DNA of 55,231 nucleotides from Actinomycetes bacterium (lineage in GTDB: Bacteria > Actinomycetota > Acidimicrobiia > Acidimicrobiales > RAAP-2): contig JAJYVT010000013.1 in NCBI GenBank assembly GCA_021791845.1, positions 1 through 55,231 on the forward strand. Direction: 5' to 3'. A program made the position numbers and the translations under genes. How positions within the stretch are numbered: the first letter of the stretch is position 1; every line of letters begins with the position of its first letter. The notes under the pieces are model-generated. The model was not told where the DNA came from and ran no database searches. It saw only the letters and a program-made list of their open reading frames with translations. Shown in pieces: positions 1 through 55,231 of the stretch.

Positions 1-2
1 TC

Positions 3-1217
3 GCCGACGCGCACGTGGCCACATTCCGGTCCCAGGGGATGCGGACGTTGCTGCACACGCTGCAGCGGGACCTCGACGACGACTATCTCGCCACCGTGGA
101 CCGGCACCTGAAGCAGCTCCGGTTCCGCGGCGGCGAGCTGATCAGCATGGAGCTCGACCGGGACAACAGCGGGATCAACTACGTGCTGCGCGCCCCGGGG
201 GAGCCGCAAGGCCGGTGGAAGGAGCGCTTGGGGCTGGGGGCCCGGCGCTCCTACTCCTTCTCGGTCGCGCCGAGGGACGAGGCCGGGGCCAACGCCCTGG
301 CGGACATCGTCAGCCGCGGCGTCAACCTCGTGGCCAACGCGGCGGCGCAGTCGGCCGACCACATCATGAGCTACTTCTCGATGCTTCGGTCGGAGCTCGG
401 CTTCTACCTCGGGTGCGTCAACCTCCATGCCGCGCTGACGGCCCGCGGCCAGCCGGTGTGCATGCCGGACCCCGAGCCGTGGGACCGCGCCGCCCGCTCC
501 TGTATCGACCTGCGCGACGCCAGCTTGGCCCTGCTGGCCGAGGGCCCGGTCGTCGGCAACGACGTGGACGCCGACGGGAAGACGCTCCTGATCGTCACCG
601 GCGCCAATTCCGGCGGCAAGTCCACCTTCCTGCGCAGCGTCGGCCAGGCGCAGCTGATGCTCCAGTGCGGGATGTTCGTGGTCGCCGCGTCCTACCGGGC
701 CAGCGTGGCGGAGGCGACCTTCACCCACTTCATCCGGGAGGAGGACCAGACGATGACGAGCGGGCGGCTGGACGAGGAGCTCAGCCGGATGAGCACCATC
801 GCCGACCAGCTCCGCCCCCAGAGCCTGGTGCTGTTCAACGAGTCGTTCGCCGCCACCAACGAGCGGGAGGGGTCGGAGATCGGGAGGCACGTCGTCCGGG
901 CGCTGCTCGAGTCGGACGTCCGGGTCTGCTTCGTGACGCACCAGTTCGACTTTGCCGACGGGTTCCGCCGGGAGCGTGCCGGGTCGACGCTGTTCCTGCG
1001 GGCGGTGCGGGAGGACGACGGGCGCCGCACCTTCAAGCTGCAGGTCGCCGATCCGCTGCCCACGAGCTTCGGCGAGGACCTCTACTGGCGCATCGGGGGA
1101 TGGCTGGGCGAGGACGGGCCGAGTGCACCAGGGGCGGGGGTGCCGGCGGGGCCGCCGGCGGGGGCGCCGGTCGCCGGCCCGGTCGCCGGCCAGGAGCAGC
1201 GGGATCCGGCGGTGTAG
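3..1217 (+). CDS. MutS-like ATPase (stand-alone MutS domain V protein), 5' end outside window
   Basis: The reading frame is open to the left edge, so the gene is truncated; a GTG at 15 is an in-frame codon and need not be the start. The visible ~400 residues hold a helical lever-like region (about 1-180) and then the MutS-type ATPase. The P-loop is GANSGGKST (about residues 196-204) and the Walker B-like segment is LVLFNES (about 271-277), with Asn where classical MutS has the Mg-binding Asp. This is followed by ATNEREGSEI and the H-loop-like FVTHQFD. These features fit the stand-alone MutS-related family rather than full MutS, since no mismatch-recognition domain is visible. The last ~35 residues are a Pro/Gly/Ala-rich tail. 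The dynamin-like gene follows 52 bp downstream on the same strand and may be co-transcribed. The role is probably DNA metabolism, but the substrate is unknown. Confidence 0.85.
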   Translation, partial: ADAHVATFRSQGMRTLLHTLQRDLDDDYLATVDRHLKQLRFRGGELISMELDRDNSGINYVLRAPGEPQGRWKERLGLGARRSYSFSVAPRDEAGANALADIVSRGVNLVANAAAQSADHIMSYFSMLRSELGFYLGCVNLHAALTARGQPVCMPDPEPWDRAARSCIDLRDASLALLAEGPVVGNDVDADGKTLLIVTGANSGGKSTFLRSVGQAQLMLQCGMFVVAASYRASVAEATFTHFIREEDQTMTSGRLDEELSRMSTIADQLRPQSLVLFNESFAATNEREGSEIGRHVVRALLESDVRVCFVTHQFDFADGFRRERAGSTLFLRAVREDDGRRTFKLQVADPLPTSFGEDLYWRIGGWLGEDGPSAPGAGVPAGPPAGAPVAGPVAGQEQRDPAV

Positions 1218-1269
1218 CAGGATGCGCGGGACCACCGACCGGCGCGTCGGGCGGCAGGAAGGGACCGGG

Positions 1270-3057
1270 ATGGCGGGGCCGGACGGCGACGAGTCGCAGG
1301 ACGAGCTGCTCGGGCCGGCCCGCGCGCTGCGCCGGCTGGCCGACGGCCGCCCCGAGCTGGCCGCACGGGTGGACCGGTTGATCGAGCGCATCGCGGCCGG
1401 CCGCTTCCACGTCACCGTGCTGGGGGACTTCAAGCGGGGGAAGTCCACGCTGGTGAACGCGATCGTCGGACGGGCGCTGCTTCCGTCCGGCGTCGTCCCG
1501 CTCACGGCCGTGGCCACGGAGATCCACTTCGGCACGGCGCGCACCGAGGTGGTGTTCCTGGACGGCCGCCGGGAGGCTGTCCCGGCGGAGGACCTCGCGG
1601 CCTACGTGACCGAGCGGGACAACCCCGCCAACGCCAAGGGGGTCGCCCGGGTGGAGGTCGGGATCCCCGGGGTGCTCGGCGCTCCTGGGGTGGTCCTGGT
1701 CGACACGCCTGGGGCCGGGTCCGCCAACGAGCACAACTCGGAGGCGGCGTACGCGGCCCTGGCGGAGTCGGACGCCGCGGTGCTCGTGCTCTCGGCCGAC
1801 AGCCCGGTCTCCGACAGCGAGCAGGCGATCATGGCGCAGCTGGCGGAGCGCGGGTGCAAGGTGTTCGTCGTGGTCAACCGGAGCGACCACCTGCGCCCCG
1901 AGGAGCTGGACGAGGTGGAGGCGTTCGTCGCGGCCCGGTTGGGGGAGCACCTCGACGTATGGAGCGGGCCCTACCGCACCGACGCCCGGGCCGCCCTCCA
2001 GTCGTGCCTCGGCGGCGCGGCGGCACCGTCGGGGCCGGCGGCAGGGCTCGCGTCGGCGGGCAACGGCCCGCCGCCTCCGGGGTTCGATGCCTTCCGCCGG
2101 GAGCTGGAGCGGTTCGTCCGATCCGACCTCGCCGGCGCCCGGCGGGCGGCGGCGGTGGCCGAGCTCGGCCGCCTGGCCCGGCAGCTGGAGCAAGCGCTGC
2201 AGCTGGAGTCCGCCGCAGGCTCCATGGGCACGGCCGCGCTCGAGTCCAAGCTGGCGCGGTTCCGGCAGGCGGCCGACGACGGCCGCCGGCTGCTCGACGA
2301 GGACCGGATCGTCCTCGAGCACGACGCGTCCGACCTGGTGGAGCGAGCGGGCGCCCGGCTCGCCGCCGACGCCGCCGACGCAGCCCGCTCCTCCGCCCCG
2401 GCCCTGGAGCCGACGGCCCGGCAGGCGTCGCGGCGGACCCTCGCCTTCGACCTCCGGGACGAGGTCGAACGATGCGTCCGGACCGGCTTCGAGCCGGTGC
2501 GCCACGCGGTCGAGCGCTCGCTCGACGCGGAGTGGGCCGCGGTGGCCGAGCGGTTCACGGCGCGCGTGCAGGAGCGCGTGACCGGGCTGGTGAGCGCGGC
2601 CGAACAGCTGTTCGACGTCCATCTGCCGGTGGTGACGGTGCCGCCGGTGGAGGCGCAGTCGCAGCGCTTCAGCTACCAGTTCGTTGTCGTCGAGAGCCCG
2701 ACGGCGCCGGTCGGCCGCACGTTGGCGACGTGGCTCCTCCCGCAGGAGGTGGTCCGGCGCCGCGCCCTGCGGGCGGGGCAGCGCCGCCTGGCCGAGGAGC
2801 TCTCCAAGCACGCCGGCCGGGCCCGCTACGACGTCTCCCAGCGCGTCGAGGCGGCGCGCCGCGAGCTCGTGGCCGCGATGGTGTCCGAGTACGAGGAGAC
2901 CGAGCGCTCCCTGGTGCAGGCGGTCGAGGGGGCGCGCTCGTTGCTCGAGCGGAGCGGGGAGGAAGGCGCCCGGCGCGAGCACCAGTTGGCCGACGTTTGC
3001 GCCCTCGTCGACACGGTCGAGCGGCTGGGAGCGAAGGCGTCGCCCGTCGTGCCGTAG
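1270..3057 (+). CDS. Dynamin-like GTPase
   Basis: This 595-aa protein has a complete dynamin/GTPase head near its start: G1 GDFKRGKST (about residues 52-60), a G2-like Thr in PLTAVATE, G3 DTPGAG (about 144-149) and a G4 variant NRSD. The remaining ~350 residues are long charged helices (QLEQALQLES, LVERAGARLAADAADAA) typical of the stalk/paddle coiled coil of bacterial dynamin-like proteins. No strong transmembrane span is visible, so membrane contact would be peripheral. ATG 1270 was chosen because AGGAAGGG lies just upstream; an in-frame ATG at 1222 would add 16 residues. Family members remodel or protect membranes using GTP. Linkage to the MutS-like gene suggests an operon, but no joint function can be inferred. 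The stop lies inside a 20-bp direct repeat. Confidence 0.85.
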   Translation: MAGPDGDESQDELLGPARALRRLADGRPELAARVDRLIERIAAGRFHVTVLGDFKRGKSTLVNAIVGRALLPSGVVPLTAVATEIHFGTARTEVVFLDGRREAVPAEDLAAYVTERDNPANAKGVARVEVGIPGVLGAPGVVLVDTPGAGSANEHNSEAAYAALAESDAAVLVLSADSPVSDSEQAIMAQLAERGCKVFVVVNRSDHLRPEELDEVEAFVAARLGEHLDVWSGPYRTDARAALQSCLGGAAAPSGPAAGLASAGNGPPPPGFDAFRRELERFVRSDLAGARRAAAVAELGRLARQLEQALQLESAAGSMGTAALESKLARFRQAADDGRRLLDEDRIVLEHDASDLVERAGARLAADAADAARSSAPALEPTARQASRRTLAFDLRDEVERCVRTGFEPVRHAVERSLDAEWAAVAERFTARVQERVTGLVSAAEQLFDVHLPVVTVPPVEAQSQRFSYQFVVVESPTAPVGRTLATWLLPQEVVRRRALRAGQRRLAEELSKHAGRARYDVSQRVEAARRELVAAMVSEYEETERSLVQAVEGARSLLERSGEEGARREHQLADVCALVDTVERLGAKASPVVP

Positions 3058-3081
3058 GCGCCGCCCGTCGTGCCGTAGGCG
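3041..3081 (+). repeat. Direct repeat of 20 bp spanning the GTPase stop codon
   Basis: The 20-base sequence at 3041-3060 recurs exactly at 3062-3081 with one base between. Each copy contains the in-frame TAG of the GTPase gene, so the duplication leaves the protein end unchanged. It looks like a recent slip duplication of 21 bp. Confidence 0.9.
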
Positions 3082-3108
3082 CTCCCGGTCGCGTCCCGGC
3101 GACTGGTG

Positions 3109-3486
3109 TCAGACGGCCAGCCCGAGGGCGAAGCCGGCGGCGGCGGCGGCGAGCCCGACGGCCACGCTCACCGCGGCGTTGCCCGCCGCGTGCAGGATGC
3201 GGCCGTCCTGGAGCAGGCGGACGGTCTCGAACGTGAACGTCGAGAAGGTGGTGTAGGCGCCGCAGAAGCCGGTGGCGAGGAGCGCCGTTGCCGCGTCCGG
3301 GAGGTGGCCGCCGAGACTGAGACCGGTGAGGAAGCCGAGCACGAGCGACCCCGACACGTTGACGAGGAAGGTGCCCCACGGCAGGTCGGACCCGACCCGC
3401 TGGCTCACGGCCCGGTCGAGCAGGTAGCGAGACGGGGCGCCGACAAAGCCGCCCACGGCCACCAAGAGGAAGAGGAGCATCGTCAC
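3109..3486 (-). CDS. crcB: CrcB/Fluc fluoride channel, paralogue 1
   Basis: A 125-aa protein with four hydrophobic spans, the size of Fluc channels, which export F- passively as dual-topology dimers in the cytoplasmic membrane. It carries the family signatures: GGFVGAPSR near the start, GTFLVNVSGS with the pore Asn in TM2, and GFCGAYTTFSTF in TM3 with the phenylalanine-box and the Na+-site region. GTG 3486 is preceded by GAGGCGG; an ATG two codons later is possible. It is the last gene of the leftward operon crcB-DUF190-crcB and starts 12 bp after the DUF190 stop. Two paralogues in one operon may form a heterodimer, as known for some bacteria, but both keep all motifs so homodimers remain possible. 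Confidence 0.95.
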   Translation of the reverse strand: MTMLLFLLVAVGGFVGAPSRYLLDRAVSQRVGSDLPWGTFLVNVSGSLVLGFLTGLSLGGHLPDAATALLATGFCGAYTTFSTFTFETVRLLQDGRILHAAGNAAVSVAVGLAAAAAGFALGLAV

Positions 3487-3498
3487 GATCGGCCCGCC

Positions 3499-3837
3499 TC
3501 AGACGTCGACGATCTCGACGTCCTCGACGGTGGCCACGATGCCGTGTGCCAGCCCCGTCAGCTCGCGGAGGAAGCGGTCGATGCGGTCGGGGGTGTCGAC
3601 CAGCACCATCGAGAGCGGCCGGTCGTCGGAGAACACGTGCTCGCGGTGGACCTGGCCCTCGGTCCCGAACCCGAGCCGTCCCTCGAAGACGGTCGCCCCC
3701 ATGAGCTTGGCCTTCCGGGCGCGCTTCATCAGCTCCACCTCGAGGCTGGCGTGCCGGTAGCGGTCGCGCACGCCGAGCCAGATCGTCAGCCGCCGGGCCG
3801 GCCGGCCGGCGAAGCGGGACTCGACCGCAGCCGTCAC
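3499..3837 (-). CDS. DUF190 family protein (PII-like fold) between two crcB genes
   Basis: A 112-aa protein matching DUF190: an early RRLTIWLGVRDRYRHASL strand-helix, a central GATVFEGRLGFG and the LVDTPDRIDRF segment. GTG 3837 overlaps the stop of the upstream crcB by four bases (GTGA), so translation is probably coupled and the products made in fixed ratio. The family has a GlnB/PII-like fold (established from structures) and often lies beside crcB. A ligand-sensing or gating role for the fluoride channel is an inference from this context. The encoded basic segment KRARKAKLMG matches the usual helix of the family. No catalytic residues can be recognised. Confidence 0.88.
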   Translation of the reverse strand: MTAAVESRFAGRPARRLTIWLGVRDRYRHASLEVELMKRARKAKLMGATVFEGRLGFGTEGQVHREHVFSDDRPLSMVLVDTPDRIDRFLRELTGLAHGIVATVEDVEIVDV

Positions 3838-4358
3838 CGGTCGGTCTCCTGCACCCAGCGCTCGGCCCGGATGGCGACGCGGGCGGACCCCATCCCGAGC
3901 CACACGGCGAGCAGCCCGGCGAAGAGGCTTGCGAGGACGTACGCGACGGCCGTCGTCGGCCGGCCGTCGTGGACGAGCTGCACCGCGTCGACCATGAACG
4001 TCGAGAAGGTGGTGTAGGCGCCGAGGAAGCCGGCCCCGAGGATGGGCCGGGCCAGGCGGCCGCGCGGGAACTGCTCGAGCACGAGGATCAGCAGGAACCC
4101 GAGCACGAAGCTCCCGGTCACGTTGATGACGAAGGTCCCCCACGGGAACGCGCCGGCGGCCGCCGGCATCGCCAGCGCCACCGCGTAGCGGGTCACCGCG
4201 CCCGCCGCCCCGCCGCAGGCCAGCGCGAGGACGACCGCCCGGTTCCGCCCCGACCGGGCGCGGCGGCCACGGTCGAACGGCGCACCGGCCGGACCGGCGT
4301 CGAGGTCGGGATCGACAGGAGGGCGGCGCGACACATCACCTCTCGCCGTGGGTGCCAT
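3834..4358 (-). CDS. crcB: CrcB/Fluc fluoride channel, paralogue 2 (first gene of operon)
   Basis: A 174-aa protein: a polar N-terminal extension of about 40 residues (rich in Arg, Asp, Pro), then a four-helix Fluc domain with GGAAGAVTR, GTFVINVTGS and GFLGAYTTFSTF. The extension is longer than in most CrcB proteins and has no recognisable targeting signal. ATG 4358 was chosen because AAGGAG sits five bases upstream; an upstream in-frame ATG at 4394 would fall next to the riboswitch and has no such site. It is the first gene after the fluoride riboswitch at 4398-4444, so its translation should rise with fluoride. It overlaps the DUF190 gene by GTGA. Confidence 0.95.
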   Translation of the reverse strand: MAPTARGDVSRRPPVDPDLDAGPAGAPFDRGRRARSGRNRAVVLALACGGAAGAVTRYAVALAMPAAAGAFPWGTFVINVTGSFVLGFLLILVLEQFPRGRLARPILGAGFLGAYTTFSTFMVDAVQLVHDGRPTTAVAYVLASLFAGLLAVWLGMGSARVAIRAERWVQETDR

Positions 4359-4397
4359 CCAGCTCCTTGTTCGTTGATGCCTGGGACGAGGCAAAGC

Positions 4398-4444
4398 GGA
4401 CAGGAGCCATCAGCCATCTGGCGTTTCCGGCGAGCTCCATCGCC
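4398..4444 (-). promoter_or_regulatory. Fluoride riboswitch (crcB motif) controlling crcB-DUF190-crcB
   Basis: Read leftward, the element begins GGCGATGGAGCTCGCC, then GGAAACGCC, a four-base loop, and GGCTGATGGCTCCTGTCC, i.e. the conserved blocks of the fluoride aptamer in order. P2 is GGCG/CGCC. The pseudoknot strands are GGAGCU (loop after GAU) and GGCUCC near the 3' end, six pairs with one wobble. The same 3' strand (GCUCCU) is complementary to the crcB Shine-Dalgarno AGGAGC about 30 nt downstream, so fluoride binding should free the ribosome site. This predicts a translational ON switch. Confidence 0.95.
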
Positions 4445-4451
4445 TCCTACG

Positions 4452-4457
4452 AATTTA
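4452..4457 (-). promoter_or_regulatory. -10 element of the crcB operon
   Basis: TAAATT (TANNNT type) read leftward in a locally AT-richer patch. Seven bases later is the first G of the fluoride aptamer, the expected transcription start. No good -35 is seen. Confidence 0.6.
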
Positions 4458-4545
4458 CCAGGGAGGGGCCCGGGAGGAACATGAGCCGGTGGCGGCCGGC
4501 CGCGCGCCGCCCATTTGCGGAGGTCCCCGACCGGCCGCCGCGGTA

Positions 4546-4571
4546 CCGTCGGGGGGAGCACATCCCGACGG
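4546..4571 (+). promoter_or_regulatory. Inverted repeat before the second DUF190 gene
   Basis: CCGTCGGG and CCCGACGG form perfect 8-bp arms around a 10-base spacer, ending about 10 bases before the GGAGG ribosome site of the gene at 4591. It could be an operator or an mRNA hairpin. It does not match the fluoride aptamer. Confidence 0.5.
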
Positions 4572-4590
4572 GGTGCAGGCTGGAGGCAGG

Positions 4591-4962
4591 ATGCCGGTCA
4601 CCGAGGCGGCGACGAGGATCGTGGTCTTCCTGAGCGAGGACGATCGGATCGGGCACCGTGGGCTGCACGAGGTGATCGTCCAGCGGGCTCGCGAGGAGGG
4701 GATGGCCGGCGCGTCGGTGTGGAGGGGGATCGAGGGGTTCGGCGGGTCCGGCAGGATCCGGACCGCGAGGTTCCCCGACGCCGCGGCAGGGCTCCCGCTC
4801 GCCGTCGAGCTCGTCGACACGCCCGAGAGGATCGAGGCGTTCCTGGCCGTCGTGCACGAGCTCGCCCCGGGGTCGCTCGTGACGAGGGAGCCGGTGACCC
4901 TGGCCCGGCTCGGCGGGTCGGTGGCACCCAGCCTGGACGACCCCGTGCCCCGGCGCCGCTAG
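4591..4962 (+). CDS. DUF190 family protein, divergent copy
   Basis: A 123-aa protein with the DUF190 layout: an opening strand RIVVFLSEDD, helix HEVIVQRAREEGMAGASVW, RGIEGFGGSG and then VELVDTPERIEAFLAVVHEL. It aligns block by block with the DUF190 protein of the crcB operon but is clearly diverged. ATG 4591 is preceded by GGAGG at good spacing. It is transcribed away from the crcB operon with only about 130 bp of shared upstream DNA and has no aptamer of its own, so it may be expressed independently of fluoride. A PII-like sensor role is an inference from the fold of the family. The peptidase E-like gene follows about 120 bp downstream. Confidence 0.85.
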   Translation: MPVTEAATRIVVFLSEDDRIGHRGLHEVIVQRAREEGMAGASVWRGIEGFGGSGRIRTARFPDAAAGLPLAVELVDTPERIEAFLAVVHELAPGSLVTREPVTLARLGGSVAPSLDDPVPRRR

Positions 4963-5084
4963 CCCGCATCCTGGGCACGCACCGGGCGCTCGGACCGACG
5001 TGCCCTGGCGCACGTCCCTCGTGGTTCGGCGATGTCCGGTAGCCGGCAGGACAACGACAAGACGACAGAATGGAGAACGGCGTC

Positions 5085-5825
5085 ATGAGGCTCCTCCTCA
5101 CGTCCGGTGGCATCTCGAACACCAGCATCCGGAACGCGCTCGTCGGCTTGCTCGGCAAGCCGATCGCCGAGTCCAACGCACTCGTCATCCCGACGGGGAT
5201 CTATCCCTTCCCCGGCGGCACCGGGGGTGCCTTCCAGGCCATCTCCGGAACGGCCAAGAGCCCGCTGTGCGAGCTCGGCTGGAAGTCACTGGGCGTGCTG
5301 GAGCTCACCGCGCTGCCCAGCATCGACAAGGAAGTCTGGGCCGCGGCAGTCCGCGAGTCGGACGCCCTGCTGGCGTGGGGCGGCGATCCCGTGTACCTGT
5401 CCTACTGGATGAAGCACTCGGGTCTCGCCGATCTCTTGCCGTCCTTGCGGCCAGAGACGGTCTATGTCGGGGTGAGCGCGGGGAGCATCGCCATGGCCTC
5501 CTCGTTCGGCGAGGCGTACTTCGATCCGCCCAACTGCACCGGGGAGAGGCTCTCGTCCGAGGACCTCGTGTTCGCTGGACCCGAGGGGGAGCTCACCATG
5601 ACCCTGGTCATGGCCGAGGGTGTGGGGCTCGTCGACTTCACGATCATCCCGCACGTGGAGTACGACAACCCTCAGGACGTGGAGAACGCGGAGCAGTGGG
5701 CTCGCCGGCTCCCGGTGCCGACGTACGCGATCGACGACGAGACCGCCGTCACGGTCGTCGACGGCGCCGTCGAAGTCGTCTCCGAAGGGCTGTGGAGGCT
5801 GTTCACCCCAGACGCCCGGGGGTGA
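5085..5825 (+). CDS. Peptidase S51 (dipeptidase E)-like protein
   Basis: A 246-aa protein of the peptidase S51 family, cytosolic serine enzymes that cut Asp-Xaa dipeptides or degrade related compounds such as cyanophycin. The opening MRLLLTSGGISN is typical. The nucleophile motif is GVSAGSI (Ser near residue 132), preceded by AWGGDPVYLSYWMK, and a candidate catalytic His lies in IIPHVEYDN. Length fits the family (about 230-250 aa). ATG 5085 is preceded by GGAGA at 8 bases; an in-frame ATG at 5070 would add five residues but lacks a site. The substrate cannot be told from sequence. It converges with the DegV gene, with 43 bp between the stops. Confidence 0.85.
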   Translation: MRLLLTSGGISNTSIRNALVGLLGKPIAESNALVIPTGIYPFPGGTGGAFQAISGTAKSPLCELGWKSLGVLELTALPSIDKEVWAAAVRESDALLAWGGDPVYLSYWMKHSGLADLLPSLRPETVYVGVSAGSIAMASSFGEAYFDPPNCTGERLSSEDLVFAGPEGELTMTLVMAEGVGLVDFTIIPHVEYDNPQDVENAEQWARRLPVPTYAIDDETAVTVVDGAVEVVSEGLWRLFTPDARG

Positions 5826-5868
5826 AGGGGCTTCGCCCGTCGACGGTGGGGCGCCGCACGGGGCGGGG

Positions 5869-6768
5869 TCAGCCGTCGATCGAGCCGTCGATCGAACCGA
5901 CCACGGCCGCCACGACGAGGGCGTCGGGTCCCAGGTGCGACCCGACGGTCGGGCCGAGCTCGGTCGCAAAGCGCGGCGGCATCCCGAGCTGCTCGGAGAG
6001 CCGCTCCACGACGGCGTCGACGTCACCGGCGTCCCCGTGGCCGAGCGCCCAGGCGCCGAGCCGGTGACCGGCGGTGGCATCGACGTGCCCGGCCAGCGCC
6101 TCCACCGCGTGGCGCCGGTGCCGGGGCTGGGCCAGCGGCACGACCCGCCCCCGGACGGCCAGGACGAGGGGGTGGCTCGACACGAGGTGGGCCTGGGGCA
6201 CGAGGCTCGCCCGGTCGCTGTGCCGGAGCGCCCGCACCTCCTGGACGAGGGCGAAGGTGTGGAGCCGGCTGGCGACCGACCGGGCCAGCGCGGCGAGGGC
6301 GTCGGCCGGCCGGTCGACCGCCTCGTGCACGGCGAGAGCGACGAGGCCGGCACCCACGCTGAGGGAGCCGGTGTCGACCACGTGGGCGCCCGGCCCCCGC
6401 CCCACCCCGATGCGTGCCACCGCCTCGCGCGCCCGCGCCACGGTGACGCTGAGCTGGCTCGAGACGTGCACCCCGACGACCGGTGCGCCGCGCCCGTACG
6501 CCGCCACCAGCGCGCTGACCGTGGGCGGCGTGGTGCTGGGGTAGCGGTCGCCGCGCAACAGCGCCCAGAGCTCCTTGCCGCCGCCGCCGAACCGTGCTCC
6601 CTCGGACCACACCTCGCCCGCCACCAGCTCGACGCGGGACGACCGGGTGAGCGGTCCCGGCACGTCGACGGCGCCGTCCACCACGAGCAGCGTGCCGTCC
6701 CCGCCGGGCTCGCCTCGGCCCCCGTGCGGGGCGCCCGGCGTCGGCGTCCGGTCCTCGGACGGTCCCAC
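5869..6768 (-). CDS. DegV family (fatty-acid-binding) protein
   Basis: A 299-aa protein with DegV hallmarks: the phosphate/carboxylate-binding YPSTTPPTVSAL and, after a Rossmann-like segment, VVDTGSLSVGAG. The usual N-terminal VTDSTADLP is altered to VVDGAVDVPG. DegV proteins bind long-chain fatty acids (related FakB proteins feed them to FakA kinase); no FakA is in the window. A polar Gly/Pro-rich leader of ~25 residues precedes the domain. GTG 6768 lies 7 bp after the USP stop, so it is the last gene of the leftward Ehr operon. The C-terminus has a duplicated SIDG, encoded by a 12-bp direct repeat. Its link to the complex is unexplained. Confidence 0.85.
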   Translation of the reverse strand: MGPSEDRTPTPGAPHGGRGEPGGDGTLLVVDGAVDVPGPLTRSSRVELVAGEVWSEGARFGGGGKELWALLRGDRYPSTTPPTVSALVAAYGRGAPVVGVHVSSQLSVTVARAREAVARIGVGRGPGAHVVDTGSLSVGAGLVALAVHEAVDRPADALAALARSVASRLHTFALVQEVRALRHSDRASLVPQAHLVSSHPLVLAVRGRVVPLAQPRHRRHAVEALAGHVDATAGHRLGAWALGHGDAGDVDAVVERLSEQLGMPPRFATELGPTVGSHLGPDALVVAAVVGSIDGSIDG

Positions 6769-6775
6769 GAGCGGG

Positions 6776-7246
6776 TCAGACCACGAGGACGGGGCAGGGA
6801 TGGTGGCGGAGCAGGGCCTCGACCGAGCGGCCGAGGCCCCGGTGGGTGGTCTGCTCGCGGCCGTGGGTGCCGACGACCACGAGGTCGAAGCCGTGCTCCT
6901 CGGCGTACTTGGCGAGGGCGACGGCGGGGTCGTCCGCCAGCACGACCTCGGTCATCACCGTGGCGCCGGGCGAGGCGCGGTGCCCCGCCTCGGCCAACCC
7001 TCGGGACAGGTTGTCCCGCTCGGCCTCGGTGGCCCGCCGCTCTTCCTCCTCGGTCTCGGCGTGCGCCGGCGGCCGGACGACGAGCAGCACGTGCGCCTGC
7101 CCGCCCAGCTCGGAGGCGAGGGCGGTCGCCACGCGGAGGGCGTGGCGCGCCTCGGCCGAGCCGTCGAAGCCGACGAGGATGCGCCGGAAGACGCCGGCTG
7201 GGTGGTCGTGGGATCCCGGTTGCATCGTCCCCCCTTGGTCGGTCAT
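6776..7246 (-). CDS. Universal stress protein (UspA family)
   Basis: A 156-aa single-domain USP: RRILVGFDGSAEARHAL at the start, and an ATP-loop-like GTHGREQTTHRGLGRSVE followed by LLRHHPCPVLVV, which fits the nucleotide-binding G-2x-G-9x-G pattern. A charged helix (AETEEEERRATEAERDN) lies in the middle. ATG 7246 overlaps the hyfB stop (ATGA), implying coupled translation; ATG 7225 with AGGGGGG upstream is an alternative. USP genes have been reported among genes linked to fluoride riboswitches. Here the gene is carried in an operon behind a candidate one, so it may serve the same stress response as the membrane complex. Confidence 0.92.
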   Translation of the reverse strand: MTDQGGTMQPGSHDHPAGVFRRILVGFDGSAEARHALRVATALASELGGQAHVLLVVRPPAHAETEEEERRATEAERDNLSRGLAEAGHRASPGATVMTEVVLADDPAVALAKYAEEHGFDLVVVGTHGREQTTHRGLGRSVEALLRHHPCPVLVV

Positions 7247-9273
7247 TGCAGCGCGGCGGTGACCGCCAGGGCGATCAGGAGCGCGATCAGCATGTACGCC
7301 ACGTAGGCGTTGAGGTTCCCGGACTGGAGCCGCTTCGCCAGCCGGGCGACGGCGAGGACCCCGGTCCGGAGCGGCCGGTACACGTACGTCTCCAGGGGCT
7401 CGACAACGCGGGTCTCGGCCACGACGGGGACCTCGGTGAGGACCGGTTGCCGGCCGTCCTCCGGCTCGAGGATGGTCACGACCCGGCGGGTGCCGAGCAC
7501 GTTGCCGAGCACGCGCCGCAGCGGGTTGGCGAAGCCGAACGCCGTGTAGGCGGCCGGTTTCGACACGGCCGACGTGGCGGAGTGCCAGGCCGGGACGCGG
7601 CGGACCCGGAGGTAGCGCCCTCTTGACAGGGCGAGCGTCATGGCGAAGACGGCGAGGAAGGCCGTGGGCATGGCGATCCACAGCCACGACGGCGACAGGA
7701 TCGAGAACCCCTGGAACACGGGCTGGAGCACCCAGGGCGACTTGAGGGCGGCGGTGGTGGCGCCGTGCCGGACGAGGGGGCTCAGGCCCAGTGCGATGTA
7801 GCGCACCTCCCACGGGCTGACGGCGGCCACGCCGAGGCAGCCGGCCAGCAGGGCGACGAGGCCGGCCTTCCCCACGACCCCGGTCTCCCGGGCGCGCCCG
7901 GCCACGGCCGCGGTGGGCCGACCGAGGAGGGCGAGCCCGAGGACGCGGAGGAAGGTCAGGGCGGCCACGCCGGTCGTCAGCGCCACCAGGGCTCCGGCGC
8001 CGGCCAGTCCCAGCCTCAGGGCGAGGCCCGACAGGCGGAACTGCTGCATCAGCGCCTCGAGGATGAACCACTCCGACACGAAGCCGATCGTGGGCGGCAG
8101 GCCCGCCAGCGCCACCGCACCGGCCCCGAAGGCGGCGCCGCTCCAGGGCATGCGCCGGCCGACGCCCCGGAGGACGTCGAGGTCGTCGCTGCCCACCGCC
8201 CCCTCCACGTTGGCCAGCGACGAGAAGAGCGCCGACTTGGCGATGGCGTGCGCCACGGTCTGCAGCGTGGCCGCCAGCAGCCCCATCGCCATCAGCAGCT
8301 CGGAGCGGACCACGGCCCCGGTCAGGGCTACGCCGTAGGCGGTGACGATGAGGCCGGCGTTCTCGACCGACGAGTAGGCGATCACGCGCGCCAAGCGGCC
8401 CTGGACGGCGGCGAAGACGATGCCGAGGAGCGCCGTGGCGCCTCCGGCCAGGAGCACGATGACCACCAGCCAGACCGGGGGCCGGCCGAGGATGCCGAGG
8501 AAGCGCCACAGCCCGTAGACGCCGACGTTGGCGGCGATGCCGGCCATGGCCGCCCTCGCCGGGCCCGGCGCGGCCGGGTACCCCACCGGCATCCACACCT
8601 GGAAGGGCACGATCCCGAGCTTGGCCCCGAAGCCCACCACCACCAGGGTCCAGGCGACGTCGTGCACCGCGCCCGGCCCCACGGCGTGCCAGCGGGCGAG
8701 GGTGAGGCTCCCGGTGTGGCCGGCGAGGAGCAGGAAGGCGAAGAGCAGCGCGGCGCCGCTCACCTTCCCCATGCCCACGGTGGACCAGGTCGCGCCGGTC
8801 TGGCCCTTCCGCCGGGTGACCGCGGTCAGCATGTAGAAGGAGACGGTGAGGGCCTCCCAGGCGAAGAGGAAGGTGAAGGCGTCCGCCGCGCACAGGATCA
8901 CGGCCACCGCGCCCAACAGGAGCAGGTAGCCGGTGGCCGTGCCCCGCCGGTGCTGGCGGTCGGCGGGCCGCACCCAGGAGACGAAGCACGCCGACACGGC
9001 GACGCCGAGCCCGAAGAGCAGCGTGAGGAACAGCCCGGCGAGGTGGTCGATCCTGAGGGCGTTGTGGCCGACGCCGAAGACGGCCGAGAAGTCGACCGTG
9101 GTCGCCGCCGTGGTGGTGGCGTGGATCCCGAGCGCGAGGAAGCAGGCGCTCCCGGCGATGGCCAGCGCGTAGGGGACGACGCGGGTGACGACGTGCCGGA
9201 CGCCCCCGACGGCGTCGACGACGACGCCGGCGGCAAAGCACGCCAGGCCGGCCGCCACCAGCATGCTGCTCAC
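7243..9273 (-). CDS. hyfB: HyfB-like antiporter subunit of Ehr complex
   Basis: A 676-aa polytopic membrane protein of the NuoL/MrpA/HyfB group. It keeps the residues of the proton path: FAWEALTVSFYML (TM5 Glu), GFGAKLGIVPFQVWMP (TM7 Lys), the broken-helix region and SSVENAG. A soluble stretch near residues 540-620 (RRVVTILEPEDGRQP, VVEPLETYVYRPLR) and a C-terminal TM match the lateral extension of HyfB/HycC. GTG 9273 overlaps the upstream stop by GTGA. The subunit should move protons across the cytoplasmic membrane in an energy-converting complex. See the small and large subunit entries for the missing redox ligands. Confidence 0.9.
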   Translation of the reverse strand: MSSMLVAAGLACFAAGVVVDAVGGVRHVVTRVVPYALAIAGSACFLALGIHATTTAATTVDFSAVFGVGHNALRIDHLAGLFLTLLFGLGVAVSACFVSWVRPADRQHRRGTATGYLLLLGAVAVILCAADAFTFLFAWEALTVSFYMLTAVTRRKGQTGATWSTVGMGKVSGAALLFAFLLLAGHTGSLTLARWHAVGPGAVHDVAWTLVVVGFGAKLGIVPFQVWMPVGYPAAPGPARAAMAGIAANVGVYGLWRFLGILGRPPVWLVVIVLLAGGATALLGIVFAAVQGRLARVIAYSSVENAGLIVTAYGVALTGAVVRSELLMAMGLLAATLQTVAHAIAKSALFSSLANVEGAVGSDDLDVLRGVGRRMPWSGAAFGAGAVALAGLPPTIGFVSEWFILEALMQQFRLSGLALRLGLAGAGALVALTTGVAALTFLRVLGLALLGRPTAAVAGRARETGVVGKAGLVALLAGCLGVAAVSPWEVRYIALGLSPLVRHGATTAALKSPWVLQPVFQGFSILSPSWLWIAMPTAFLAVFAMTLALSRGRYLRVRRVPAWHSATSAVSKPAAYTAFGFANPLRRVLGNVLGTRRVVTILEPEDGRQPVLTEVPVVAETRVVEPLETYVYRPLRTGVLAVARLAKRLQSGNLNAYVAYMLIALLIALAVTAALQ

Positions 9274-10076
9274 GCGCCCGCCCCCCGGGCCGTCCCGTGC
9301 CCGCCTCCGGGAAGGAGGCCCACGGCCAAGAGGATGGCGGACAGGAGCCCGAACGGCGACGGCGGCGCCCCCGGGAGCCACACGTCGACGGGGACGGTGT
9401 CCCCCACCCCCCCCGCCGCCGCGTACCCTCGGCCCACCAGCCCGCCGCCGACCGCGTCGACGCCGGCGGCGATCACGACCTTCGGCTCCGGCATGACCTC
9501 GTAGGTCTCGCGCAGCGGCCCCAGCATCCCCGCCGCCCCGACGCCGGTCGCCAGCAACAGGTCGGCGTGCCGGGGGCTGGCGGTGAAGAAGATCCCGAGG
9601 CGGTGGACGTCGTACACCGGGTTGGTGAGCGCCGCGACCTCCCACTCGACTGCGCCGTCGGACCCGGCGTCCACGTGGCGCACGTGCACCGACCGGCGCA
9701 ACGCCCGGACCCGGCGGTGCAGTGCCGCCCTCGCGGCGGCGACGGCGGCGTCGCTCTCGGGTAGCGCCGGCACGACCAGCGCCTCGCGGGCGACGCCGGC
9801 CGTCTCGAAGTCGGCGTCGAGCTCGAAGGCTTCGGGGGCGAGCGCGACGCACCGCCCGCACAGGACGCACCGTCCCCGGTCGAGCCGGGGCCCGTCGGCG
9901 CCGTCGGCGATGGCGTCGGTCGGGCATGCCGTCGCCGCCGCCCCCACCCGCGACCGGTCGTGCGGACCGGGACGGACGGCCACCGCGGCCCGGAATCCCC
10001 GGCCGTAGCCGTCGGGACGGCGGGGGTAGGGCGTGGTGACGATCCCCTCGCGCAACCCTCTCGGGATCCACGGCAT
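9270..10076 (-). CDS. NuoB/HyfI-like small subunit fused to ferredoxin-like domain, cluster cysteines lost
   Basis: A 268-aa fusion. Residues about 40-95 form a ferredoxin-like segment with four Cys (ACPTDAI and CVLCGRC), enough for one 4Fe-4S cluster; the usual fourth Cys of the second motif is Ala. Residues about 125-250 match the small subunit of group 4 hydrogenases: ALTNPVYDVHRLGIFF, SPRHADLLLATG, LRETYEVMPEPKVVIAAG, VPVDVWLPGAPP. All cluster-ligating cysteines of that domain are gone: the SCNGCE block reads SDGAVE, GDCA reads GVDA and PGCPP reads PGAPP. The proximal cluster therefore cannot form. The gene starts 19 bp after hycE with AGGGGGG as ribosome site. It may be an electron entry point or only a structural part. 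Confidence 0.85.
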   Translation of the reverse strand: MPWIPRGLREGIVTTPYPRRPDGYGRGFRAAVAVRPGPHDRSRVGAAATACPTDAIADGADGPRLDRGRCVLCGRCVALAPEAFELDADFETAGVAREALVVPALPESDAAVAAARAALHRRVRALRRSVHVRHVDAGSDGAVEWEVAALTNPVYDVHRLGIFFTASPRHADLLLATGVGAAGMLGPLRETYEVMPEPKVVIAAGVDAVGGGLVGRGYAAAGGVGDTVPVDVWLPGAPPSPFGLLSAILLAVGLLPGGGHGTARGAGA

Positions 10077-10095
10077 CAGGCGTCCCCCCTGGTCC

Positions 10096-11592
10096 TCATC
10101 CTGCCACCCCGGCGATCGAGAGCCCGAAGCTCGCCTCGATGAACGCGAAGTCGGTGAGGATGTCGTTGGGGAAGGCGACGTGGAAGAGGCCCAGGTTGTG
10201 AAAGGAGGCGGAGCGGGGCTTCACCCGGGTCAGGCGGCCGTCGTCCATCGTCACGAAGTAGAAGACCTCCCCCTGGGGCGCCTCTGCCCACCCCACCGCC
10301 TCGCCGCCCACCCGGTCGCCGACGTCGACGGCCCACGGCGCGCCGCCGCCCACCTCCTCCAGCCGGTCGACCGCCTGGCGGATGAGGTGGAAGGCGCCTT
10401 CGATCTCGTCGATCCGGACGCGCTGGCGGGCCAGGGCGTCGCCCTCGGGGTGCGGATCGAACAGCTGGTGGCCCAGCCGCCCGTAGGCGGCGTAGGGCCG
10501 GGCCAGCCGGGCGTCGTCGCTCTGGCCCGACCCCCGCCCGAGCGGCCCGAGGGCCCCGTAGTCCTGGGCCAGGTCGGCGGGGATCACCCCGGTGCCGCGC
10601 AGCCGGTCGAGGAAGGAGGGGGTGGCCATGAGCATGCGGAGGTCGGACCGGATGTCCCGCTGGAGCTGGTCGATGGCGGCGTACAGCTCGCGGGCGGGCA
10701 CCCCCAGGCCGCTGCTCACCCCGCCGGGGACGACGACGCCCCGGCCGAAGCGGCTCCCGCACAGGCGCGCCCGCAGCCGGAGCAGCCGCTCCTTGTGGAG
10801 GCTCAGGCGGGCGAAGGCGACCGCCTGGCCCGCCCCCTCGCTGTGGCGGATGGTCGAGTCGAGGTGGTTGGCGATCCGCTCGAGCTCGGCGTGGACCACC
10901 CGCACCAACCCCGCCGGCTCGGGCACCTCCACCCCGGCCAGCCGCTCCACCGCGCCGGCGAAGGCGACGGCGTGGGCCACCGACGCCACGCCCTCGGTGC
11001 GCTCGGCGAGGAGCGTGCCGTCGGCCGCGTCCATCCCCTCGAAGCGGGCCTCGATGCCGCGGTGCTTGTAGAAGACCCGGGTGCGGAGGCTCGGGATGTC
11101 CTCGCCGGGCGTTTCGACGAGGTACTCGACCGACTCGAACACGCCGGAGCGCACCGGTCCGTAGGGGATGGTGAAGACCCCCTCCCCCCGGAGGCGAGGC
11201 GGCAGGGGCGCCACGTCGAGCTCGACCGCGTCCCGGGGCTTCCCCGACCCCGGCCACGGCCGGGAGGAGCCCGGCGCCAGCGGGAGCACGAGGGGGTCGA
11301 GGTTGCGGTGGCCGATCGCCTCGAGCCCGAAGAGGTCGTGGATCTCGCGCTCGTACCAGGTGGCGCCGGCCAGGCGTGCCGTGAGCGTGGGGAACCCGGC
11401 GCACCCGTCGGGGACGACGGCCGACTCGGTGTGGAGGCCGCCAGCCTCGGCGAGGACCGCGACGAGGTGCGTCCCGTCGGCGGCCGGCGCTGCCAACAGC
11501 CCGCAGAACCGGGCGCCGCGGCCGACGCGGTCGGCGACGCGGTCGGGGAAGCGGTCCAGCTCGGCCGGGCCGGGGCCGGCGGGGGCCGTCAT
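10096..11592 (-). CDS. HycE/NuoCD-like large subunit lacking NiFe ligands
   Basis: A 498-aa fusion of a NuoC-like domain (about 1-130; EREIHDLFGLEAIGHRNLDPL) and a NuoD/hydrogenase large-subunit domain (FYKHRGIEARFEG, ERIANHLDS, GLGVPARELY). In true NiFe enzymes two CxxC motifs hold the metal. Here the N-terminal one, usually ERxCGICS, reads ERTEGVAS, and the C-terminal one, usually DPCxxCTxR, reads GLSIAGVAG at the very end. The only Cys residues are isolated. There is no C-terminal extension for a maturation protease and no hyp genes nearby. This is the Ehr (energy-converting hydrogenase-related) pattern, also seen in the mycobacterial hycE-like locus. ATG 11592 overlaps hyfF by ATGA. Confidence 0.9.
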   Translation of the reverse strand: MTAPAGPGPAELDRFPDRVADRVGRGARFCGLLAAPAADGTHLVAVLAEAGGLHTESAVVPDGCAGFPTLTARLAGATWYEREIHDLFGLEAIGHRNLDPLVLPLAPGSSRPWPGSGKPRDAVELDVAPLPPRLRGEGVFTIPYGPVRSGVFESVEYLVETPGEDIPSLRTRVFYKHRGIEARFEGMDAADGTLLAERTEGVASVAHAVAFAGAVERLAGVEVPEPAGLVRVVHAELERIANHLDSTIRHSEGAGQAVAFARLSLHKERLLRLRARLCGSRFGRGVVVPGGVSSGLGVPARELYAAIDQLQRDIRSDLRMLMATPSFLDRLRGTGVIPADLAQDYGALGPLGRGSGQSDDARLARPYAAYGRLGHQLFDPHPEGDALARQRVRIDEIEGAFHLIRQAVDRLEEVGGGAPWAVDVGDRVGGEAVGWAEAPQGEVFYFVTMDDGRLTRVKPRSASFHNLGLFHVAFPNDILTDFAFIEASFGLSIAGVAG

Positions 11593-13079
11593 CGCGGCAC
11601 TCCGAGCTCGTGGACGGCGTGGTCGAGCAGGTGGCTGAGCGCGGCGGGCGGGTGCACGCCGAGGATGGTGAGGGCCAGCAGCCCGGCCGCCATCGACGCC
11701 ACGATCCACGTGCTCACCTCGCCCTTGGGCGGCGTGACGACGGCGCCGTTGCCGCTCGCCGGCTCCGTGACGTTCGGGGAGAGCATCGTCTGGGTCGTGA
11801 ACCACGACAGCCCGAAGAAGGCGAGGGTCACGAGCACGACCAGGACGGCCGTGACCACGTCGTGCGGGTCGGAGAGGCCGCCGGACACGATGAGGAACTC
11901 GCTGCGGAAGATGCCGAAGGGGGGGAGCGCCGACAGCGCGAGCACGGCGGCAACGAGCATCGGGCCGCTCCACGGCAGCGCGCCGATGCCACCCCGGATC
12001 TTGGCCATGTCCTTGAGGCCGAACTTCCGCAGCACCGATCCGGCGCCGAAGAACGCCGTCCCCTTTGCCGCCGCGTGGCACAGCACGTGGAGCAGCACGC
12101 CGAAGATGGCGATGGGCACGCCGAAGCTCATCCCGATGGCCAGGATCCCCATGTGCTCGACGCTCGAGTACGCGAGGAGGCGTTTCATGTCCCGCTGGCT
12201 GAGCAGGTAGAGCGCGGCGAGGAGGAGCGACGCCAGGCCGAAGATCAGGAGCACGGTGCGAGGGAACGTCGGCCCGATCGCCCGCACGGTGATCTGGAAG
12301 AAGCGCAGGATGGCGTAGAAGCAGATGGCCAGCAGCGCCCCCGACAGCAGGGCCGAGACCGGCGTCGGCGCCTCGGAGTGGGCGTCGGGAAGCCACGTGT
12401 GCACGGGGACGAGGCCCATCTTGGTGCCGAACCCGAGCACCGAGAGCACGAAGGCCACGCGGACCGCGCCGGCGGGGAAGTGGCCGGCGCCGCCCAGCAT
12501 CTTGGCGTACGACAGGGAGTACGACCCCCCGAAGACCGTGGTCCCCGCGTAGTACATGACGATCGTGGCCAGCAGCGCGATCCCGAGCCCGAGCGACGCG
12601 ATCAGCACGTACTTCCAGGCGGCTTCGGTGGCGCCGTCGGTGTCGTCGATGGCGGCGAGCAGCGCGGAGACCACGGTCGTGATCTCGACGGCCACCCAGA
12701 GCAGTGCCAGGCCGTTCACGAGCAGGGCGGCGAGCATGGACCAGCAGAACAGGTTCAGCCCGGCGTAGAAGCGCCGCCCGTAGCGGGCACCGGCGGCGTT
12801 CTTGGCCAGGTGGAGGTAGCCGCCGGCAAAGAGGGAGGTCGTGGCGTAGAGGAACGCCGTCGCGACCAGGAACACCACCGACAGCGCGTCCACGCGGAGC
12901 AGGCTCCCGGCTGCGACCTGGGAGTGGTCGGCCGCGGTGGGCACGAGGACGAGGGCGAGCACGAAGGCGGCGGTGCCCGAGACGACCGACACCACGCGCG
13001 AGGCGCGGACCGGGAGGAAGAACGTGGCGACCGAGACGGCGAAGGGGAACACGAGCAGGGTCACGAGCACGGCGGGCAT
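11589..13079 (-). CDS. hyfF: HyfF/HycQ-like antiporter subunit of Ehr complex
   Basis: A 496-aa protein with about 14 predicted membrane helices, NuoN/HyfF type. The proton-path residues are intact: LLWVAVEITTVVSA (TM5 Glu), LGFGTKMGLVPVHTWLPDAHSEAPTPVSALLSG (TM7 Lys and TM8 region) and AYSSVEHMGI. The overlap with the large-subunit gene (ATGA) and a 6-bp gap from hyfE place it inside one transcription unit. A hydrophilic stretch near residues 430-460 (NVTEPASGNGAVVTPPKGEVS) separates the last helices. With HyfB it supplies two antiporter-like channels, so ion translocation is probably retained although the redox head is degenerate. Confidence 0.92.
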   Translation of the reverse strand: MPAVLVTLLVFPFAVSVATFFLPVRASRVVSVVSGTAAFVLALVLVPTAADHSQVAAGSLLRVDALSVVFLVATAFLYATTSLFAGGYLHLAKNAAGARYGRRFYAGLNLFCWSMLAALLVNGLALLWVAVEITTVVSALLAAIDDTDGATEAAWKYVLIASLGLGIALLATIVMYYAGTTVFGGSYSLSYAKMLGGAGHFPAGAVRVAFVLSVLGFGTKMGLVPVHTWLPDAHSEAPTPVSALLSGALLAICFYAILRFFQITVRAIGPTFPRTVLLIFGLASLLLAALYLLSQRDMKRLLAYSSVEHMGILAIGMSFGVPIAIFGVLLHVLCHAAAKGTAFFGAGSVLRKFGLKDMAKIRGGIGALPWSGPMLVAAVLALSALPPFGIFRSEFLIVSGGLSDPHDVVTAVLVVLVTLAFFGLSWFTTQTMLSPNVTEPASGNGAVVTPPKGEVSTWIVASMAAGLLALTILGVHPPAALSHLLDHAVHELGVPR

Positions 13080-13085
13080 CGGCGG

Positions 13086-13751
13086 CTACCCCTTCAACCG
13101 GTCGAGCTCTTCGGTGGACAAGGTCCTGGTCCGCCCGTGGTGGACCCGCATGATGACCCCGATGACGACCACGGCCACCAGGAGGTCGAAGAGGAAGGCC
13201 ACCTCCAGGATGAGGGGGAGGCCGGCAGCGAGGACCAAGGTGGCGACGTACACGCTGTTCTCCACCGAGAAGAAGCCCATCGCCTGCGAGACCACGTCGG
13301 CTCGCAGGACGATCAGCACGAAGGCGACCAGTACGGCGGCGACGGCGATGGCGAGGGCCGTCGCGGGCAGGGTCGGGGAGTGGACGTGGAGCGACCCGGC
13401 GGCAAAGAAGCCGAAGGCCGACACGGCGATGGCGATGAGGGCCATGCTGGCGACGCCGAGGACCGGGCTCCCGGCCAGGTCGACGTCGGCGTCGTGCAGG
13501 AGCCGGCTGACCAGGGCCGGGACGATCACCACCTTCAGGACGAAGGTGAGGGCCGCCAGCGCGTAGAGCGCGCCGATGTGGCGGACGGCGGCGATCTCGA
13601 GCGTCAGCGCCGTCACCACCAGCGACTGGAAGGCGTAGATCCGCACCTGCGAGCGCAGGAGCGCCGCCCGCAGCATTGCGAACTCGGTCAGGAGCACCAG
13701 CGTGGCGACGATGTCGGCGACGCCGGCGTAGGTGGACGGGGCGAGCGCCAT
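13086..13751 (-). CDS. hyfE: HyfE/HycP-like (MnhC/NuoK-related) membrane subunit
   Basis: A 221-aa integral membrane protein with about seven spans and a short charged tail (HHGRTRTLSTEELDRLKG). It resembles HyfE, which combines NuoJ/NuoK-like helices; QAMGFFSVENSVYVATLVL is the NuoK-like segment with a membrane Glu. ATG 13751 shares its first base with the end of the hycD stop (TGATG), implying re-initiation. The position between hycD and hyfF is the same set of genes as the mycobacterial hycD-hycP-hycQ-hycE locus, although there the small-subunit and HyfB genes lie at the other end. No catalytic role is expected; it is part of the proton-translocating arm. Confidence 0.88.
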   Translation of the reverse strand: MALAPSTYAGVADIVATLVLLTEFAMLRAALLRSQVRIYAFQSLVVTALTLEIAAVRHIGALYALAALTFVLKVVIVPALVSRLLHDADVDLAGSPVLGVASMALIAIAVSAFGFFAAGSLHVHSPTLPATALAIAVAAVLVAFVLIVLRADVVSQAMGFFSVENSVYVATLVLAAGLPLILEVAFLFDLLVAVVVIGVIMRVHHGRTRTLSTEELDRLKG

Positions 13752-14716
13752 CAGCCGCCCCTGGCGTAGAAGATGAACACCGCCAGCACGGCGAGCAGGA
13801 AGGCCGCGGCGAGGAACTCGGTGATCTTGAACAGGCGGAGCTTGGAGAAGAGGTTGTCGACGAGGGCGAAGATGCAGCCGAGGAGGATGGCCTTGCCCAG
13901 CAGGGCCAGGATGGCGAGCACCACCGATCCGCCGCTGCCCGTACCCGAGAGGCCCCACGGCGCCACGAACACGTTGATGAGGATCGTGTAGAGGATCAGC
14001 TGCTTCATCGCCGATCCCCACTTCAAGAGGGCCAGCGCCGGCCCGGAGTGCTCGAGCGTGCGCCCCTCGTCGATCATCCCGAGCTCGAGCGTCCCGGTGT
14101 GCGTCTCGACCGGGATGCGGCCGGTGTCGGCCAGCACCACGAGGAAGAAGGCGATGGCGGCGAACACGTGCCCCGGCCGGACGATCTCCGAGGTGGAGGA
14201 CCGCACCGTCGCCGCCATGGCGTACGGGAGGTCGGTGCTCGTGAGCAGCGCCACCGCGAAGACGACGAACAGGATGGTCGGCTCGATCAGGGCGCCGAAC
14301 GTCATGGCGCGGCTGCTCCCCAGCTGCGCGTAGGGCGCGCCCGACTCGGTCCCCGACAGGGCGACCGAGAACCCGGCCAGCGCCAGGATGAACCCGCCCC
14401 CGAGGATGTCCCCCATGTACCCGAGCGGCAGGCCGTACGTGGTCAGGACCGGGATCAGGAGCGGCACGATGAGGTAGCAGCCGAAGGCCACGACCGGGCC
14501 GGCCAGGAAGACCCAGCTGGACTCCTCGGTCACCACCGTCTCCTTGCGGAAGAGCTTGGCGAGGTCGTAGTACGGCTGGAGCATGCGAGGGCCGCGGCGG
14601 CCCTGGAGCCGGGCCTCGACGTGGGAGACGACGCCGCTCACCAGCGGAGCCCCGAGGAGGATGGTCGCGTCCTGCAGTGCCTGGATGCCCTGTGGTGCGA
14701 CGACGCCTGGCCCCAA
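13751..14716 (-). CDS. hycD: HycD/NuoH-like membrane anchor subunit
   Basis: A 321-aa protein with about eight membrane helices, first gene of the Ehr operon. The NuoH/HycD signatures are GRRGPRMLQPYYDLAKLF near residue 40 and the loop DTGRIPVETHTGTLELGMIDEGRTLEHSGP that contacts the peripheral arm in complex I relatives. The start is TTG 14716, chosen because GGGGAGG stands five bases upstream and no suitable ATG or GTG exists before the first helix. The leader carries a candidate fluoride riboswitch (14746-14805) and a hairpin CCGAA-CTCG-TTCGG at 14734-14747 next to the ribosome site. Role: anchor between membrane and soluble arms. Confidence 0.9.
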   Translation of the reverse strand: MGPGVVAPQGIQALQDATILLGAPLVSGVVSHVEARLQGRRGPRMLQPYYDLAKLFRKETVVTEESSWVFLAGPVVAFGCYLIVPLLIPVLTTYGLPLGYMGDILGGGFILALAGFSVALSGTESGAPYAQLGSSRAMTFGALIEPTILFVVFAVALLTSTDLPYAMAATVRSSTSEIVRPGHVFAAIAFFLVVLADTGRIPVETHTGTLELGMIDEGRTLEHSGPALALLKWGSAMKQLILYTILINVFVAPWGLSGTGSGGSVVLAILALLGKAILLGCIFALVDNLFSKLRLFKITEFLAAAFLLAVLAVFIFYARGG

Positions 14717-14745
14717 CGCGACCTCCCCACGCTCCGAACGAGTTC

Positions 14746-14805
14746 GGTAGAGCCATCAGCCCGTGAGGGCGGTTCGAGCAGGCGCTCGCCGGGGCGTCAT
14801 CCGGC
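14746..14805 (-). promoter_or_regulatory. Candidate variant fluoride riboswitch before the Ehr operon
   Basis: The 3' half, read leftward, is close to consensus: AACCGCCC, a four-base loop, GGGCTGATGGCTCTACC. The 5' half starts GCCGGATGACGCC with a GCCG/CGGC stem around GATG, as expected. It then has an extra GAGC-GCCT-GCTC hairpin before AACC, and the pseudoknot pairing is poor. The first base lies just after a good promoter. It is either a variant aptamer or a decayed one. Confidence 0.65.
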
Positions 14806-14811
14806 ATGGCA

Positions 14812-14839
14812 ACCATAGCCCATGCGGGATCGGGGGCAA
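14812..14839 (-). promoter_or_regulatory. Promoter of the Ehr operon
   Basis: Leftward -35 TTGCCC (14834-14839), 16-bp spacer and -10 TATGGT (14812-14817). The expected start is about 14805, the first base of the candidate riboswitch. Confidence 0.6.
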
Positions 14840-14894
14840 CGGTTGCGACGGCGCCCGCACGGGGAGGCGTCGTGGCTGGGGCGGCGGGGCTGGG

Positions 14895-14900
14895 TACGAT
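14895..14900 (+). promoter_or_regulatory. -10 element of the histidine-phosphatase gene
   Basis: TACGAT (TANNNT) lies six bases before the first G of the aptamer at 14907. It stands about 80 bp from the divergent promoter of the Ehr operon. No clear -35. Confidence 0.55.
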
Positions 14901-14906
14901 GAGAGC

Positions 14907-14953
14907 GGGCGATGGAGCTCACCCGAACTGCCGCGATGGCTGATGGCTCCTGC
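14907..14953 (+). promoter_or_regulatory. Fluoride riboswitch before a histidine-phosphatase gene
   Basis: The blocks run GGGC, GATG, GAGCTC, ACCC, GAACTGCC, a short loop, GGC, TGATGGCTCCTGC. Pseudoknot strands GGAGCU (14914-14919) and GGCUCC (14945-14950) pair fully with one wobble, the same strands as in the crcB riboswitch. P2 has three G-C pairs and one C-A mismatch. Downstream, CCTGCA (14949-14954) can pair with TGCAGG (14971-14976) abutting the ribosome site GGAGGT (14978-14983), which suggests translational control. Confidence 0.88.
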
Positions 14954-14988
14954 AGACGATCGGCATGCGTTGCAGGGGGAGGTGGGCG

Positions 14989-15639
14989 ATGGAGACGATG
15001 TCGGACGGACGGCACGGGGCCGGGCCGCAGGGCCTGCCGCCAACGTGCGTCTACCTGGTCCGGCACGGCCAGACGGCGCTCAATGCGGCCGGCGTGCTCC
15101 GAGGCCGCCTGGACCCGCCGCTGGACGAGATCGGCCAGCAGCAGGCCGCCAACCTCGGCGCCGCCCTCGGCTGCCGGGGGATCTCGCGCATCGTGGCCAG
15201 CCCGCTGCGGCGCACGATCGAGACCGCGACCGCCATCGGCGCGGCGTGCGGGGCGACGGTCACCGCCGATGCCAGGCTGATCGACCGCGACTACGGGCCG
15301 TGGGCCGGCCGGCCGGCGGAGGACGTGGAGTCGGCATGGGGCTCGGTCGAGGCCGCGCCGGGGGTGGAGCCGGCGGGCGACGTGCGGGCCCGGGCCATGG
15401 CCGCGCTGGCCGACGTCGCGTGCGAGGCGGCCGGAGGCACGGCGGCGGTGGTGAGCCACGACGTCGTCATCCGGCTGTGCCTGGTGGCCTGCGACCCGCG
15501 GCTCGGCGACCCGGGCCAGTTGTCGCAGGGCACGGGACGGTTCAACGTCCTGGAGCTCCGCTCCGGCGCGTGGTACGTGCTGGGCATCGACGAGGACCCC
15601 GTCACGTCGCCGTTCGTGCGGCGACGGCGAGCGACGTGA
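14989..15639 (+). CDS. Histidine phosphatase superfamily (phosphoglycerate mutase-like) protein
   Basis: A 216-aa enzyme with LVRHGQT (catalytic His near residue 26), ASPLRRTIETA, and VVSHDVVIRL with the second catalytic His. These give the RHG phosphatase core that passes phosphate through phosphohistidine. The length and the simple fold fit broad-specificity phosphatases (CobC/GpmB-like) rather than dPGM. ATG 14989 follows GGAGGT at five bases; an upstream ATG at 14965 and a later one at 14998 are less likely. It is preceded by a fluoride riboswitch, so the product may replace or by-pass a fluoride-sensitive phosphatase or act on a metabolite that builds up when enolase is inhibited. Substrate unknown. 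Confidence 0.9.
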   Translation: METMSDGRHGAGPQGLPPTCVYLVRHGQTALNAAGVLRGRLDPPLDEIGQQQAANLGAALGCRGISRIVASPLRRTIETATAIGAACGATVTADARLIDRDYGPWAGRPAEDVESAWGSVEAAPGVEPAGDVRARAMAALADVACEAAGGTAAVVSHDVVIRLCLVACDPRLGDPGQLSQGTGRFNVLELRSGAWYVLGIDEDPVTSPFVRRRRAT

Positions 15640-15673
15640 CCGCCTCCGGGACACTGCCGGCCCGGGAGGAGCC

Positions 15674-16279
15674 GTGAACCGCGTCGCCGTCTTCGTCGAC
15701 GACGAGGGTTTCTCCCGGAGCGGCTTCGACGCCTTCGGCTCCTTGCCGTCGCGCGGACCCCCACCTGCGCTCGACCCTGCTGCCGTTGCCTGCGCCCTGC
15801 TCGCGGGCGCGGGCGGCCGGCGGGCGCTCGAGGCGTTGCGCGTCTACTGCGCCGTTCCCGACGGCCGCGTGGACGAGCCTGCGTTCGCCGACGCCCTGCG
15901 GGCGATGGAGCGGTGGTCGGCGGCCGGCGCCGTCGTGGTCCGGCGACCGGTGGGCGCCGCTGGCTGCCGGTGCGCTCCGGGCCAGAAGGGGCTGGCGGTC
16001 GCGCTGGCGATCGACCTCGTGTCGATGGCCTGGCGCGACGAGTACGACGTGGCGATCGTCTGCTCGTGCGACCAGGATCTCGAGCCGGCCGTCAAGGCCG
16101 TGCTCGACCAGACGTGGAAGACCGTCGAGGTGGCCGCGTGGCGGAACCCGGCTCGGCCGCGGTGCCGGCTCACCGTGCCGGAGGAACGGGTGCGGTGCCA
16201 CTGGCTGGACGGCGTCGTGTACGACCGCTGCGTGTGCGACCGCTGCGTGTGCGACCGCTGCACCGGAGCCGGTCGATGA
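15674..16279 (+). CDS. NYN-domain protein with cysteine-repeat tail
   Basis: A 201-aa protein with NYN (PIN-like) nuclease features: VAVFVDDEGF at the start (acidic pair), KGLAVALAIDLVSMA and YDVAIVCSCDQDLEPAV with the third acidic cluster. Such proteins usually act on RNA in a Mg-dependent way. The final residues are DRCVCDRCVCDRC, made by three 15-bp tandem repeats, giving five Cys in 13 residues; Cys is also frequent earlier (GCRCAPG). The tail could bind zinc or iron, or be a neutral repeat expansion. GTG 15674 follows GGGAGGA. It starts 34 bp after the phosphatase gene and may share the fluoride-controlled transcript. Confidence 0.8.
   Translation: MNRVAVFVDDEGFSRSGFDAFGSLPSRGPPPALDPAAVACALLAGAGGRRALEALRVYCAVPDGRVDEPAFADALRAMERWSAAGAVVVRRPVGAAGCRCAPGQKGLAVALAIDLVSMAWRDEYDVAIVCSCDQDLEPAVKAVLDQTWKTVEVAAWRNPARPRCRLTVPEERVRCHWLDGVVYDRCVCDRCVCDRCTGAGR
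16216..16260 (+). repeat. Three 15-bp tandem repeats inside the NYN gene
   Basis: Unit CGTGTGCGACCGCTG; copies at 16216-16230 (one mismatch), 16231-16245 and 16246-16260. The length is a multiple of three and each copy adds a Cys-rich pentapeptide. Confidence 0.95.
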
Positions 16280-16437
16280 GCCCTGCTCACGAGCCTGCCG
16301 GGGGGCGCGGTGCGGCTCGAACCGGGGCCGGTGCGCGGCCGCTCCCGAGCCGCGCCGTCGTGCAACCGTGCGGTCACCGGCGCCACCGCGTCGACGTCTT
16401 GGACCGGGCCAGCGCCGCGTCCTGCGGGTGCCGTGGG

Positions 16438-18237
16438 TCAGGCGGCGAGGAACCCGCCCGACTGGTGCCGCCACAGGCGGCCGTAGACGCCCGTTTCCCC
16501 CAGGGCCAGCAGCTCGCGATGGGAGCCCTGCTCCACGATCTCGCCCTGGTCGATCACCACGATCCGGTCGAGCCGGGCGATGGTGGCGAGCCGGTGGGCC
16601 ACCACCAGTGCGGTGGCGTCCGACATGAGCCGCCATAGCGCCTCTTGGACCAGCACCTCCGACTCCGAGTCGAGGGCGGAGGTGGCCTCGTCCAGGATGA
16701 GGATGGGCGCAGCCTTGGCCATGGCCTGGGCGATGGCCACCCGCTGACGCTGGCCGCCCGACAGCTTGAGCCCGCGCTCGCCGACGACCGTGTCGTACCC
16801 CTCGGGCAGGCGCTGGACGAACTCGTGCACGTGGGCCGCCTTGCCCACTCGTCGCACGAGGTCCATGTCCGGCCCGTCTTCCCCCTCCATGCCGTAGAGG
16901 ATGTTGTCGGCGATCGTGCGGTGGAGCATCTGCGGGTCCTGCGGCACGAAGGAGATGTGGCGCCGCAGGGAGGACTGGGTGACACGGGCGATGTCCTGCC
17001 CGTCGATGGCGATGGTCCCGCCGTCGATGTCCATGAAGCGCAGCACGAGCTTGGTGAGCGTGGTCTTGCCCGAGCCCGACGCCCCCACCAACCCGACGTG
17101 CTCGCCCGGGGCGATGTCGAGGTTCAGGTTGTCGAAGAGCACGGGGTGCCCGGGGTAGGCGAAGCGCACGTGGGACAGCTCGATGCCGCCCGCCCGCACC
17201 CCGAGCTCGGGGGCGCCCGGCACGTCGACGATCTCCGGGGGGGTGGCGGCGATGCCGGCGAACTTGGCGCAGCGGCCGAGGCCGCGTGAGGACTGCCGGA
17301 TGTACTCGAAGGACTCCTCCATCGATCCCACCACCGCGGTGGTGTAGAAGAGGATCAGGTAGATCGTCCCGGCCGCCGCCGAGTGGTGCAGGGCGAGCAG
17401 GACGCCCACCAGCACCGCCAGCCAGCTGAAGACCCCCAGCGACCCTTCCATCTGCAGGCGGGTGGAGGCGAAGATCCGCCGAGCCTCCAGGTCCGCCGCC
17501 ACCGTCTGGCCCACCAGGCGCTCGACGTGCCTGCCCTCGAGGGGCTCCGCCGCCTGCGCCCGGATGGTGGTGAGGTTGGTGATGGTGTCGGCCAGCACGC
17601 CCGTCGCCCGGCTGTGGGTGTCGGAGAACTTCTTCCCCGCCGCGACCACGAGGGCCATCCGGCTCTTCAGCACGAGGCAGAAGGCGAGCGCCAGCACGGT
17701 CATCACGACCGCCACCGGCCATGCCACCACCGCCAGGACGACGATGGCGGACAAGACGGTCACCACCACGCGCAGGTAGCCCCAGTTCAAGGTGTCGAGC
17801 AGGTCCACGAAGGCCCAGGAGAACGTCTCGAGGGTGGAGATGACCTCGCCCGCCGGCCGGTCCGAGTGCCACCGGTGGCTCAGGCTGATGAGGTGGTCGT
17901 AGCCGCGCACCAGGGCGTGGGCGAAGGCGTGCAGCGACGCCCCCCACTCGACCCAGCCCGCCGCCCGCCACATGAGGGTGCTGGCGACGAGCACCACGGC
18001 GTAGGCGATCACCAGCGGCTCGAACGTCGAGCTGAACGACGCGTGCGGTGGCAGCTGTGCCACCCGCGTCAGCAGGGAGGCGAGGATCAGCGGTCCGGCA
18101 ACGGACTGCAGCGCCGTGGCCAGGATGGTGAGGACCCATCCGAGCACGGTCTGCTTCTTGTACGGGCCGACCTGGTCCCAGCAGAAGGCCAGGGTGTCCC
18201 GGGTCGATGCGGTGGGGAAGAGCGAGTCGGCGCTCAT
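16438..18237 (-). CDS. ABC exporter, fused membrane and ATPase domains
   Basis: A 599-aa half-transporter of the MsbA/LmrA type. Residues about 20-310 carry six membrane helices. Residues about 345-599 form the ATPase: Walker A GASGSGKTT, Q-loop FVPQDPQML, signature LSGGQRQRVA, Walker B ILILDEATSALD, switch VAHRLAT. All ATPase residues are present, so it could work as a homodimer; no partner half-transporter is adjacent. ATG 18237 has ACGGAG upstream; the frame stays open for 39 more codons through a 15-bp repeat tract but those codons look non-coding. It converges with the NYN gene (158 bp between the stops). The substrate (lipid, peptide or drug) is not visible. Confidence 0.9.
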   Translation of the reverse strand: MSADSLFPTASTRDTLAFCWDQVGPYKKQTVLGWVLTILATALQSVAGPLILASLLTRVAQLPPHASFSSTFEPLVIAYAVVLVASTLMWRAAGWVEWGASLHAFAHALVRGYDHLISLSHRWHSDRPAGEVISTLETFSWAFVDLLDTLNWGYLRVVVTVLSAIVVLAVVAWPVAVVMTVLALAFCLVLKSRMALVVAAGKKFSDTHSRATGVLADTITNLTTIRAQAAEPLEGRHVERLVGQTVAADLEARRIFASTRLQMEGSLGVFSWLAVLVGVLLALHHSAAAGTIYLILFYTTAVVGSMEESFEYIRQSSRGLGRCAKFAGIAATPPEIVDVPGAPELGVRAGGIELSHVRFAYPGHPVLFDNLNLDIAPGEHVGLVGASGSGKTTLTKLVLRFMDIDGGTIAIDGQDIARVTQSSLRRHISFVPQDPQMLHRTIADNILYGMEGEDGPDMDLVRRVGKAAHVHEFVQRLPEGYDTVVGERGLKLSGGQRQRVAIAQAMAKAAPILILDEATSALDSESEVLVQEALWRLMSDATALVVAHRLATIARLDRIVVIDQGEIVEQGSHRELLALGETGVYGRLWRHQSGGFLAA

Positions 18238-18736
18238 TGCGGGCTCCGTCGGGTGGTCAAGGTGTCTCTGCTTTGCATGCTCGGTGCTCGGTGCTCTGTT
18301 CGTGCTGCGTCCGGCTGTGCTGCATCCGGCGGTGCTGCGTAGGCAGGTCTGCACGGCTCGCGATCCGCGTCCGGAGCGGCGCGCGCCGACACGGCAGCAC
18401 GTGCCTGCGGCCGTGCAGGAGGTGGCGGTGCGGGAGGTCCGCGGGCCTGGGCGCCGCTGGACCAGTCGTCGGATGCCCGGCGACCTACCGCACCGGCGTC
18501 ATCCCACCGCCGGCTGCCGTTCCCGCGGCTGGCGTCGGTGGGACTCGACGCAGGGCGCGACCACGGGCCTGGCTGTGGACGGTGTCGGTTGCCATCGTGG
18601 TCACCTCGCTTCCTGCTCGCGCCGAGCCTGCCATCTTACGAAGTTCTGCAGGTTCTGTAAAGAGGGCGGTGCGCCGGCGTCGCATCGCGCGCGGGGCCCC
18701 GAGGGTCTCGAGACGGTCCGCCGCCGGCGGCACCGC
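18238..18736. other. Intergenic region with repeats and an AT-richer patch, no convincing gene
   Basis: About 500 bp between the ABC exporter and phoU, both leftward. It holds a 15-bp triple repeat (18302-18346) and an AT-richer patch near 18636-18662 with the direct repeat GTTCTG-CAG-GTTCTG. A leftward ATG at 18595 follows GAGGTGA but opens only 36 codons (to 18485) of low-complexity sequence, so it is noted rather than called. Confidence 0.5.
18302..18346. repeat. Three imperfect 15-bp tandem repeats upstream of the ABC exporter
   Basis: Units GTGCTGCGTCCGGCT, GTGCTGCATCCGGCG and GTGCTGCGTAGGCAG. They lie in the leader of the exporter gene, outside its likely coding part. Confidence 0.8.
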
Positions 18737-19351
18737 CTACGGCGCGGGGCCGTCCTCTTCCTCCAGGGACTTGGCGCGCCGGCTCAGGTTCACCGCGTGG
18801 TCCCCGATGCGCTCGTAGAAGCGGGCGAGCAGCGTCACCTGCGCGGCGACGGCCGGCGGCATCGTGCCACCGGACACCTCGGCGGTGAGGCGGTCGTGGA
18901 GGATGTCGAGCTCCTCGTCTGTCTCGTGGAGGTCGAGGCTGTCGGCGGCGGTGCCGGCGTAGGCGTCGGCTGCCGACCGCCACATCTCGGCCGCCACCTC
19001 GGACATGCGCTGGACGATGCCGCGGCTCACGGGCGTCATCTCCCCGCCGAGCCCGAACACGGCCCGCTGGGCGATGTGCTCGGCCAGGTCGGCGCTGCGC
19101 TCGAGCTCGGGCAGCACCAGCAGCATGCCCACCAGCTGGCGGAGGTCCGGCGCCCCGTGCGAGACGGTGCGCAGCTCGTGCCAGAGCGCACCCTCCACCT
19201 CCGCCACCCGGTCGTCGATGCGCCGGTCGTCGTCCACGACCGCCTGGCCGAGGCTGCGGTCGGCGTTGAGGAGGGCGTACGTGGCCCGAGCCAGGGCCTC
19301 GGTGACCTCGGCGAACAACTGCTGGACCTGCTCGGACGTCTCCGCGTTCAT
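18737..19351 (-). CDS. phoU: PhoU-domain phosphate regulator
   Basis: A 204-aa all-helical protein with two PhoU repeats. The E/D-rich metal-binding helices are visible: VDDDRRIDDRVAEVEG in the first repeat, ELERSADLAEHIA, and ARFYERIGDHAVNLSRRA in the second. PhoU proteins dampen phosphate uptake and the phosphate two-component system. Here the gene is not in the pst operon but divergent from a phosphate symporter-like gene, with a PHO box between them. ATG 19351 lacks a good ribosome site. An eight-codon leaderless frame beginning at ATG 19374 ends in a TGA that overlaps the phoU start (ATGA), so re-initiation is possible. Confidence 0.92.
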   Translation of the reverse strand: MNAETSEQVQQLFAEVTEALARATYALLNADRSLGQAVVDDDRRIDDRVAEVEGALWHELRTVSHGAPDLRQLVGMLLVLPELERSADLAEHIAQRAVFGLGGEMTPVSRGIVQRMSEVAAEMWRSAADAYAGTAADSLDLHETDEELDILHDRLTAEVSGGTMPPAVAAQVTLLARFYERIGDHAVNLSRRAKSLEEEDGPAP

Positions 19352-19381
19352 CCCGGTCTCGGCGTCCGCTGCATCGCCTAG

Positions 19382-19387
19382 ACCCTA
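19382..19387 (-). promoter_or_regulatory. -10 element of phoU
   Basis: TAGGGT read leftward, seven bases before an ATG (19374) that starts an eight-codon frame overlapping phoU. The PHO box edge is about 35 bp upstream of the expected start. Confidence 0.5.
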
Positions 19388-19408
19388 GCCAGAGCATCCT
19401 GGCTGGGG

Positions 19409-19452
19409 GTTCACCAACAGTTCGCGCGTTGTTCACCTTCATGTCACGTACG
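19409..19452 (+). promoter_or_regulatory. PHO box between phoU and the phosphate symporter gene
   Basis: Four consecutive 11-nt units beginning GTTCACC, GTTCGCG, GTTCACC and TGTCACG at 19409, 19420, 19431 and 19442. This is the direct-repeat architecture of PhoP binding sites in actinobacteria. The orientation points toward the symporter gene; the box also covers the -35 area of the phoU promoter. Confidence 0.85.
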
Positions 19453-19532
19453 GGTTGCCGGGAGGACACGAAGCCGCGCCAGAGTGGACGTACCGAGATG
19501 TACGACTCGACCGCTTCCTGCCGCATCGCCTG

Positions 19533-21188
19533 ATGCCGGGCGTGCCCACCACCGTCGGCCAGCTCCTCGACGAAGCGCCGACGGGACGGTTCCACCGCCG
19601 AGCGGTGCTCGTGTCGGGAATGGGCTTCTTCAGCGACGCCTACGACCTGTTCGTCATCAGCACGGTGGCGGTGCTGGTCAAGGGCCAGTGGGGCCTGTCG
19701 TCCACCGAGACCAGCTGGGTGGCGGGCTCCGCCATCCTCGGCGCCTTCATCGGGGCGATGGTCTTCGGGCGGTTCGCCGACGCCGTGGGACGGCGCCGCG
19801 TCTACTTCGTGGTGGCCGTCGTGATGATCGCCGGCGCCCTGGCCTCTGCCGCCGCACCGGGGTTCGCGTGGCTCGTCGTGGCCCGCTTCGTGCTCGGGCT
19901 CGGCATCGGCGGGGACTATCCCGTCTCGGCCGTGCTGATGAGCGAGTACGCCAACCGCCAGGACCGCGGGAAGCTCGTGGGGCTGGTCTTCTCCACGCAG
20001 GCGGCGGGGCTGGTGATCGGGCCGCTGGTGGCCATCGCGCTGCTCGGATCGGGCATGCCCCACGACGTCGTGTGGCGGGTGCTGCTCGGGCTGGGCGCCG
20101 TCCCCGCGGCCGCCGTCGTCTACCTGCGCTCGAAGATGCCCGAATCGCCGCGCTTCCGGGCCCTCGCCGACGGCGTGAGCGCCGAGGAGATGCGCCAGAT
20201 CCTGGACGGCAGGGGAGCGGCCGTGCCGCGGCCGGCCGACGGGCTGGCTGCGTCGGCGCCTGCCGTGCTGCGGGTCGTCCCCGACCTCGTGCCCGATCCG
20301 GCGCCGGACGCCGTGCCCGGTCTGGAGGCCGGGTCCGCGCCCGACGACGCGTCCAGGGGCGAGAGCGGGTCCGAGCCGGAGCCCGCGACCGCCCCGGATC
20401 CCGGGTCCGCGCCGGGGTCCGGCGCCGGTGCCGCCGCAGCCACCGGCCTGCGGGCCCTCGTCTCCGATCGGCGCATCCTGGGCATCGCCATCGCCACCGC
20501 CGGTACCTGGTTCCTCTTCGACTACGCCTACTACGGCAACACGCTCTCGCTGCCGGCCATCCTGAAGGCGGTCGACCCCGGCGCGAGCCTCATCACCAAC
20601 CTCGCCCTCTCCCTCGCCATGTTCATCGCCTTCGCCGTGCCCGGCTACCTCCTGGCCGTGCTGCGGATGGACCGGGTCGGCCACCGCCGCCTGCAGCTGC
20701 TGGGCTTCGCGGTGATGGCGGCGTCGTTCCTCGCGCTCGGCGTCGTGCCCGTCCTGACCTCGGTGGTCGGCGCCTTCCTGGCCGTCTTCGGGCTGAGCTA
20801 CTTCTTCATCGAGTTCGGCCCGAACACGACCACCTTCGTCCTCCCGTCCGAGCTCTTCCCCACGCGCCTGCGGACCACCGGCCACGGCACGGCCGCCGGG
20901 ATCGGGAAGCTGGGCGCCTTCATCGGCGTGTTCCTCGTGCCCGTCCTCCAGTCGGCGATCGGACTGCGGGGCATGCTGCTCGTGGCGGGCGGGGCCTCGG
21001 TGGCCGGCTACCTCCTGACCCGGCGCCTGCCCGAGCCGAGCGGCCGCAGCCTCGAGGAGGTGTCCGGCGAGGCGCCGGTCCTGCTCGCAACGGTGAAGGC
21101 CCAGAGCCCGTTGGCTGGCGACGCCGCCACCTCGCCCTCGGGACCCGAGGGGCGCCGCAAGCAGGGCCTCTTCGCCCAAGCCGACTGA
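19533..21188 (+). CDS. MFS phosphate:H+ symporter-like transporter
   Basis: A 551-aa, 12-helix transporter. SGMGFFSDAYDLFVI in TM1, GRFADAVGRRR (MFS motif A) and GLGIGGDYPVSAVLMSEYA in TM4 are the signatures of the phosphate:H+ symporter group. The central loop (about residues 230-320) is a long Pro/Asp/Ala/Gly-rich insert, low in complexity. ATG 19533 was chosen because conserved sequence begins nearby (LDEAPTGRFH). The in-frame TTG at 19455 would lie before the transcription start expected from the PHO box, and neither start has a clear ribosome site. The PHO box supports phosphate as substrate; general sugar-porter-like alternatives are less likely. Confidence 0.88.
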   Translation: MPGVPTTVGQLLDEAPTGRFHRRAVLVSGMGFFSDAYDLFVISTVAVLVKGQWGLSSTETSWVAGSAILGAFIGAMVFGRFADAVGRRRVYFVVAVVMIAGALASAAAPGFAWLVVARFVLGLGIGGDYPVSAVLMSEYANRQDRGKLVGLVFSTQAAGLVIGPLVAIALLGSGMPHDVVWRVLLGLGAVPAAAVVYLRSKMPESPRFRALADGVSAEEMRQILDGRGAAVPRPADGLAASAPAVLRVVPDLVPDPAPDAVPGLEAGSAPDDASRGESGSEPEPATAPDPGSAPGSGAGAAAATGLRALVSDRRILGIAIATAGTWFLFDYAYYGNTLSLPAILKAVDPGASLITNLALSLAMFIAFAVPGYLLAVLRMDRVGHRRLQLLGFAVMAASFLALGVVPVLTSVVGAFLAVFGLSYFFIEFGPNTTTFVLPSELFPTRLRTTGHGTAAGIGKLGAFIGVFLVPVLQSAIGLRGMLLVAGGASVAGYLLTRRLPEPSGRSLEEVSGEAPVLLATVKAQSPLAGDAATSPSGPEGRRKQGLFAQAD

Positions 21189-21248
21189 CCGCGTCGGCGG
21201 CGCGGGTCGGCAGGCGCTGCGCGCCCCGGCGGCCGGCGTCGGCGGCAG

Positions 21249-21280
21249 GCCCAAGCCCGGGCCCGGGCCCGGGCTTGGGC
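21249..21280. terminator. 32-bp perfect palindrome between convergent genes
   Basis: Two 16-base arms meet without a spacer: the left half begins GCCCAAGCCCGGGCCC and its exact reverse complement follows. It lies between the symporter stop (21188) and the DinB stop (21316), so a bidirectional terminator is the simplest reading. There is no U tract. Confidence 0.55.
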
Positions 21281-21315
21281 TTGGGCCACGAGCGCCACCA
21301 CGGCGCGCGTTCGGC

Positions 21316-21798
21316 TCACTCGCCGGTGGCGCCGTCCAGCAGCTCGCGCACGGCGTCGGCGTGGCCGGCGTGCCGGGCGGTCTCGTTGATGAGGTGGAGG
21401 AGCACCCAGCGCAGCGTCGTCCCCTCCCGGCGCCCGGACGGCGCGTCCAGGGGGAGCGACCGGACGATGTGGTCGGTGGCCACCGCCCGGTCGCCGTACG
21501 CCGCGACCAGCGACTCCACGCTCAGCTCCGGGCCGGGGAAGAACTCCTCTTCGCCCCGGTAGATCGGGCCGCCGAGCATCCCGCCGTCGATCCAACGCCG
21601 CTCCACGCCGATGAGGTGGTTCACGATGCCGGCCAGCGGGAGCAGGTGGCCGTCGGGGCGCCGGTGCGCGTCCTCCTCGCCGAGCCCGCGGATGTTGCGA
21701 AGGACGGCGCCCCGGAGATAGGCGAGCCAGTGCAAGAGGAGCTCGCGCTCGTCGGCGTGGTCCTCGGGGAGCTGGAAGTCGGTGCCCTTGCCGCCCAC
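21316..21798 (-). CDS. DinB-family (DUF664-like) protein
   Basis: A 160-aa four-helix protein of the DinB/YfiT superfamily. The three-His metal site is visible: His in GIVNHLIGVERRW, then HLINETARHAGHAD near the C-terminus. Such proteins are metal-dependent, often thiol (mycothiol/bacillithiol) transferases, but most members are uncharacterised. GTG 21798 stands exactly six bases after a TAGAGT -10 element, so the mRNA is probably leaderless. The first three bases of that element are also the TAG stop of the upstream YfhO-like gene. Confidence 0.88.
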   Translation of the reverse strand: MGGKGTDFQLPEDHADERELLLHWLAYLRGAVLRNIRGLGEEDAHRRPDGHLLPLAGIVNHLIGVERRWIDGGMLGGPIYRGEEEFFPGPELSVESLVAAYGDRAVATDHIVRSLPLDAPSGRREGTTLRWVLLHLINETARHAGHADAVRELLDGATGE

Positions 21799-21804
21799 GG
21801 GCCC

Positions 21805-21810
21805 ACTCTA
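21805..21810 (-). promoter_or_regulatory. -10 element for leaderless DinB gene
   Basis: TAGAGT-N6-GTG, read leftward. The stop codon of the preceding gene is embedded in the element. Confidence 0.6.
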
Positions 21811-24800
21811 GGGAGCGGCCCCGTTCCTCGGAGCCTGCGGTCCGCGCCCCCGCGCCCCGCTGAGCCGACGGCGCTCGACCACCGCCAAGGCCGCCACCAC
21901 CGCCAACGCCAGCACCGCGACCAGCGCGACGCCCGAGAGCGCGACGCCGGCCACCAGGCCTGGAGCCTGGTAGCGCCACGTGAGCGTGCCGCGGCCGGGC
22001 GGGACCCGCACCGATTGGACGATCCCGTCACGGTGCACGACCAAGCCGACCGTCCGCCCCCTGCCCTCGGTCGGCGTCCATGTGGCGCTCCAGCCCGGTG
22101 TGGCGTCAACGGACCGCACCACCCACACGCCGTGGGGCGAGGTGACCCGGGCCGCGGCGGGGGCGAGCGCCGGACCGGCGGTGCGCGTCACCGTGGCACC
22201 GGCCAGGCTCCCACCCCGCACGGCCTCGAGCGTCAGCGGCGGCCGCGCCCGCAGGTTCCGGTAGACGGCGAACGCCCCGTCGCGCCCGGCGTACGTCCAG
22301 TGCGGGGGGGCGAGGGCGGCGTCGAGGGCGCCGGCGGGCCGGAGGCTCGCGCCCGAGGCCGTGGTCACGACGGGCGGCGCCAACGCCGCGGCGGTCGCGG
22401 TCGCCACCACCACGCCCACGGCCCGGACCGGTGCCGGCCACTCGGCCCGCCAGCCGAGGCCGCGGCGCGCCGGCGTCGTCCGGCTCGACCACGTCACCCG
22501 CCCGTCCGCGAGCGCCAGCCCGATGCGCACCGTGCCTTTGACCCCCGACGCGCCCGGCGCCGGTCCGGGGGTGGGGGTGGTGCCGACCTGCGCCGCTCCC
22601 TGCACCCTGCCCTGGACGAGCACGCCGGTCACGGCGAGCGGGGTCCCCAGCTCCCAGGTGGCGCGGCGCCCCGGCGCCGTCGTCCGCCCGTCGGAGCGGC
22701 CGCCCGGTCCCGTGGACCCGCCCGGCGCCCCGGGGCCGGCCGGTACCACCAGGTAGCTCCCGGGCACGAGCACGTCGGTCGTGTCGAGGGCGTCGAAGGC
22801 GCCGCCCGCCGCCGCCTTGGGGGCGAAGACGTCCTGGCCCCCTCCCGACACCCCGTGGGTGCCGGTGGCGTCGGCGTAGCGCCCGTTCACGATGGAGCCG
22901 TACCCCTCCGCCGAGTAGGTGCCCGCCACGACGTTGGCGTCGGTGACGCCGAGCACGGAGAGCTGTCCCCCGTCGCGCAATGTGGGGTCGTAGACGGCGA
23001 ACCGGCCGCGCAGGTGCAGTGTGGCGATCGGCCGGGCGGCAACGGACGTCGTCTCGCGCCGGGCCGCCCCCCCGACCGGTACCGAGAGTGCGGCGCCGGC
23101 CGCCGCGGGCGCGCCCGAGCCGGCACCGGCCCTCGCGCCACCGGCGCCGGCCGGCGCCCGAGCGGCGACGGCGGCAGGTGAAGCGGAAGGCGACGACCCG
23201 GCCACCGCGATCACGGACGTCGTGGCGAAGACGGCGAGGTCGACCACCACGAAGGCGATCAGCACCGCCGACCGCGTGCGCCGACCATGGCCGTGCTCGC
23301 GCCGCCTGCCCGTGCCGCCACGGGCGGCGCGCCAGCCGACCCACGCCACGGCGACGGCCGCGCCCGCCAGGACCATGAACGGCACCAGCCACGGGCCGAT
23401 GCCCCCCGCGCTCTCGGCCGCCGCCCGGGGCACGTGCATCCACTCGAGCAGCGGCACCCGCCACGCCAGGGCCGCCGCCACCGCGACGACCACCGCCACC
23501 GGCAGGAGGGAGCCGAGCAGGGGCTCTCGCCAGGAGGGCGCATCGCCGAGATGGCGCCGGGCGCTGCGACAGCCGCCGCGGCCGCCGCGCCCGAGCCCGG
23601 CCTGTTCGTCCCCGGGCCGCCCGCCCCCCTCTGCGGGCGCGTGGCCCGCGATCCACCCGTCGGCCCAGTAGGCGAGGAGCACGGCGAGGGCCAGTCCGGT
23701 GACGAGGATGCTGCGGCTCTGCAGCCGCTGCCCGCCGAAGAGCGGGATCCGGATGAGCACGTGCCACAGCGGGGTGTTGCTGCCGAGGGCGAGGACGACC
23801 CCGGCGGCGGCCACCACGAGCCACACCGTCCACTCCGGCAGCGGTTCCCGCCGCCGCAGGCGCCCGAGCATCGATCCCGCCGCCACGAGCGGCAGCATGC
23901 CAACGTAGCCGGTCACCTCCGTGAGGTTGTACGGGGCGAAGAAGCGCGGCTGGCCGAAGGACCCGGAGCCGCCCAGGAGGTCGGGCACCCCGAGGAGCAG
24001 CAGCCAGGACGCCGGCAGCGACCCGGCCGAGAACAGGAAGGAGGTGACCGCCGCCCGCTGGGAGGTGGCGACGGCGGCCAGCCCGGGGAGGAGCTGCACG
24101 GCACCGAGCCCGACCCCCAGCGCGCCGCCCGCCACCACGCCCGCCACCCCCCAGGCGACGGCCGCGCCGGGACGTCCGGCGCGCTGCGCCGAGCCCGCCA
24201 GCCGGAGCAGCCGCCAGCCGCCGTAGAGCACGAGGACGACCGCGGCGTCGGCCACGGCCCGGGGCTCGCCGGCCAGCACGGCCATCCCGACCGCTGCTGC
24301 CAGCACCGCCGTCCATCCGGCGGCCGGGCCCAGGCCGCCGGTCCGCCCGGGTGCGGCGACGAGCCCGGGTCCCCCCGCCCACCGTCCGGCCCCGCCGCCC
24401 GGGCCGGCCCCCCCCGCCCACCGTCCGGACCCGCCCCCGGTGCCCGAGGGGAGCTCGGTCAAGCGCAGGACGGCCAGCAGGGCGAGCGGGACCCACGCCA
24501 TACCGGCCACCAGGCCGATGTGCGCCACCTGTGCCGACATCCCGCCGCCGAAGGCGAAGGTCAGGGCGCCGAGCCAGCTGGCCACCACCCCCAGCGCATT
24601 GGCGCGCAGGAAGGCGTAGCAGCTCACCCCGGCGGTGACCACCGTCGAGACCAGGGTGACGGTCCACGCCGCCGTGCCGGGGAGCACGGCGAAGAGCCAC
24701 GTGAACGGGTAGGCGGCGCCTGCGTTCCACCCCGCGAGCAAGGGGGTCCCGCTCCACAGGTACGGGTCGAAGACCGGAAGGTGGCCGGCCGCGAGATCCC

Positions 24801-25050
24801 GCCCCACCAGCTCGCGGAGGGGGAGGCTCTGGGTCATGTCGTCCCCCGGCGCCACGGGGTGCCCGAAGAGCGAGGGTACGGCGTAGGCGAGCAGCGGGAG
24901 GACGACCAGGCTGGCGACGGCCAGCGTGGCGGCCCTTCCAGTGTCGCGGCCCGGCGCCGGGGCTGTGCGTGGCTCGGCGTTCGGCAGGGTCGCGGTCCGG
25001 ACGGCCACGGCGGTCACTCTGGCAGGTGGCGGCGCCGAAGGGGGTGGCAC
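21808..25050 (-). CDS. Large YfhO-like membrane protein
   Basis: A 1080-aa polytopic protein. After a Pro/Ala-rich start come many hydrophobic helices (about residues 40-590). The first loop has the family pattern VAPGDDMTQSLPLRE and HLPVFDPYLWSGTPLLAGWNAGAAYPF, like YfhO/GT-C-type proteins where the Asp pair would bind a lipid-phosphate sugar and metal. The C-terminal ~450 residues include a long predicted extracytoplasmic domain and a final TM. A Gly-rich insert (GTGGGSGRWAGG, repeated) lies near residues 205-245. Bacillus YfhO takes part in glycosylation of lipoteichoic acid; the substrate here is unknown. The start is uncertain (GTG 25050 has no ribosome site; GTG 25017 is possible). Confidence 0.75.
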   Translation of the reverse strand: MPPPSAPPPARVTAVAVRTATLPNAEPRTAPAPGRDTGRAATLAVASLVVLPLLAYAVPSLFGHPVAPGDDMTQSLPLRELVGRDLAAGHLPVFDPYLWSGTPLLAGWNAGAAYPFTWLFAVLPGTAAWTVTLVSTVVTAGVSCYAFLRANALGVVASWLGALTFAFGGGMSAQVAHIGLVAGMAWVPLALLAVLRLTELPSGTGGGSGRWAGGAGPGGGAGRWAGGPGLVAAPGRTGGLGPAAGWTAVLAAAVGMAVLAGEPRAVADAAVVLVLYGGWRLLRLAGSAQRAGRPGAAVAWGVAGVVAGGALGVGLGAVQLLPGLAAVATSQRAAVTSFLFSAGSLPASWLLLLGVPDLLGGSGSFGQPRFFAPYNLTEVTGYVGMLPLVAAGSMLGRLRRREPLPEWTVWLVVAAAGVVLALGSNTPLWHVLIRIPLFGGQRLQSRSILVTGLALAVLLAYWADGWIAGHAPAEGGGRPGDEQAGLGRGGRGGCRSARRHLGDAPSWREPLLGSLLPVAVVVAVAAALAWRVPLLEWMHVPRAAAESAGGIGPWLVPFMVLAGAAVAVAWVGWRAARGGTGRRREHGHGRRTRSAVLIAFVVVDLAVFATTSVIAVAGSSPSASPAAVAARAPAGAGGARAGAGSGAPAAAGAALSVPVGGAARRETTSVAARPIATLHLRGRFAVYDPTLRDGGQLSVLGVTDANVVAGTYSAEGYGSIVNGRYADATGTHGVSGGGQDVFAPKAAAGGAFDALDTTDVLVPGSYLVVPAGPGAPGGSTGPGGRSDGRTTAPGRRATWELGTPLAVTGVLVQGRVQGAAQVGTTPTPGPAPGASGVKGTVRIGLALADGRVTWSSRTTPARRGLGWRAEWPAPVRAVGVVVATATAAALAPPVVTTASGASLRPAGALDAALAPPHWTYAGRDGAFAVYRNLRARPPLTLEAVRGGSLAGATVTRTAGPALAPAAARVTSPHGVWVVRSVDATPGWSATWTPTEGRGRTVGLVVHRDGIVQSVRVPPGRGTLTWRYQAPGLVAGVALSGVALVAVLALAVVAALAVVERRRLSGARGRGPQAPRNGAAP

Positions 25051-25117
25051 CAGGCATTGCCGCGCCGCGCCGCGTCGGCGCCGCGTCAGCGCCGGGCCTC
25101 GGCGCCGGGGCCGGGCC

Positions 25118-27892
25118 TCAGGCCCTAGCCCCGGTCCCGCCCCTTCCTGCCGGGGACGCGACGAGCAGGGCCACCGGCAGTGTGGCCAGCACCTCGTCGA
25201 GGGCCAGGCGACCCGCGGCTGCGTCGACGGCGCGACCCGAGATGGCGTCGTGCAGCGCGGGCGGCGCTTCCGGCGGGAGCGCCAGCCACGTGCGGGCGAA
25301 GGACGGCCCGAAGGGAAGGTCGCCCGGCGTGAGCGCTCCCGGGCCTTCGGACGGTGCTGCCGGTGCCGCCGCGCGTGTCCCGCTGGTGACCGGCTCGGCG
25401 ACGGCGAGCGCGCCGCCGCGGCGGGTGGCGACCGCCACCGCCCAGCTGCCGTCCGGGGCGGCCCGTCCGAAGGTGACGATCGAGCCCGCCGCCGGTCCCT
25501 CCGCTGCGAGCGGCACGTGCCGGCCGCCGGCCGCCAGCGCCGCGCCCCCCGGCCCGCGGCGTGCGGCGAGGCAGGCCCCGGTCACGAAGAGCTTGACCCG
25601 GCCGTCGTGCCACTGCCGGCGCAGGTCGTCCAGCCCGGGCGCCGGCGCTCCCGTGCCAGGCGGTGGCAGCCCGTCGAGCGCCCGGGCCAGGAGCCCGTGA
25701 TCGACGGGCCGCCGGTTGTCGGGGTCGACGAGGGAGAGGTTCCAGACCTCGTCCCCCTGGTAGGTGTCGGGCGTTCCCGGGGAGGCGTGCCGCAGGACCA
25801 GGGCACTCAGGCTGTTGATGGCGCCGCGGCGCGCCAGCTCGGGGACCATCGGGCCGAAGGCGCGCCGCAGCACGGCGGCGTCGTCGGCCAGGAGGGTCGT
25901 CGCCAGCTCCGCCAGGCGCTCCTCGTAGGCGGCGTCCGGTCGCTGCCACGAGGACCGCCGCTTCGCCTCCCGGGCGCCCTTCTCCAGCGCGGCACCGAGC
26001 CGGCGGGCGAGGGTCGTCCCCTCCGGCCAGCGGGCGTCGCCGAGCTCGGACGGCAGGCGACCGCCCCCGGCGCCGGCCGCCCCTCCGATGCCGGCCGCCC
26101 CCCCGGCGCCCACTGCCGCCGACGGAGGCAGGATCGCCAGGGCGAGCTGCACGGCGACGCGGGTCTCGAAGGCGAGGTCCCCGCCGCCCGCCGGCAGGCC
26201 GAGCTCGGCGCGGGCAGCGGCGAGGCCGCGCTCGAAGGCGTCCGGCAGCTCGCTCAGCGCGTAGAGGCGGCAGCGCGCGTCCTCCGACCGCTTGGTGTCG
26301 TGCGTGGTCCCCGGCACCAGGCCGAGCGTCGCCCCGGCGACGCGTGCCGCAGCTCGTGCATGGAACCGCTCGACGCCGTCGTGGCGGTCGAGGGCCGGGT
26401 CCCCGCCCACCTCGCAGAGCGCCAGCGGCCCGGCCAGGCGGTACCAGGCGGTGTCCTCCACCCCCTTGGCCATCACCGCGCCGGTGACCTGCTGCAGCCC
26501 GAGGACGCCGCCCCGGCGGCCGGGGTCGGCCACCGCGGCCGCCACGTCCCACCCCCCCGGCGCCGCCCCGGCGGCCTCGCCGTCCAGACCGCCCGGCGCC
26601 GCCCCGGCGGCCTCGCCGTCCAGACCGCCCGGCGCCGCCCCGGCGGCCTCGTGCCAGATCGCGAGCTCGCCCGCCTCCGCTGCGTCGTCGCCGGCGTCGG
26701 CGCCGGTGTCGTCGCCGGCGTCGGCGGGGCGCAGGTACGTCCGGTAGCGCGGCAGGCGGACCACCACGTCCGCCAGCGCGTCCGCCGCCACGTCGAGACC
26801 ACGGGCGGCCCGGGCCAGCTCGGCCGGGAAGCTGGCCGCCGCCACCAGGCGCCGGGTCTCGACCGTGAGCGGGGCTACGGGCTGGTCGCCTTCCGCCTGC
26901 GCCGCCGCCGTCAGCCGGTCCAGGCCGCCGGCGTCAACGAGCACGCCGGCCACGTCGTCGACGACCTCGTAGCCGGTGGTGCCGGCGACGGGCCAGCCGG
27001 GGTGGAGCTGCTCGTCGCCGGTGAGGATCTTCTCCACCACCACCGGGACGCCGGTGGCGTCGGCCAAGCGCCGGAGGTAGCCGGCGGGGTCGCGCAGGCC
27101 GTCCACGTGGTCGACGCGGACGGCGGAGAGCCTCCCGCTCCGGGCCAGATCGACGAGGAGCCGGTGGGTGCGGTCGAAGACGGCCGGCACCTCGACCCGG
27201 ACGCCCACGAGCCCGTCGATGTCGAAGAAGCGCCGGTAGTTCCGGGCCGCCGCGTCGTGCCAGTCGACCAGGCGGTAGTGCTGGGCGGCCAGGACGCCGG
27301 CCACGTCGTCGGCCAGGACGCCGGCCACGTCGTCGCCGGACCGGGCCGTGCCGGCGGCGACGGGCAGGTCGACCCCGTCCCCCTCGCCCACCTCGATCAC
27401 GGCCTCGCCGTCGCGCTCCCCCAGCCGCACGAGGCCGGCGGCCAGCGCGTCGTCCGCCGGGCGGTCGAGGAGGGGCAGCAGCACCTGGGGGCGGCCCGCC
27501 GGGCCGATGGCTGCGTCCCAGTCGACGTCGAACACCTCGCCCATCTCCGAGTCGGGACCCTCGGCCAGGAGCCGGCGCCACCATGGCCCGCGGTGCCAGG
27601 TGGCGAGGTGGTTGGGCACGTGGTCGACGCAGATGCCCAGCCCGTGGGCCTCGCAGGCGGCGACGAGCGCGTCGTAGGCGGGCTCGCCGCCGAGCTCCCG
27701 GCGAAGGTGGGCCGGGTCGGTGCCGTCGTAGCCGTGGGTGCTGCCCGGCACCGCCTCGGCCACCGGCGACAGGTACACGGTCTCGATCCCGAGCCGTGCG
27801 AGGTAGGGCACCGTGCGGGCCGCCGCCTCGAACCCCCACCCGGGCCGGAGCTGGAGACGGTAGGTCGCCCCCAGTCGCCGGGGCAGGGTCAC
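25118..27892 (-). CDS. treY: Maltooligosyl trehalose synthase
   Basis: A 924-aa GH13 enzyme that turns the reducing-end alpha-1,4 bond of maltodextrins into alpha,alpha-1,1, first step of the TreYZ route. Diagnostic blocks: TYRLQL at the start, GSTHGYDGTDP, CVDHVPNHLA, VRVDHVDGL (nucleophile Asp near 260), VVEKIL (acid Glu near 286), VMAKGVEDTAWYR, GTTHDTKRSEDARCR and PGTPDTYQGDE. The length exceeds most TreY (about 700-830 aa) because of several Ala/Gly/Asp-rich inserts made of in-frame DNA repeats: DDVAGVLA twice (near 27270-27320) and a 36-bp unit at 26556-26651. GTG 27892 overlaps treZ by GTGA, so the two steps are coupled. Confidence 0.95.
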   Translation of the reverse strand: MTLPRRLGATYRLQLRPGWGFEAAARTVPYLARLGIETVYLSPVAEAVPGSTHGYDGTDPAHLRRELGGEPAYDALVAACEAHGLGICVDHVPNHLATWHRGPWWRRLLAEGPDSEMGEVFDVDWDAAIGPAGRPQVLLPLLDRPADDALAAGLVRLGERDGEAVIEVGEGDGVDLPVAAGTARSGDDVAGVLADDVAGVLAAQHYRLVDWHDAAARNYRRFFDIDGLVGVRVEVPAVFDRTHRLLVDLARSGRLSAVRVDHVDGLRDPAGYLRRLADATGVPVVVEKILTGDEQLHPGWPVAGTTGYEVVDDVAGVLVDAGGLDRLTAAAQAEGDQPVAPLTVETRRLVAAASFPAELARAARGLDVAADALADVVVRLPRYRTYLRPADAGDDTGADAGDDAAEAGELAIWHEAAGAAPGGLDGEAAGAAPGGLDGEAAGAAPGGWDVAAAVADPGRRGGVLGLQQVTGAVMAKGVEDTAWYRLAGPLALCEVGGDPALDRHDGVERFHARAAARVAGATLGLVPGTTHDTKRSEDARCRLYALSELPDAFERGLAAARAELGLPAGGGDLAFETRVAVQLALAILPPSAAVGAGGAAGIGGAAGAGGGRLPSELGDARWPEGTTLARRLGAALEKGAREAKRRSSWQRPDAAYEERLAELATTLLADDAAVLRRAFGPMVPELARRGAINSLSALVLRHASPGTPDTYQGDEVWNLSLVDPDNRRPVDHGLLARALDGLPPPGTGAPAPGLDDLRRQWHDGRVKLFVTGACLAARRGPGGAALAAGGRHVPLAAEGPAAGSIVTFGRAAPDGSWAVAVATRRGGALAVAEPVTSGTRAAAPAAPSEGPGALTPGDLPFGPSFARTWLALPPEAPPALHDAISGRAVDAAAGRLALDEVLATLPVALLVASPAGRGGTGARA
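26556..26651. repeat. 36-bp tandem repeat inside treY
   Basis: Copies at 26556-26591 and 26592-26627 plus 24 bases of a third. Each adds the twelve residues EAAGAAPGGLDG without shifting the frame. Confidence 0.95.
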
Positions 27893-29895
27893 CGGTCGGG
27901 CGGGGCCGCGGCCCCCGCCCGCACCCCGCGGCGCCCGCCGAGCTCCCCCGGCCATCCCGCCGCCGGTCCGGCGACCACCGCGGCCACCAGCACCCCGTAG
28001 GGGTCGAGGGCCAGGCGGACGTGCCCTGTGGCGTCGGGCACGAGGGCGTCCCCCGGTCGCAGGGCGCCTGCGCCCCGGGCCGCCAGCACGCAGAGGCTCG
28101 ACCCTGCCAGCACCGGCGGGTCGAGCATGCAGGCGGCGTCGCCCATGGCGGCGGCGACGGCGACCGGCCGGGCGCCCAGCCCGGGGTCCGCCCGGCGCAC
28201 CAGGACCCACGCCCCGGCGTCCTGGTCGAACCAGCAGGTGGACCGCTCCGGCTCCAGGGTCCCGAGGGCGGGCTCGGCCCGGCGGAGCTCGAGGAGGAGC
28301 CGCTGCCAGGAGAGCAGCTCTTGGTGGACGCCGGCGGCGGCGAGCGAGCGGTCCGGGCGGCAGGCGTCGAAGGTGGCCGGGTCCTGGGGGTCGGGCGGGT
28401 CGAAACCCGCCTCGGCCCCGATCTCGAGACGGCGACCCTGGCGCACCGCCTCGACCAGCGCCGCGTCCCCGTGGTCGGTGAAGAAGTGGAAGGGCGCGGT
28501 CTCGCCGTACTCCTCGCCCATGAACCGCAGTGGCACCCACCCCGAGCACAGGACGGCGGCCGCCACCGGGAACTGTGCGTCGATCGGCAGCTGATCGGCC
28601 AGCCGTCGCCCGAACCCGCCGTTCCCGATCTGGTCGTGGTTCTGGGCGAACACGACCAACCGGTCGCCTCCGAGCGGTTGCGGCGGCCGGGCCCCGTGGC
28701 GGCGCCGACGGGACGGCGCGACCCGCCCGGCGACGACGAACCCGTCGGTGCAGGCGGCGGCCAGGTCGGCGACGCCGCGGTAGTCACCGAAGTACCGGTC
28801 GTGCTGGCCGGTGAGCGACACCCGCAGGGCGTGGTGGAAGTCGTCGTTCCAGACCCCGTCGAACCCGAGGCCGCCGGCGCGCGCCGGGGTCACGAGGCGT
28901 GGGTCGTTGTCGGGGCTCTCGGCCACGACGGTGAGCGTCCGCCCCAGGCGCCGCGACTCGGCCGCCAGCGCGGCCGCCAGCTCGGCCAGGAACGGCGTCG
29001 CCGTGCGGTCGGCGATCTCGTGGACGGCGTCGAGGCGGAGGCCGTCGGCGCCCAGCTCCCGCACCGTGCTCAGCGCCTGCTCCACGAAGAAGCGGCGCAC
29101 CTCGTCGCTGCCCTCGCCGTCCACGTTGACGGCCCGGCCCCACGGCGTCCGGTACCGGTCCGTGGTGTAGGGCCCGAACTCCTCGAGCACGCAGCCCTCG
29201 GGGCCGAAGTGGTTGTAGACCACGTCGACGACCACGGCGATGCCGCGCTCGTGGGCCGCCTCGCTCAACGCCATCAGCCCCTCGCGCCCGCCGTAGGCGG
29301 CATGCACGGCGAAGGGGAACACGCCGTCGTAGCCCCAGTTCCGGGTCCCGGGGAACGCCCACACCGGCATGAGCTCGATCGCGGTGTACCCGGCGCCGGC
29401 CAGGTGGTCGAGCTCGCGGGCGACGCCCTCGAAGGTGCCGGCGGCCGAGAAGGTGCCGGCGTGCACCTCGCAGATCACGGTGGCGGCCATGGGAAGGCCG
29501 CGCCAGCGCGCCGGGACCTCGGCGCGGCGGCGTGCAGGCACGGCGGACGGGCCGTGGACGCCGTCGGGCTGGTCCCGGGACGCCGGGTCGGCGAAGGGAC
29601 CGCGCCCGTCCAGGCGGTAGCGGTAGCGCGTCCCGGCCGGGGCCTCGACGACCGCCTCGTGGTAGCCCTCGCCGGCCGGCGTCATGGCGGCGGCGGCCCC
29701 GTCGCCGAGCACGAGGTCCACCCGCGCCGCACGCGGTGCCCACACGCTGAAGCGGGTCCAGCGGTCGTCCAGGGGGAAGGCGCCGTGGCGGGGCATCCCG
29801 GCAGGGCCCCGTGCTGCCGGCGCCGCCCCCGCCGGGGGGCGTGCCGGCGCGTCAGCGGGGTCGGACGGATCGGGCATGAGGGCAACTGTTCCCAT
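27889..29895 (-). CDS. treZ: Maltooligosyl trehalose trehalohydrolase
   Basis: A 668-aa GH13 enzyme that releases trehalose from maltooligosyl trehalose. An N-terminal CBM48-like domain (FSVWAPRAARVDLVL) precedes the barrel. Barrel blocks: IELMPVWAFPGTRNWGYDG, VVVDVVYNHFGPEG, GLRLDAVHEI (nucleophile Asp near 288), VVAESPDND (acid Glu near 324) and FAQNHDQIGN. It has an Ala/Pro-rich N-terminal tail of ~35 residues. ATG 29895 is used, with ATG 29877 an alternative; neither has a strong ribosome site. treX is not in the window. The gene lies 27 bp after the mycothiol isomerase-family gene on the same strand and is coupled to treY by overlap. Confidence 0.95.
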   Translation of the reverse strand: MGTVALMPDPSDPADAPARPPAGAAPAARGPAGMPRHGAFPLDDRWTRFSVWAPRAARVDLVLGDGAAAAMTPAGEGYHEAVVEAPAGTRYRYRLDGRGPFADPASRDQPDGVHGPSAVPARRRAEVPARWRGLPMAATVICEVHAGTFSAAGTFEGVARELDHLAGAGYTAIELMPVWAFPGTRNWGYDGVFPFAVHAAYGGREGLMALSEAAHERGIAVVVDVVYNHFGPEGCVLEEFGPYTTDRYRTPWGRAVNVDGEGSDEVRRFFVEQALSTVRELGADGLRLDAVHEIADRTATPFLAELAAALAAESRRLGRTLTVVAESPDNDPRLVTPARAGGLGFDGVWNDDFHHALRVSLTGQHDRYFGDYRGVADLAAACTDGFVVAGRVAPSRRRRHGARPPQPLGGDRLVVFAQNHDQIGNGGFGRRLADQLPIDAQFPVAAAVLCSGWVPLRFMGEEYGETAPFHFFTDHGDAALVEAVRQGRRLEIGAEAGFDPPDPQDPATFDACRPDRSLAAAGVHQELLSWQRLLLELRRAEPALGTLEPERSTCWFDQDAGAWVLVRRADPGLGARPVAVAAAMGDAACMLDPPVLAGSSLCVLAARGAGALRPGDALVPDATGHVRLALDPYGVLVAAVVAGPAAGWPGELGGRRGVRAGAAAPPDR

Positions 29896-29922
29896 CCGGC
29901 ACCGGGCCGATGCGCCCGGCGG

Positions 29923-30654
29923 TCAGAAGGCGAGCTCCGCCGCCCACCGCTCCGCCAACCCGGTGTCGCCGAACGCCTCGAGGGGGAGCTCGGCCAGGGG
30001 GGCACGGTTGGTGCTCCACAGCCACAGCGCCTCGGCCGGACCGCGCAGCGCGACGTCGGCCTTGGCGTGGCCGCGCTCGACGTCGGCGGCGCCGTCCGGC
30101 CCGAGCCGGACCGTCCACTCGCCGTCGCCGTCCGTCCGGTGCAGGTGCACCGTCTCGCCGGTCCAGCGGCCGGGATCCCGCCCGAGCGTGCGGGGGACCA
30201 TGACGGTGAGGAGCTCGTCCACTCCGTCGGCCGCCACGTCGGGGTCCATCGCCTCGGGCCGCCCGCCGGCCTGCTGGACGTCCCAGGCGTGGAGGACCGT
30301 CTCGAGTGCCTGGCGGCGGATCCAGAAGCGCCGGGTGCGCGGCAGTCCGAAGGTCCAGCAGTCGCTGTCGGGGTCCGCCGCGCCGAGGATCTCCTCCAGG
30401 TGGGCGGCATGCTGGCGTGCCCACGGCAGCAGGACGGCGTCGCTCCGATCAGCCGGCGCTGCGCTCCGCTCCGCCCGCTGGCCGGTGGCGACGACGGCCG
30501 CCGCCCACTCCCACACGAGGCCGAGGTGCTCGACCACATCGGCCACGTCCCAGCCGGGGCAGCTCCGCACCGGGCGGTCGAGGTGCCCCGCCGCCGCGAC
30601 CACGAAGGCGTCGGCGCCGTGGTGCAGCGCACGGAGGTGGTCCGAAGGCTCCAT
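29923..30654 (-). CDS. Maleylpyruvate isomerase-family (mycothiol-dependent type) protein
   Basis: A 243-aa protein of the actinobacterial MDMPI family in the DinB superfamily: SCPGWDVADVVEHLGLVW with the first metal His, a central FWIRRQALETVLHAWDVQQA with further ligands, and a C-terminal alpha/beta domain (WTGETVHLHRTDGDGEW, DVALRGPAEALWLW) like the SCP-2-type extension. Family members use mycothiol as cofactor or are uncharacterised; the substrate here is unknown. A TAGCCT element eight bases before ATG 30654 suggests a near-leaderless promoter, so it can be transcribed apart from the pst operon that ends 30 bp upstream. Confidence 0.88.
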   Translation of the reverse strand: MEPSDHLRALHHGADAFVVAAAGHLDRPVRSCPGWDVADVVEHLGLVWEWAAAVVATGQRAERSAAPADRSDAVLLPWARQHAAHLEEILGAADPDSDCWTFGLPRTRRFWIRRQALETVLHAWDVQQAGGRPEAMDPDVAADGVDELLTVMVPRTLGRDPGRWTGETVHLHRTDGDGEWTVRLGPDGAADVERGHAKADVALRGPAEALWLWSTNRAPLAELPLEAFGDTGLAERWAAELAF

Positions 30655-30662
30655 GGCGAGCG

Positions 30663-30668
30663 AGGCTA
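30663..30668 (-). promoter_or_regulatory. -10 element before the MDMPI-family gene
   Basis: TAGCCT-N8-ATG read leftward, between the pstA stop and the gene start. Promoter for the gene and perhaps treZ-treY. Confidence 0.5.
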
Positions 30669-30684
30669 CCGCCGCGACCGGGCG

Positions 30685-31560
30685 TCAGCGGGCCCGGCTC
30701 TCGGAGTGGCGCTGGGTGCGGGCGACGATGAGGCGGGCGGCGACGAGGAGCAGCAGCACCATCGCGATCAGGATCAGGGCGGCGTCGTAGGAGAGGTAGT
30801 TCGCCTGCTTGGAGGGTGTGTCCCAGAAGGTGTAGACGACGTAGGTGAGGTAGCCGAACCCGTGGGCGTGGACGAGCGCCCCTGTCCACAGTGTCCGGGA
30901 GAACTCGGCGGTGAACAGGAGCGGCGCCGTCTCGCCGCCGGCGATGGCCAGGGCGATGAGCAGGCCGGTCACGATCCCGGGCGCCGCGCTGCGGAGCACC
31001 ACCTTGCGCAGGGTGTCGCCGGTGCGCATCCCCAGCGCCTCGGCCCCCTCGCGGTAGGCGGTGGGCACCTGGCGCAGGGCCGTCTCGGTCGACTTGGCGA
31101 TGTAGGGCACGACCATGAGCGACAGGATCAGCACGGCCGGCAGGAGCGAGAACCCCCAGTGGAGCCCCACCACCAACGCCACGTACCCCACGTAGCCGAG
31201 CACGATCGAGGGGAAGCCCGACAGGACGTCCGAGGCCATCCGGAGCCACGTGCCGCCTTCCGCTCCGTTCTTGCGCGGCCGGGCCATCTCCGACAGGTGC
31301 ACGCCGGCCAGCACCCCGACGCTGCCGGCGACGACGAGGACGCCGGCCATGAGGATGAGCGTGCCGGTGACGGGGCCGAGCAGGCCGCCGCCGGTGGAGG
31401 TGAGCCCGGTCCACAGCACGCTCCACCTCCAGTGGGGCACGGCCTTCGCCACCACGCTGGCGAGCAGCCATGCCGCCGGGCTCAGCACCAGCGCCAGCGC
31501 CAGGAAGGTGCCCAGGCGGAAGAGGACGGTGAAGACGACGCGGCGCTGCTTGCGGGGCAC
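30685..31560 (-). CDS. pstA: Phosphate ABC transporter permease PstA
   Basis: A 291-aa permease with six membrane helices and the EAA-type cytoplasmic loop TAYREGAEALGMRTGDTLRKVVLRSAAPGI that docks on PstB. GGETAPLLFTA is the PstA-typical segment. GTG 31560 follows TAGGAGG at seven bases; the frame open further upstream is shadow sequence. It is the last gene of pstB-pstS-pstC-pstA and begins 11 bp after pstC. With PstC it forms the channel for high-affinity phosphate import across the cytoplasmic membrane. Confidence 0.96.
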   Translation of the reverse strand: MPRKQRRVVFTVLFRLGTFLALALVLSPAAWLLASVVAKAVPHWRWSVLWTGLTSTGGGLLGPVTGTLILMAGVLVVAGSVGVLAGVHLSEMARPRKNGAEGGTWLRMASDVLSGFPSIVLGYVGYVALVVGLHWGFSLLPAVLILSLMVVPYIAKSTETALRQVPTAYREGAEALGMRTGDTLRKVVLRSAAPGIVTGLLIALAIAGGETAPLLFTAEFSRTLWTGALVHAHGFGYLTYVVYTFWDTPSKQANYLSYDAALILIAMVLLLLVAARLIVARTQRHSESRAR

Positions 31561-31571
31561 GCGGCGGCCTC

Positions 31572-32663
31572 CTACGCGGCCCGGCCGACGGGTCCGCCGA
31601 GGTGCGAGGTGCGGCGGACGACCCAGCGGGCGGCCAGGTTGACGAGGACGGAGATCACGGCCAGCACCAGCGCCAGCTCGGCGTAGCTGGCCACGGCGAA
31701 GCCGGTGCCGTCGGTGAGGGCGGAGTCGAGCTGGGTGGCGATGGCGGCGGCGATGGTCGACATGGGCGAGTAGACGTTGGGGGCGACCTTGAAGATGGCG
31801 CCCACGGTGAGCACGACCGCCATCGTCTCGCCGAGCGCCCGTCCCAGGCCGAGGGCGGTGGCGCCGATGATGCCCGAGCGCACCCAGCGGAGGGTGACCC
31901 GCTGGGCCACCTCGAAGTCGGTCATCCCCAGCGCCTCCCCGCCCTCCTTGGGGAGCGTCGGCACCTGGCGGAACAGGTCGGCGGTGGTGGCCGTGATGAT
32001 CGGCACGATCATGAGCGACAGCACCAGGCCGCCGGTGAGCAGTCCCTCGCCGTGCCCGACTGTCCCCTTGAAGAAGTCGAGCACCGGAACGTCGGGCAGG
32101 TTGTTGGCGAGCAGCGGGTACAGCGTCTTCGCCAGCCACGGCCCGAAGGTGAGGACGCCCCACAGGCCGAGCACCACGCTCGGGACCCCGGCCAGCAGCT
32201 CGATGGCGAAGCCGAGCGGGCGGGAGACGATGGCCGGCAACCGCTCGGTGAGTGCGAAGGCACAGCCGACCGAGACGGGCAGCGCCACGACCACGGCGAT
32301 GGCCGACGTCTGGAGGGTGCCGGCGATGAGCGGCCAGGCGCCGTAGAACGAGCCCTTGGGGTGGGCGACGCCGGCGGTGTGGACGGTGACGGCGTAGGTG
32401 CTGCCGATCTTGAACCCCGAGCCGGTGAAGAAAGGGCTGCCGTTCACCTTGATCGCCGGGTAGGCCTTCAGGGCGAGGACGGTCACGGCAAAGAGGAGCC
32501 CGGCCACCGGCAGCAGCACGGCGATGCGCGCTCCCCACCGCCAGGCGTGTGTCTCCCCGGACCGGAGGACGTCGGCCACCCGCCTCAAGGGTGGCCGACG
32601 TGCCCGGTCGAAGCGCCGGGGAGCCGCGGGCGTGTCGCCCGCGGCTCCCTCGAGGGTCGTCAT
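31572..32663 (-). CDS. pstC: Phosphate ABC transporter permease PstC
   Basis: A 363-aa permease: a ~45-residue basic cytoplasmic N-terminus, a first helix, a long extracytoplasmic loop (AIKVNGSPFFTGSGFKIGSTYAV) and the core. PstC signatures are ELLAGVPSVVLGLWG, the EAA loop LPKEGGEALGMTDFEVAQRVTLRW and GRALGETMAVVLTVG. ATG 32663 has GGAG close upstream. It lies 30 bp after pstS. All pore and coupling blocks are present. Confidence 0.97.
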   Translation of the reverse strand: MTTLEGAAGDTPAAPRRFDRARRPPLRRVADVLRSGETHAWRWGARIAVLLPVAGLLFAVTVLALKAYPAIKVNGSPFFTGSGFKIGSTYAVTVHTAGVAHPKGSFYGAWPLIAGTLQTSAIAVVVALPVSVGCAFALTERLPAIVSRPLGFAIELLAGVPSVVLGLWGVLTFGPWLAKTLYPLLANNLPDVPVLDFFKGTVGHGEGLLTGGLVLSLMIVPIITATTADLFRQVPTLPKEGGEALGMTDFEVAQRVTLRWVRSGIIGATALGLGRALGETMAVVLTVGAIFKVAPNVYSPMSTIAAAIATQLDSALTDGTGFAVASYAELALVLAVISVLVNLAARWVVRRTSHLGGPVGRAA

Positions 32664-32693
32664 CGCTCCAGGTGCTCCGTCAGGACCGCAGGA

Positions 32694-33842
32694 TCACTTG
32701 ATGGCCTGGATCTCCTGGAAGGAGCTCTCGGCGATCTCGAGCGGCAACGGCCGGAAGCCGACCTGCGCCAGGTAGCTGGCGCTGTTGCCGTCCTTCGGGT
32801 TGATGGCCCAGTCGAGGACCGAGCGCACGGTCTTCGCCTGCGACGCGCTCGACTGCTTCTTCGAGACGATCGCGTACTCGTAGTTGATGATCGGGTACCC
32901 TGTCTTGATCTTGCCGTCGATCATCGAGATGGCGCCTGTCTTCGGCGTCTTCTTGGTGAAGCCGGACGCCTCGTTCTGGATCGTTGTGGCCGTCGGCATC
33001 ACGTACTGGCCCTTGCCGTTCTTCATCTGGGCGTAGGTGAGGCCGTCGCCGAGCGCCTGGGTCTGGTAGCTGATGCCGATGTAGGCGACGCACCCCGGCG
33101 TGGTCGTGCAGCCGGCCACCATGCCCGAGTTGCCGTTCTCGGCCAGGGCGCCGGGGGCGGCCGGCCATGTGACCGACGTGTTGTAGCCGACCTTTGTCGC
33201 CCACGCCTTTGTCGAGTCCGACAGGTACGTGGTGAAGAGGAAGGTGTCACCGCTGCCGTCGGAGCGGTGGAGGGTCACCACGGGCAGTGTCGGCAGGGTG
33301 ACGCCCGGGTTGAGCGAGGCGATGGCCGGTGCGTTCCACTTGGTGATCTTGCCGGTGTACATCTCCGCCAGCACCTTGCCGTTCAGCTTCAGGTGCGCTG
33401 TCACGCCGGGCACGTTGTAGAAGATCTCCTGCGCCGAGATGGCGAGGGGGATGTTCTCGAGTGTCGGGTCGGCCTGCTTGTCGGATGTCGACAGGTAGGC
33501 GTCGGAGGCCCCGACCTCGAGGGTGCCGTTGGTGGCGCCGGTGATGCCGGCACCCGAGCCGCCGGCCGCCGCCTGGATCTTGACGTTCGTGTACTTGGCC
33601 GTGTACCCGGGGACCCAGAGCTTCCACAGCGGATAGAGGAGGGAGCTCCCCGCTTCGCTGATGGTCCCGCCCGCCGGCTTGGGCACGGTGAGCTTGACCG
33701 CGTGGTGCGACTTGTGCTTCTTGGCGTGGGCGTCGTGCGCCTTCGTGGCGGCGCCGGCCGCCCCGCCGGCGACGGTGACGGCCATCGCGGCCGCACCGGC
33801 CATCGCCGGGACGAGATGCCGGGCGCGCAGCGTCCGATTCAC
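32694..33842 (-). CDS. pstS: Phosphate-binding protein PstS
   Basis: A 382-aa periplasmic-type binding protein. The N-terminal ~33 residues form a signal peptide (MNRTLRARHLVPAMAGAAAM..., ending AGAA-T). There is no lipobox Cys, unlike most Gram-positive PstS lipoproteins. A His/Lys-rich stretch (KAHDAHAKKHKSHH) follows. Phosphate-site blocks are SEAGSSLLYPLW, AGGSGAGITGATNG, GASDAYLS and HRSDGSGDTF. GTG 33842 follows AAGGAGG at six bases. How it stays near the permease without a lipid anchor is unclear: wall retention by the basic stretch, or a thick envelope, are options. Confidence 0.96.
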   Translation of the reverse strand: MNRTLRARHLVPAMAGAAAMAVTVAGGAAGAATKAHDAHAKKHKSHHAVKLTVPKPAGGTISEAGSSLLYPLWKLWVPGYTAKYTNVKIQAAAGGSGAGITGATNGTLEVGASDAYLSTSDKQADPTLENIPLAISAQEIFYNVPGVTAHLKLNGKVLAEMYTGKITKWNAPAIASLNPGVTLPTLPVVTLHRSDGSGDTFLFTTYLSDSTKAWATKVGYNTSVTWPAAPGALAENGNSGMVAGCTTTPGCVAYIGISYQTQALGDGLTYAQMKNGKGQYVMPTATTIQNEASGFTKKTPKTGAISMIDGKIKTGYPIINYEYAIVSKKQSSASQAKTVRSVLDWAINPKDGNSASYLAQVGFRPLPLEIAESSFQEIQAIK

Positions 33843-33906
33843 GTTGGTCCTCCTTGGATTGCCTTGGGTTGTCGTTGCTGGGACTGGTGTCCGCTTGGTC
33901 GACCGG

Positions 33907-34791
33907 TCAGCCGATGCGCCCCGTCACGTAGCGCTCGGTCTGCGGGTCGCTCGGGTGCTCGAAGAGGGCGTCCGTCGGGCCGTGCTCGACGAGCCGCCCG
34001 TCGTAGAAGAACATCGTCGTGCGCGAGACCCGCCGGGCCTGCGCCAGGTTGTGGGTCACCACGATGAGCGTGAGCGCCGGTGCGAGCTGGCGGAGCAGCG
34101 CCTCGACGTACTCGGTGGAGATCGGGTCGAGCGAGGAGGTCGGCTCGTCGAGGAGCAGCACGTCGGGGCCGACGGCCAGGGCGCGCGCCAGGCACAGGAG
34201 CTGCTGCTGGCCGCCCGAGAGGCGGAAGGGCGAGTCGCCGAGCCGGTCCTTGACCGCGTCCCACAGTCCCACCTCGCGCAGCCGCTGCTCGGCCACCACG
34301 TCGAGCTGCTTGCCCCTGGCGATGCGGTGGGCCCGCACGCCGGCCACCACGTTGTCCCGAATGGACATGGGGAAGGGGTTGGGGCGCTGGAAGAGCATGC
34401 CCACCCGGCGTCGCAGCTCGAGGAGGTCGGTGCCCGGCGCCCAGATGCTGCGCCCCTCGAGGACGACGTCGCCGTCGGTGCGGAACCCCCGCACCTTGTC
34501 GTTCATGCGGTTGAGGGTCCGAAGGAAGGTGGACTTGCCCGAGCCGGTGGGCCCGATGAGCGCGGTGACGGAGCCCCGCTCGAAGGCCATGTCGATCGAG
34601 GAGAGGATCGGCTTGGACCCGAAGTGCAACGTCAGGCGGCGCGTCTCGATCACGTGCGCCGGCCGATCGCGGTCGGGGTCGAGGGCGTCGAGCACGGGAT
34701 CGAGCTGCACGCCCTGCACGCCCTGCGGGGCGGCGGCGTTCGCCCCCGCCGCGTGCTTGCCGACGGGGTCGGTGGGGCGGTCAGCGGGCAT
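33907..34791 (-). CDS. pstB: Phosphate ABC transporter ATPase PstB, first gene of the pst operon
   Basis: A 294-aa ATPase with IGPTGSGKSTFLRTLNRMND (Walker A and the PstB-typical RTLNRMND), LFQRPNPFPMSI (Q-loop), LSGGQQQLLCLARAL (signature), VLLLDEPTSSLDPIST (Walker B) and VTHNLAQARR. About 45 extra polar residues precede the domain. The usual order is pstSCAB; here pstB leads. The promoter region upstream carries a six-repeat PHO box and a palindrome, so the operon should respond to phosphate starvation via PhoP. Confidence 0.97.
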   Translation of the reverse strand: MPADRPTDPVGKHAAGANAAAPQGVQGVQLDPVLDALDPDRDRPAHVIETRRLTLHFGSKPILSSIDMAFERGSVTALIGPTGSGKSTFLRTLNRMNDKVRGFRTDGDVVLEGRSIWAPGTDLLELRRRVGMLFQRPNPFPMSIRDNVVAGVRAHRIARGKQLDVVAEQRLREVGLWDAVKDRLGDSPFRLSGGQQQLLCLARALAVGPDVLLLDEPTSSLDPISTEYVEALLRQLAPALTLIVVTHNLAQARRVSRTTMFFYDGRLVEHGPTDALFEHPSDPQTERYVTGRIG

Positions 34792-34813
34792 CGCCCGGGC
34801 CCTCCACGACGGC

Positions 34814-34831
34814 GGTCACGATCACGTGACC
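34814..34831. promoter_or_regulatory. Palindrome in the pst leader
   Basis: GGTCACG-N4-CGTGACC, perfect 7-bp arms, between the PHO box and pstB. It resembles an operator for a dimeric repressor; the regulator is unknown. Confidence 0.5.
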
Positions 34832-34833
34832 TT

Positions 34834-34898
34834 TCCTACCGAACCGAGATGAACGATCGGGAAACAGCGAGCGAACCGAGCGGAAACCTAAGAAGAAC
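34834..34898 (-). promoter_or_regulatory. PHO box of the pst operon (six direct repeats)
   Basis: Read leftward, GTTC or GTTT starts at 34898, 34887, 34876, 34865, 34854 and 34844, spacing 11, 11, 11, 11 and 10. This is the tandem-repeat pattern of PhoP sites. It lies 43 bp or more before the pstB start. Confidence 0.9.
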
Positions 34899-34989
34899 CT
34901 TTCGCGTCGGGCGGACCGGTGCGGGCCGGACCCGGTGCGGGAGGCGGTCGCCGGCGCTGCACTGCCAGTGTCCTGATGGCGCCCTTGGG

Positions 34990-34995
34990 TACCCT
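34990..34995 (+). promoter_or_regulatory. -10 element for leaderless protease gene
   Basis: TACCCT-N6-GTG. The identical arrangement precedes the MOSC gene on the other strand. Confidence 0.6.
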
Positions 34996-35001
34996 CACGG
35001 G

Positions 35002-36171
35002 GTGAGCTGGGTCGACATCGTGGTCGTCCTCGTCGTGGTGGTGGCCGCCCTCCACGGGTTGCGCGTCGGGGCCCTGGTCCAGGTGCTCTCCCTGGCCGGC
35101 TTCGCCGTGGGGGTGACCGTGGGCGCCCTGCTGGCCACGGCGGTCGGCCCGCACGTCCGCGGCCCCGCCGACAAGGCCCTGGTGGCCCTGGCCCTCGTGC
35201 TCGGCCTGGGCACGCTCATGGGGGTGCTGGGGCGCGTCCTCGGGTCGTGGGGGCGTCTCGCCGCCCACCGGCTCCACCTGGGGCCGGTGGACAACGCCGC
35301 CGGGCTCGGGGTCGCCATCGTGGCCGCCCTCTTCGCCGTGTGGCTGGTGGCGAACGAGCTGGCGCAGACGCAGGTCACGTGGCTCTCGGCCGCCATCCAG
35401 CGGTCGGGGGTGGTGCGGGCGGTGGACGACGTCATGCCGCCGCTCCCGAGCGTCTTCTCCCGGGTGCAGTCGTTCCTCAACACCTCGGGGTTCCCCCCCG
35501 TCTTCTCCGAGCTCGAGCCGGCTCCGCTGCACGTGAACCCGCCGGCAGCGAGCTGGGCCCAGCAGGTGGCCCGGACGGCGGAGGCGTCGACGGTCAAGGT
35601 GCTCGGGCAGGCCTGCGGCTACCTCCAGGAGGGGTCGGCCTTCGTGGTCGCCCCGGGGGTCGTCGTCACCAACGCCCACGTCGTGGCCGGTGAGCACGCC
35701 ACGACGGTGGTCGTCAAGGGAGCCCAGTACCCGGCCACGACGGTGTACTTCGACCCCACATTCGACCTGGCCGTGCTGCGCACCGGTGCCCCGCTCGGAC
35801 CGGCCCTCCCGATCGACGGCGCCGCCGCCCCCGCCGGCACCCAGGGAGCGGTCGTCGGCTACCCCGAGGACGGGCCGCTCACCGTGGAGCCGGCGGCGGT
35901 CGCCCAAGCGATCGAGGCCCAGGGCCGCAACATCTACAACGAGGGCACAGTGACCCGGGAGGTGTACCAGATCGACGCCGACGTCCGACCCGGCAACTCC
36001 GGCGGGCCCCTCGTCGACGCCGGCGGCGAGGTGATCGGCGTGGTCTTCTCCCGGTCGACCGTCTACATGCACACCGGCTACGCGCTCGCCTCGCCCGGCG
36101 TGCTGTCGCGGGTGCAGGCGGCGGAGCGGCGGACCGCCGCGGTGAGCACGGGCGCGTGCACGAGCGGGTGA
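35002..36171 (+). CDS. MarP-like membrane serine protease (CvpA domain + trypsin-like domain)
   Basis: A 389-aa protein. Residues about 1-130 hold four hydrophobic spans of the CvpA/colicin V production type; residues about 195-385 form a trypsin/HtrA-like protease. The catalytic triad is visible: His in VVTNAHVVAG (near 225), Asp in FDLAVLR (near 254) and Ser in RPGNSGGPLV (near 332). Two Cys (QACGYL and GACTSG) could form the disulfide known to activate mycobacterial MarP. MarP protects against acid stress by processing cell-wall enzymes; that role is inferred here. GTG 35002 is at the expected leaderless start. It is divergent from the pst operon, sharing its ~210-bp promoter region. Confidence 0.9.
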   Translation: MSWVDIVVVLVVVVAALHGLRVGALVQVLSLAGFAVGVTVGALLATAVGPHVRGPADKALVALALVLGLGTLMGVLGRVLGSWGRLAAHRLHLGPVDNAAGLGVAIVAALFAVWLVANELAQTQVTWLSAAIQRSGVVRAVDDVMPPLPSVFSRVQSFLNTSGFPPVFSELEPAPLHVNPPAASWAQQVARTAEASTVKVLGQACGYLQEGSAFVVAPGVVVTNAHVVAGEHATTVVVKGAQYPATTVYFDPTFDLAVLRTGAPLGPALPIDGAAAPAGTQGAVVGYPEDGPLTVEPAAVAQAIEAQGRNIYNEGTVTREVYQIDADVRPGNSGGPLVDAGGEVIGVVFSRSTVYMHTGYALASPGVLSRVQAAERRTAAVSTGACTSG

Positions 36172-36244
36172 CCGCTGCCTCGTGTCCGGGCGGGCCGGGC
36201 GGCCGCCTTCACCTTTCTGGGGTCGAACGGTAAGAATGGCGCCC

Positions 36245-38221
36245 GTGCCGCTGCCGATCGAGGACTACGCCGTCATCGGCGACCTCCACACCATGGCGCT
36301 GGTCGGCCTGGACGGCTCGATCGACTGGCTGTGCCTGCCCCACTTCGACTCGGGGGCGCTCTTCGCCCGCCTCCTCGGCTCCGAGGAGCACGGCTACTGG
36401 CGGCTGGCGCCGGCCGGGGCGCCGGGCACCGTGCGGGCGACGCGCCGCCGGTACCGCGACGACACGCTCGTCCTCGAGACCGAGATGGACACCGAGGGGG
36501 GGACCGTCCGGATCATCGACTGCATGCCCATCCGCGAGGTCCACCCCCAGGTGGTGCGGGTGGTGGAGGGTGTGCGGGGGTCGGTCGACGTCCACATGGA
36601 CCTGCGGATCCGCTTCGACTACGGGCAGTCGGTCCCCTGGGTCACGCTCCACGACCACCTCCTCACCGCCACCGCCGGGCCCAACGCCGTCTCCTTGTGG
36701 ACCCGGGCCGAGACGCGGGGGGAGGACCTCTCGACGGTGGCCGACGTCACCGTGCGCGAGGGCGAGCGGTTCACGTTCTCGCTGGCGTGGTACCCGTCGC
36801 ACGAGGCCCCGCCGCACCCGATCGACGCCAACTACGCCGTCGCCGCCACCGAGCAGTGGTGGAAGACCTGGAGCTCGGCGTGCACCTACGAGGGGACGTA
36901 CCGCGACGCGGTCGTGCGGTCGCTCATCACCCTGAAGGCGCTCACCTACGAGCCGACGGGGGGCATCGTGGCCGCGGCCACCACGTCCCTGCCCGAGACG
37001 CTTGGGGGCATGCGGAACTGGGACTACCGCTTCTGCTGGCTGCGGGACGCCACCCTCACCCTGGAGTCGCTGATGCGCGGGGGGTACCACGCCGAGGCCA
37101 TGGCCTGGCGCGACTGGCTGCTCCGGGCCACCGCCGGCGACGTCTCGAAGCTCCAGATCATGTACGGCGCCAGCGGCGAGCGGCGGCTCGACGAGTGGGA
37201 GGTGGACTGGCTCCCCGGCTACGAGGGCGCGGCGCCGGTCCGGGTCGGGAACGCCGCCGCCGGCCAGTTCCAGCTCGACGTCTACGGCGAGGTGATGTCG
37301 GCGCTCTACAGCGCCTCGCGTGCGGACGGCGTCCACACCCGGGCCATCTGGGACCTCCAGACCAAGCTGACCGCCTTCCTGGAGGACGGCTGGAAGGAGC
37401 CCGACGACGGGATCTGGGAGGTGCGCGGCCCCCGCCGGCACTTCACCCACTCGAAGGTGATGGCGTGGGTGGCCGTCGACCGGGCCGTCAAGACCATGGA
37501 GGACTGGCCCGACCTCACCGGCCCGCTCACGAAGTGGCGGGCGCTGCGCGACGAGATCCACAAGGAGATCTGCGAGCAGGGCTTCGACACGAAGAAGCAC
37601 GCCTTCACCCAGTACTACGGGTCCGACGGCCTGGACGCCAGCCTGCTCATGATCCCGCTGGTGGGCTTCCTCCCGGCCAGCGACTCGCGCGTGGTCGGCA
37701 CCGTGGAGGCCATCGAGCGCGAGCTGATGGACGACGGGTTCGTCCTCCGGTACCGCACCGACCAGAGCGGGGCGGTGGACGGGCTCAGCGGGCGGGAGGG
37801 CGCCTTCCTCGCCTGCTCGTTCTGGCTGGCCGACTGCCTGCACATGATCGGCCGGAAGGACGACGCCACCGCCCTGTTCGAACGCCTGCTCGGCCTGCGC
37901 AACGACGTCGGCCTCCTCTCGGAGGAGTACGACCAGGTGGCCAACCGGCTCGTTGGCAACTTCCCGCAGGCGTTCTCGCACGTCTCGCTGGTCAACACCG
38001 CCGTCCGGCTGTCCGGTGCCGACGTGTCGACGACGGCCGAGCCCCCGGCGCCGGGCCGGTGGCCCCGCCGGCCCGGTCCCACAGTGCTGCGGAGCGCGAG
38101 CGGAGGGTCGGCCCGCTGGCGCGTCGGGACCCTGTCCCGGCGACACGGCGCCGACGGCCGCCGGTCGAAGGAGGCGCCGAAGGAGACGGGCCGGCCGGTC
38201 GACGGCAAGGGCGGCTCGTGA
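36245..38221 (+). CDS. GH15 glycoside hydrolase (trehalase/glucoamylase-like)
   Basis: A 658-aa GH15 enzyme starting VPLPIEDYAVIGDLHTMAL and DGSIDWLCLPHFDS, as actinobacterial GH15 proteins do. The (alpha/alpha)6 barrel includes NWDYRFCWLRDATLT (general acid region, near 262-275), GYEGAAPVRVGN, and LLSEEYD with the likely general base Glu near 559. The mycobacterial trehalase belongs to this group, so trehalose cleavage to glucose is likely with treYZ nearby; glucoamylase activity is the alternative. GTG 36245 was chosen over ATG 36236 because it matches the usual N-terminus and follows a TAAGAA element by eight bases. The last ~50 residues are a Pro/Arg-rich tail. Confidence 0.9.
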   Translation: MPLPIEDYAVIGDLHTMALVGLDGSIDWLCLPHFDSGALFARLLGSEEHGYWRLAPAGAPGTVRATRRRYRDDTLVLETEMDTEGGTVRIIDCMPIREVHPQVVRVVEGVRGSVDVHMDLRIRFDYGQSVPWVTLHDHLLTATAGPNAVSLWTRAETRGEDLSTVADVTVREGERFTFSLAWYPSHEAPPHPIDANYAVAATEQWWKTWSSACTYEGTYRDAVVRSLITLKALTYEPTGGIVAAATTSLPETLGGMRNWDYRFCWLRDATLTLESLMRGGYHAEAMAWRDWLLRATAGDVSKLQIMYGASGERRLDEWEVDWLPGYEGAAPVRVGNAAAGQFQLDVYGEVMSALYSASRADGVHTRAIWDLQTKLTAFLEDGWKEPDDGIWEVRGPRRHFTHSKVMAWVAVDRAVKTMEDWPDLTGPLTKWRALRDEIHKEICEQGFDTKKHAFTQYYGSDGLDASLLMIPLVGFLPASDSRVVGTVEAIERELMDDGFVLRYRTDQSGAVDGLSGREGAFLACSFWLADCLHMIGRKDDATALFERLLGLRNDVGLLSEEYDQVANRLVGNFPQAFSHVSLVNTAVRLSGADVSTTAEPPAPGRWPRRPGPTVLRSASGGSARWRVGTLSRRHGADGRRSKEAPKETGRPVDGKGGS

Positions 38222-38246
38222 CGGCGGCCGAACGAAGGGAGACCAG

Positions 38247-39296
38247 GTGAAGGCGCTGACGGTGGTGCCGCTGCAGAAGGGGTCGGCCGAGCTGTCCGAC
38301 GTCGACGACCCGCCGGAGTCCGACGGCCCGATCCTCGTCCAGACGCTCGGCGTCGGGATCTGCGGGACGGACATCGAGATCCTCTCGGGCGCCTACGGCT
38401 GGGCGCCCCCGGGCAGGGAGCGGCTGGTGCTGGGGCACGAGTCGCTGGGCAAGGTGCTCGAGGCCCCGGCGGGATCGCCGGTGGCCGAAGGGGACCTCGT
38501 GGTGGGCATCGTCCGCCGCCCGGACCCCGTGCCCTGCGCCAACTGCGCGGTGGGCGAGTGGGACTTCTGCCGCAACGGCAAGTACACCGAGCGGGGCATC
38601 AAGGAGCACGACGGCTATCTCTCCGAGCGCTACCGCATCACGCCGGACTTCGTGGTGAAGGTGGACGACTCGCTCGGCATGCTGGGGGTGCTCCTCGAGC
38701 CGACGAGCGTGGTGGCCAAGGCGTGGGAGCAGGTGGAGCGGATCGGCGAGCGCGCCCACTGGCAGCCCAAGACGGCGGTGGTCACCGGTGCCGGCCCCAT
38801 CGGGCTGCTGGCGGCCCTCCTGGGGGTCCAGCGCGGGCTCGACGTCCACGTCCTCGACCAGATGTCCCAGGGGAAGAAGCCGGACCTCGTCCGCCGGCTC
38901 GGCGCCACGTACCACACCGGGGCCATCGAGGACGCGGTGGCCGACCCCGACGTGATCGTCGAGTGCACCGGGGTCTCGAGCCTCGTCCTCGACGCCATGG
39001 AGCACGTCGGGCCCAACGGGGTCGTGTGCCTGACCGGGGTGTCGTCGGGCGGCCGGACGGTCCAGGTCGACGAGGGCTCGCTCAACCGCACCATGGTGCT
39101 GGCCAACGAGGCGGTCGTGGGGTCGGTCAACGCCAACCGCCGCCACTACCTGGCCGGGGCCGACGCCCTGGCCAAGGCCGACCGCGACTGGCTCTCGGAG
39201 CTCGTCAGCCGGCGGGTGCCCATCGACCGGTGGCAGCAGGCACTGGACCGCCAGCCCGACGACGTGAAGGTGGTGGTGGAGGTGTCCGAGGCGTGA
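38247..39296 (+). CDS. Glucose 1-dehydrogenase-like zinc alcohol dehydrogenase
   Basis: A 349-aa MDR enzyme: GICGTDIEIL with the catalytic-zinc Cys (about residue 39), GHESLG, a structural-zinc lobe CANCAVGEWDFC, EPTSVVAKAWEQ, then a Rossmann fold GAGPIGLLAALLG. The EPTSVV segment, the substrate-side GHES and the C-terminal NANRRHYLAGADALAKAD block are typical of the glucose 1-dehydrogenase subfamily, which oxidises glucose to gluconolactone with NAD(P). It starts 25 bp after the GH15 gene with AAGGGA upstream, so glucose released from trehalose may be its substrate. It overlaps the next gene by GTGA. Confidence 0.88.
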   Translation: MKALTVVPLQKGSAELSDVDDPPESDGPILVQTLGVGICGTDIEILSGAYGWAPPGRERLVLGHESLGKVLEAPAGSPVAEGDLVVGIVRRPDPVPCANCAVGEWDFCRNGKYTERGIKEHDGYLSERYRITPDFVVKVDDSLGMLGVLLEPTSVVAKAWEQVERIGERAHWQPKTAVVTGAGPIGLLAALLGVQRGLDVHVLDQMSQGKKPDLVRRLGATYHTGAIEDAVADPDVIVECTGVSSLVLDAMEHVGPNGVVCLTGVSSGGRTVQVDEGSLNRTMVLANEAVVGSVNANRRHYLAGADALAKADRDWLSELVSRRVPIDRWQQALDRQPDDVKVVVEVSEA

Positions 39297-40399
39297 GCGG
39301 CGCCGGCGCCCCGCCCCCCGACGACGAGCTGGGCCACGACCACGAAGCCGAGCCCGGCGAGATGCCGCACGACGGCACGGCGGCCGACGCAGGGCACGAG
39401 CACCACCTCGGGGCCGCCCACCAGGTGGACCCGGCGTCGGTGGTCCCGCCCGTCGAGATCGCGCCCGGCGTGCTCCAGATCGACACGCTCCTCGGCGGCT
39501 GGCAGCGCATGACCGCCGGCTACCTGGTCACCGGCCAGGCCCCGGTGCTGGTGGAGACCGGGAGCCAGTCCTCGGTGCCCGTGCTGCTGGCGGCGCTGGA
39601 CCGGCTGGGGCTCGGACCGGCCGAGCTCGCCGGGGTGGCCGTCACCCACATCCACCTGGACCACGCCGGGGGCGTGGGCGACGTGGCCCGGGCCTTCCCG
39701 GCGGCGACGGTCTACGTGCACCCCAAGGGCGCCCGCCATCTCGCCGACCCGACCCGGCTGGTCTCCTCGGCGTCCCGGGTCTACGGCGACCTGCTCGACT
39801 CCCTCTACGGCCGGTTGGACCCGACGCCGCCCGAGCGCCTCCACGTGCTGGAGGACGGCGAGGAGGTCCGGATCGGCCCGGACCGGGTCCTGACCGCGGT
39901 GGACTCGCCGGGCCACGCCAAGCACCACGTCGGCCTGCACGACTCGGTCACCGGCGTCCTCTTCGCCGGGGACGCCGTGGGGGTCCGCCTGCCGGACCTG
40001 GGCATCCTGCGCCCGGCCACCCCGCCTCCCGACTTCGACCTGGACCAGGCGCTCCACTCGCTCCACGCCTTTGCCGCCCGCCGGCCCTCGGCCATCGCCC
40101 TGGCCCACTACGGGCTCCTGGGCGACCCCCTCACGCTGCTCGAGGAAGCCGAGTCCACGCTTCGGGCGTGGGCCGAGACTGCCACCCGGGCCTGGGAGGT
40201 GGGGGAGGACATCGCCACCGCACTCGAGGCGCGCTTCGGAGCCGACACGGCGGCCATCCCGCCCGAGCACCGGGAGAAGCTCGAGATCCTGAACGGCTTC
40301 CACTCCAACGCCGCCGGGTTCCGCCGCTGGCTCGAGACGCGCAACGGCGCCGGGGCCGATCCGGCCACCGGCGCCGCGGACCCCGCCTCCGGCTCCTGA
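39293..40399 (+). CDS. Metallo-beta-lactamase-fold hydrolase
   Basis: A 368-aa MBL-fold protein. The di-metal site is THIHLDHAGG (near 118-127), with further ligands in DSPGHAKHHVG (His), FAGDAVGVR (Asp) and ALAHYG (His). A ~45-residue His/Glu-rich leader (GHDHEAEPGEMPHDG, GHEHHLGAAH) precedes the domain and might buffer metal. Lactonase, glyoxalase II-like or esterase activity is possible. A gluconolactonase-like role would fit the glucose dehydrogenase to which it is translationally coupled (GTGA), but that is inference. It ends in an Ala/Gly/Asp-rich tail. Confidence 0.85.
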   Translation: MSGAGAPPPDDELGHDHEAEPGEMPHDGTAADAGHEHHLGAAHQVDPASVVPPVEIAPGVLQIDTLLGGWQRMTAGYLVTGQAPVLVETGSQSSVPVLLAALDRLGLGPAELAGVAVTHIHLDHAGGVGDVARAFPAATVYVHPKGARHLADPTRLVSSASRVYGDLLDSLYGRLDPTPPERLHVLEDGEEVRIGPDRVLTAVDSPGHAKHHVGLHDSVTGVLFAGDAVGVRLPDLGILRPATPPPDFDLDQALHSLHAFAARRPSAIALAHYGLLGDPLTLLEEAESTLRAWAETATRAWEVGEDIATALEARFGADTAAIPPEHREKLEILNGFHSNAAGFRRWLETRNGAGADPATGAADPASGS

Positions 40400-40403
40400 G
40401 GAC

Positions 40404-40423
40404 GGCGGGGCGTGCTGCCCGCC
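40404..40423. terminator. Hairpin between convergent genes
   Basis: GGCGGG-N8-CCCGCC between the stops at 40399 (+) and 40430 (-). Terminator-like stem without a U tract. Confidence 0.35.
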
Positions 40424-40429
40424 TCGGCG

Positions 40430-40696
40430 TCAGTCGACGCGGAGGCGACGGCGGAGGTCGTCCTGGCGGAGCTCGAAGTCGTCGATCGAGATGCGGCCCT
40501 CGGCCAGGTCCTCGTGGAGCTTGGCGAACTGGGCCAGCAGCTCCTGCTGGTCCTCCGGCCCGACCGTGTCGGAGCTCGACGCCTCGGTGCCGCGGTCGGC
40601 ACGGCGGGCCAGCCGGTCCTCCTGCTTCGCCTTGGCCTTCTCGCGCTTCGCCTGGTCCCGCTGGAGCTTCCCGACGGTGGTGCGTGGACGTGCCAT
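40430..40696 (-). CDS. Small SHOCT-like charged protein
   Basis: An 88-aa protein in two parts: a very basic, helical N-terminus (KLQRDQAKREKAKAKQEDRLARR) and a C-terminal segment LLAQFAKLHEDLAEGRISIDDFELRQDDLRRRL. The latter fits the SHOCT (short C-terminal) pattern, a helix, a Gly-Ile-Ser turn and a second helix. No membrane span. ATG 40696 follows AAAGGGG at six bases. The basic half suggests nucleic-acid or ribosome contact, but no function is known for such stand-alone forms. It converges with the MBL gene. Confidence 0.75.
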   Translation of the reverse strand: MARPRTTVGKLQRDQAKREKAKAKQEDRLARRADRGTEASSSDTVGPEDQQELLAQFAKLHEDLAEGRISIDDFELRQDDLRRRLRVD

Positions 40697-41254
40697 GGTG
40701 ACCCCTTTCTCGTCTGCGACCTGGCGACCCCGAGAGGACACCAGGTCCCGGCGGAGGGCCGATGGCGACCAGGTCGCCGGGCCGGCGCCTCCCGGCCCCG
40801 CTCCGCACCCCACCGGCGCGGCCACCGCCCGGCGGCGACCATCTCGTCCCGACCCGGCACGGCGGCCGGCTTGGGCGCTCCGGGACGCGGGACCTGCTCC
40901 GAACCGAGCTCCTGCCAGGTACCGGGGGCGACCCCCGATGCGGAGCTCGACGCAGACCCTGCCAAGCGTCACGCCGACTGCCGGCCCTCCTGCCGACCGG
41001 CACTGGGAGCGTAGCAGGGTGGGCCCGAAACCGATCGGCGACGGAACCGATCGGGGGCAGACGCGTTCGGCGCCGCGGGGCTTTCTCCGCAGCTCAGCGG
41101 CCTTTTTTCTGCACGTCGACCGGCCACGGGGCGTGACCGTGGGGAGCGGTCCCTCCGGCGCTGCCATCCCTCGCGCGTGCCGGCGCACGCTGAAGGAGAG
41201 GGGCAGGCCGCTCCTGGGAAGGCCGCCCCAGCTCCGGCACGCCGGCGACGGCGG
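40697..41254. other. 558-bp region without a convincing gene
   Basis: Between the SHOCT-like gene and the MOSC gene. It holds a leftward TACGCT -10-like element (41008-41013), two copies of CCGATCGG (near 41030-41056) able to form an 8-bp hairpin, and a rightward stem GCCGC/GCGGC followed by T6 near 41099-41106. Open frames here have compositions unlike the real genes. A long 5' leader or a small RNA is possible. Confidence 0.5.
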
Positions 41255-41989
41255 TCACGCCCCGTCCAGGACGGTGACCGGGTCCCCGACGGCCACCTCG
41301 CCCTCCCGCTCGACGGTGGCGTAGACGCCGAGACAGCCGTCGCGGTGGTGCTCCAGCTGCTTCAGGACGGCTGGGGCGAACGCCAGCCCCGGCTGGGCCA
41401 TGGTGGTCATCACGCAGCGGGCGGTGCGGGTCGAGACGGCGAGCACGGCCGCCGCCCCGACGCGCAGCCGGCACGGCGGGTCGAGCGGGGCGCCGGCGGC
41501 GAGGAGGAGGTTGGGGCGGAAGCGGCGCCGGTCGGCGAGCGGGCCGTGCAGCCCGAGGGGGCCGAGGTCGGAGAGGGAGCCGGTGGTGACGAGGTGCAGC
41601 GGCCCGTCGTCGAAGTGCGACGTGCCCGACTCCTCGCGGAGACGGACCGGCTCCCCCGTCACCTCGCTCAGCCACGCCGAGGTCGCCGGGTCCTCGACGC
41701 GCCCCCGGCGGCCGTCGGGCAGCTCCACCCACACGTCGCCGGCGTCGTCGGTGCGGGCTCGGAAAGAGAGGAGCCCCGGCATCCGCCGGAACCGCCGGGT
41801 CGTCTTGCCGCTGCCGATCCTGCCGTCCTCCCCGATCACCGCCCAGCGCCGGTCGCCACGCACCCCGCGCTGCTCGCACAGCGCCCGGACGAGCTGCTCG
41901 CCACCCAGGGACTTGACCGGATAGCGCCACACCTCGGCCACTCGCCCGATGGCGGCGCCTTCGACGGAGGCGCCAGGGGCGGGCTGCAC
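41255..41989 (-). CDS. MOSC domain protein
   Basis: A 244-aa protein with an N-terminal MOSC_N barrel (IGRVAEVWRYPVKSLGGEQL) and a MOSC domain containing the conserved Cys in TRTARCVMTTMAQPG, just after FRPNLLLAAG. MOSC proteins handle molybdenum-cofactor sulfur or reduce N-hydroxylated compounds (mARC type). GTG 41989 stands six bases after TACCCT, so the mRNA is probably leaderless; the frame open further upstream is not used. No Moco-biosynthesis genes are nearby, so the substrate is unknown. Confidence 0.88.
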   Translation of the reverse strand: MQPAPGASVEGAAIGRVAEVWRYPVKSLGGEQLVRALCEQRGVRGDRRWAVIGEDGRIGSGKTTRRFRRMPGLLSFRARTDDAGDVWVELPDGRRGRVEDPATSAWLSEVTGEPVRLREESGTSHFDDGPLHLVTTGSLSDLGPLGLHGPLADRRRFRPNLLLAAGAPLDPPCRLRVGAAAVLAVSTRTARCVMTTMAQPGLAFAPAVLKQLEHHRDGCLGVYATVEREGEVAVGDPVTVLDGA

Positions 41990-41995
41990 GGCGCG

Positions 41996-42001
41996 AGGGT
42001 A
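41996..42001 (-). promoter_or_regulatory. -10 element for leaderless MOSC gene
   Basis: TACCCT-N6-GTG read leftward, the same layout as at 34990-35004. Confidence 0.6.
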
Positions 42002-42085
42002 GCGCCCGACCCGCCGGCCCGGAGGGGCCGGGGGCCGGGAGCGCACCACCGTGCGGCGCCCGTCGATGGACGTCCGGTCCGCCGG

Positions 42086-42171
42086 CGGAGGCGGTGGGAT
42101 TTGAACCCACGGTACCCAGGGGGTACAACGGTTTTCGAGACCGTCCGATTCGGCCGCTCTCGCACGCCTCC
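42086..42171 (-). tRNA. tRNA-Ser (anticodon CGA)
   Basis: Class II tRNA of 86 nt. Acceptor GGAGGCG/CGCCTCC with discriminator G; anticodon stem ACGGT/ACCGT around loop CTCGAAA; long variable arm (GTACCC...GGGTAC); T-loop TTCAAAT. It reads UCG. CCA is not encoded. Confidence 0.97.
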
Positions 42172-42251
42172 GGGGGAGAGGCTACCGGCTGGCGCCGAGG
42201 GGCACGGGCGAAGGCAGCCGGTTCCCGCGGCGGCGGCGCGGCGGCTGCGCC

Positions 42252-42734
42252 TCACGCCCCTTGTGGCCGGCGGGAGGAGAAGAACTCCTGGAGGAGCCGG
42301 GCCGCCGCACCCTCCAGCACGCCGGCCGTCACCTGGACCTCGTGGTTGAGCCGCGGGTCGGAGCAGAGGTTGTAGAGCGAGCCGCACGCCCCCGCTCGGG
42401 GGTCGGGCGCCCCGAACACGAGCCGGCCGACCCTGGCCGCCACCAGCGCGCCGGCGCACATCGGGCAGGGCTCGAGCGTCGACACCAGCGTCACGTCTGT
42501 CAGCCGCCATCGCCCGAGCCGCTCGGCCGCGCCCCGGAGGGCGAGGAGCTCGGCGTGGGCCGTCGGGTCCCCGAGGCGCTCGCGCTCGTTGTGGCCGGCG
42601 GCGATCACCGTGCCGTCCCTGACCGCCACCGCCCCGACCGGCACGTCGCCGTGGTCGAGCGCGGCCTCGGCCTCCTCCAGGGCGCGGTGCATCGCCTCCT
42701 CGTCGGGCCGTGCCCCGTTCGCTGCCTGCTCCAC
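42252..42734 (-). CDS. tadA: tRNA-specific adenosine deaminase
   Basis: A 160-aa cytidine-deaminase-fold enzyme that converts wobble A34 to inosine in tRNA-Arg(ACG). The zinc and catalytic residues are in DPTAHAELLAL (HAE) and STLEPCPMCAGAL (PCxxC). GACGSLYNLCSDPRLNHEV is the TadA-type C-terminal block that separates it from other deaminases. GTG 42734 follows GGAGGGAG; ATG 42692 would shorten it by 14 residues. It lies between two tRNA-Ser genes on the same strand. Confidence 0.95.
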   Translation of the reverse strand: MEQAANGARPDEEAMHRALEEAEAALDHGDVPVGAVAVRDGTVIAAGHNERERLGDPTAHAELLALRGAAERLGRWRLTDVTLVSTLEPCPMCAGALVAARVGRLVFGAPDPRAGACGSLYNLCSDPRLNHEVQVTAGVLEGAAARLLQEFFSSRRPQGA

Positions 42735-42804
42735 TGCTCCCTCCGTCGGGCGGTGCTCGCCGGGCGGCGCTCCGTCCGGCGGCCGTTCCGCCGGCGTCCG
42801 TCGG

Positions 42805-42889
42805 CGGAGGGAGTGGGATTCGAACCCACGGGAACCGGAGTCCCACGGCTTTTCAAGAGCCGCGCATTCGTCCGCTCTGCCATCCCTCC
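42805..42889 (-). tRNA. tRNA-Ser (anticodon TGA)
   Basis: Class II tRNA of 85 nt. Acceptor GGAGGGA/TCCCTCC, discriminator G; anticodon loop CTTGAAA between GGCT and AGCC; long variable arm; T-loop TTCGAAT. It reads UCA. CCA is not encoded. Confidence 0.97.
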
Positions 42890-43007
42890 GAAGGGCGCCG
42901 CACCGCTGCGCTCGCTGGACGAGGCTAGTGCCGGCGCCGGTGTGGGCCCGCCCCGCCCGCCCGCCCGCCCCTCCCCTGCGGTCAGCCCCCTGGTCGGGCC
43001 GCGGAGG

Positions 43008-44840
<1,833 letters not shown>

Positions 44841-44850
44841 GGGGTCCGCC

Positions 44851-44856
44851 ACCCTA
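44851..44856 (-). promoter_or_regulatory. -10 element of typA
   Basis: TAGGGT read leftward, ten bases before ATG 44840. Confidence 0.5.
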
Positions 44857-44888
44857 CCGGGCGGGGATGCCCGCTCCGGTCGGCAGCC

Positions 44889-45785
44889 TCAGGACGAAGC
44901 TGCGGGCCGCGTCCTGACCGGCAGGCGCAAGGCCCGCCGCACCACGCCGACGACGTCCTCGGCGCAGGTGCGCAGCGCCGTTCCGTCGATCGACGAGGCC
45001 CAAGCCTTGCCGCAGTCCGGCCACCAGCCGACCACGCGGGCGGGCACGTCGGTGCCCTCGGAACGCAGGGCGTCGACGAGCGCGCCGAAGGCGAGGGCCC
45101 GGCGCGAGGCGGAGGAGGGGTAGCCGTCCAGCACGACCAGGTGGGCGCCGCCCGGCCCCGGCACACGGACGTCCGCCCGCCCCTGCAACGCCACCCGTAC
45201 ACCGTCGCGCCGGTCCCACCACCGGTCGGGTGCGCCGACCAGCGGTGCCGGGACACGGCCCCACTCGAGCGCCGTCCAGACGGCGGTCGCCCAGGCGGTC
45301 GCGCTCGCCTGCACCACCGCCCGGGCGGGGGGCGAGAGGCTGGCCAGCCAGTCGGCGCACGAGCCTGGTCCGCGTGGCCCCGGACCCGCCGGACCACCCG
45401 GGTCGGCGACGACGCGCGCCACGGCGTCGGCCGGTGCCAGACCGGGATCCACCAGGCACGACCGGATGGCGGCCAGCCCCACCCGCCTGCGGGCCGTGCG
45501 CGCCGTCCAACGGAAGGGGGTGCGGGGACCGTCGGGCAGACCGGCGCCCGGTCGCACCAGGTCGAAGGCGCGGATGCGCAGGCACGGCACCGGGTCGACG
45601 GCGTGGGTGGCAGCCTCCGCGAGGCCGTGCTCGAGGAGCCGTCGAGCCGATGCCACGGCGGCGGCACCGGCCACCGGGCCGCCGGCTACGAGCACATCGG
45701 TGAGGGCCTGCGCTCTCGGCAGCACCACGGGGGACACCGTCGGCCCAGGGCGGACGCCGGGAAGCGGCGCGGTGGGCACCGTCAC
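44889..45785 (-). CDS. Unrecognised protein, second of a coupled pair
   Basis: A 298-aa protein not recognised. It is alpha/beta in appearance, with no membrane span or signal peptide. Features: an Ala-rich helix (AGAAAVASARRLLEHGLAEAA), a Trp-rich central part (WATAVWTALEWGR, DRWWDRRDG), then VRVALQGRADVRVPGPGGAHLVVLDGYPS. The last could be the core of a PD-(D/E)XK nuclease-like fold, but the Lys is missing, so this is weak. Three Cys cluster with Trp near the end (VVGWWPDCGKAW). GTG 45785 overlaps the preceding stop (GTGA), so both proteins are made together. Codon use (G/C at third positions) supports coding. Confidence 0.7.
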   Translation of the reverse strand: MTVPTAPLPGVRPGPTVSPVVLPRAQALTDVLVAGGPVAGAAAVASARRLLEHGLAEAATHAVDPVPCLRIRAFDLVRPGAGLPDGPRTPFRWTARTARRRVGLAAIRSCLVDPGLAPADAVARVVADPGGPAGPGPRGPGSCADWLASLSPPARAVVQASATAWATAVWTALEWGRVPAPLVGAPDRWWDRRDGVRVALQGRADVRVPGPGGAHLVVLDGYPSSASRRALAFGALVDALRSEGTDVPARVVGWWPDCGKAWASSIDGTALRTCAEDVVGVVRRALRLPVRTRPAASS

Positions 45786-46723
45786 CGCCCGCCCGCTCGG
45801 ACCCGGGTGTGGGCGTCCACCAGCGCCAGGACGTCGTGCACCGCCGCCGACAGGAGCCCGTCGGTGACGTCCTCGACGGTGAGACGGGCCCGGTCGAGGT
45901 CGTAGGAGGCGACGCGGAAGGGTGCGGCGCCGCTGCGCAGCGTCTCCAGCAGTGCAAGCAGCCGGCGGTTCGGGCCGTCGTCCCGCACGGCACCGCCGTG
46001 CGCCCGGACCGCGCACACCGACGCCCGGCCGGCAGACGGCCCGCCCATGGCCAGGTCCGCATCGGAGCGCAGGACGACGCGCCCCCCGGCAAGCGGGGCC
46101 GCGAGACGCTCGCCGGTCCTCGGCAGCCAGCTGGCTGGTGGCGGGCCCCACTGCGCCGTGATCCCGGAGGCGGCGTGGCGCACCAGCTCGCGGAGCTGGG
46201 CCCGACGGTGGCGGGGGAGCCGCCGGACGGCCTCCGCCACGGCGTCGCCCTCCTCGTCGACGGCCAGCGCGGCCAGGGCGTCCTCGAAGGCGGCCCGGGG
46301 CGGCCCCGACGTCACGGTGATGCGGAAGACCGTGCGGAGCAGGGTGGTGCGCAACGCCCGTCCGGAGAGGCGCGTCGCCTCGTCTGCGGTGGCCGTGAGG
46401 CCACCGTCCTGTCCCGGCCGGACGACGAGGGCGGGCCCGCCGTGCGCGGCCACGGCGACGACCCCGTCCTCGAGCCAGGCGCGCAGCCCTCCGGCCAGGC
46501 TGTGGTCCACGGGCGGGCGCACGGAGCCGGGCGAGCGGAGCCTGCCGAGGAGCGTGCCGGTCAGCTCGGTGGCGACCCCGCCGGCAGCGCCGGCCGTGGC
46601 GACCCCGCCGGGTGCGCCGGCCCCGCCGGGTGCAGCCCGTCCGGCGACGGTGCGGCCATCGGAGACGGCAACCGACGTCTTGGCCGGGCGGGTTGGGTCG
46701 AGGAGCGGGAGCGACGGCGGCAC
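45782..46723 (-). CDS. Unrecognised protein, first of a coupled pair
   Basis: A 313-aa protein not recognised. An Ala/Gly-rich N-terminus of ~50 residues is followed by a mostly helical part (LRTTLLRTVFRITVTSGPPRAAFEDALAAL, RRLPRHRRAQLRELVRHAA) and an alpha/beta end (GRVVLRSDADLAMGGPSAGRASVCAVRAHGG, FRVASYDLDRARLTVEDV). The DxDLAMG strand pair recalls a PD-(D/E)XK core without the Lys. Start GTG 46723 is uncertain. Divergent from the small membrane protein at 46819. The pair lies upstream of typA, but nothing ties its function to translation. Confidence 0.65.
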   Translation of the reverse strand: MPPSLPLLDPTRPAKTSVAVSDGRTVAGRAAPGGAGAPGGVATAGAAGGVATELTGTLLGRLRSPGSVRPPVDHSLAGGLRAWLEDGVVAVAAHGGPALVVRPGQDGGLTATADEATRLSGRALRTTLLRTVFRITVTSGPPRAAFEDALAALAVDEEGDAVAEAVRRLPRHRRAQLRELVRHAASGITAQWGPPPASWLPRTGERLAAPLAGGRVVLRSDADLAMGGPSAGRASVCAVRAHGGAVRDDGPNRRLLALLETLRSGAAPFRVASYDLDRARLTVEDVTDGLLSAAVHDVLALVDAHTRVRAGGR

Positions 46724-46782
46724 GGTCGTAGCGTGCCGGAGGGGTGTGACTCCGGCCGGTGACCGGGTGCCTGTCCTTCCCC

Positions 46783-46788
46783 TAGCCT
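46783..46788 (+). promoter_or_regulatory. -10 element before the small membrane protein gene
   Basis: TAGCCT, with the expected start about 46795 and a ~24-nt leader to ATG 46819. Likely promoter for the patatin and lhr genes too. Confidence 0.5.
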
Positions 46789-46818
46789 CGCGACCGTGAC
46801 GACCGGAGCCGTGACGTC

Positions 46819-47112
46819 ATGAGTGCCGCCGCGCCGTTGGAAGCCGTGACCGCCGCCGGCCGGCTGCTGCTGGTCTCGGCGGACGCCGCCTTCTACGCCG
46901 TGTTCGGCGTCTTCGTGGTCGCCTTCGTGGTGCTCGTCGTGGTCACCATGCGCTGGGCGGTGCGGCGCGACCGCACGGGCCGGGCCGAGTGGCTGCGCCG
47001 GCAGGAGGGCGCCCAGCGTTCCGGTCCCGACGCCGGCACCCCCCGCCAGACGAACGGGCACGTGCCCCGGCGGAAGGGCCAGCACGGCGGCAACCCGAGC
47101 CGCTCGGGGTGA
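46819..47112 (+). CDS. Small single-span membrane protein
   Basis: A 97-aa protein: an Ala/Leu-rich helix, one strong transmembrane segment (AFYAVFGVFVVAFVVLVVV, about residues 24-43), then a basic cytoplasmic tail (MRWAVRRDRTGRAEWLRRQ) ending in a polar Gly/Arg/Asn-rich stretch. No family recognised. Its TGA shares a base with the patatin ATG (TGATG), so the two are coupled and it may tether or regulate the phospholipase-like partner. Confidence 0.75.
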   Translation: MSAAAPLEAVTAAGRLLLVSADAAFYAVFGVFVVAFVVLVVVTMRWAVRRDRTGRAEWLRRQEGAQRSGPDAGTPRQTNGHVPRRKGQHGGNPSRSG

Positions 47113-48194
47113 TGGCCGAGGACGCGCCGGACCGCGGCGGGAGCGCCGACGCCTGGTGGGACCGGGTCGCCCGCCGCATCGGCCGGACCGGCGGCGACCC
47201 CACGCAGACGGCCTTCGTGCTCGCCGGCGGCGGGAGCCGGGGCGCTGTCCAGGTGGGGATGCTCAAAGAGCTCGTGGAGCGGGGCGTCCGGGCCGATCGC
47301 GTGTACGGCGCGTCGGTGGGCGCGGTCAACGCCGCGGCCTACTGCGGCGACCCGACGCCGGCGGGCGTGGCCAACCTGGAGCGCGTCTGGCGGTCGCTCT
47401 CGGGGGACCTCGTGTTCCCGCGGCGTCGGGGCCACGGGCCGTGGACGTACTTCCAGCAGCGCTCCGCCGTCCACCCCAATGCCGGTCTTCGCCGGATCGT
47501 GGAGGACGGGTTGCGGTTCGAGCGCCTGGAGGAGGCCGAGGTCCCGCTGGAGGTGGTGGCCACCTCCCTCGACGACGGCCGCGAGCGGTGGCTCTGCGAG
47601 GGCCCGGCAGTGGAGGCCGTCCTGGCATCGGCGGCCATCCCGGCGATGTTCCCGCCGGTGACAGTGGGGGGCGAGCTCCTGATCGACGGCGGCGTCGTGG
47701 ACAACGTCCCCATCGGTCGGGCGATCGAGGGGGGCGCCCGCACGGTGTACGTGCTCCTCGCCGGCCCGCTCCACTTCCGGCCGCGGCCGGCGCGCCGGCC
47801 GGCCGAGGCGGTGCTCACCGCCTTCTTCGTGGCGGTGCACGCCCGGTTCGCCCGGGAGCTGGCGGCGCTGCCGCCGGGGGTGGAGGTCGTCGTGTTCAGC
47901 GGCTGCAGCGACCCCACCGCCGACTACCGGGACTTCTCGGCCACGTCGGAGCTCATCGACGCCGGGCGGGCCGAGGTGGCCCGCGTCCTCGACGGGGGCG
48001 CGACCGACCTTCGGCCACCGGCACCCGACCCGGCGGCCAAGCGCACACGCCGCCCGGCCGGGCGCACAGGCCGGCCGGGCGGATCCGGGCCGGGCGCAGC
48101 CCGGCGTGGTGCGTCGTCGCCGGTCGCGTCGTCGTCGGAGGAGGCCAGGGCGGACCGCCTGTCGCGACCGGCTGGTGGAATGGGAGCGAGATGA
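47112..48194 (+). CDS. Patatin-like phospholipase
   Basis: A 360-aa patatin. The oxyanion loop is LAGGGSRGAVQ (near 37-46), the nucleophile motif GASVGAVNAA (Ser near 69) and the catalytic Asp in IDGGVVDNVPIG. The Ser-Asp dyad is complete, so esterase or phospholipase A activity is expected, probably cytoplasmic. The last ~70 residues are a Pro/Arg/Gly-rich, disordered tail (PAAKRTRRPAGRTGRPGG). ATG 47112 overlaps the upstream stop; GTG 47109 is also in frame. It overlaps lhr by ATGA. Confidence 0.9.
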   Translation: MAEDAPDRGGSADAWWDRVARRIGRTGGDPTQTAFVLAGGGSRGAVQVGMLKELVERGVRADRVYGASVGAVNAAAYCGDPTPAGVANLERVWRSLSGDLVFPRRRGHGPWTYFQQRSAVHPNAGLRRIVEDGLRFERLEEAEVPLEVVATSLDDGRERWLCEGPAVEAVLASAAIPAMFPPVTVGGELLIDGGVVDNVPIGRAIEGGARTVYVLLAGPLHFRPRPARRPAEAVLTAFFVAVHARFARELAALPPGVEVVVFSGCSDPTADYRDFSATSELIDAGRAEVARVLDGGATDLRPPAPDPAAKRTRRPAGRTGRPGGSGPGAARRGASSPVASSSEEARADRLSRPAGGMGAR

Positions 48195-51100
48195 CACCCG
48201 TCCTCCAGGCGTTCCATCCCGCCGTGCGCACCTGGTTCGAGCGACGCTTCCCGCAGGGGCCGACGGAGCCCCAGGCGGCGGCGTGGCCGCACATCCGGTC
48301 CGGTGCCGACGTGCTCGTCGCCTCCCCCACCGGGACCGGCAAGACCCTGACCGGGTTCCTGGTGGCCATCGACGCCGCGCTCCGCCGCACGGCGCCCACC
48401 GGTGGTCCGGAGGTCGTCTACATCTCCCCGCTCCGGGCGCTGGCGGCCGACGTCCACGAGAACCTCCAGCTCCCTCTGGAGGGCATCCGGCACGTGGCGG
48501 CGGAGCTCGGGACGGTCCTGCCGGACCTCTCCGTCGCCGTGCGGACGGGAGACACCCCGCCCTCGGAGCGGGCCAGCATGCGCCGTCGGCCGCCGGACCT
48601 CCTCGTCACCACGCCCGAGTCGCTCTACCTGCTCCTCACCGCCTCCGGCTCGCGCCAGATGCTGGCGGGCGTGCGCACCGTCATCGTGGACGAGGTGCAC
48701 ACCCTGGCCCGGGACAAGCGCGGCGCCCACCTGGCCCTCAGCCTGGAGCGGCTGCACCGGGTGGTGGCAGCCGGCGGCTCCGGGCACCGGCTCCAGCGGA
48801 TCGGGCTCTCGGCCACGCAGCGCCCGCTCGAGACCATCGCCCGCCTCCTGTCGGGGGTGGGGGACCGGGTCGAGCCGGCCATCGTCGACTGCGGCCACCG
48901 GCGCGACCTCGACGTCGCCATCGAGCTCCCGAGCGCCGAGCTGGAGGCGGTGGCAAGCCACCAGCAGTTCAGCGACGTGCTCGACCGGATCGCCGGCCAC
49001 GTCCGGAGCCACCGGACGACGCTCGTCTTCGTCAACACCCGCAAGATGGCCGAGCGCGTGGCGCACCAGCTCTCCGAGCGGCTGGACCCCGGGGCGCTTC
49101 CAGCGCCGGATCCGGACGGCTACGGCGCGGACGCTTCGGGCATCCCCGACGACGGGGCCCTCGCCGTGGCGGCCCACCACGGGAGCCTCTCCGCCGCCCG
49201 GCGGCGTTCGGTCGAGGCCCGTCTGCGGGCCGGACAGCTCCGGGCCCTCGTCGCAACTGCGTCGCTGGAGCTGGGTATCGACGTCGGCCCGGTCGACCTC
49301 GTGTGCCAGCTCGGGTCGCCCCGGGCCATCGGGACGTTCCTCCAGCGTGTGGGCCGCGCCAACCACCAGGTGGAAGGAACGCCGGCCGGCCGGCTCTACC
49401 CCCTCACCCGCGACGAGCTGGTGGAGTGCACGGCCCTCCTCGCTGCCGTCCGCAAGGGGCGGCTCGACGCGCTCGTGCCGCCCCGCGCCCCACTCGACGT
49501 CCTGGCGCAGCAGATCGTGGCCGAGGTGGCGGCCGCCGGCGAGGTGGGCACCGACGAGCTGTTCGCCACGGTTCGAGCGGCCGCTCCCTACGCCGAGCTG
49601 GAGCGGGCCGAGTTCGACCGGGTCGTCGACCTCGTCTCGTGGGGGGTGGTCACCGGGCGCGGCCGGCGCGGCGCCTTCCTCCACCACGACGCGGTCAATG
49701 GCAGGCTGCGCGCCCGCCGCGGCGCCCGCATGACCGCGCTGACGGCCGGTGGCGCCATCCCCGAGACGGGCGACTACCGGGTCGTGCTCGATCCCGACGG
49801 GGTCACGGTGGGGTCGGTCCACGAGGACTTCGCCGTGGAGGCCAACATCGGCGACGTCTTCCTCCTGGGGACCCACTCGTGGCGGGTGGGCCAGGTCGAG
49901 GTGGGCACCGTGCGGGTCACCGACGCCGGTGACGCGCCGCCCACGGTCCCGTTCTGGCTGGGGGAGGCCCCGTCCCGCACGCCCGAGCTGTCGGAGGAGG
50001 TGGGCCGGCTGCGCGAGTCGGTCGACGAGGCGCTGGCCTCGGGGGGAGCCGACGAGGCCTTGCAGGTCGTGGCGGAGATCGCCGGGGTGGGCCCGGAGGT
50101 GGCGGACCAGGTGGTCGCCTACCTCGCCGCCGGCCGGGCCGCGCTGGGCGTGCTCCCGACCCATCGCCGCCTGGTGGTGGAGCGGTTCTTCGACGAGAGC
50201 GAAGGGATGCAGCTCGTCGTGCACGCGCCCCTGGGCGGGCGGGTCAACCGGGCGCTCGGGCTGGCGCTGCGCAAGCGCTTCTGCGTGACCTTCGACTTCG
50301 AGCTCCAGGCGGCGGCCGACGACGACACCGTGGTCCTGTCGCTCGGTCCCCAGCACAGCTTCCCTTTGCCCGACGTGCCCCGGATGCTGTCCAGTCGGAC
50401 CTCGACGGCGGTGCTGACCCAGGCGGTGCTGCTGCACCCGATGCTGCAGGCTCGCTGGCGGTGGAACTGCAACCGGGCCCTCGTGGTGCCCCGCGCCCGC
50501 GGCGGCCAGCGTCGTCCCATCCATCTGCAGCGAATGGAGGCGGACGACCTGCTGGCGGCGTGCTGGCCGGCGCTCGCCGCCTGCCAGGAGAACACCGCCC
50601 CGGGGCCGATCCCGGTGCCGGACCACGTGCTCGTGCGCCAGACGGTCGAGGACTGCCTCTCCGAGCCGCTCGACGCCGAGGGCCTGGTCGAGCTCCTCCG
50701 GGAGCTCGAGACCGAGCGGATCGACGTGGCGTTCGTGGAGTCGGCCGAGCCGTCGGTGCTGGCCCACGGCATCCTCACCGGCCGGCCCTACACGTTCCTC
50801 GACGGCGCACCGCTCGAGGAACGCCGCTCGCGGGCCGTCCCGCTGCGTCGGGGGCTCGGCGACGGCGACCTGCCGGTGCCGGCGGGCGAGCTGGCGCCGT
50901 TCGACGACGGCGCGGTGGCGGCGGTGCTCGAACAGGTGCGGCCTTCGCCCCGCAGCGCCGACGAGCTGCACGATCTCCTGCTCTCGCTCGTGCGGTGCCG
51001 GCCGGTGCCCGAGTGGCAGCGTTGGTTCGACGAGCTCTCGCACGCAGGCAGGGTGACCGACGTCGACGGGACGTGGGTGACGACCGAGCGGCGAGCGGAG

Positions 51101-52648
51101 GCCGAGCGGATCCAGGAGGACGACGACGTCGCTGCGGCCTGCGTCGCCGGTCACCTCGACGTGGCCGGCCCCGTCACGGTGGCTGCGCTGGTCTCCGATC
51201 TGCCCCTGCCCGCCGGCGCCCCCCGGGGAGCGCCGCTGAGCGAGGCGCGCGCCCGCACCGCCCTGACCCGCCTGGAGGCCTCGGGCTCGGCCTTCGCCCT
51301 GCCCGACGGACGCTGGTGCGCCCGGCACCTGCTGGTGCGTGTCTACCGGGCCAGTCGCAGCCACCGCCGGCAAGCGGTCCGTCCGGCCAGCATCGCCGAC
51401 TTCCTCCGCGCCCTCACCCGCTGGCAGCACGTGGCGCCCGAGTCCCGGCTGGAGGGTCGGGCCGGCCTCCTCGCCGTCCTCGAGCAGCTGCAGGGCATCG
51501 AGGCGCCGGCCGGCGACTGGGAGAGCGAGATCCTCCCGGCGCGCGTGCGGGACTACGAGCCGCGCTGGCTGGACGAGCTGTGCCTGGCCGGCGAGGTGGC
51601 CTGGGGACGCCTGACGCCGAGGGCTGAGGCGTCGCGCCGTGCCGGCAGCAGCAACGACGGCGGCACGCTCGGTGCCGGCGGACCCGAGGAGGTTGGCGCC
51701 GGTGATGGCGCCGTCGGGGACGGTGCCGGCCATCGCGCCCCAGCCGGGAGCGTGGCGGCCGACCCCGACGACGGTGCCGGCGTGGAGCTCCCCGGCGGGG
51801 ACCAGCGCCGGGGGTCGACCGTGCCGTCCCCGGCCACGCCCCTGGCGATCGTCGTGCGCGAGGACCTGCGCTGGCAGCTCCAGGCCGTGCGCGGCGGAGA
51901 GGTGGCGGCGGAGCCCTCCGCAGGGCCGGCCGCCGACCTGCTGGCCGTTCTGCAGCGCCGGGGCGCCTGCTTCCGGTCGGAGCTGGCCGACGCCTCCCGC
52001 CGTCTCCCGGTCGAGGTGGACGAGGGACTGTGGGACCTGGTGGCGCGCGGGCTCGTGACCGCCGACGCCTTCTCCGCCGTCCGGTCGCTGCTGTCGGCGC
52101 GCCAACGGTGGCGGGCGCGCCAGCGTCACCGGCCGTCCCGCCGCTTCGGGCTGGCGCCTCGCCGGGCCCCGGTCGGCACCGGCGTCGGCGAGGGCCGCTG
52201 GTCGGTCCTCCCCGAGGGCGGGTCGCCGGCAGGGGAGGGAGGAGGCCGCCCGGGAGACGCGGCCCTCGCCGGCGAGGAGCTGGCGGAGGCGGTGGCGGGG
52301 CAGCTCCTCGTCCGCTGGGGGATCGTGGCCTGGGAGCTCTGGGCACGCGAGCCGTACCGCATCCCCTGGCGCGAGGTGGTCCGGGCGCTGCGGCGGCTGG
52401 AGGCCCGCGGGCTGTGCCTGGGGGGACGGTTCATCGCCGGACTGTCCGGGGAGCAGTACGCCCTGACGGAGGCGGTCGAGCTGCTGCGGTCCGCCGAGCG
52501 CGACGCCGACACGACGGAGCTGTCGGTCGCGGGCTCCGACCCGTTGAACCTGACCGGGCTCGTCCTTCCCGGGCCGCGGGTGCCCGCCTCGCGCAACCGC
52601 CGGGTCCACTACCGCGACGGCGACCTCTCGGCCGAGCAGCCGGCCTGA
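48191..52648 (+). CDS. lhr: Lhr-type superfamily 2 helicase
   Basis: A 1485-aa ATP-dependent DNA helicase, the full length of actinobacterial Lhr. Motif I SPTGTGKTLTGF (near 44-55), motif II VDEVHTL (near 164), motif III LSATQRP, motif VI QRVGRANHQ (near 386), then winged-helix, beta-barrel and long C-terminal Lhr-CTD regions (WRWNCNRALVVPRARGGQRRP). Mycobacterial Lhr translocates 3'-5' on ssDNA, prefers RNA:DNA hybrids and is DNA-damage induced. A low-complexity insert (about residues 1143-1213, Gly/Ala/Pro) interrupts the C-terminal half. It is the third coupled gene after the membrane protein and patatin. Confidence 0.95.
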   Translation: MTPVLQAFHPAVRTWFERRFPQGPTEPQAAAWPHIRSGADVLVASPTGTGKTLTGFLVAIDAALRRTAPTGGPEVVYISPLRALAADVHENLQLPLEGIRHVAAELGTVLPDLSVAVRTGDTPPSERASMRRRPPDLLVTTPESLYLLLTASGSRQMLAGVRTVIVDEVHTLARDKRGAHLALSLERLHRVVAAGGSGHRLQRIGLSATQRPLETIARLLSGVGDRVEPAIVDCGHRRDLDVAIELPSAELEAVASHQQFSDVLDRIAGHVRSHRTTLVFVNTRKMAERVAHQLSERLDPGALPAPDPDGYGADASGIPDDGALAVAAHHGSLSAARRRSVEARLRAGQLRALVATASLELGIDVGPVDLVCQLGSPRAIGTFLQRVGRANHQVEGTPAGRLYPLTRDELVECTALLAAVRKGRLDALVPPRAPLDVLAQQIVAEVAAAGEVGTDELFATVRAAAPYAELERAEFDRVVDLVSWGVVTGRGRRGAFLHHDAVNGRLRARRGARMTALTAGGAIPETGDYRVVLDPDGVTVGSVHEDFAVEANIGDVFLLGTHSWRVGQVEVGTVRVTDAGDAPPTVPFWLGEAPSRTPELSEEVGRLRESVDEALASGGADEALQVVAEIAGVGPEVADQVVAYLAAGRAALGVLPTHRRLVVERFFDESEGMQLVVHAPLGGRVNRALGLALRKRFCVTFDFELQAAADDDTVVLSLGPQHSFPLPDVPRMLSSRTSTAVLTQAVLLHPMLQARWRWNCNRALVVPRARGGQRRPIHLQRMEADDLLAACWPALAACQENTAPGPIPVPDHVLVRQTVEDCLSEPLDAEGLVELLRELETERIDVAFVESAEPSVLAHGILTGRPYTFLDGAPLEERRSRAVPLRRGLGDGDLPVPAGELAPFDDGAVAAVLEQVRPSPRSADELHDLLLSLVRCRPVPEWQRWFDELSHAGRVTDVDGTWVTTERRAEAERIQEDDDVAAACVAGHLDVAGPVTVAALVSDLPLPAGAPRGAPLSEARARTALTRLEASGSAFALPDGRWCARHLLVRVYRASRSHRRQAVRPASIADFLRALTRWQHVAPESRLEGRAGLLAVLEQLQGIEAPAGDWESEILPARVRDYEPRWLDELCLAGEVAWGRLTPRAEASRRAGSSNDGGTLGAGGPEEVGAGDGAVGDGAGHRAPAGSVAADPDDGAGVELPGGDQRRGSTVPSPATPLAIVVREDLRWQLQAVRGGEVAAEPSAGPAADLLAVLQRRGACFRSELADASRRLPVEVDEGLWDLVARGLVTADAFSAVRSLLSARQRWRARQRHRPSRRFGLAPRRAPVGTGVGEGRWSVLPEGGSPAGEGGGRPGDAALAGEELAEAVAGQLLVRWGIVAWELWAREPYRIPWREVVRALRRLEARGLCLGGRFIAGLSGEQYALTEAVELLRSAERDADTTELSVAGSDPLNLTGLVLPGPRVPASRNRRVHYRDGDLSAEQPA

Positions 52649-52657
52649 ACCCTGAGG

Positions 52658-52674
52658 CGGCAGCGGAGCTGCCG
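52658..52674 (+). terminator. Hairpin after lhr
   Basis: CGGCAGC-GGA-GCTGCCG, 7-bp stem ten bases after the lhr stop. No U tract. Confidence 0.4.
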
Positions 52675-52732
52675 GCCGGCTGACACCACCGGGCTCCGGC
52701 CGGCGGGCCGCTCGTCGGTGCAGGGAGCGCCC

Positions 52733-52761
52733 TTGTCGCGCCATCCCAACGGGGCTAGAAC
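52733..52761 (+). promoter_or_regulatory. Promoter candidate for the sensor kinase
   Basis: -35 TTGTCG (52733-52738), 17-bp spacer, -10 TAGAAC (52756-52761); start expected near 52768. Confidence 0.45.
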
Positions 52762-52793
52762 GTGCGCAGACGTCCCGGGAACGGAGGGCGGAG

Positions 52794-54722
52794 ATGGTGG
52801 GTGGCGAGCCGGCGGTGGCGCGGGCCCGACGCGTCTGCGCCACCAGCCGGCAGGTGCGCGAGGAGGCGTCCCGTACCCGATCGACGAGCGTGTCCCTCCG
52901 TGCGACCGCGCGTCGGACCCGAGCGCGGGCGGTGCACCTCGCCGCCCGCGCCCCGTACGCCCGTGTCAGCGGCATCCGGGCGGGAAGACCCGTCCTGATC
53001 GTGATCAGGAGGGACGGGACGGTCGACGGTGAGGAGCCTCGGTCGGGCGACCCGCTGCGGTCGACGGTCACCGTCGCCCGGGGCGTCGACCGCCTCGGTG
53101 CCGTCGTGCTCCATCACGCCGGGTGGCGGGCGGGCATCCCCTTCCTCGGGGCGGTGGCACACGTGGAGGACGTCCACCCGCAGGACCCGTTCCCGGCGCC
53201 CGCCGAGCCCCCGCCGTTCGAAGCCCAGCGGTACTGGAGGGACCTCGTGGAGGGGGTCCGTCTGGTGGTGGTCGGCCTGGACAACGACGGCCGCGTCGCC
53301 TTCGCCAACCCGTTCTTCTTCTCGTTGACGGGCTACGACGCTCCAGAGGTGGTGGGAGCCGACTGGTTCCACACGTTCGTCGCCCCCGACGGGAAGCCGG
53401 AGATCCAAGCGGTGTTCGACCAGGTCCTCGGTCTGTCCGGCGCCGACCACCACGTGAACCCCATCGTGACGAAGAGCGGCGAGCAGCGGCTGGTCGCCTG
53501 GTTCAACACCGTGCGCCACGGTTCGGACGGCGCGGTCCTGGGTTCGCTGAGCGTGGGTGAGGACGTCACCGATCGTGTCCGGGCCGAGGCCCGTCTGCGA
53601 GCGATCAGCGAGGTGACCCAAGGGGTCCTGAGCGAGCAGTCACTCGGCGAGCTGTTGGGCCTGCTGGCCCGGCAGGCGCGTCTCCTCGTCGGGGCCGACG
53701 TGGCCTCGATCGTGCTGCCCGGTGACGGCGACGCGCTGGTGATCGCCGCCACGGACGGAGCCGACAGTGACCAGCTCGAGGGGACGGTCCTCTCCCGCGG
53801 CGCCTCCATCTCCAGCGACGTCATGCGCATGCGCCAGGGGGAGATCGTCGACGACGCCTCGCTCGACCCGCGCGTGTGCCGGCCGATCCTCGACCGCCTG
53901 GAGATCGGGCCTGCCTTGTTCGTCCCCCTCTGCTCCGCCGGGGAGACCCTGGGCACGCTGCTCGTCGCCAACCGCCGGGGCGGGCGGCGCTTTGCCCGCA
54001 GCGACCTCGAGGTCGTCGAGTCGGTCGCCTCGCACGCCTCGGTCGCGCTGGAGTACCGGCGGTCCCAGGAGACGCTGCAGCGGCTCGTCGTCATGGAGGA
54101 CCGCGACCGCATCGCCCGTGACCTTCACGACCACATCATCCAGCGGCTCTTCGCCACGGGGCTCAGCCTGTCGGCCGTGCGGACGCGGGCGCAGGACCCG
54201 GTCCTCCGTGACCGGGTGGCCGCGGCGATCGACGATCTCGACCGGACCATCGTCGATCTTCGGGCCAGCATCTTCGAGCTGCGCCGCCGTGAAGGGACGG
54301 GCGGCATGCGCGAGCAGGTCCTCGAGGTCGTCGAGAGTGCAACCGGCCCGTTGGGGTTCCACCCGCAGCTCCGGCTGGTCGGGATGATCGACACCCTCAC
54401 CGGCGACGACGTCGCCCACCATGTCGTGGCCGTCATCCGGGAGGCGCTCTCCAACGTCGCCCGGCACGCCCGGGCGGCGCGTGCGTGCGTGCTGGTCGCG
54501 GTCAGGGACGGCCGCCTGCTGCTCGAGATCACCGACGACGGGATCGGCATCCCCGTCGCGTTGCCGCGGCGCAGCGGGATCGAGAACTTGCAAGCCCGTG
54601 CCGAGTCGCTCGGCGGGACGTTCCACATCGGGGCTCGAGAGGACGGGCATGCAGGCACCGTTCTCGAGTGGAGCGTCCCCCTCGGTGCCCCCCGCCTCGC
54701 AGACCCCGAAACCTCGGGGTGA
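52794..54722 (+). CDS. Sensor histidine kinase with PAS and GAF domains (NarL/DevS type)
   Basis: A 642-aa kinase. Residues about 1-135 match nothing recognised and begin very Arg-rich. A PAS domain follows (YWRDLVEGVRLVVVGLDNDGRVAFANPFFFSLTGY, about 145-265), then a GAF domain (about 270-430, FVPLCSAGETLGTLLVANR). The HisKA_3 box is EDRDRIARDLHDHIIQRLFA (phospho-His near 445) and the ATPase has REALSNVARHA and DDGIGIPV. The DLHDHIIQ/FATGLSL block is like mycobacterial DevS/DosT, but no membrane span exists, so it is cytosolic. ATG 52794 follows GGAGGG at six bases. No response regulator is next to it within the window. Confidence 0.9.
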   Translation: MVGGEPAVARARRVCATSRQVREEASRTRSTSVSLRATARRTRARAVHLAARAPYARVSGIRAGRPVLIVIRRDGTVDGEEPRSGDPLRSTVTVARGVDRLGAVVLHHAGWRAGIPFLGAVAHVEDVHPQDPFPAPAEPPPFEAQRYWRDLVEGVRLVVVGLDNDGRVAFANPFFFSLTGYDAPEVVGADWFHTFVAPDGKPEIQAVFDQVLGLSGADHHVNPIVTKSGEQRLVAWFNTVRHGSDGAVLGSLSVGEDVTDRVRAEARLRAISEVTQGVLSEQSLGELLGLLARQARLLVGADVASIVLPGDGDALVIAATDGADSDQLEGTVLSRGASISSDVMRMRQGEIVDDASLDPRVCRPILDRLEIGPALFVPLCSAGETLGTLLVANRRGGRRFARSDLEVVESVASHASVALEYRRSQETLQRLVVMEDRDRIARDLHDHIIQRLFATGLSLSAVRTRAQDPVLRDRVAAAIDDLDRTIVDLRASIFELRRREGTGGMREQVLEVVESATGPLGFHPQLRLVGMIDTLTGDDVAHHVVAVIREALSNVARHARAARACVLVAVRDGRLLLEITDDGIGIPVALPRRSGIENLQARAESLGGTFHIGAREDGHAGTVLEWSVPLGAPRLADPETSG

Positions 54723-54740
54723 GGTCCCGGGGCCGTCAGC

Positions 54741-55231
54741 TCACAGCGATGTGCCCAGCAGCCCCTGGGTGGTCGACCCCACGGCTGTGGAGACGGCGCC
54801 CGACACGCCCGAGACGGCTGTCCCGACGGCGCCGACCGCGCCCCCGACTGTGACGCCCCCGGCTGTGACCGACGTGGCGGTGCCGCTGCCCGAGCCGGCG
54901 GACGCGCCGCCGGTTGTGCCGGCTGCGGCGGTGCCCGCCGGCGCCGTCGGCTGGGTGAGCCCGACGATCACCTGGCCCAGCGCGGCGACGCCGGTGCCCA
55001 CCACGCGGCCGACTGCGCCCGTTGCCGTGGTTCCCGCCGTGCCCAAGGCCGCCACCGGGTTGGCGCCGCTCGTCGCGAGCCCCGTCGTCCCTCCGCCCGA
55101 TGAGCCCGATGAGGATGTGCCCGCCGGCGCCGCCCGCACCGCGGGGGTGCCGAGCGCCGTGCCCGCGCCGCCGCCCGCCGCCTGCGTCCCGGCCGACGGT
55201 GACGCGCCGGCGCCCGCTGCCGGGGACCCCG
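54741..55231 (-). CDS. Ala/Gly/Thr-rich repetitive protein, 5' end outside window
   Basis: The frame is open to the right edge; at least 163 residues are visible. Almost only Ala, Gly, Thr, Ser, Val and Pro, with quasi-repeats such as GGAVGAVGTAVSGVSGAVSTAVG and TATGAVGRVVGTGVAALGQVIVG, ending in GLLGTSL. Such sequences occur in secreted or surface proteins of actinobacteria; the signal peptide would lie outside. Valine-glycine alternation suggests beta-rich or amphipathic segments. It converges with the kinase gene, 18 bp apart. Low-complexity sequence makes the coding call less secure, but the stop and gene spacing support it. Confidence 0.6.
   Translation of the reverse strand, partial: GSPAAGAGASPSAGTQAAGGGAGTALGTPAVRAAPAGTSSSGSSGGGTTGLATSGANPVAALGTAGTTATGAVGRVVGTGVAALGQVIVGLTQPTAPAGTAAAGTTGGASAGSGSGTATSVTAGGVTVGGAVGAVGTAVSGVSGAVSTAVGSTTQGLLGTSL

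What the first reader, a model, noticed from the sequence alone, without database searches (positions are those of the whole stretch)
7243..14716. Hydrogenase-like membrane complex with no NiFe ligands and no proximal FeS ligands
The large subunit reads ERTEGVAS and GLSIAGVAG where NiFe enzymes have CxxC motifs. The small subunit has lost all four proximal-cluster Cys as well. Only one possible 4Fe-4S site remains, in a fused ferredoxin segment. Yet HyfB and HyfF keep the Glu and Lys residues of proton pathways. It is Ehr-like with an even more reduced redox arm; the energy source for ion movement is unknown.
Basis: partly seen in the sequence, partly recalled or inferred. Interest (0 to 1): 0.85.

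Follow-up and report, generated by a model that had tools for sequence, protein, structure and literature searches.

The report
Fluoride-switched hydrogenase-like complex without redox sites
Many actinobacteria carry a membrane machine built like a hydrogen enzyme but stripped of almost all its metal sites; it sits behind RNA switches of the fluoride-sensing class, so it probably helps cells survive fluoride (perhaps by moving protons) rather than handle hydrogen.

Summary
In detail: the six-gene operon (7243-14716, minus strand) encodes a group-4-hydrogenase-like complex whose large subunit lacks all NiFe cysteines and whose small subunit lacks all four proximal-cluster cysteines. One complete 4Fe-4S motif remains. 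This is a conserved family, not an error: in 80 named actinobacterial loci no proximal cysteine is left at any readable position, and the ligands read Asp / Glu or Asp / Asp or Glu / mostly Ser, while the four ferredoxin cysteines are invariant. The antiporter-type subunits keep their key Glu, Lys and His residues. New here is the setting: two CrcB fluoride channels lie nearby, and a fluoride-riboswitch aptamer stands within about 250 nt upstream of the first gene in 61 of 63 testable loci. The window's own copy is a variant with an extra covarying helix that Rfam's cut-off misses. A tree puts the family in a fluoride-linked Ehr clade that also holds relatives with an intact proximal cluster; other Ehr and hydrogenase operons examined lack the switch. 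So at least part of the 'formate hydrogenlyase' listed as a fluoride-riboswitch target is probably not one. Best mechanism (inferred, about 45%): a redox-silent cation/proton antiporter countering the acid load that comes with HF. New variant of a known kind.

The parts
14744..14809 (-). variant fluoride-riboswitch aptamer with an inserted helix, directly upstream of the operon
   Evidence: R2 model built from 25 other loci: 62.3 bits, E 4.4e-15; Rfam RF01734 24.8 bits, below its cut-off of 34
13751..14716 (-). HyfC/HycD/NuoH-like membrane subunit (TTG start)
   Evidence: PF00146 8.8e-36; 7z0s_D 9e-39
13086..13751 (-). HyfE-like membrane subunit
   Evidence: NF008556 2e-23, below its curated cut-off; no Pfam match
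11589..13079 (-). HyfF/NuoM-like antiporter-type subunit
   Evidence: PF00361 2.1e-47; charged residues invariant
10096..11592 (-). NuoC/D-type large subunit without NiFe cysteines; E200 (codon 10993-10995) and S488 (10129-10131) at former Cys positions
   Evidence: PF00346, PF00329, PF00374
9270..10076 (-). ferredoxin-NuoB fusion small subunit; one 4Fe-4S motif; no proximal-cluster cysteines
   Evidence: PF01058, PF13370; 7z0s_G
9849..9926 (-). span of the only 4Fe-4S motif: C51, C70, C73, C76
   Evidence: present in 80 of 80 loci
9366..9659 (-). span of the former proximal-cluster ligands: D140, V143, D207, A237
7243..9273 (-). HyfB/HycC-like antiporter-type subunit
   Evidence: PF00361 2e-35; 7z0s_C 7e-33, 7d3u_A (MrpA) 5e-23
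6776..7246 (-). universal stress protein, overlapping the end of hyfB
   Evidence: PF00582 4.9e-26 (given as 6776-7234); Usp-type match somewhere in 36 of 80 loci
4394..4453 (-). canonical fluoride riboswitch before the CrcB pair
   Evidence: RF01734 49.2 bits
3834..4358 (-). CrcB/Fluc fluoride channel subunit 1
   Evidence: PF02537 8.4e-29
3109..3486 (-). CrcB/Fluc fluoride channel subunit 2
   Evidence: PF02537 5.7e-31
4489..4962 (+). DUF190 protein
   Evidence: PF02641 1.5e-28
14899..14959 (+). canonical fluoride riboswitch, divergent from the operon
   Evidence: RF01734 44.4 bits
14965..15639 (+). histidine phosphatase behind the divergent riboswitch
   Evidence: PF00300 3.5e-40

Best explanation
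The operon is a fluoride-inducible, redox-silent member of the Ehr (energy-converting hydrogenase-related) complexes. Fluoride binding to the leader aptamer switches translation on. The complex assembles like the membrane part of formate hydrogenlyase with a NuoB/NuoD-like cap. It works as a secondary cation/proton antiporter: HyfB and HyfF keep the proton-path residues, and the cap gates them rather than feeding electrons. Its job is to expel the protons that enter with HF: HF diffuses in, F- leaves through the neighbouring CrcB channels, and the net effect is a proton leak. The one remaining 4Fe-4S cluster is structural or a redox sensor. Shown here: anatomy, ligand loss and its conservation, riboswitch and neighbourhood, clade membership. 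Inferred: induction by fluoride, antiport, gating, role of the cluster.
For: No NiFe ligands and no proximal cluster; no HypD found in the host genome. Fluoride aptamer upstream in 61 of 63 testable loci, with clear covariation in three helices and weak in the pseudoknot. Its 3' strand can pair with a GGAG/GAGG ribosome-binding site in 50 of 58 leaders. CrcB pair, DUF190 and Usp near in the window; CrcB, enolase or pyrophosphatase in 22 of 80 other loci (no background control). Antiporter residues invariant, including K218, which E. coli HycC lacks. A review calls Na+/H+ antiporters the next most common riboswitch-linked genes after the exporters and ties fluoride exposure to cytoplasmic acidification (PMC11139923, passages).
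Against: Transport was not measured and ion specificity cannot be read from sequence. The four ferredoxin Cys are present in 80 of 80 loci, which a purely redox-free machine would not obviously need. Part of the E-channel known from HycD is changed (E130, E199, E201, R108 replaced). No Mrp small subunits were recognised in the operon. Relatives that keep some or all proximal Cys are under the same kind of switch (L053, L054, L067, L057, L157, and the L056 type in L168 and L170), so loss of the cluster is not what fluoride control requires. The window's own leader pairs only weakly (6 bp) with its ribosome-binding site. 25 of 80 loci showed none of the nine context families tallied (34 of the 80 loci are shorter than 15 kb).
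Confidence: 0.45

Rival explanations
1. Still redox-driven: a soluble donor reduces the single 4Fe-4S cluster (N6b-like by its Cys pattern, recalled), and electrons reach an acceptor bound in the remodelled large-subunit pocket or directly at the ferredoxin domain, driving proton pumping.
For: The four cluster Cys are present in 80 of 80 loci; relatives under the same kind of switch keep the proximal cluster; the large-subunit pocket residues E200, E486, S488 are invariant.
Against: Without the proximal cluster the gap from the N6b position to the pocket is long (FHL relay steps are under 14 A each, PMC9474812; the two-step distance is inferred); no donor module was recognised in the operon.
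Confidence: 0.2
2. The former cluster site is a divalent-metal site: D140, E/D143 and D207, perhaps with E200/E486 of the large subunit, bind Mg2+ or a similar ion and sense fluoride as a metal-fluoride complex, gating the antiporter subunits.
For: Three of four Cys positions are carboxylates in nearly all loci: 140 D 80/80; 143 E 61, D 17, A 2; 207 D 76, E 4. Position 207 is also Asp or Glu in two other Ehr lineages with lost Cys (L052/L068, L161).
Against: The window's own protein has V143 and two loci have A143; Mycobacterium branderi has N140; position 207 is Pro in the sister type (L053/54/67); those two other lineages have no fluoride switch; no metal can be seen from sequence.
Confidence: 0.12
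3. The complex itself moves F- or HF out of the cell.
For: Regulon context.
Against: Dedicated CrcB channels are nearby in the window; the invariant residues include the known proton-path residues of antiporter-type subunits.
Confidence: 0.08
4. A genuine formate hydrogenlyase or hydrogenase.
For: Subunits and fold resemble E. coli FHL.
Against: All NiFe and proximal-cluster ligands absent; HypD not found in the genome.
Confidence: 0.02
5. A decaying, non-functional remnant.
For: Loss of redox ligands.
Against: Invariant residues in every subunit over up to 80 loci, open frames, conserved leader.
Confidence: 0.02

Closest known systems
Ehr, energy-converting hydrogenase-related complexes
   Same: Group-4-hydrogenase-like subunits without NiFe ligands; function called unknown in PMC4378227, PMC10284858 and PMC10432482, and suspected to couple redox to ion movement in PMC6349859 (passages)
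   Different: Proximal cluster also lost and replaced by a conserved acidic pattern; ferredoxin fused to NuoB; fluoride-riboswitch control
E. coli formate hydrogenlyase 1 (7z0s/7z0t)
   Same: Best solved-structure match for HyfC, HyfB, large and small subunits
   Different: No NiFe, no proximal cluster, no formate dehydrogenase recognised in the operon; E-channel partly changed; HyfB has K218 where HycC has Leu
Mycobacterial-type Ehr (order S-B-C-E-F-L, as recalled for Rv0082-87; L066 here)
   Same: No NiFe ligands
   Different: Keeps all four proximal Cys; other gene order; no riboswitch upstream
Mrp (CPA3) cation/proton antiporters
   Same: HyfB matches MrpA 7d3u_A at 5e-23; no redox centre needed
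   Different: Has a NuoB/NuoC/D cap and a HyfC subunit; no MrpB/C/E/F/G recognised in the operon
Fluoride riboswitch (crcB motif, RF01734) regulon
   Same: Aptamer core and pseudoknot; neighbours such as CrcB, enolase, pyrophosphatase, MutS-like
   Different: Leaders of Acidimicrobiaceae and many unclassified actinobacterial MAGs have an extra covarying helix and fall below Rfam's cut-off where tested

Membership tests
[quoted passage not shown]
Ehr complexes | groups with other Ehr, apart from hydrogenases and complex I | tested here: met
   one tree, 44 taxa, model fixed beforehand, three hydrogenases and one complex I as outgroups, UFBoot 96
Ehr complexes | NuoB-type proximal 4Fe-4S cluster (usual; not stated as defining in the papers read) | tested here: not met
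   0 of 80 named loci keep these Cys
Group 4 NiFe hydrogenase / formate hydrogenlyase | RxCGxC and DPCxxC ligands | tested here: not met
Group 4 NiFe hydrogenase / formate hydrogenlyase | Hyp maturation machinery in the genome | tested here: not met
   HypD not found in the 90.84% complete genome, so a gap in the assembly is possible; other Hyp proteins not tested
Complex I | quinone-site Tyr/His of NuoD (identity recalled) | tested here: not met
   own-genome NuoD reads RMDYLS where this protein reads RTEGVA
Mrp antiporter | MrpA-G subunit set | tested here: not met
   only antiporter-type (MrpA/D-like) subunits recognised
Mrp antiporter | cation/proton exchange | not testable with these tools
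   needs vesicles
Fluoride-riboswitch regulon | aptamer in the leader, same strand | tested here: met
   window 62.3 bits; 61 of 63 loci
Fluoride-riboswitch regulon | fluoride induces expression | not testable with these tools
   needs an experiment
Rfam RF01734 | score above the gathering cut-off | tested here: not met
   window operon leader 24.8 of 34 bits; 0 of 7 variant leaders reported; canonical leaders in L106, L114, L128, L136 do pass

The most novel reading that the evidence does not exclude
A redox enzyme was converted into a fluoride-gated ion machine: the electron-carrying proximal cluster of a complex-I-type arm was replaced by a carboxylate site that binds a metal-fluoride complex, so that fluoride chemistry instead of electron transfer drives or gates the antiporter modules.
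Probability: 0.1. Interest if true: 0.93.

Novelty: new variant of a known kind. Interest (0 to 1): 0.77.

Why it matters
Three of the four Ehr papers of which passages were read call the function unknown; a riboswitch that names the likely inducer makes one branch testable. [quoted passage not shown] And it gives natural intermediates (4, 3, 2 and 0 proximal Cys) for how a complex-I-type arm loses its electron wire while keeping its ion machinery.

Tried and rejected
Genuine hydrogenase: rejected on ligands; HypD not found. Sequencing error: rejected by the many independent loci. Shared loss with the mycobacterial type: rejected for L066, which keeps Cys. 'Loss of N2 goes with fluoride control': rejected, because relatives that keep proximal Cys (L057 and L157 all four; L168 and L170 are of the four-Cys L056 type) are also behind aptamers. 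Viral relatives: 16 pattern matches, none encoding a relative. Exact-match test of ribosome-binding-site pairing: weak (>=6 nt 7 of 57, shuffled mean 4.3, max 12; >=7 nt 5 of 57, shuffled mean 0.8, max 4); with G-U pairs allowed >=7 bp in 51 of 58 (shuffled mean 16.0, max 24) and >=8 bp in 49 of 58 (shuffled mean 5.3, max 11). My first structure string for the aptamer was one column off and gave no signal; the corrected one is. The seventh query was out of frame and found nothing; the Usp gene was redone. Peptidase S51 next to the window operon is not a conserved neighbour (0 of 80). HyfF found no solved chain at the strict limit of 1e-30. AlphaFold of the small subunit gave only moderate confidence (mean pLDDT 75.8, residues 1-25 below 50), so no geometry of the acidic site is claimed.

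Limits of the counts: the 80 named loci are the best 80 of 332, and one of the two search patterns (RHVDAGSD) itself contains D140, so the D140 count is biased. The 18 orthologues were found by protein search without that bias; the plasmid relative in M. branderi has N140. G-handle loci and named loci overlap (for example L061/L080 and L070/L073, judged by equal contig lengths), so their counts must not be added. Four of the 57 R1 hits (L106, L114, L128, L136) were in the model's training set. No background control was run for the neighbour-gene tallies. Distances are from the start of the hyfC match, not from a proven start codon. In one search the structure was partly derived from the same alignment.
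Full report
Observation. The window region 7243-14716 holds six overlapping or closely spaced minus-strand genes in the order hyfC, hyfE, hyfF, large subunit, ferredoxin-NuoB fusion, hyfB, followed by a universal stress protein. Pfam and NCBIfam name the parts as complex I / hydrogenase-4 relatives. The closest solved structures for four of the six are the E. coli formate hydrogenlyase subunits. The large subunit has none of the four NiFe cysteines and the small subunit none of the four proximal-cluster cysteines; C51, C70, C73 and C76 form one complete 4Fe-4S motif. The pattern kept is the second CxxCxxC plus the CP of the first motif. From recalled ligand assignments that is the N6b-like cluster next to the missing N2.

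Conservation. Orthologues (>=250 bits) occur in 18 of 61 related genomes: 12 of 13 of the genus including the window's own, 6 of 24 others of the family, 0 of 24 others of the order. Two more turn up in a 296-genome phylum sample. A scan of GTDB genomes found 332 stretches; the best 80 carry titles such as Acidimicrobiaceae, Streptomyces, Actinacidiphila, Amycolatopsis, Leifsonia, Pseudonocardiaceae, Propionibacteriaceae and uncultured Mycobacterium, and many are unclassified actinobacterial MAGs. In these 80 the ferredoxin cysteines are all kept and the four ligand positions read D 80; E 61, D 17, A 2; D 76, E 4; S 73, A 5, N 1, one cut off (with the L110 row corrected). The window itself is unusual in having V143. 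In the large subunit E200, E486 and S488 are invariant in the 80-row alignment. AlphaFold and Foldseek agree with a NuoB fold (best 7z0s_G; 6cfw_J at rmsd 1.8).

Membrane part. HyfF keeps E132, K220, H335, K339 and E394; HyfB keeps E140, K218, E304, H342, K346 and E401, in all rows with a letter. HycC of E. coli has Leu at K218, so this HyfB is the more complete antiporter type. Of the E-channel residues described for HycD (PMC9474812, passages), E138, E203 and E206 are kept, E189 is Asp, and E130, E199, E201 and R108 are replaced.

Fluoride context. Rfam finds canonical fluoride riboswitches at 4394-4453(-) and 14899-14959(+) and a sub-threshold one at 14741-14799(-) just before hyfC. The first precedes two CrcB genes. 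A model built from 11 Rfam-level hits (R1) finds a same-strand hit just upstream of hyfC in 57 of the 63 loci (of 80) that have hyfC and 250 nt upstream. A model built from 25 variant leaders without the window (R2) adds L093, L110, L111 and L130, making 61 of 63, and scores the window leader at 62.3 bits, E 4.4e-15. The two others, L135 and L151, have same-strand R1 hits about 0.9 and 0.5-0.6 kb upstream; in L135 the strongest R2 hit is on the opposite strand. A motif pattern matched 46 of 63 leaders against 2 of 7058 control windows. Families found somewhere in the 80 loci: Usp 36, MutS-like 25, DUF190 21, dynamin-like 17, CrcB 13, DegV 13, enolase 11, histidine phosphatase 11, MFS 10, pyrophosphatase 3; at least one of nine chosen queries in 55, CrcB, enolase or pyrophosphatase in 22 (identities). 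No background control was run for these.

The variant aptamer. Leaders of Acidimicrobiaceae and many unclassified MAGs carry an extra helix between the first hairpin and the AAC core. On 25 leaders 93.5% of cells pair, 10 of 18 pairs change on both sides, 0 of 500 shuffles are as high on any of the five measures, and sliding the partner destroys it; the first hairpin, the inserted helix and the third helix covary clearly, the pseudoknot only weakly, by one both-sided cell and with one pair unpaired in 7 of 25. The inserted helix reaches 4 bp in 39 of 47 leaders against a shuffled mean of 9.2, maximum 18. Rfam's gathering cut-off reported 0 of 7 such leaders. Four other leaders (L106, L114, L128, L136) are canonical and pass it. 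The 3' strand of the aptamer can pair over 7 bp or more with a GGAG/GAGG site before the gene in 50 of 58 leaders, which suggests translational control with fluoride as the ON signal. That step is inferred, and the window's own pairing is short (6 bp).

Relatives and evolution. In a tree of large plus small subunits (44 taxa, LG+F+R4 fixed beforehand) the family (UFBoot 100) joins L053/L054 (Cys, Cys, Pro, Ser; UFBoot 99). With Caballeronia L157 (four Cys), L055/L057 (three and four Cys) and the L056/L168-170 type (four Cys where read: L056) it forms a group separated from other Ehr, hydrogenases and complex I with UFBoot 99; the place of L157 is less certain (78). The complete operons of this group share the order C-E-F-L-S-B. 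Fluoride aptamers stand upstream in L053, L054, L067 and L057, L168 and L170 and L157; in L055 they lie 1.7 kb or more upstream. In the 296-genome phylum sample I compared the first 41 small-subunit hits in its listing order (E up to 6.5e-31; 30 of them had loci) with the RF01734 hits on the same contig. Of 9 hits in this clade 7 have a same-strand Rfam hit within 8 kb (the window's own is sub-threshold); the other two, G277 and G117, are found only by R2 or R1 (L130, judged the same contig by length; L060). Of the 32 other hits (Ehr, hydrogenase or other; not all read) none has one; one search used stricter filters that lose weak matches. Eleven other Ehr loci (L052, L058, L066, L068, L069, L158-L163) and three hydrogenases (L164-L166) show no hit upstream of the operon at E below 0.01. 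Proximal Cys are also lost in L052/L068 (Thr, Cys, Asp, Asp) and in Allomeiothermus L161 (Thr, Asp, Glu, Ser), outside the fluoride clade. So the third ligand position became acidic in three lineages, but Pro in L053/54/67.

Literature. Ehr complexes without NiFe motifs are known (PMC4378227, PMC6349859, PMC10284858, PMC10432482: passages). [quoted passage not shown] In the held open-access library 'fluoride riboswitch' and 'hydrogenase' occur together in one paper only, on PFAS and E. coli (listing). The listings (15 of 99 shown) and 117 named no paper on a fluoride-linked operon without NiFe or proximal ligands. The 2012 fluoride-riboswitch paper is not held and the 2013 Ehr paper was not looked up, so novelty is limited to what was searched.

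Mechanism. Shown: a conserved complex without NiFe and N2 sites, intact antiporter residues, and a fluoride-aptamer leader. Inferred: HF entry plus F- exit through CrcB amounts to a proton leak, and a redox-silent cation/proton antiporter would answer it. The invariant single cluster and the acidic replacement of N2 are not explained by this; they leave a redox route or a metal-fluoride gate open as rivals.

Noticed in passing
window 14744-14809 and leaders of L072-L151: A fluoride-riboswitch variant with an extra covarying helix, below the Rfam gathering cut-off where tested; probably under-counted in annotations of these actinobacteria.
   Followed up: yes
L110: 8877-9704(+) and 15333-16639(-): Two Ehr complexes in one locus, one without and one with proximal-cluster cysteines; genomes G002, G004 and G011 also hold both types.
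   Followed up: partly
L161 (Allomeiothermus silvanus plasmid pMESIL01) and L052/L068: Loss of proximal-cluster cysteines in other Ehr complexes, again with Asp or Glu at the third ligand position, and no fluoride aptamer upstream.
   Followed up: partly
L156, Mycobacterium branderi plasmid pJCM12687: The complex sits on a plasmid with enolase, DUF190, MFS, Usp, NUDIX and histidine phosphatase genes and three Rfam-level fluoride riboswitches.
   Followed up: partly
window 15-3057: MutS domain V protein and a dynamin-like GTPase next to the CrcB pair; both families recur in the named loci (25 and 17 of 80).
   Followed up: partly
window 4489-4962: DUF190 protein divergent from the CrcB pair; the family is found in 21 of 80 loci, a candidate fluoride-response protein of unknown function.
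   Followed up: no
G000:C118:13619-13679: A further canonical fluoride riboswitch elsewhere in the host genome (43.9 bits).
   Followed up: no
L135 3199-3265(-): The best-scoring variant aptamer (76.5 bits) lies divergent from this locus's operon; what it controls was not read.
   Followed up: no
window 42086-42171 and 42805-42889: Two tRNA genes with long variable arms close together on the minus strand.
   Followed up: no
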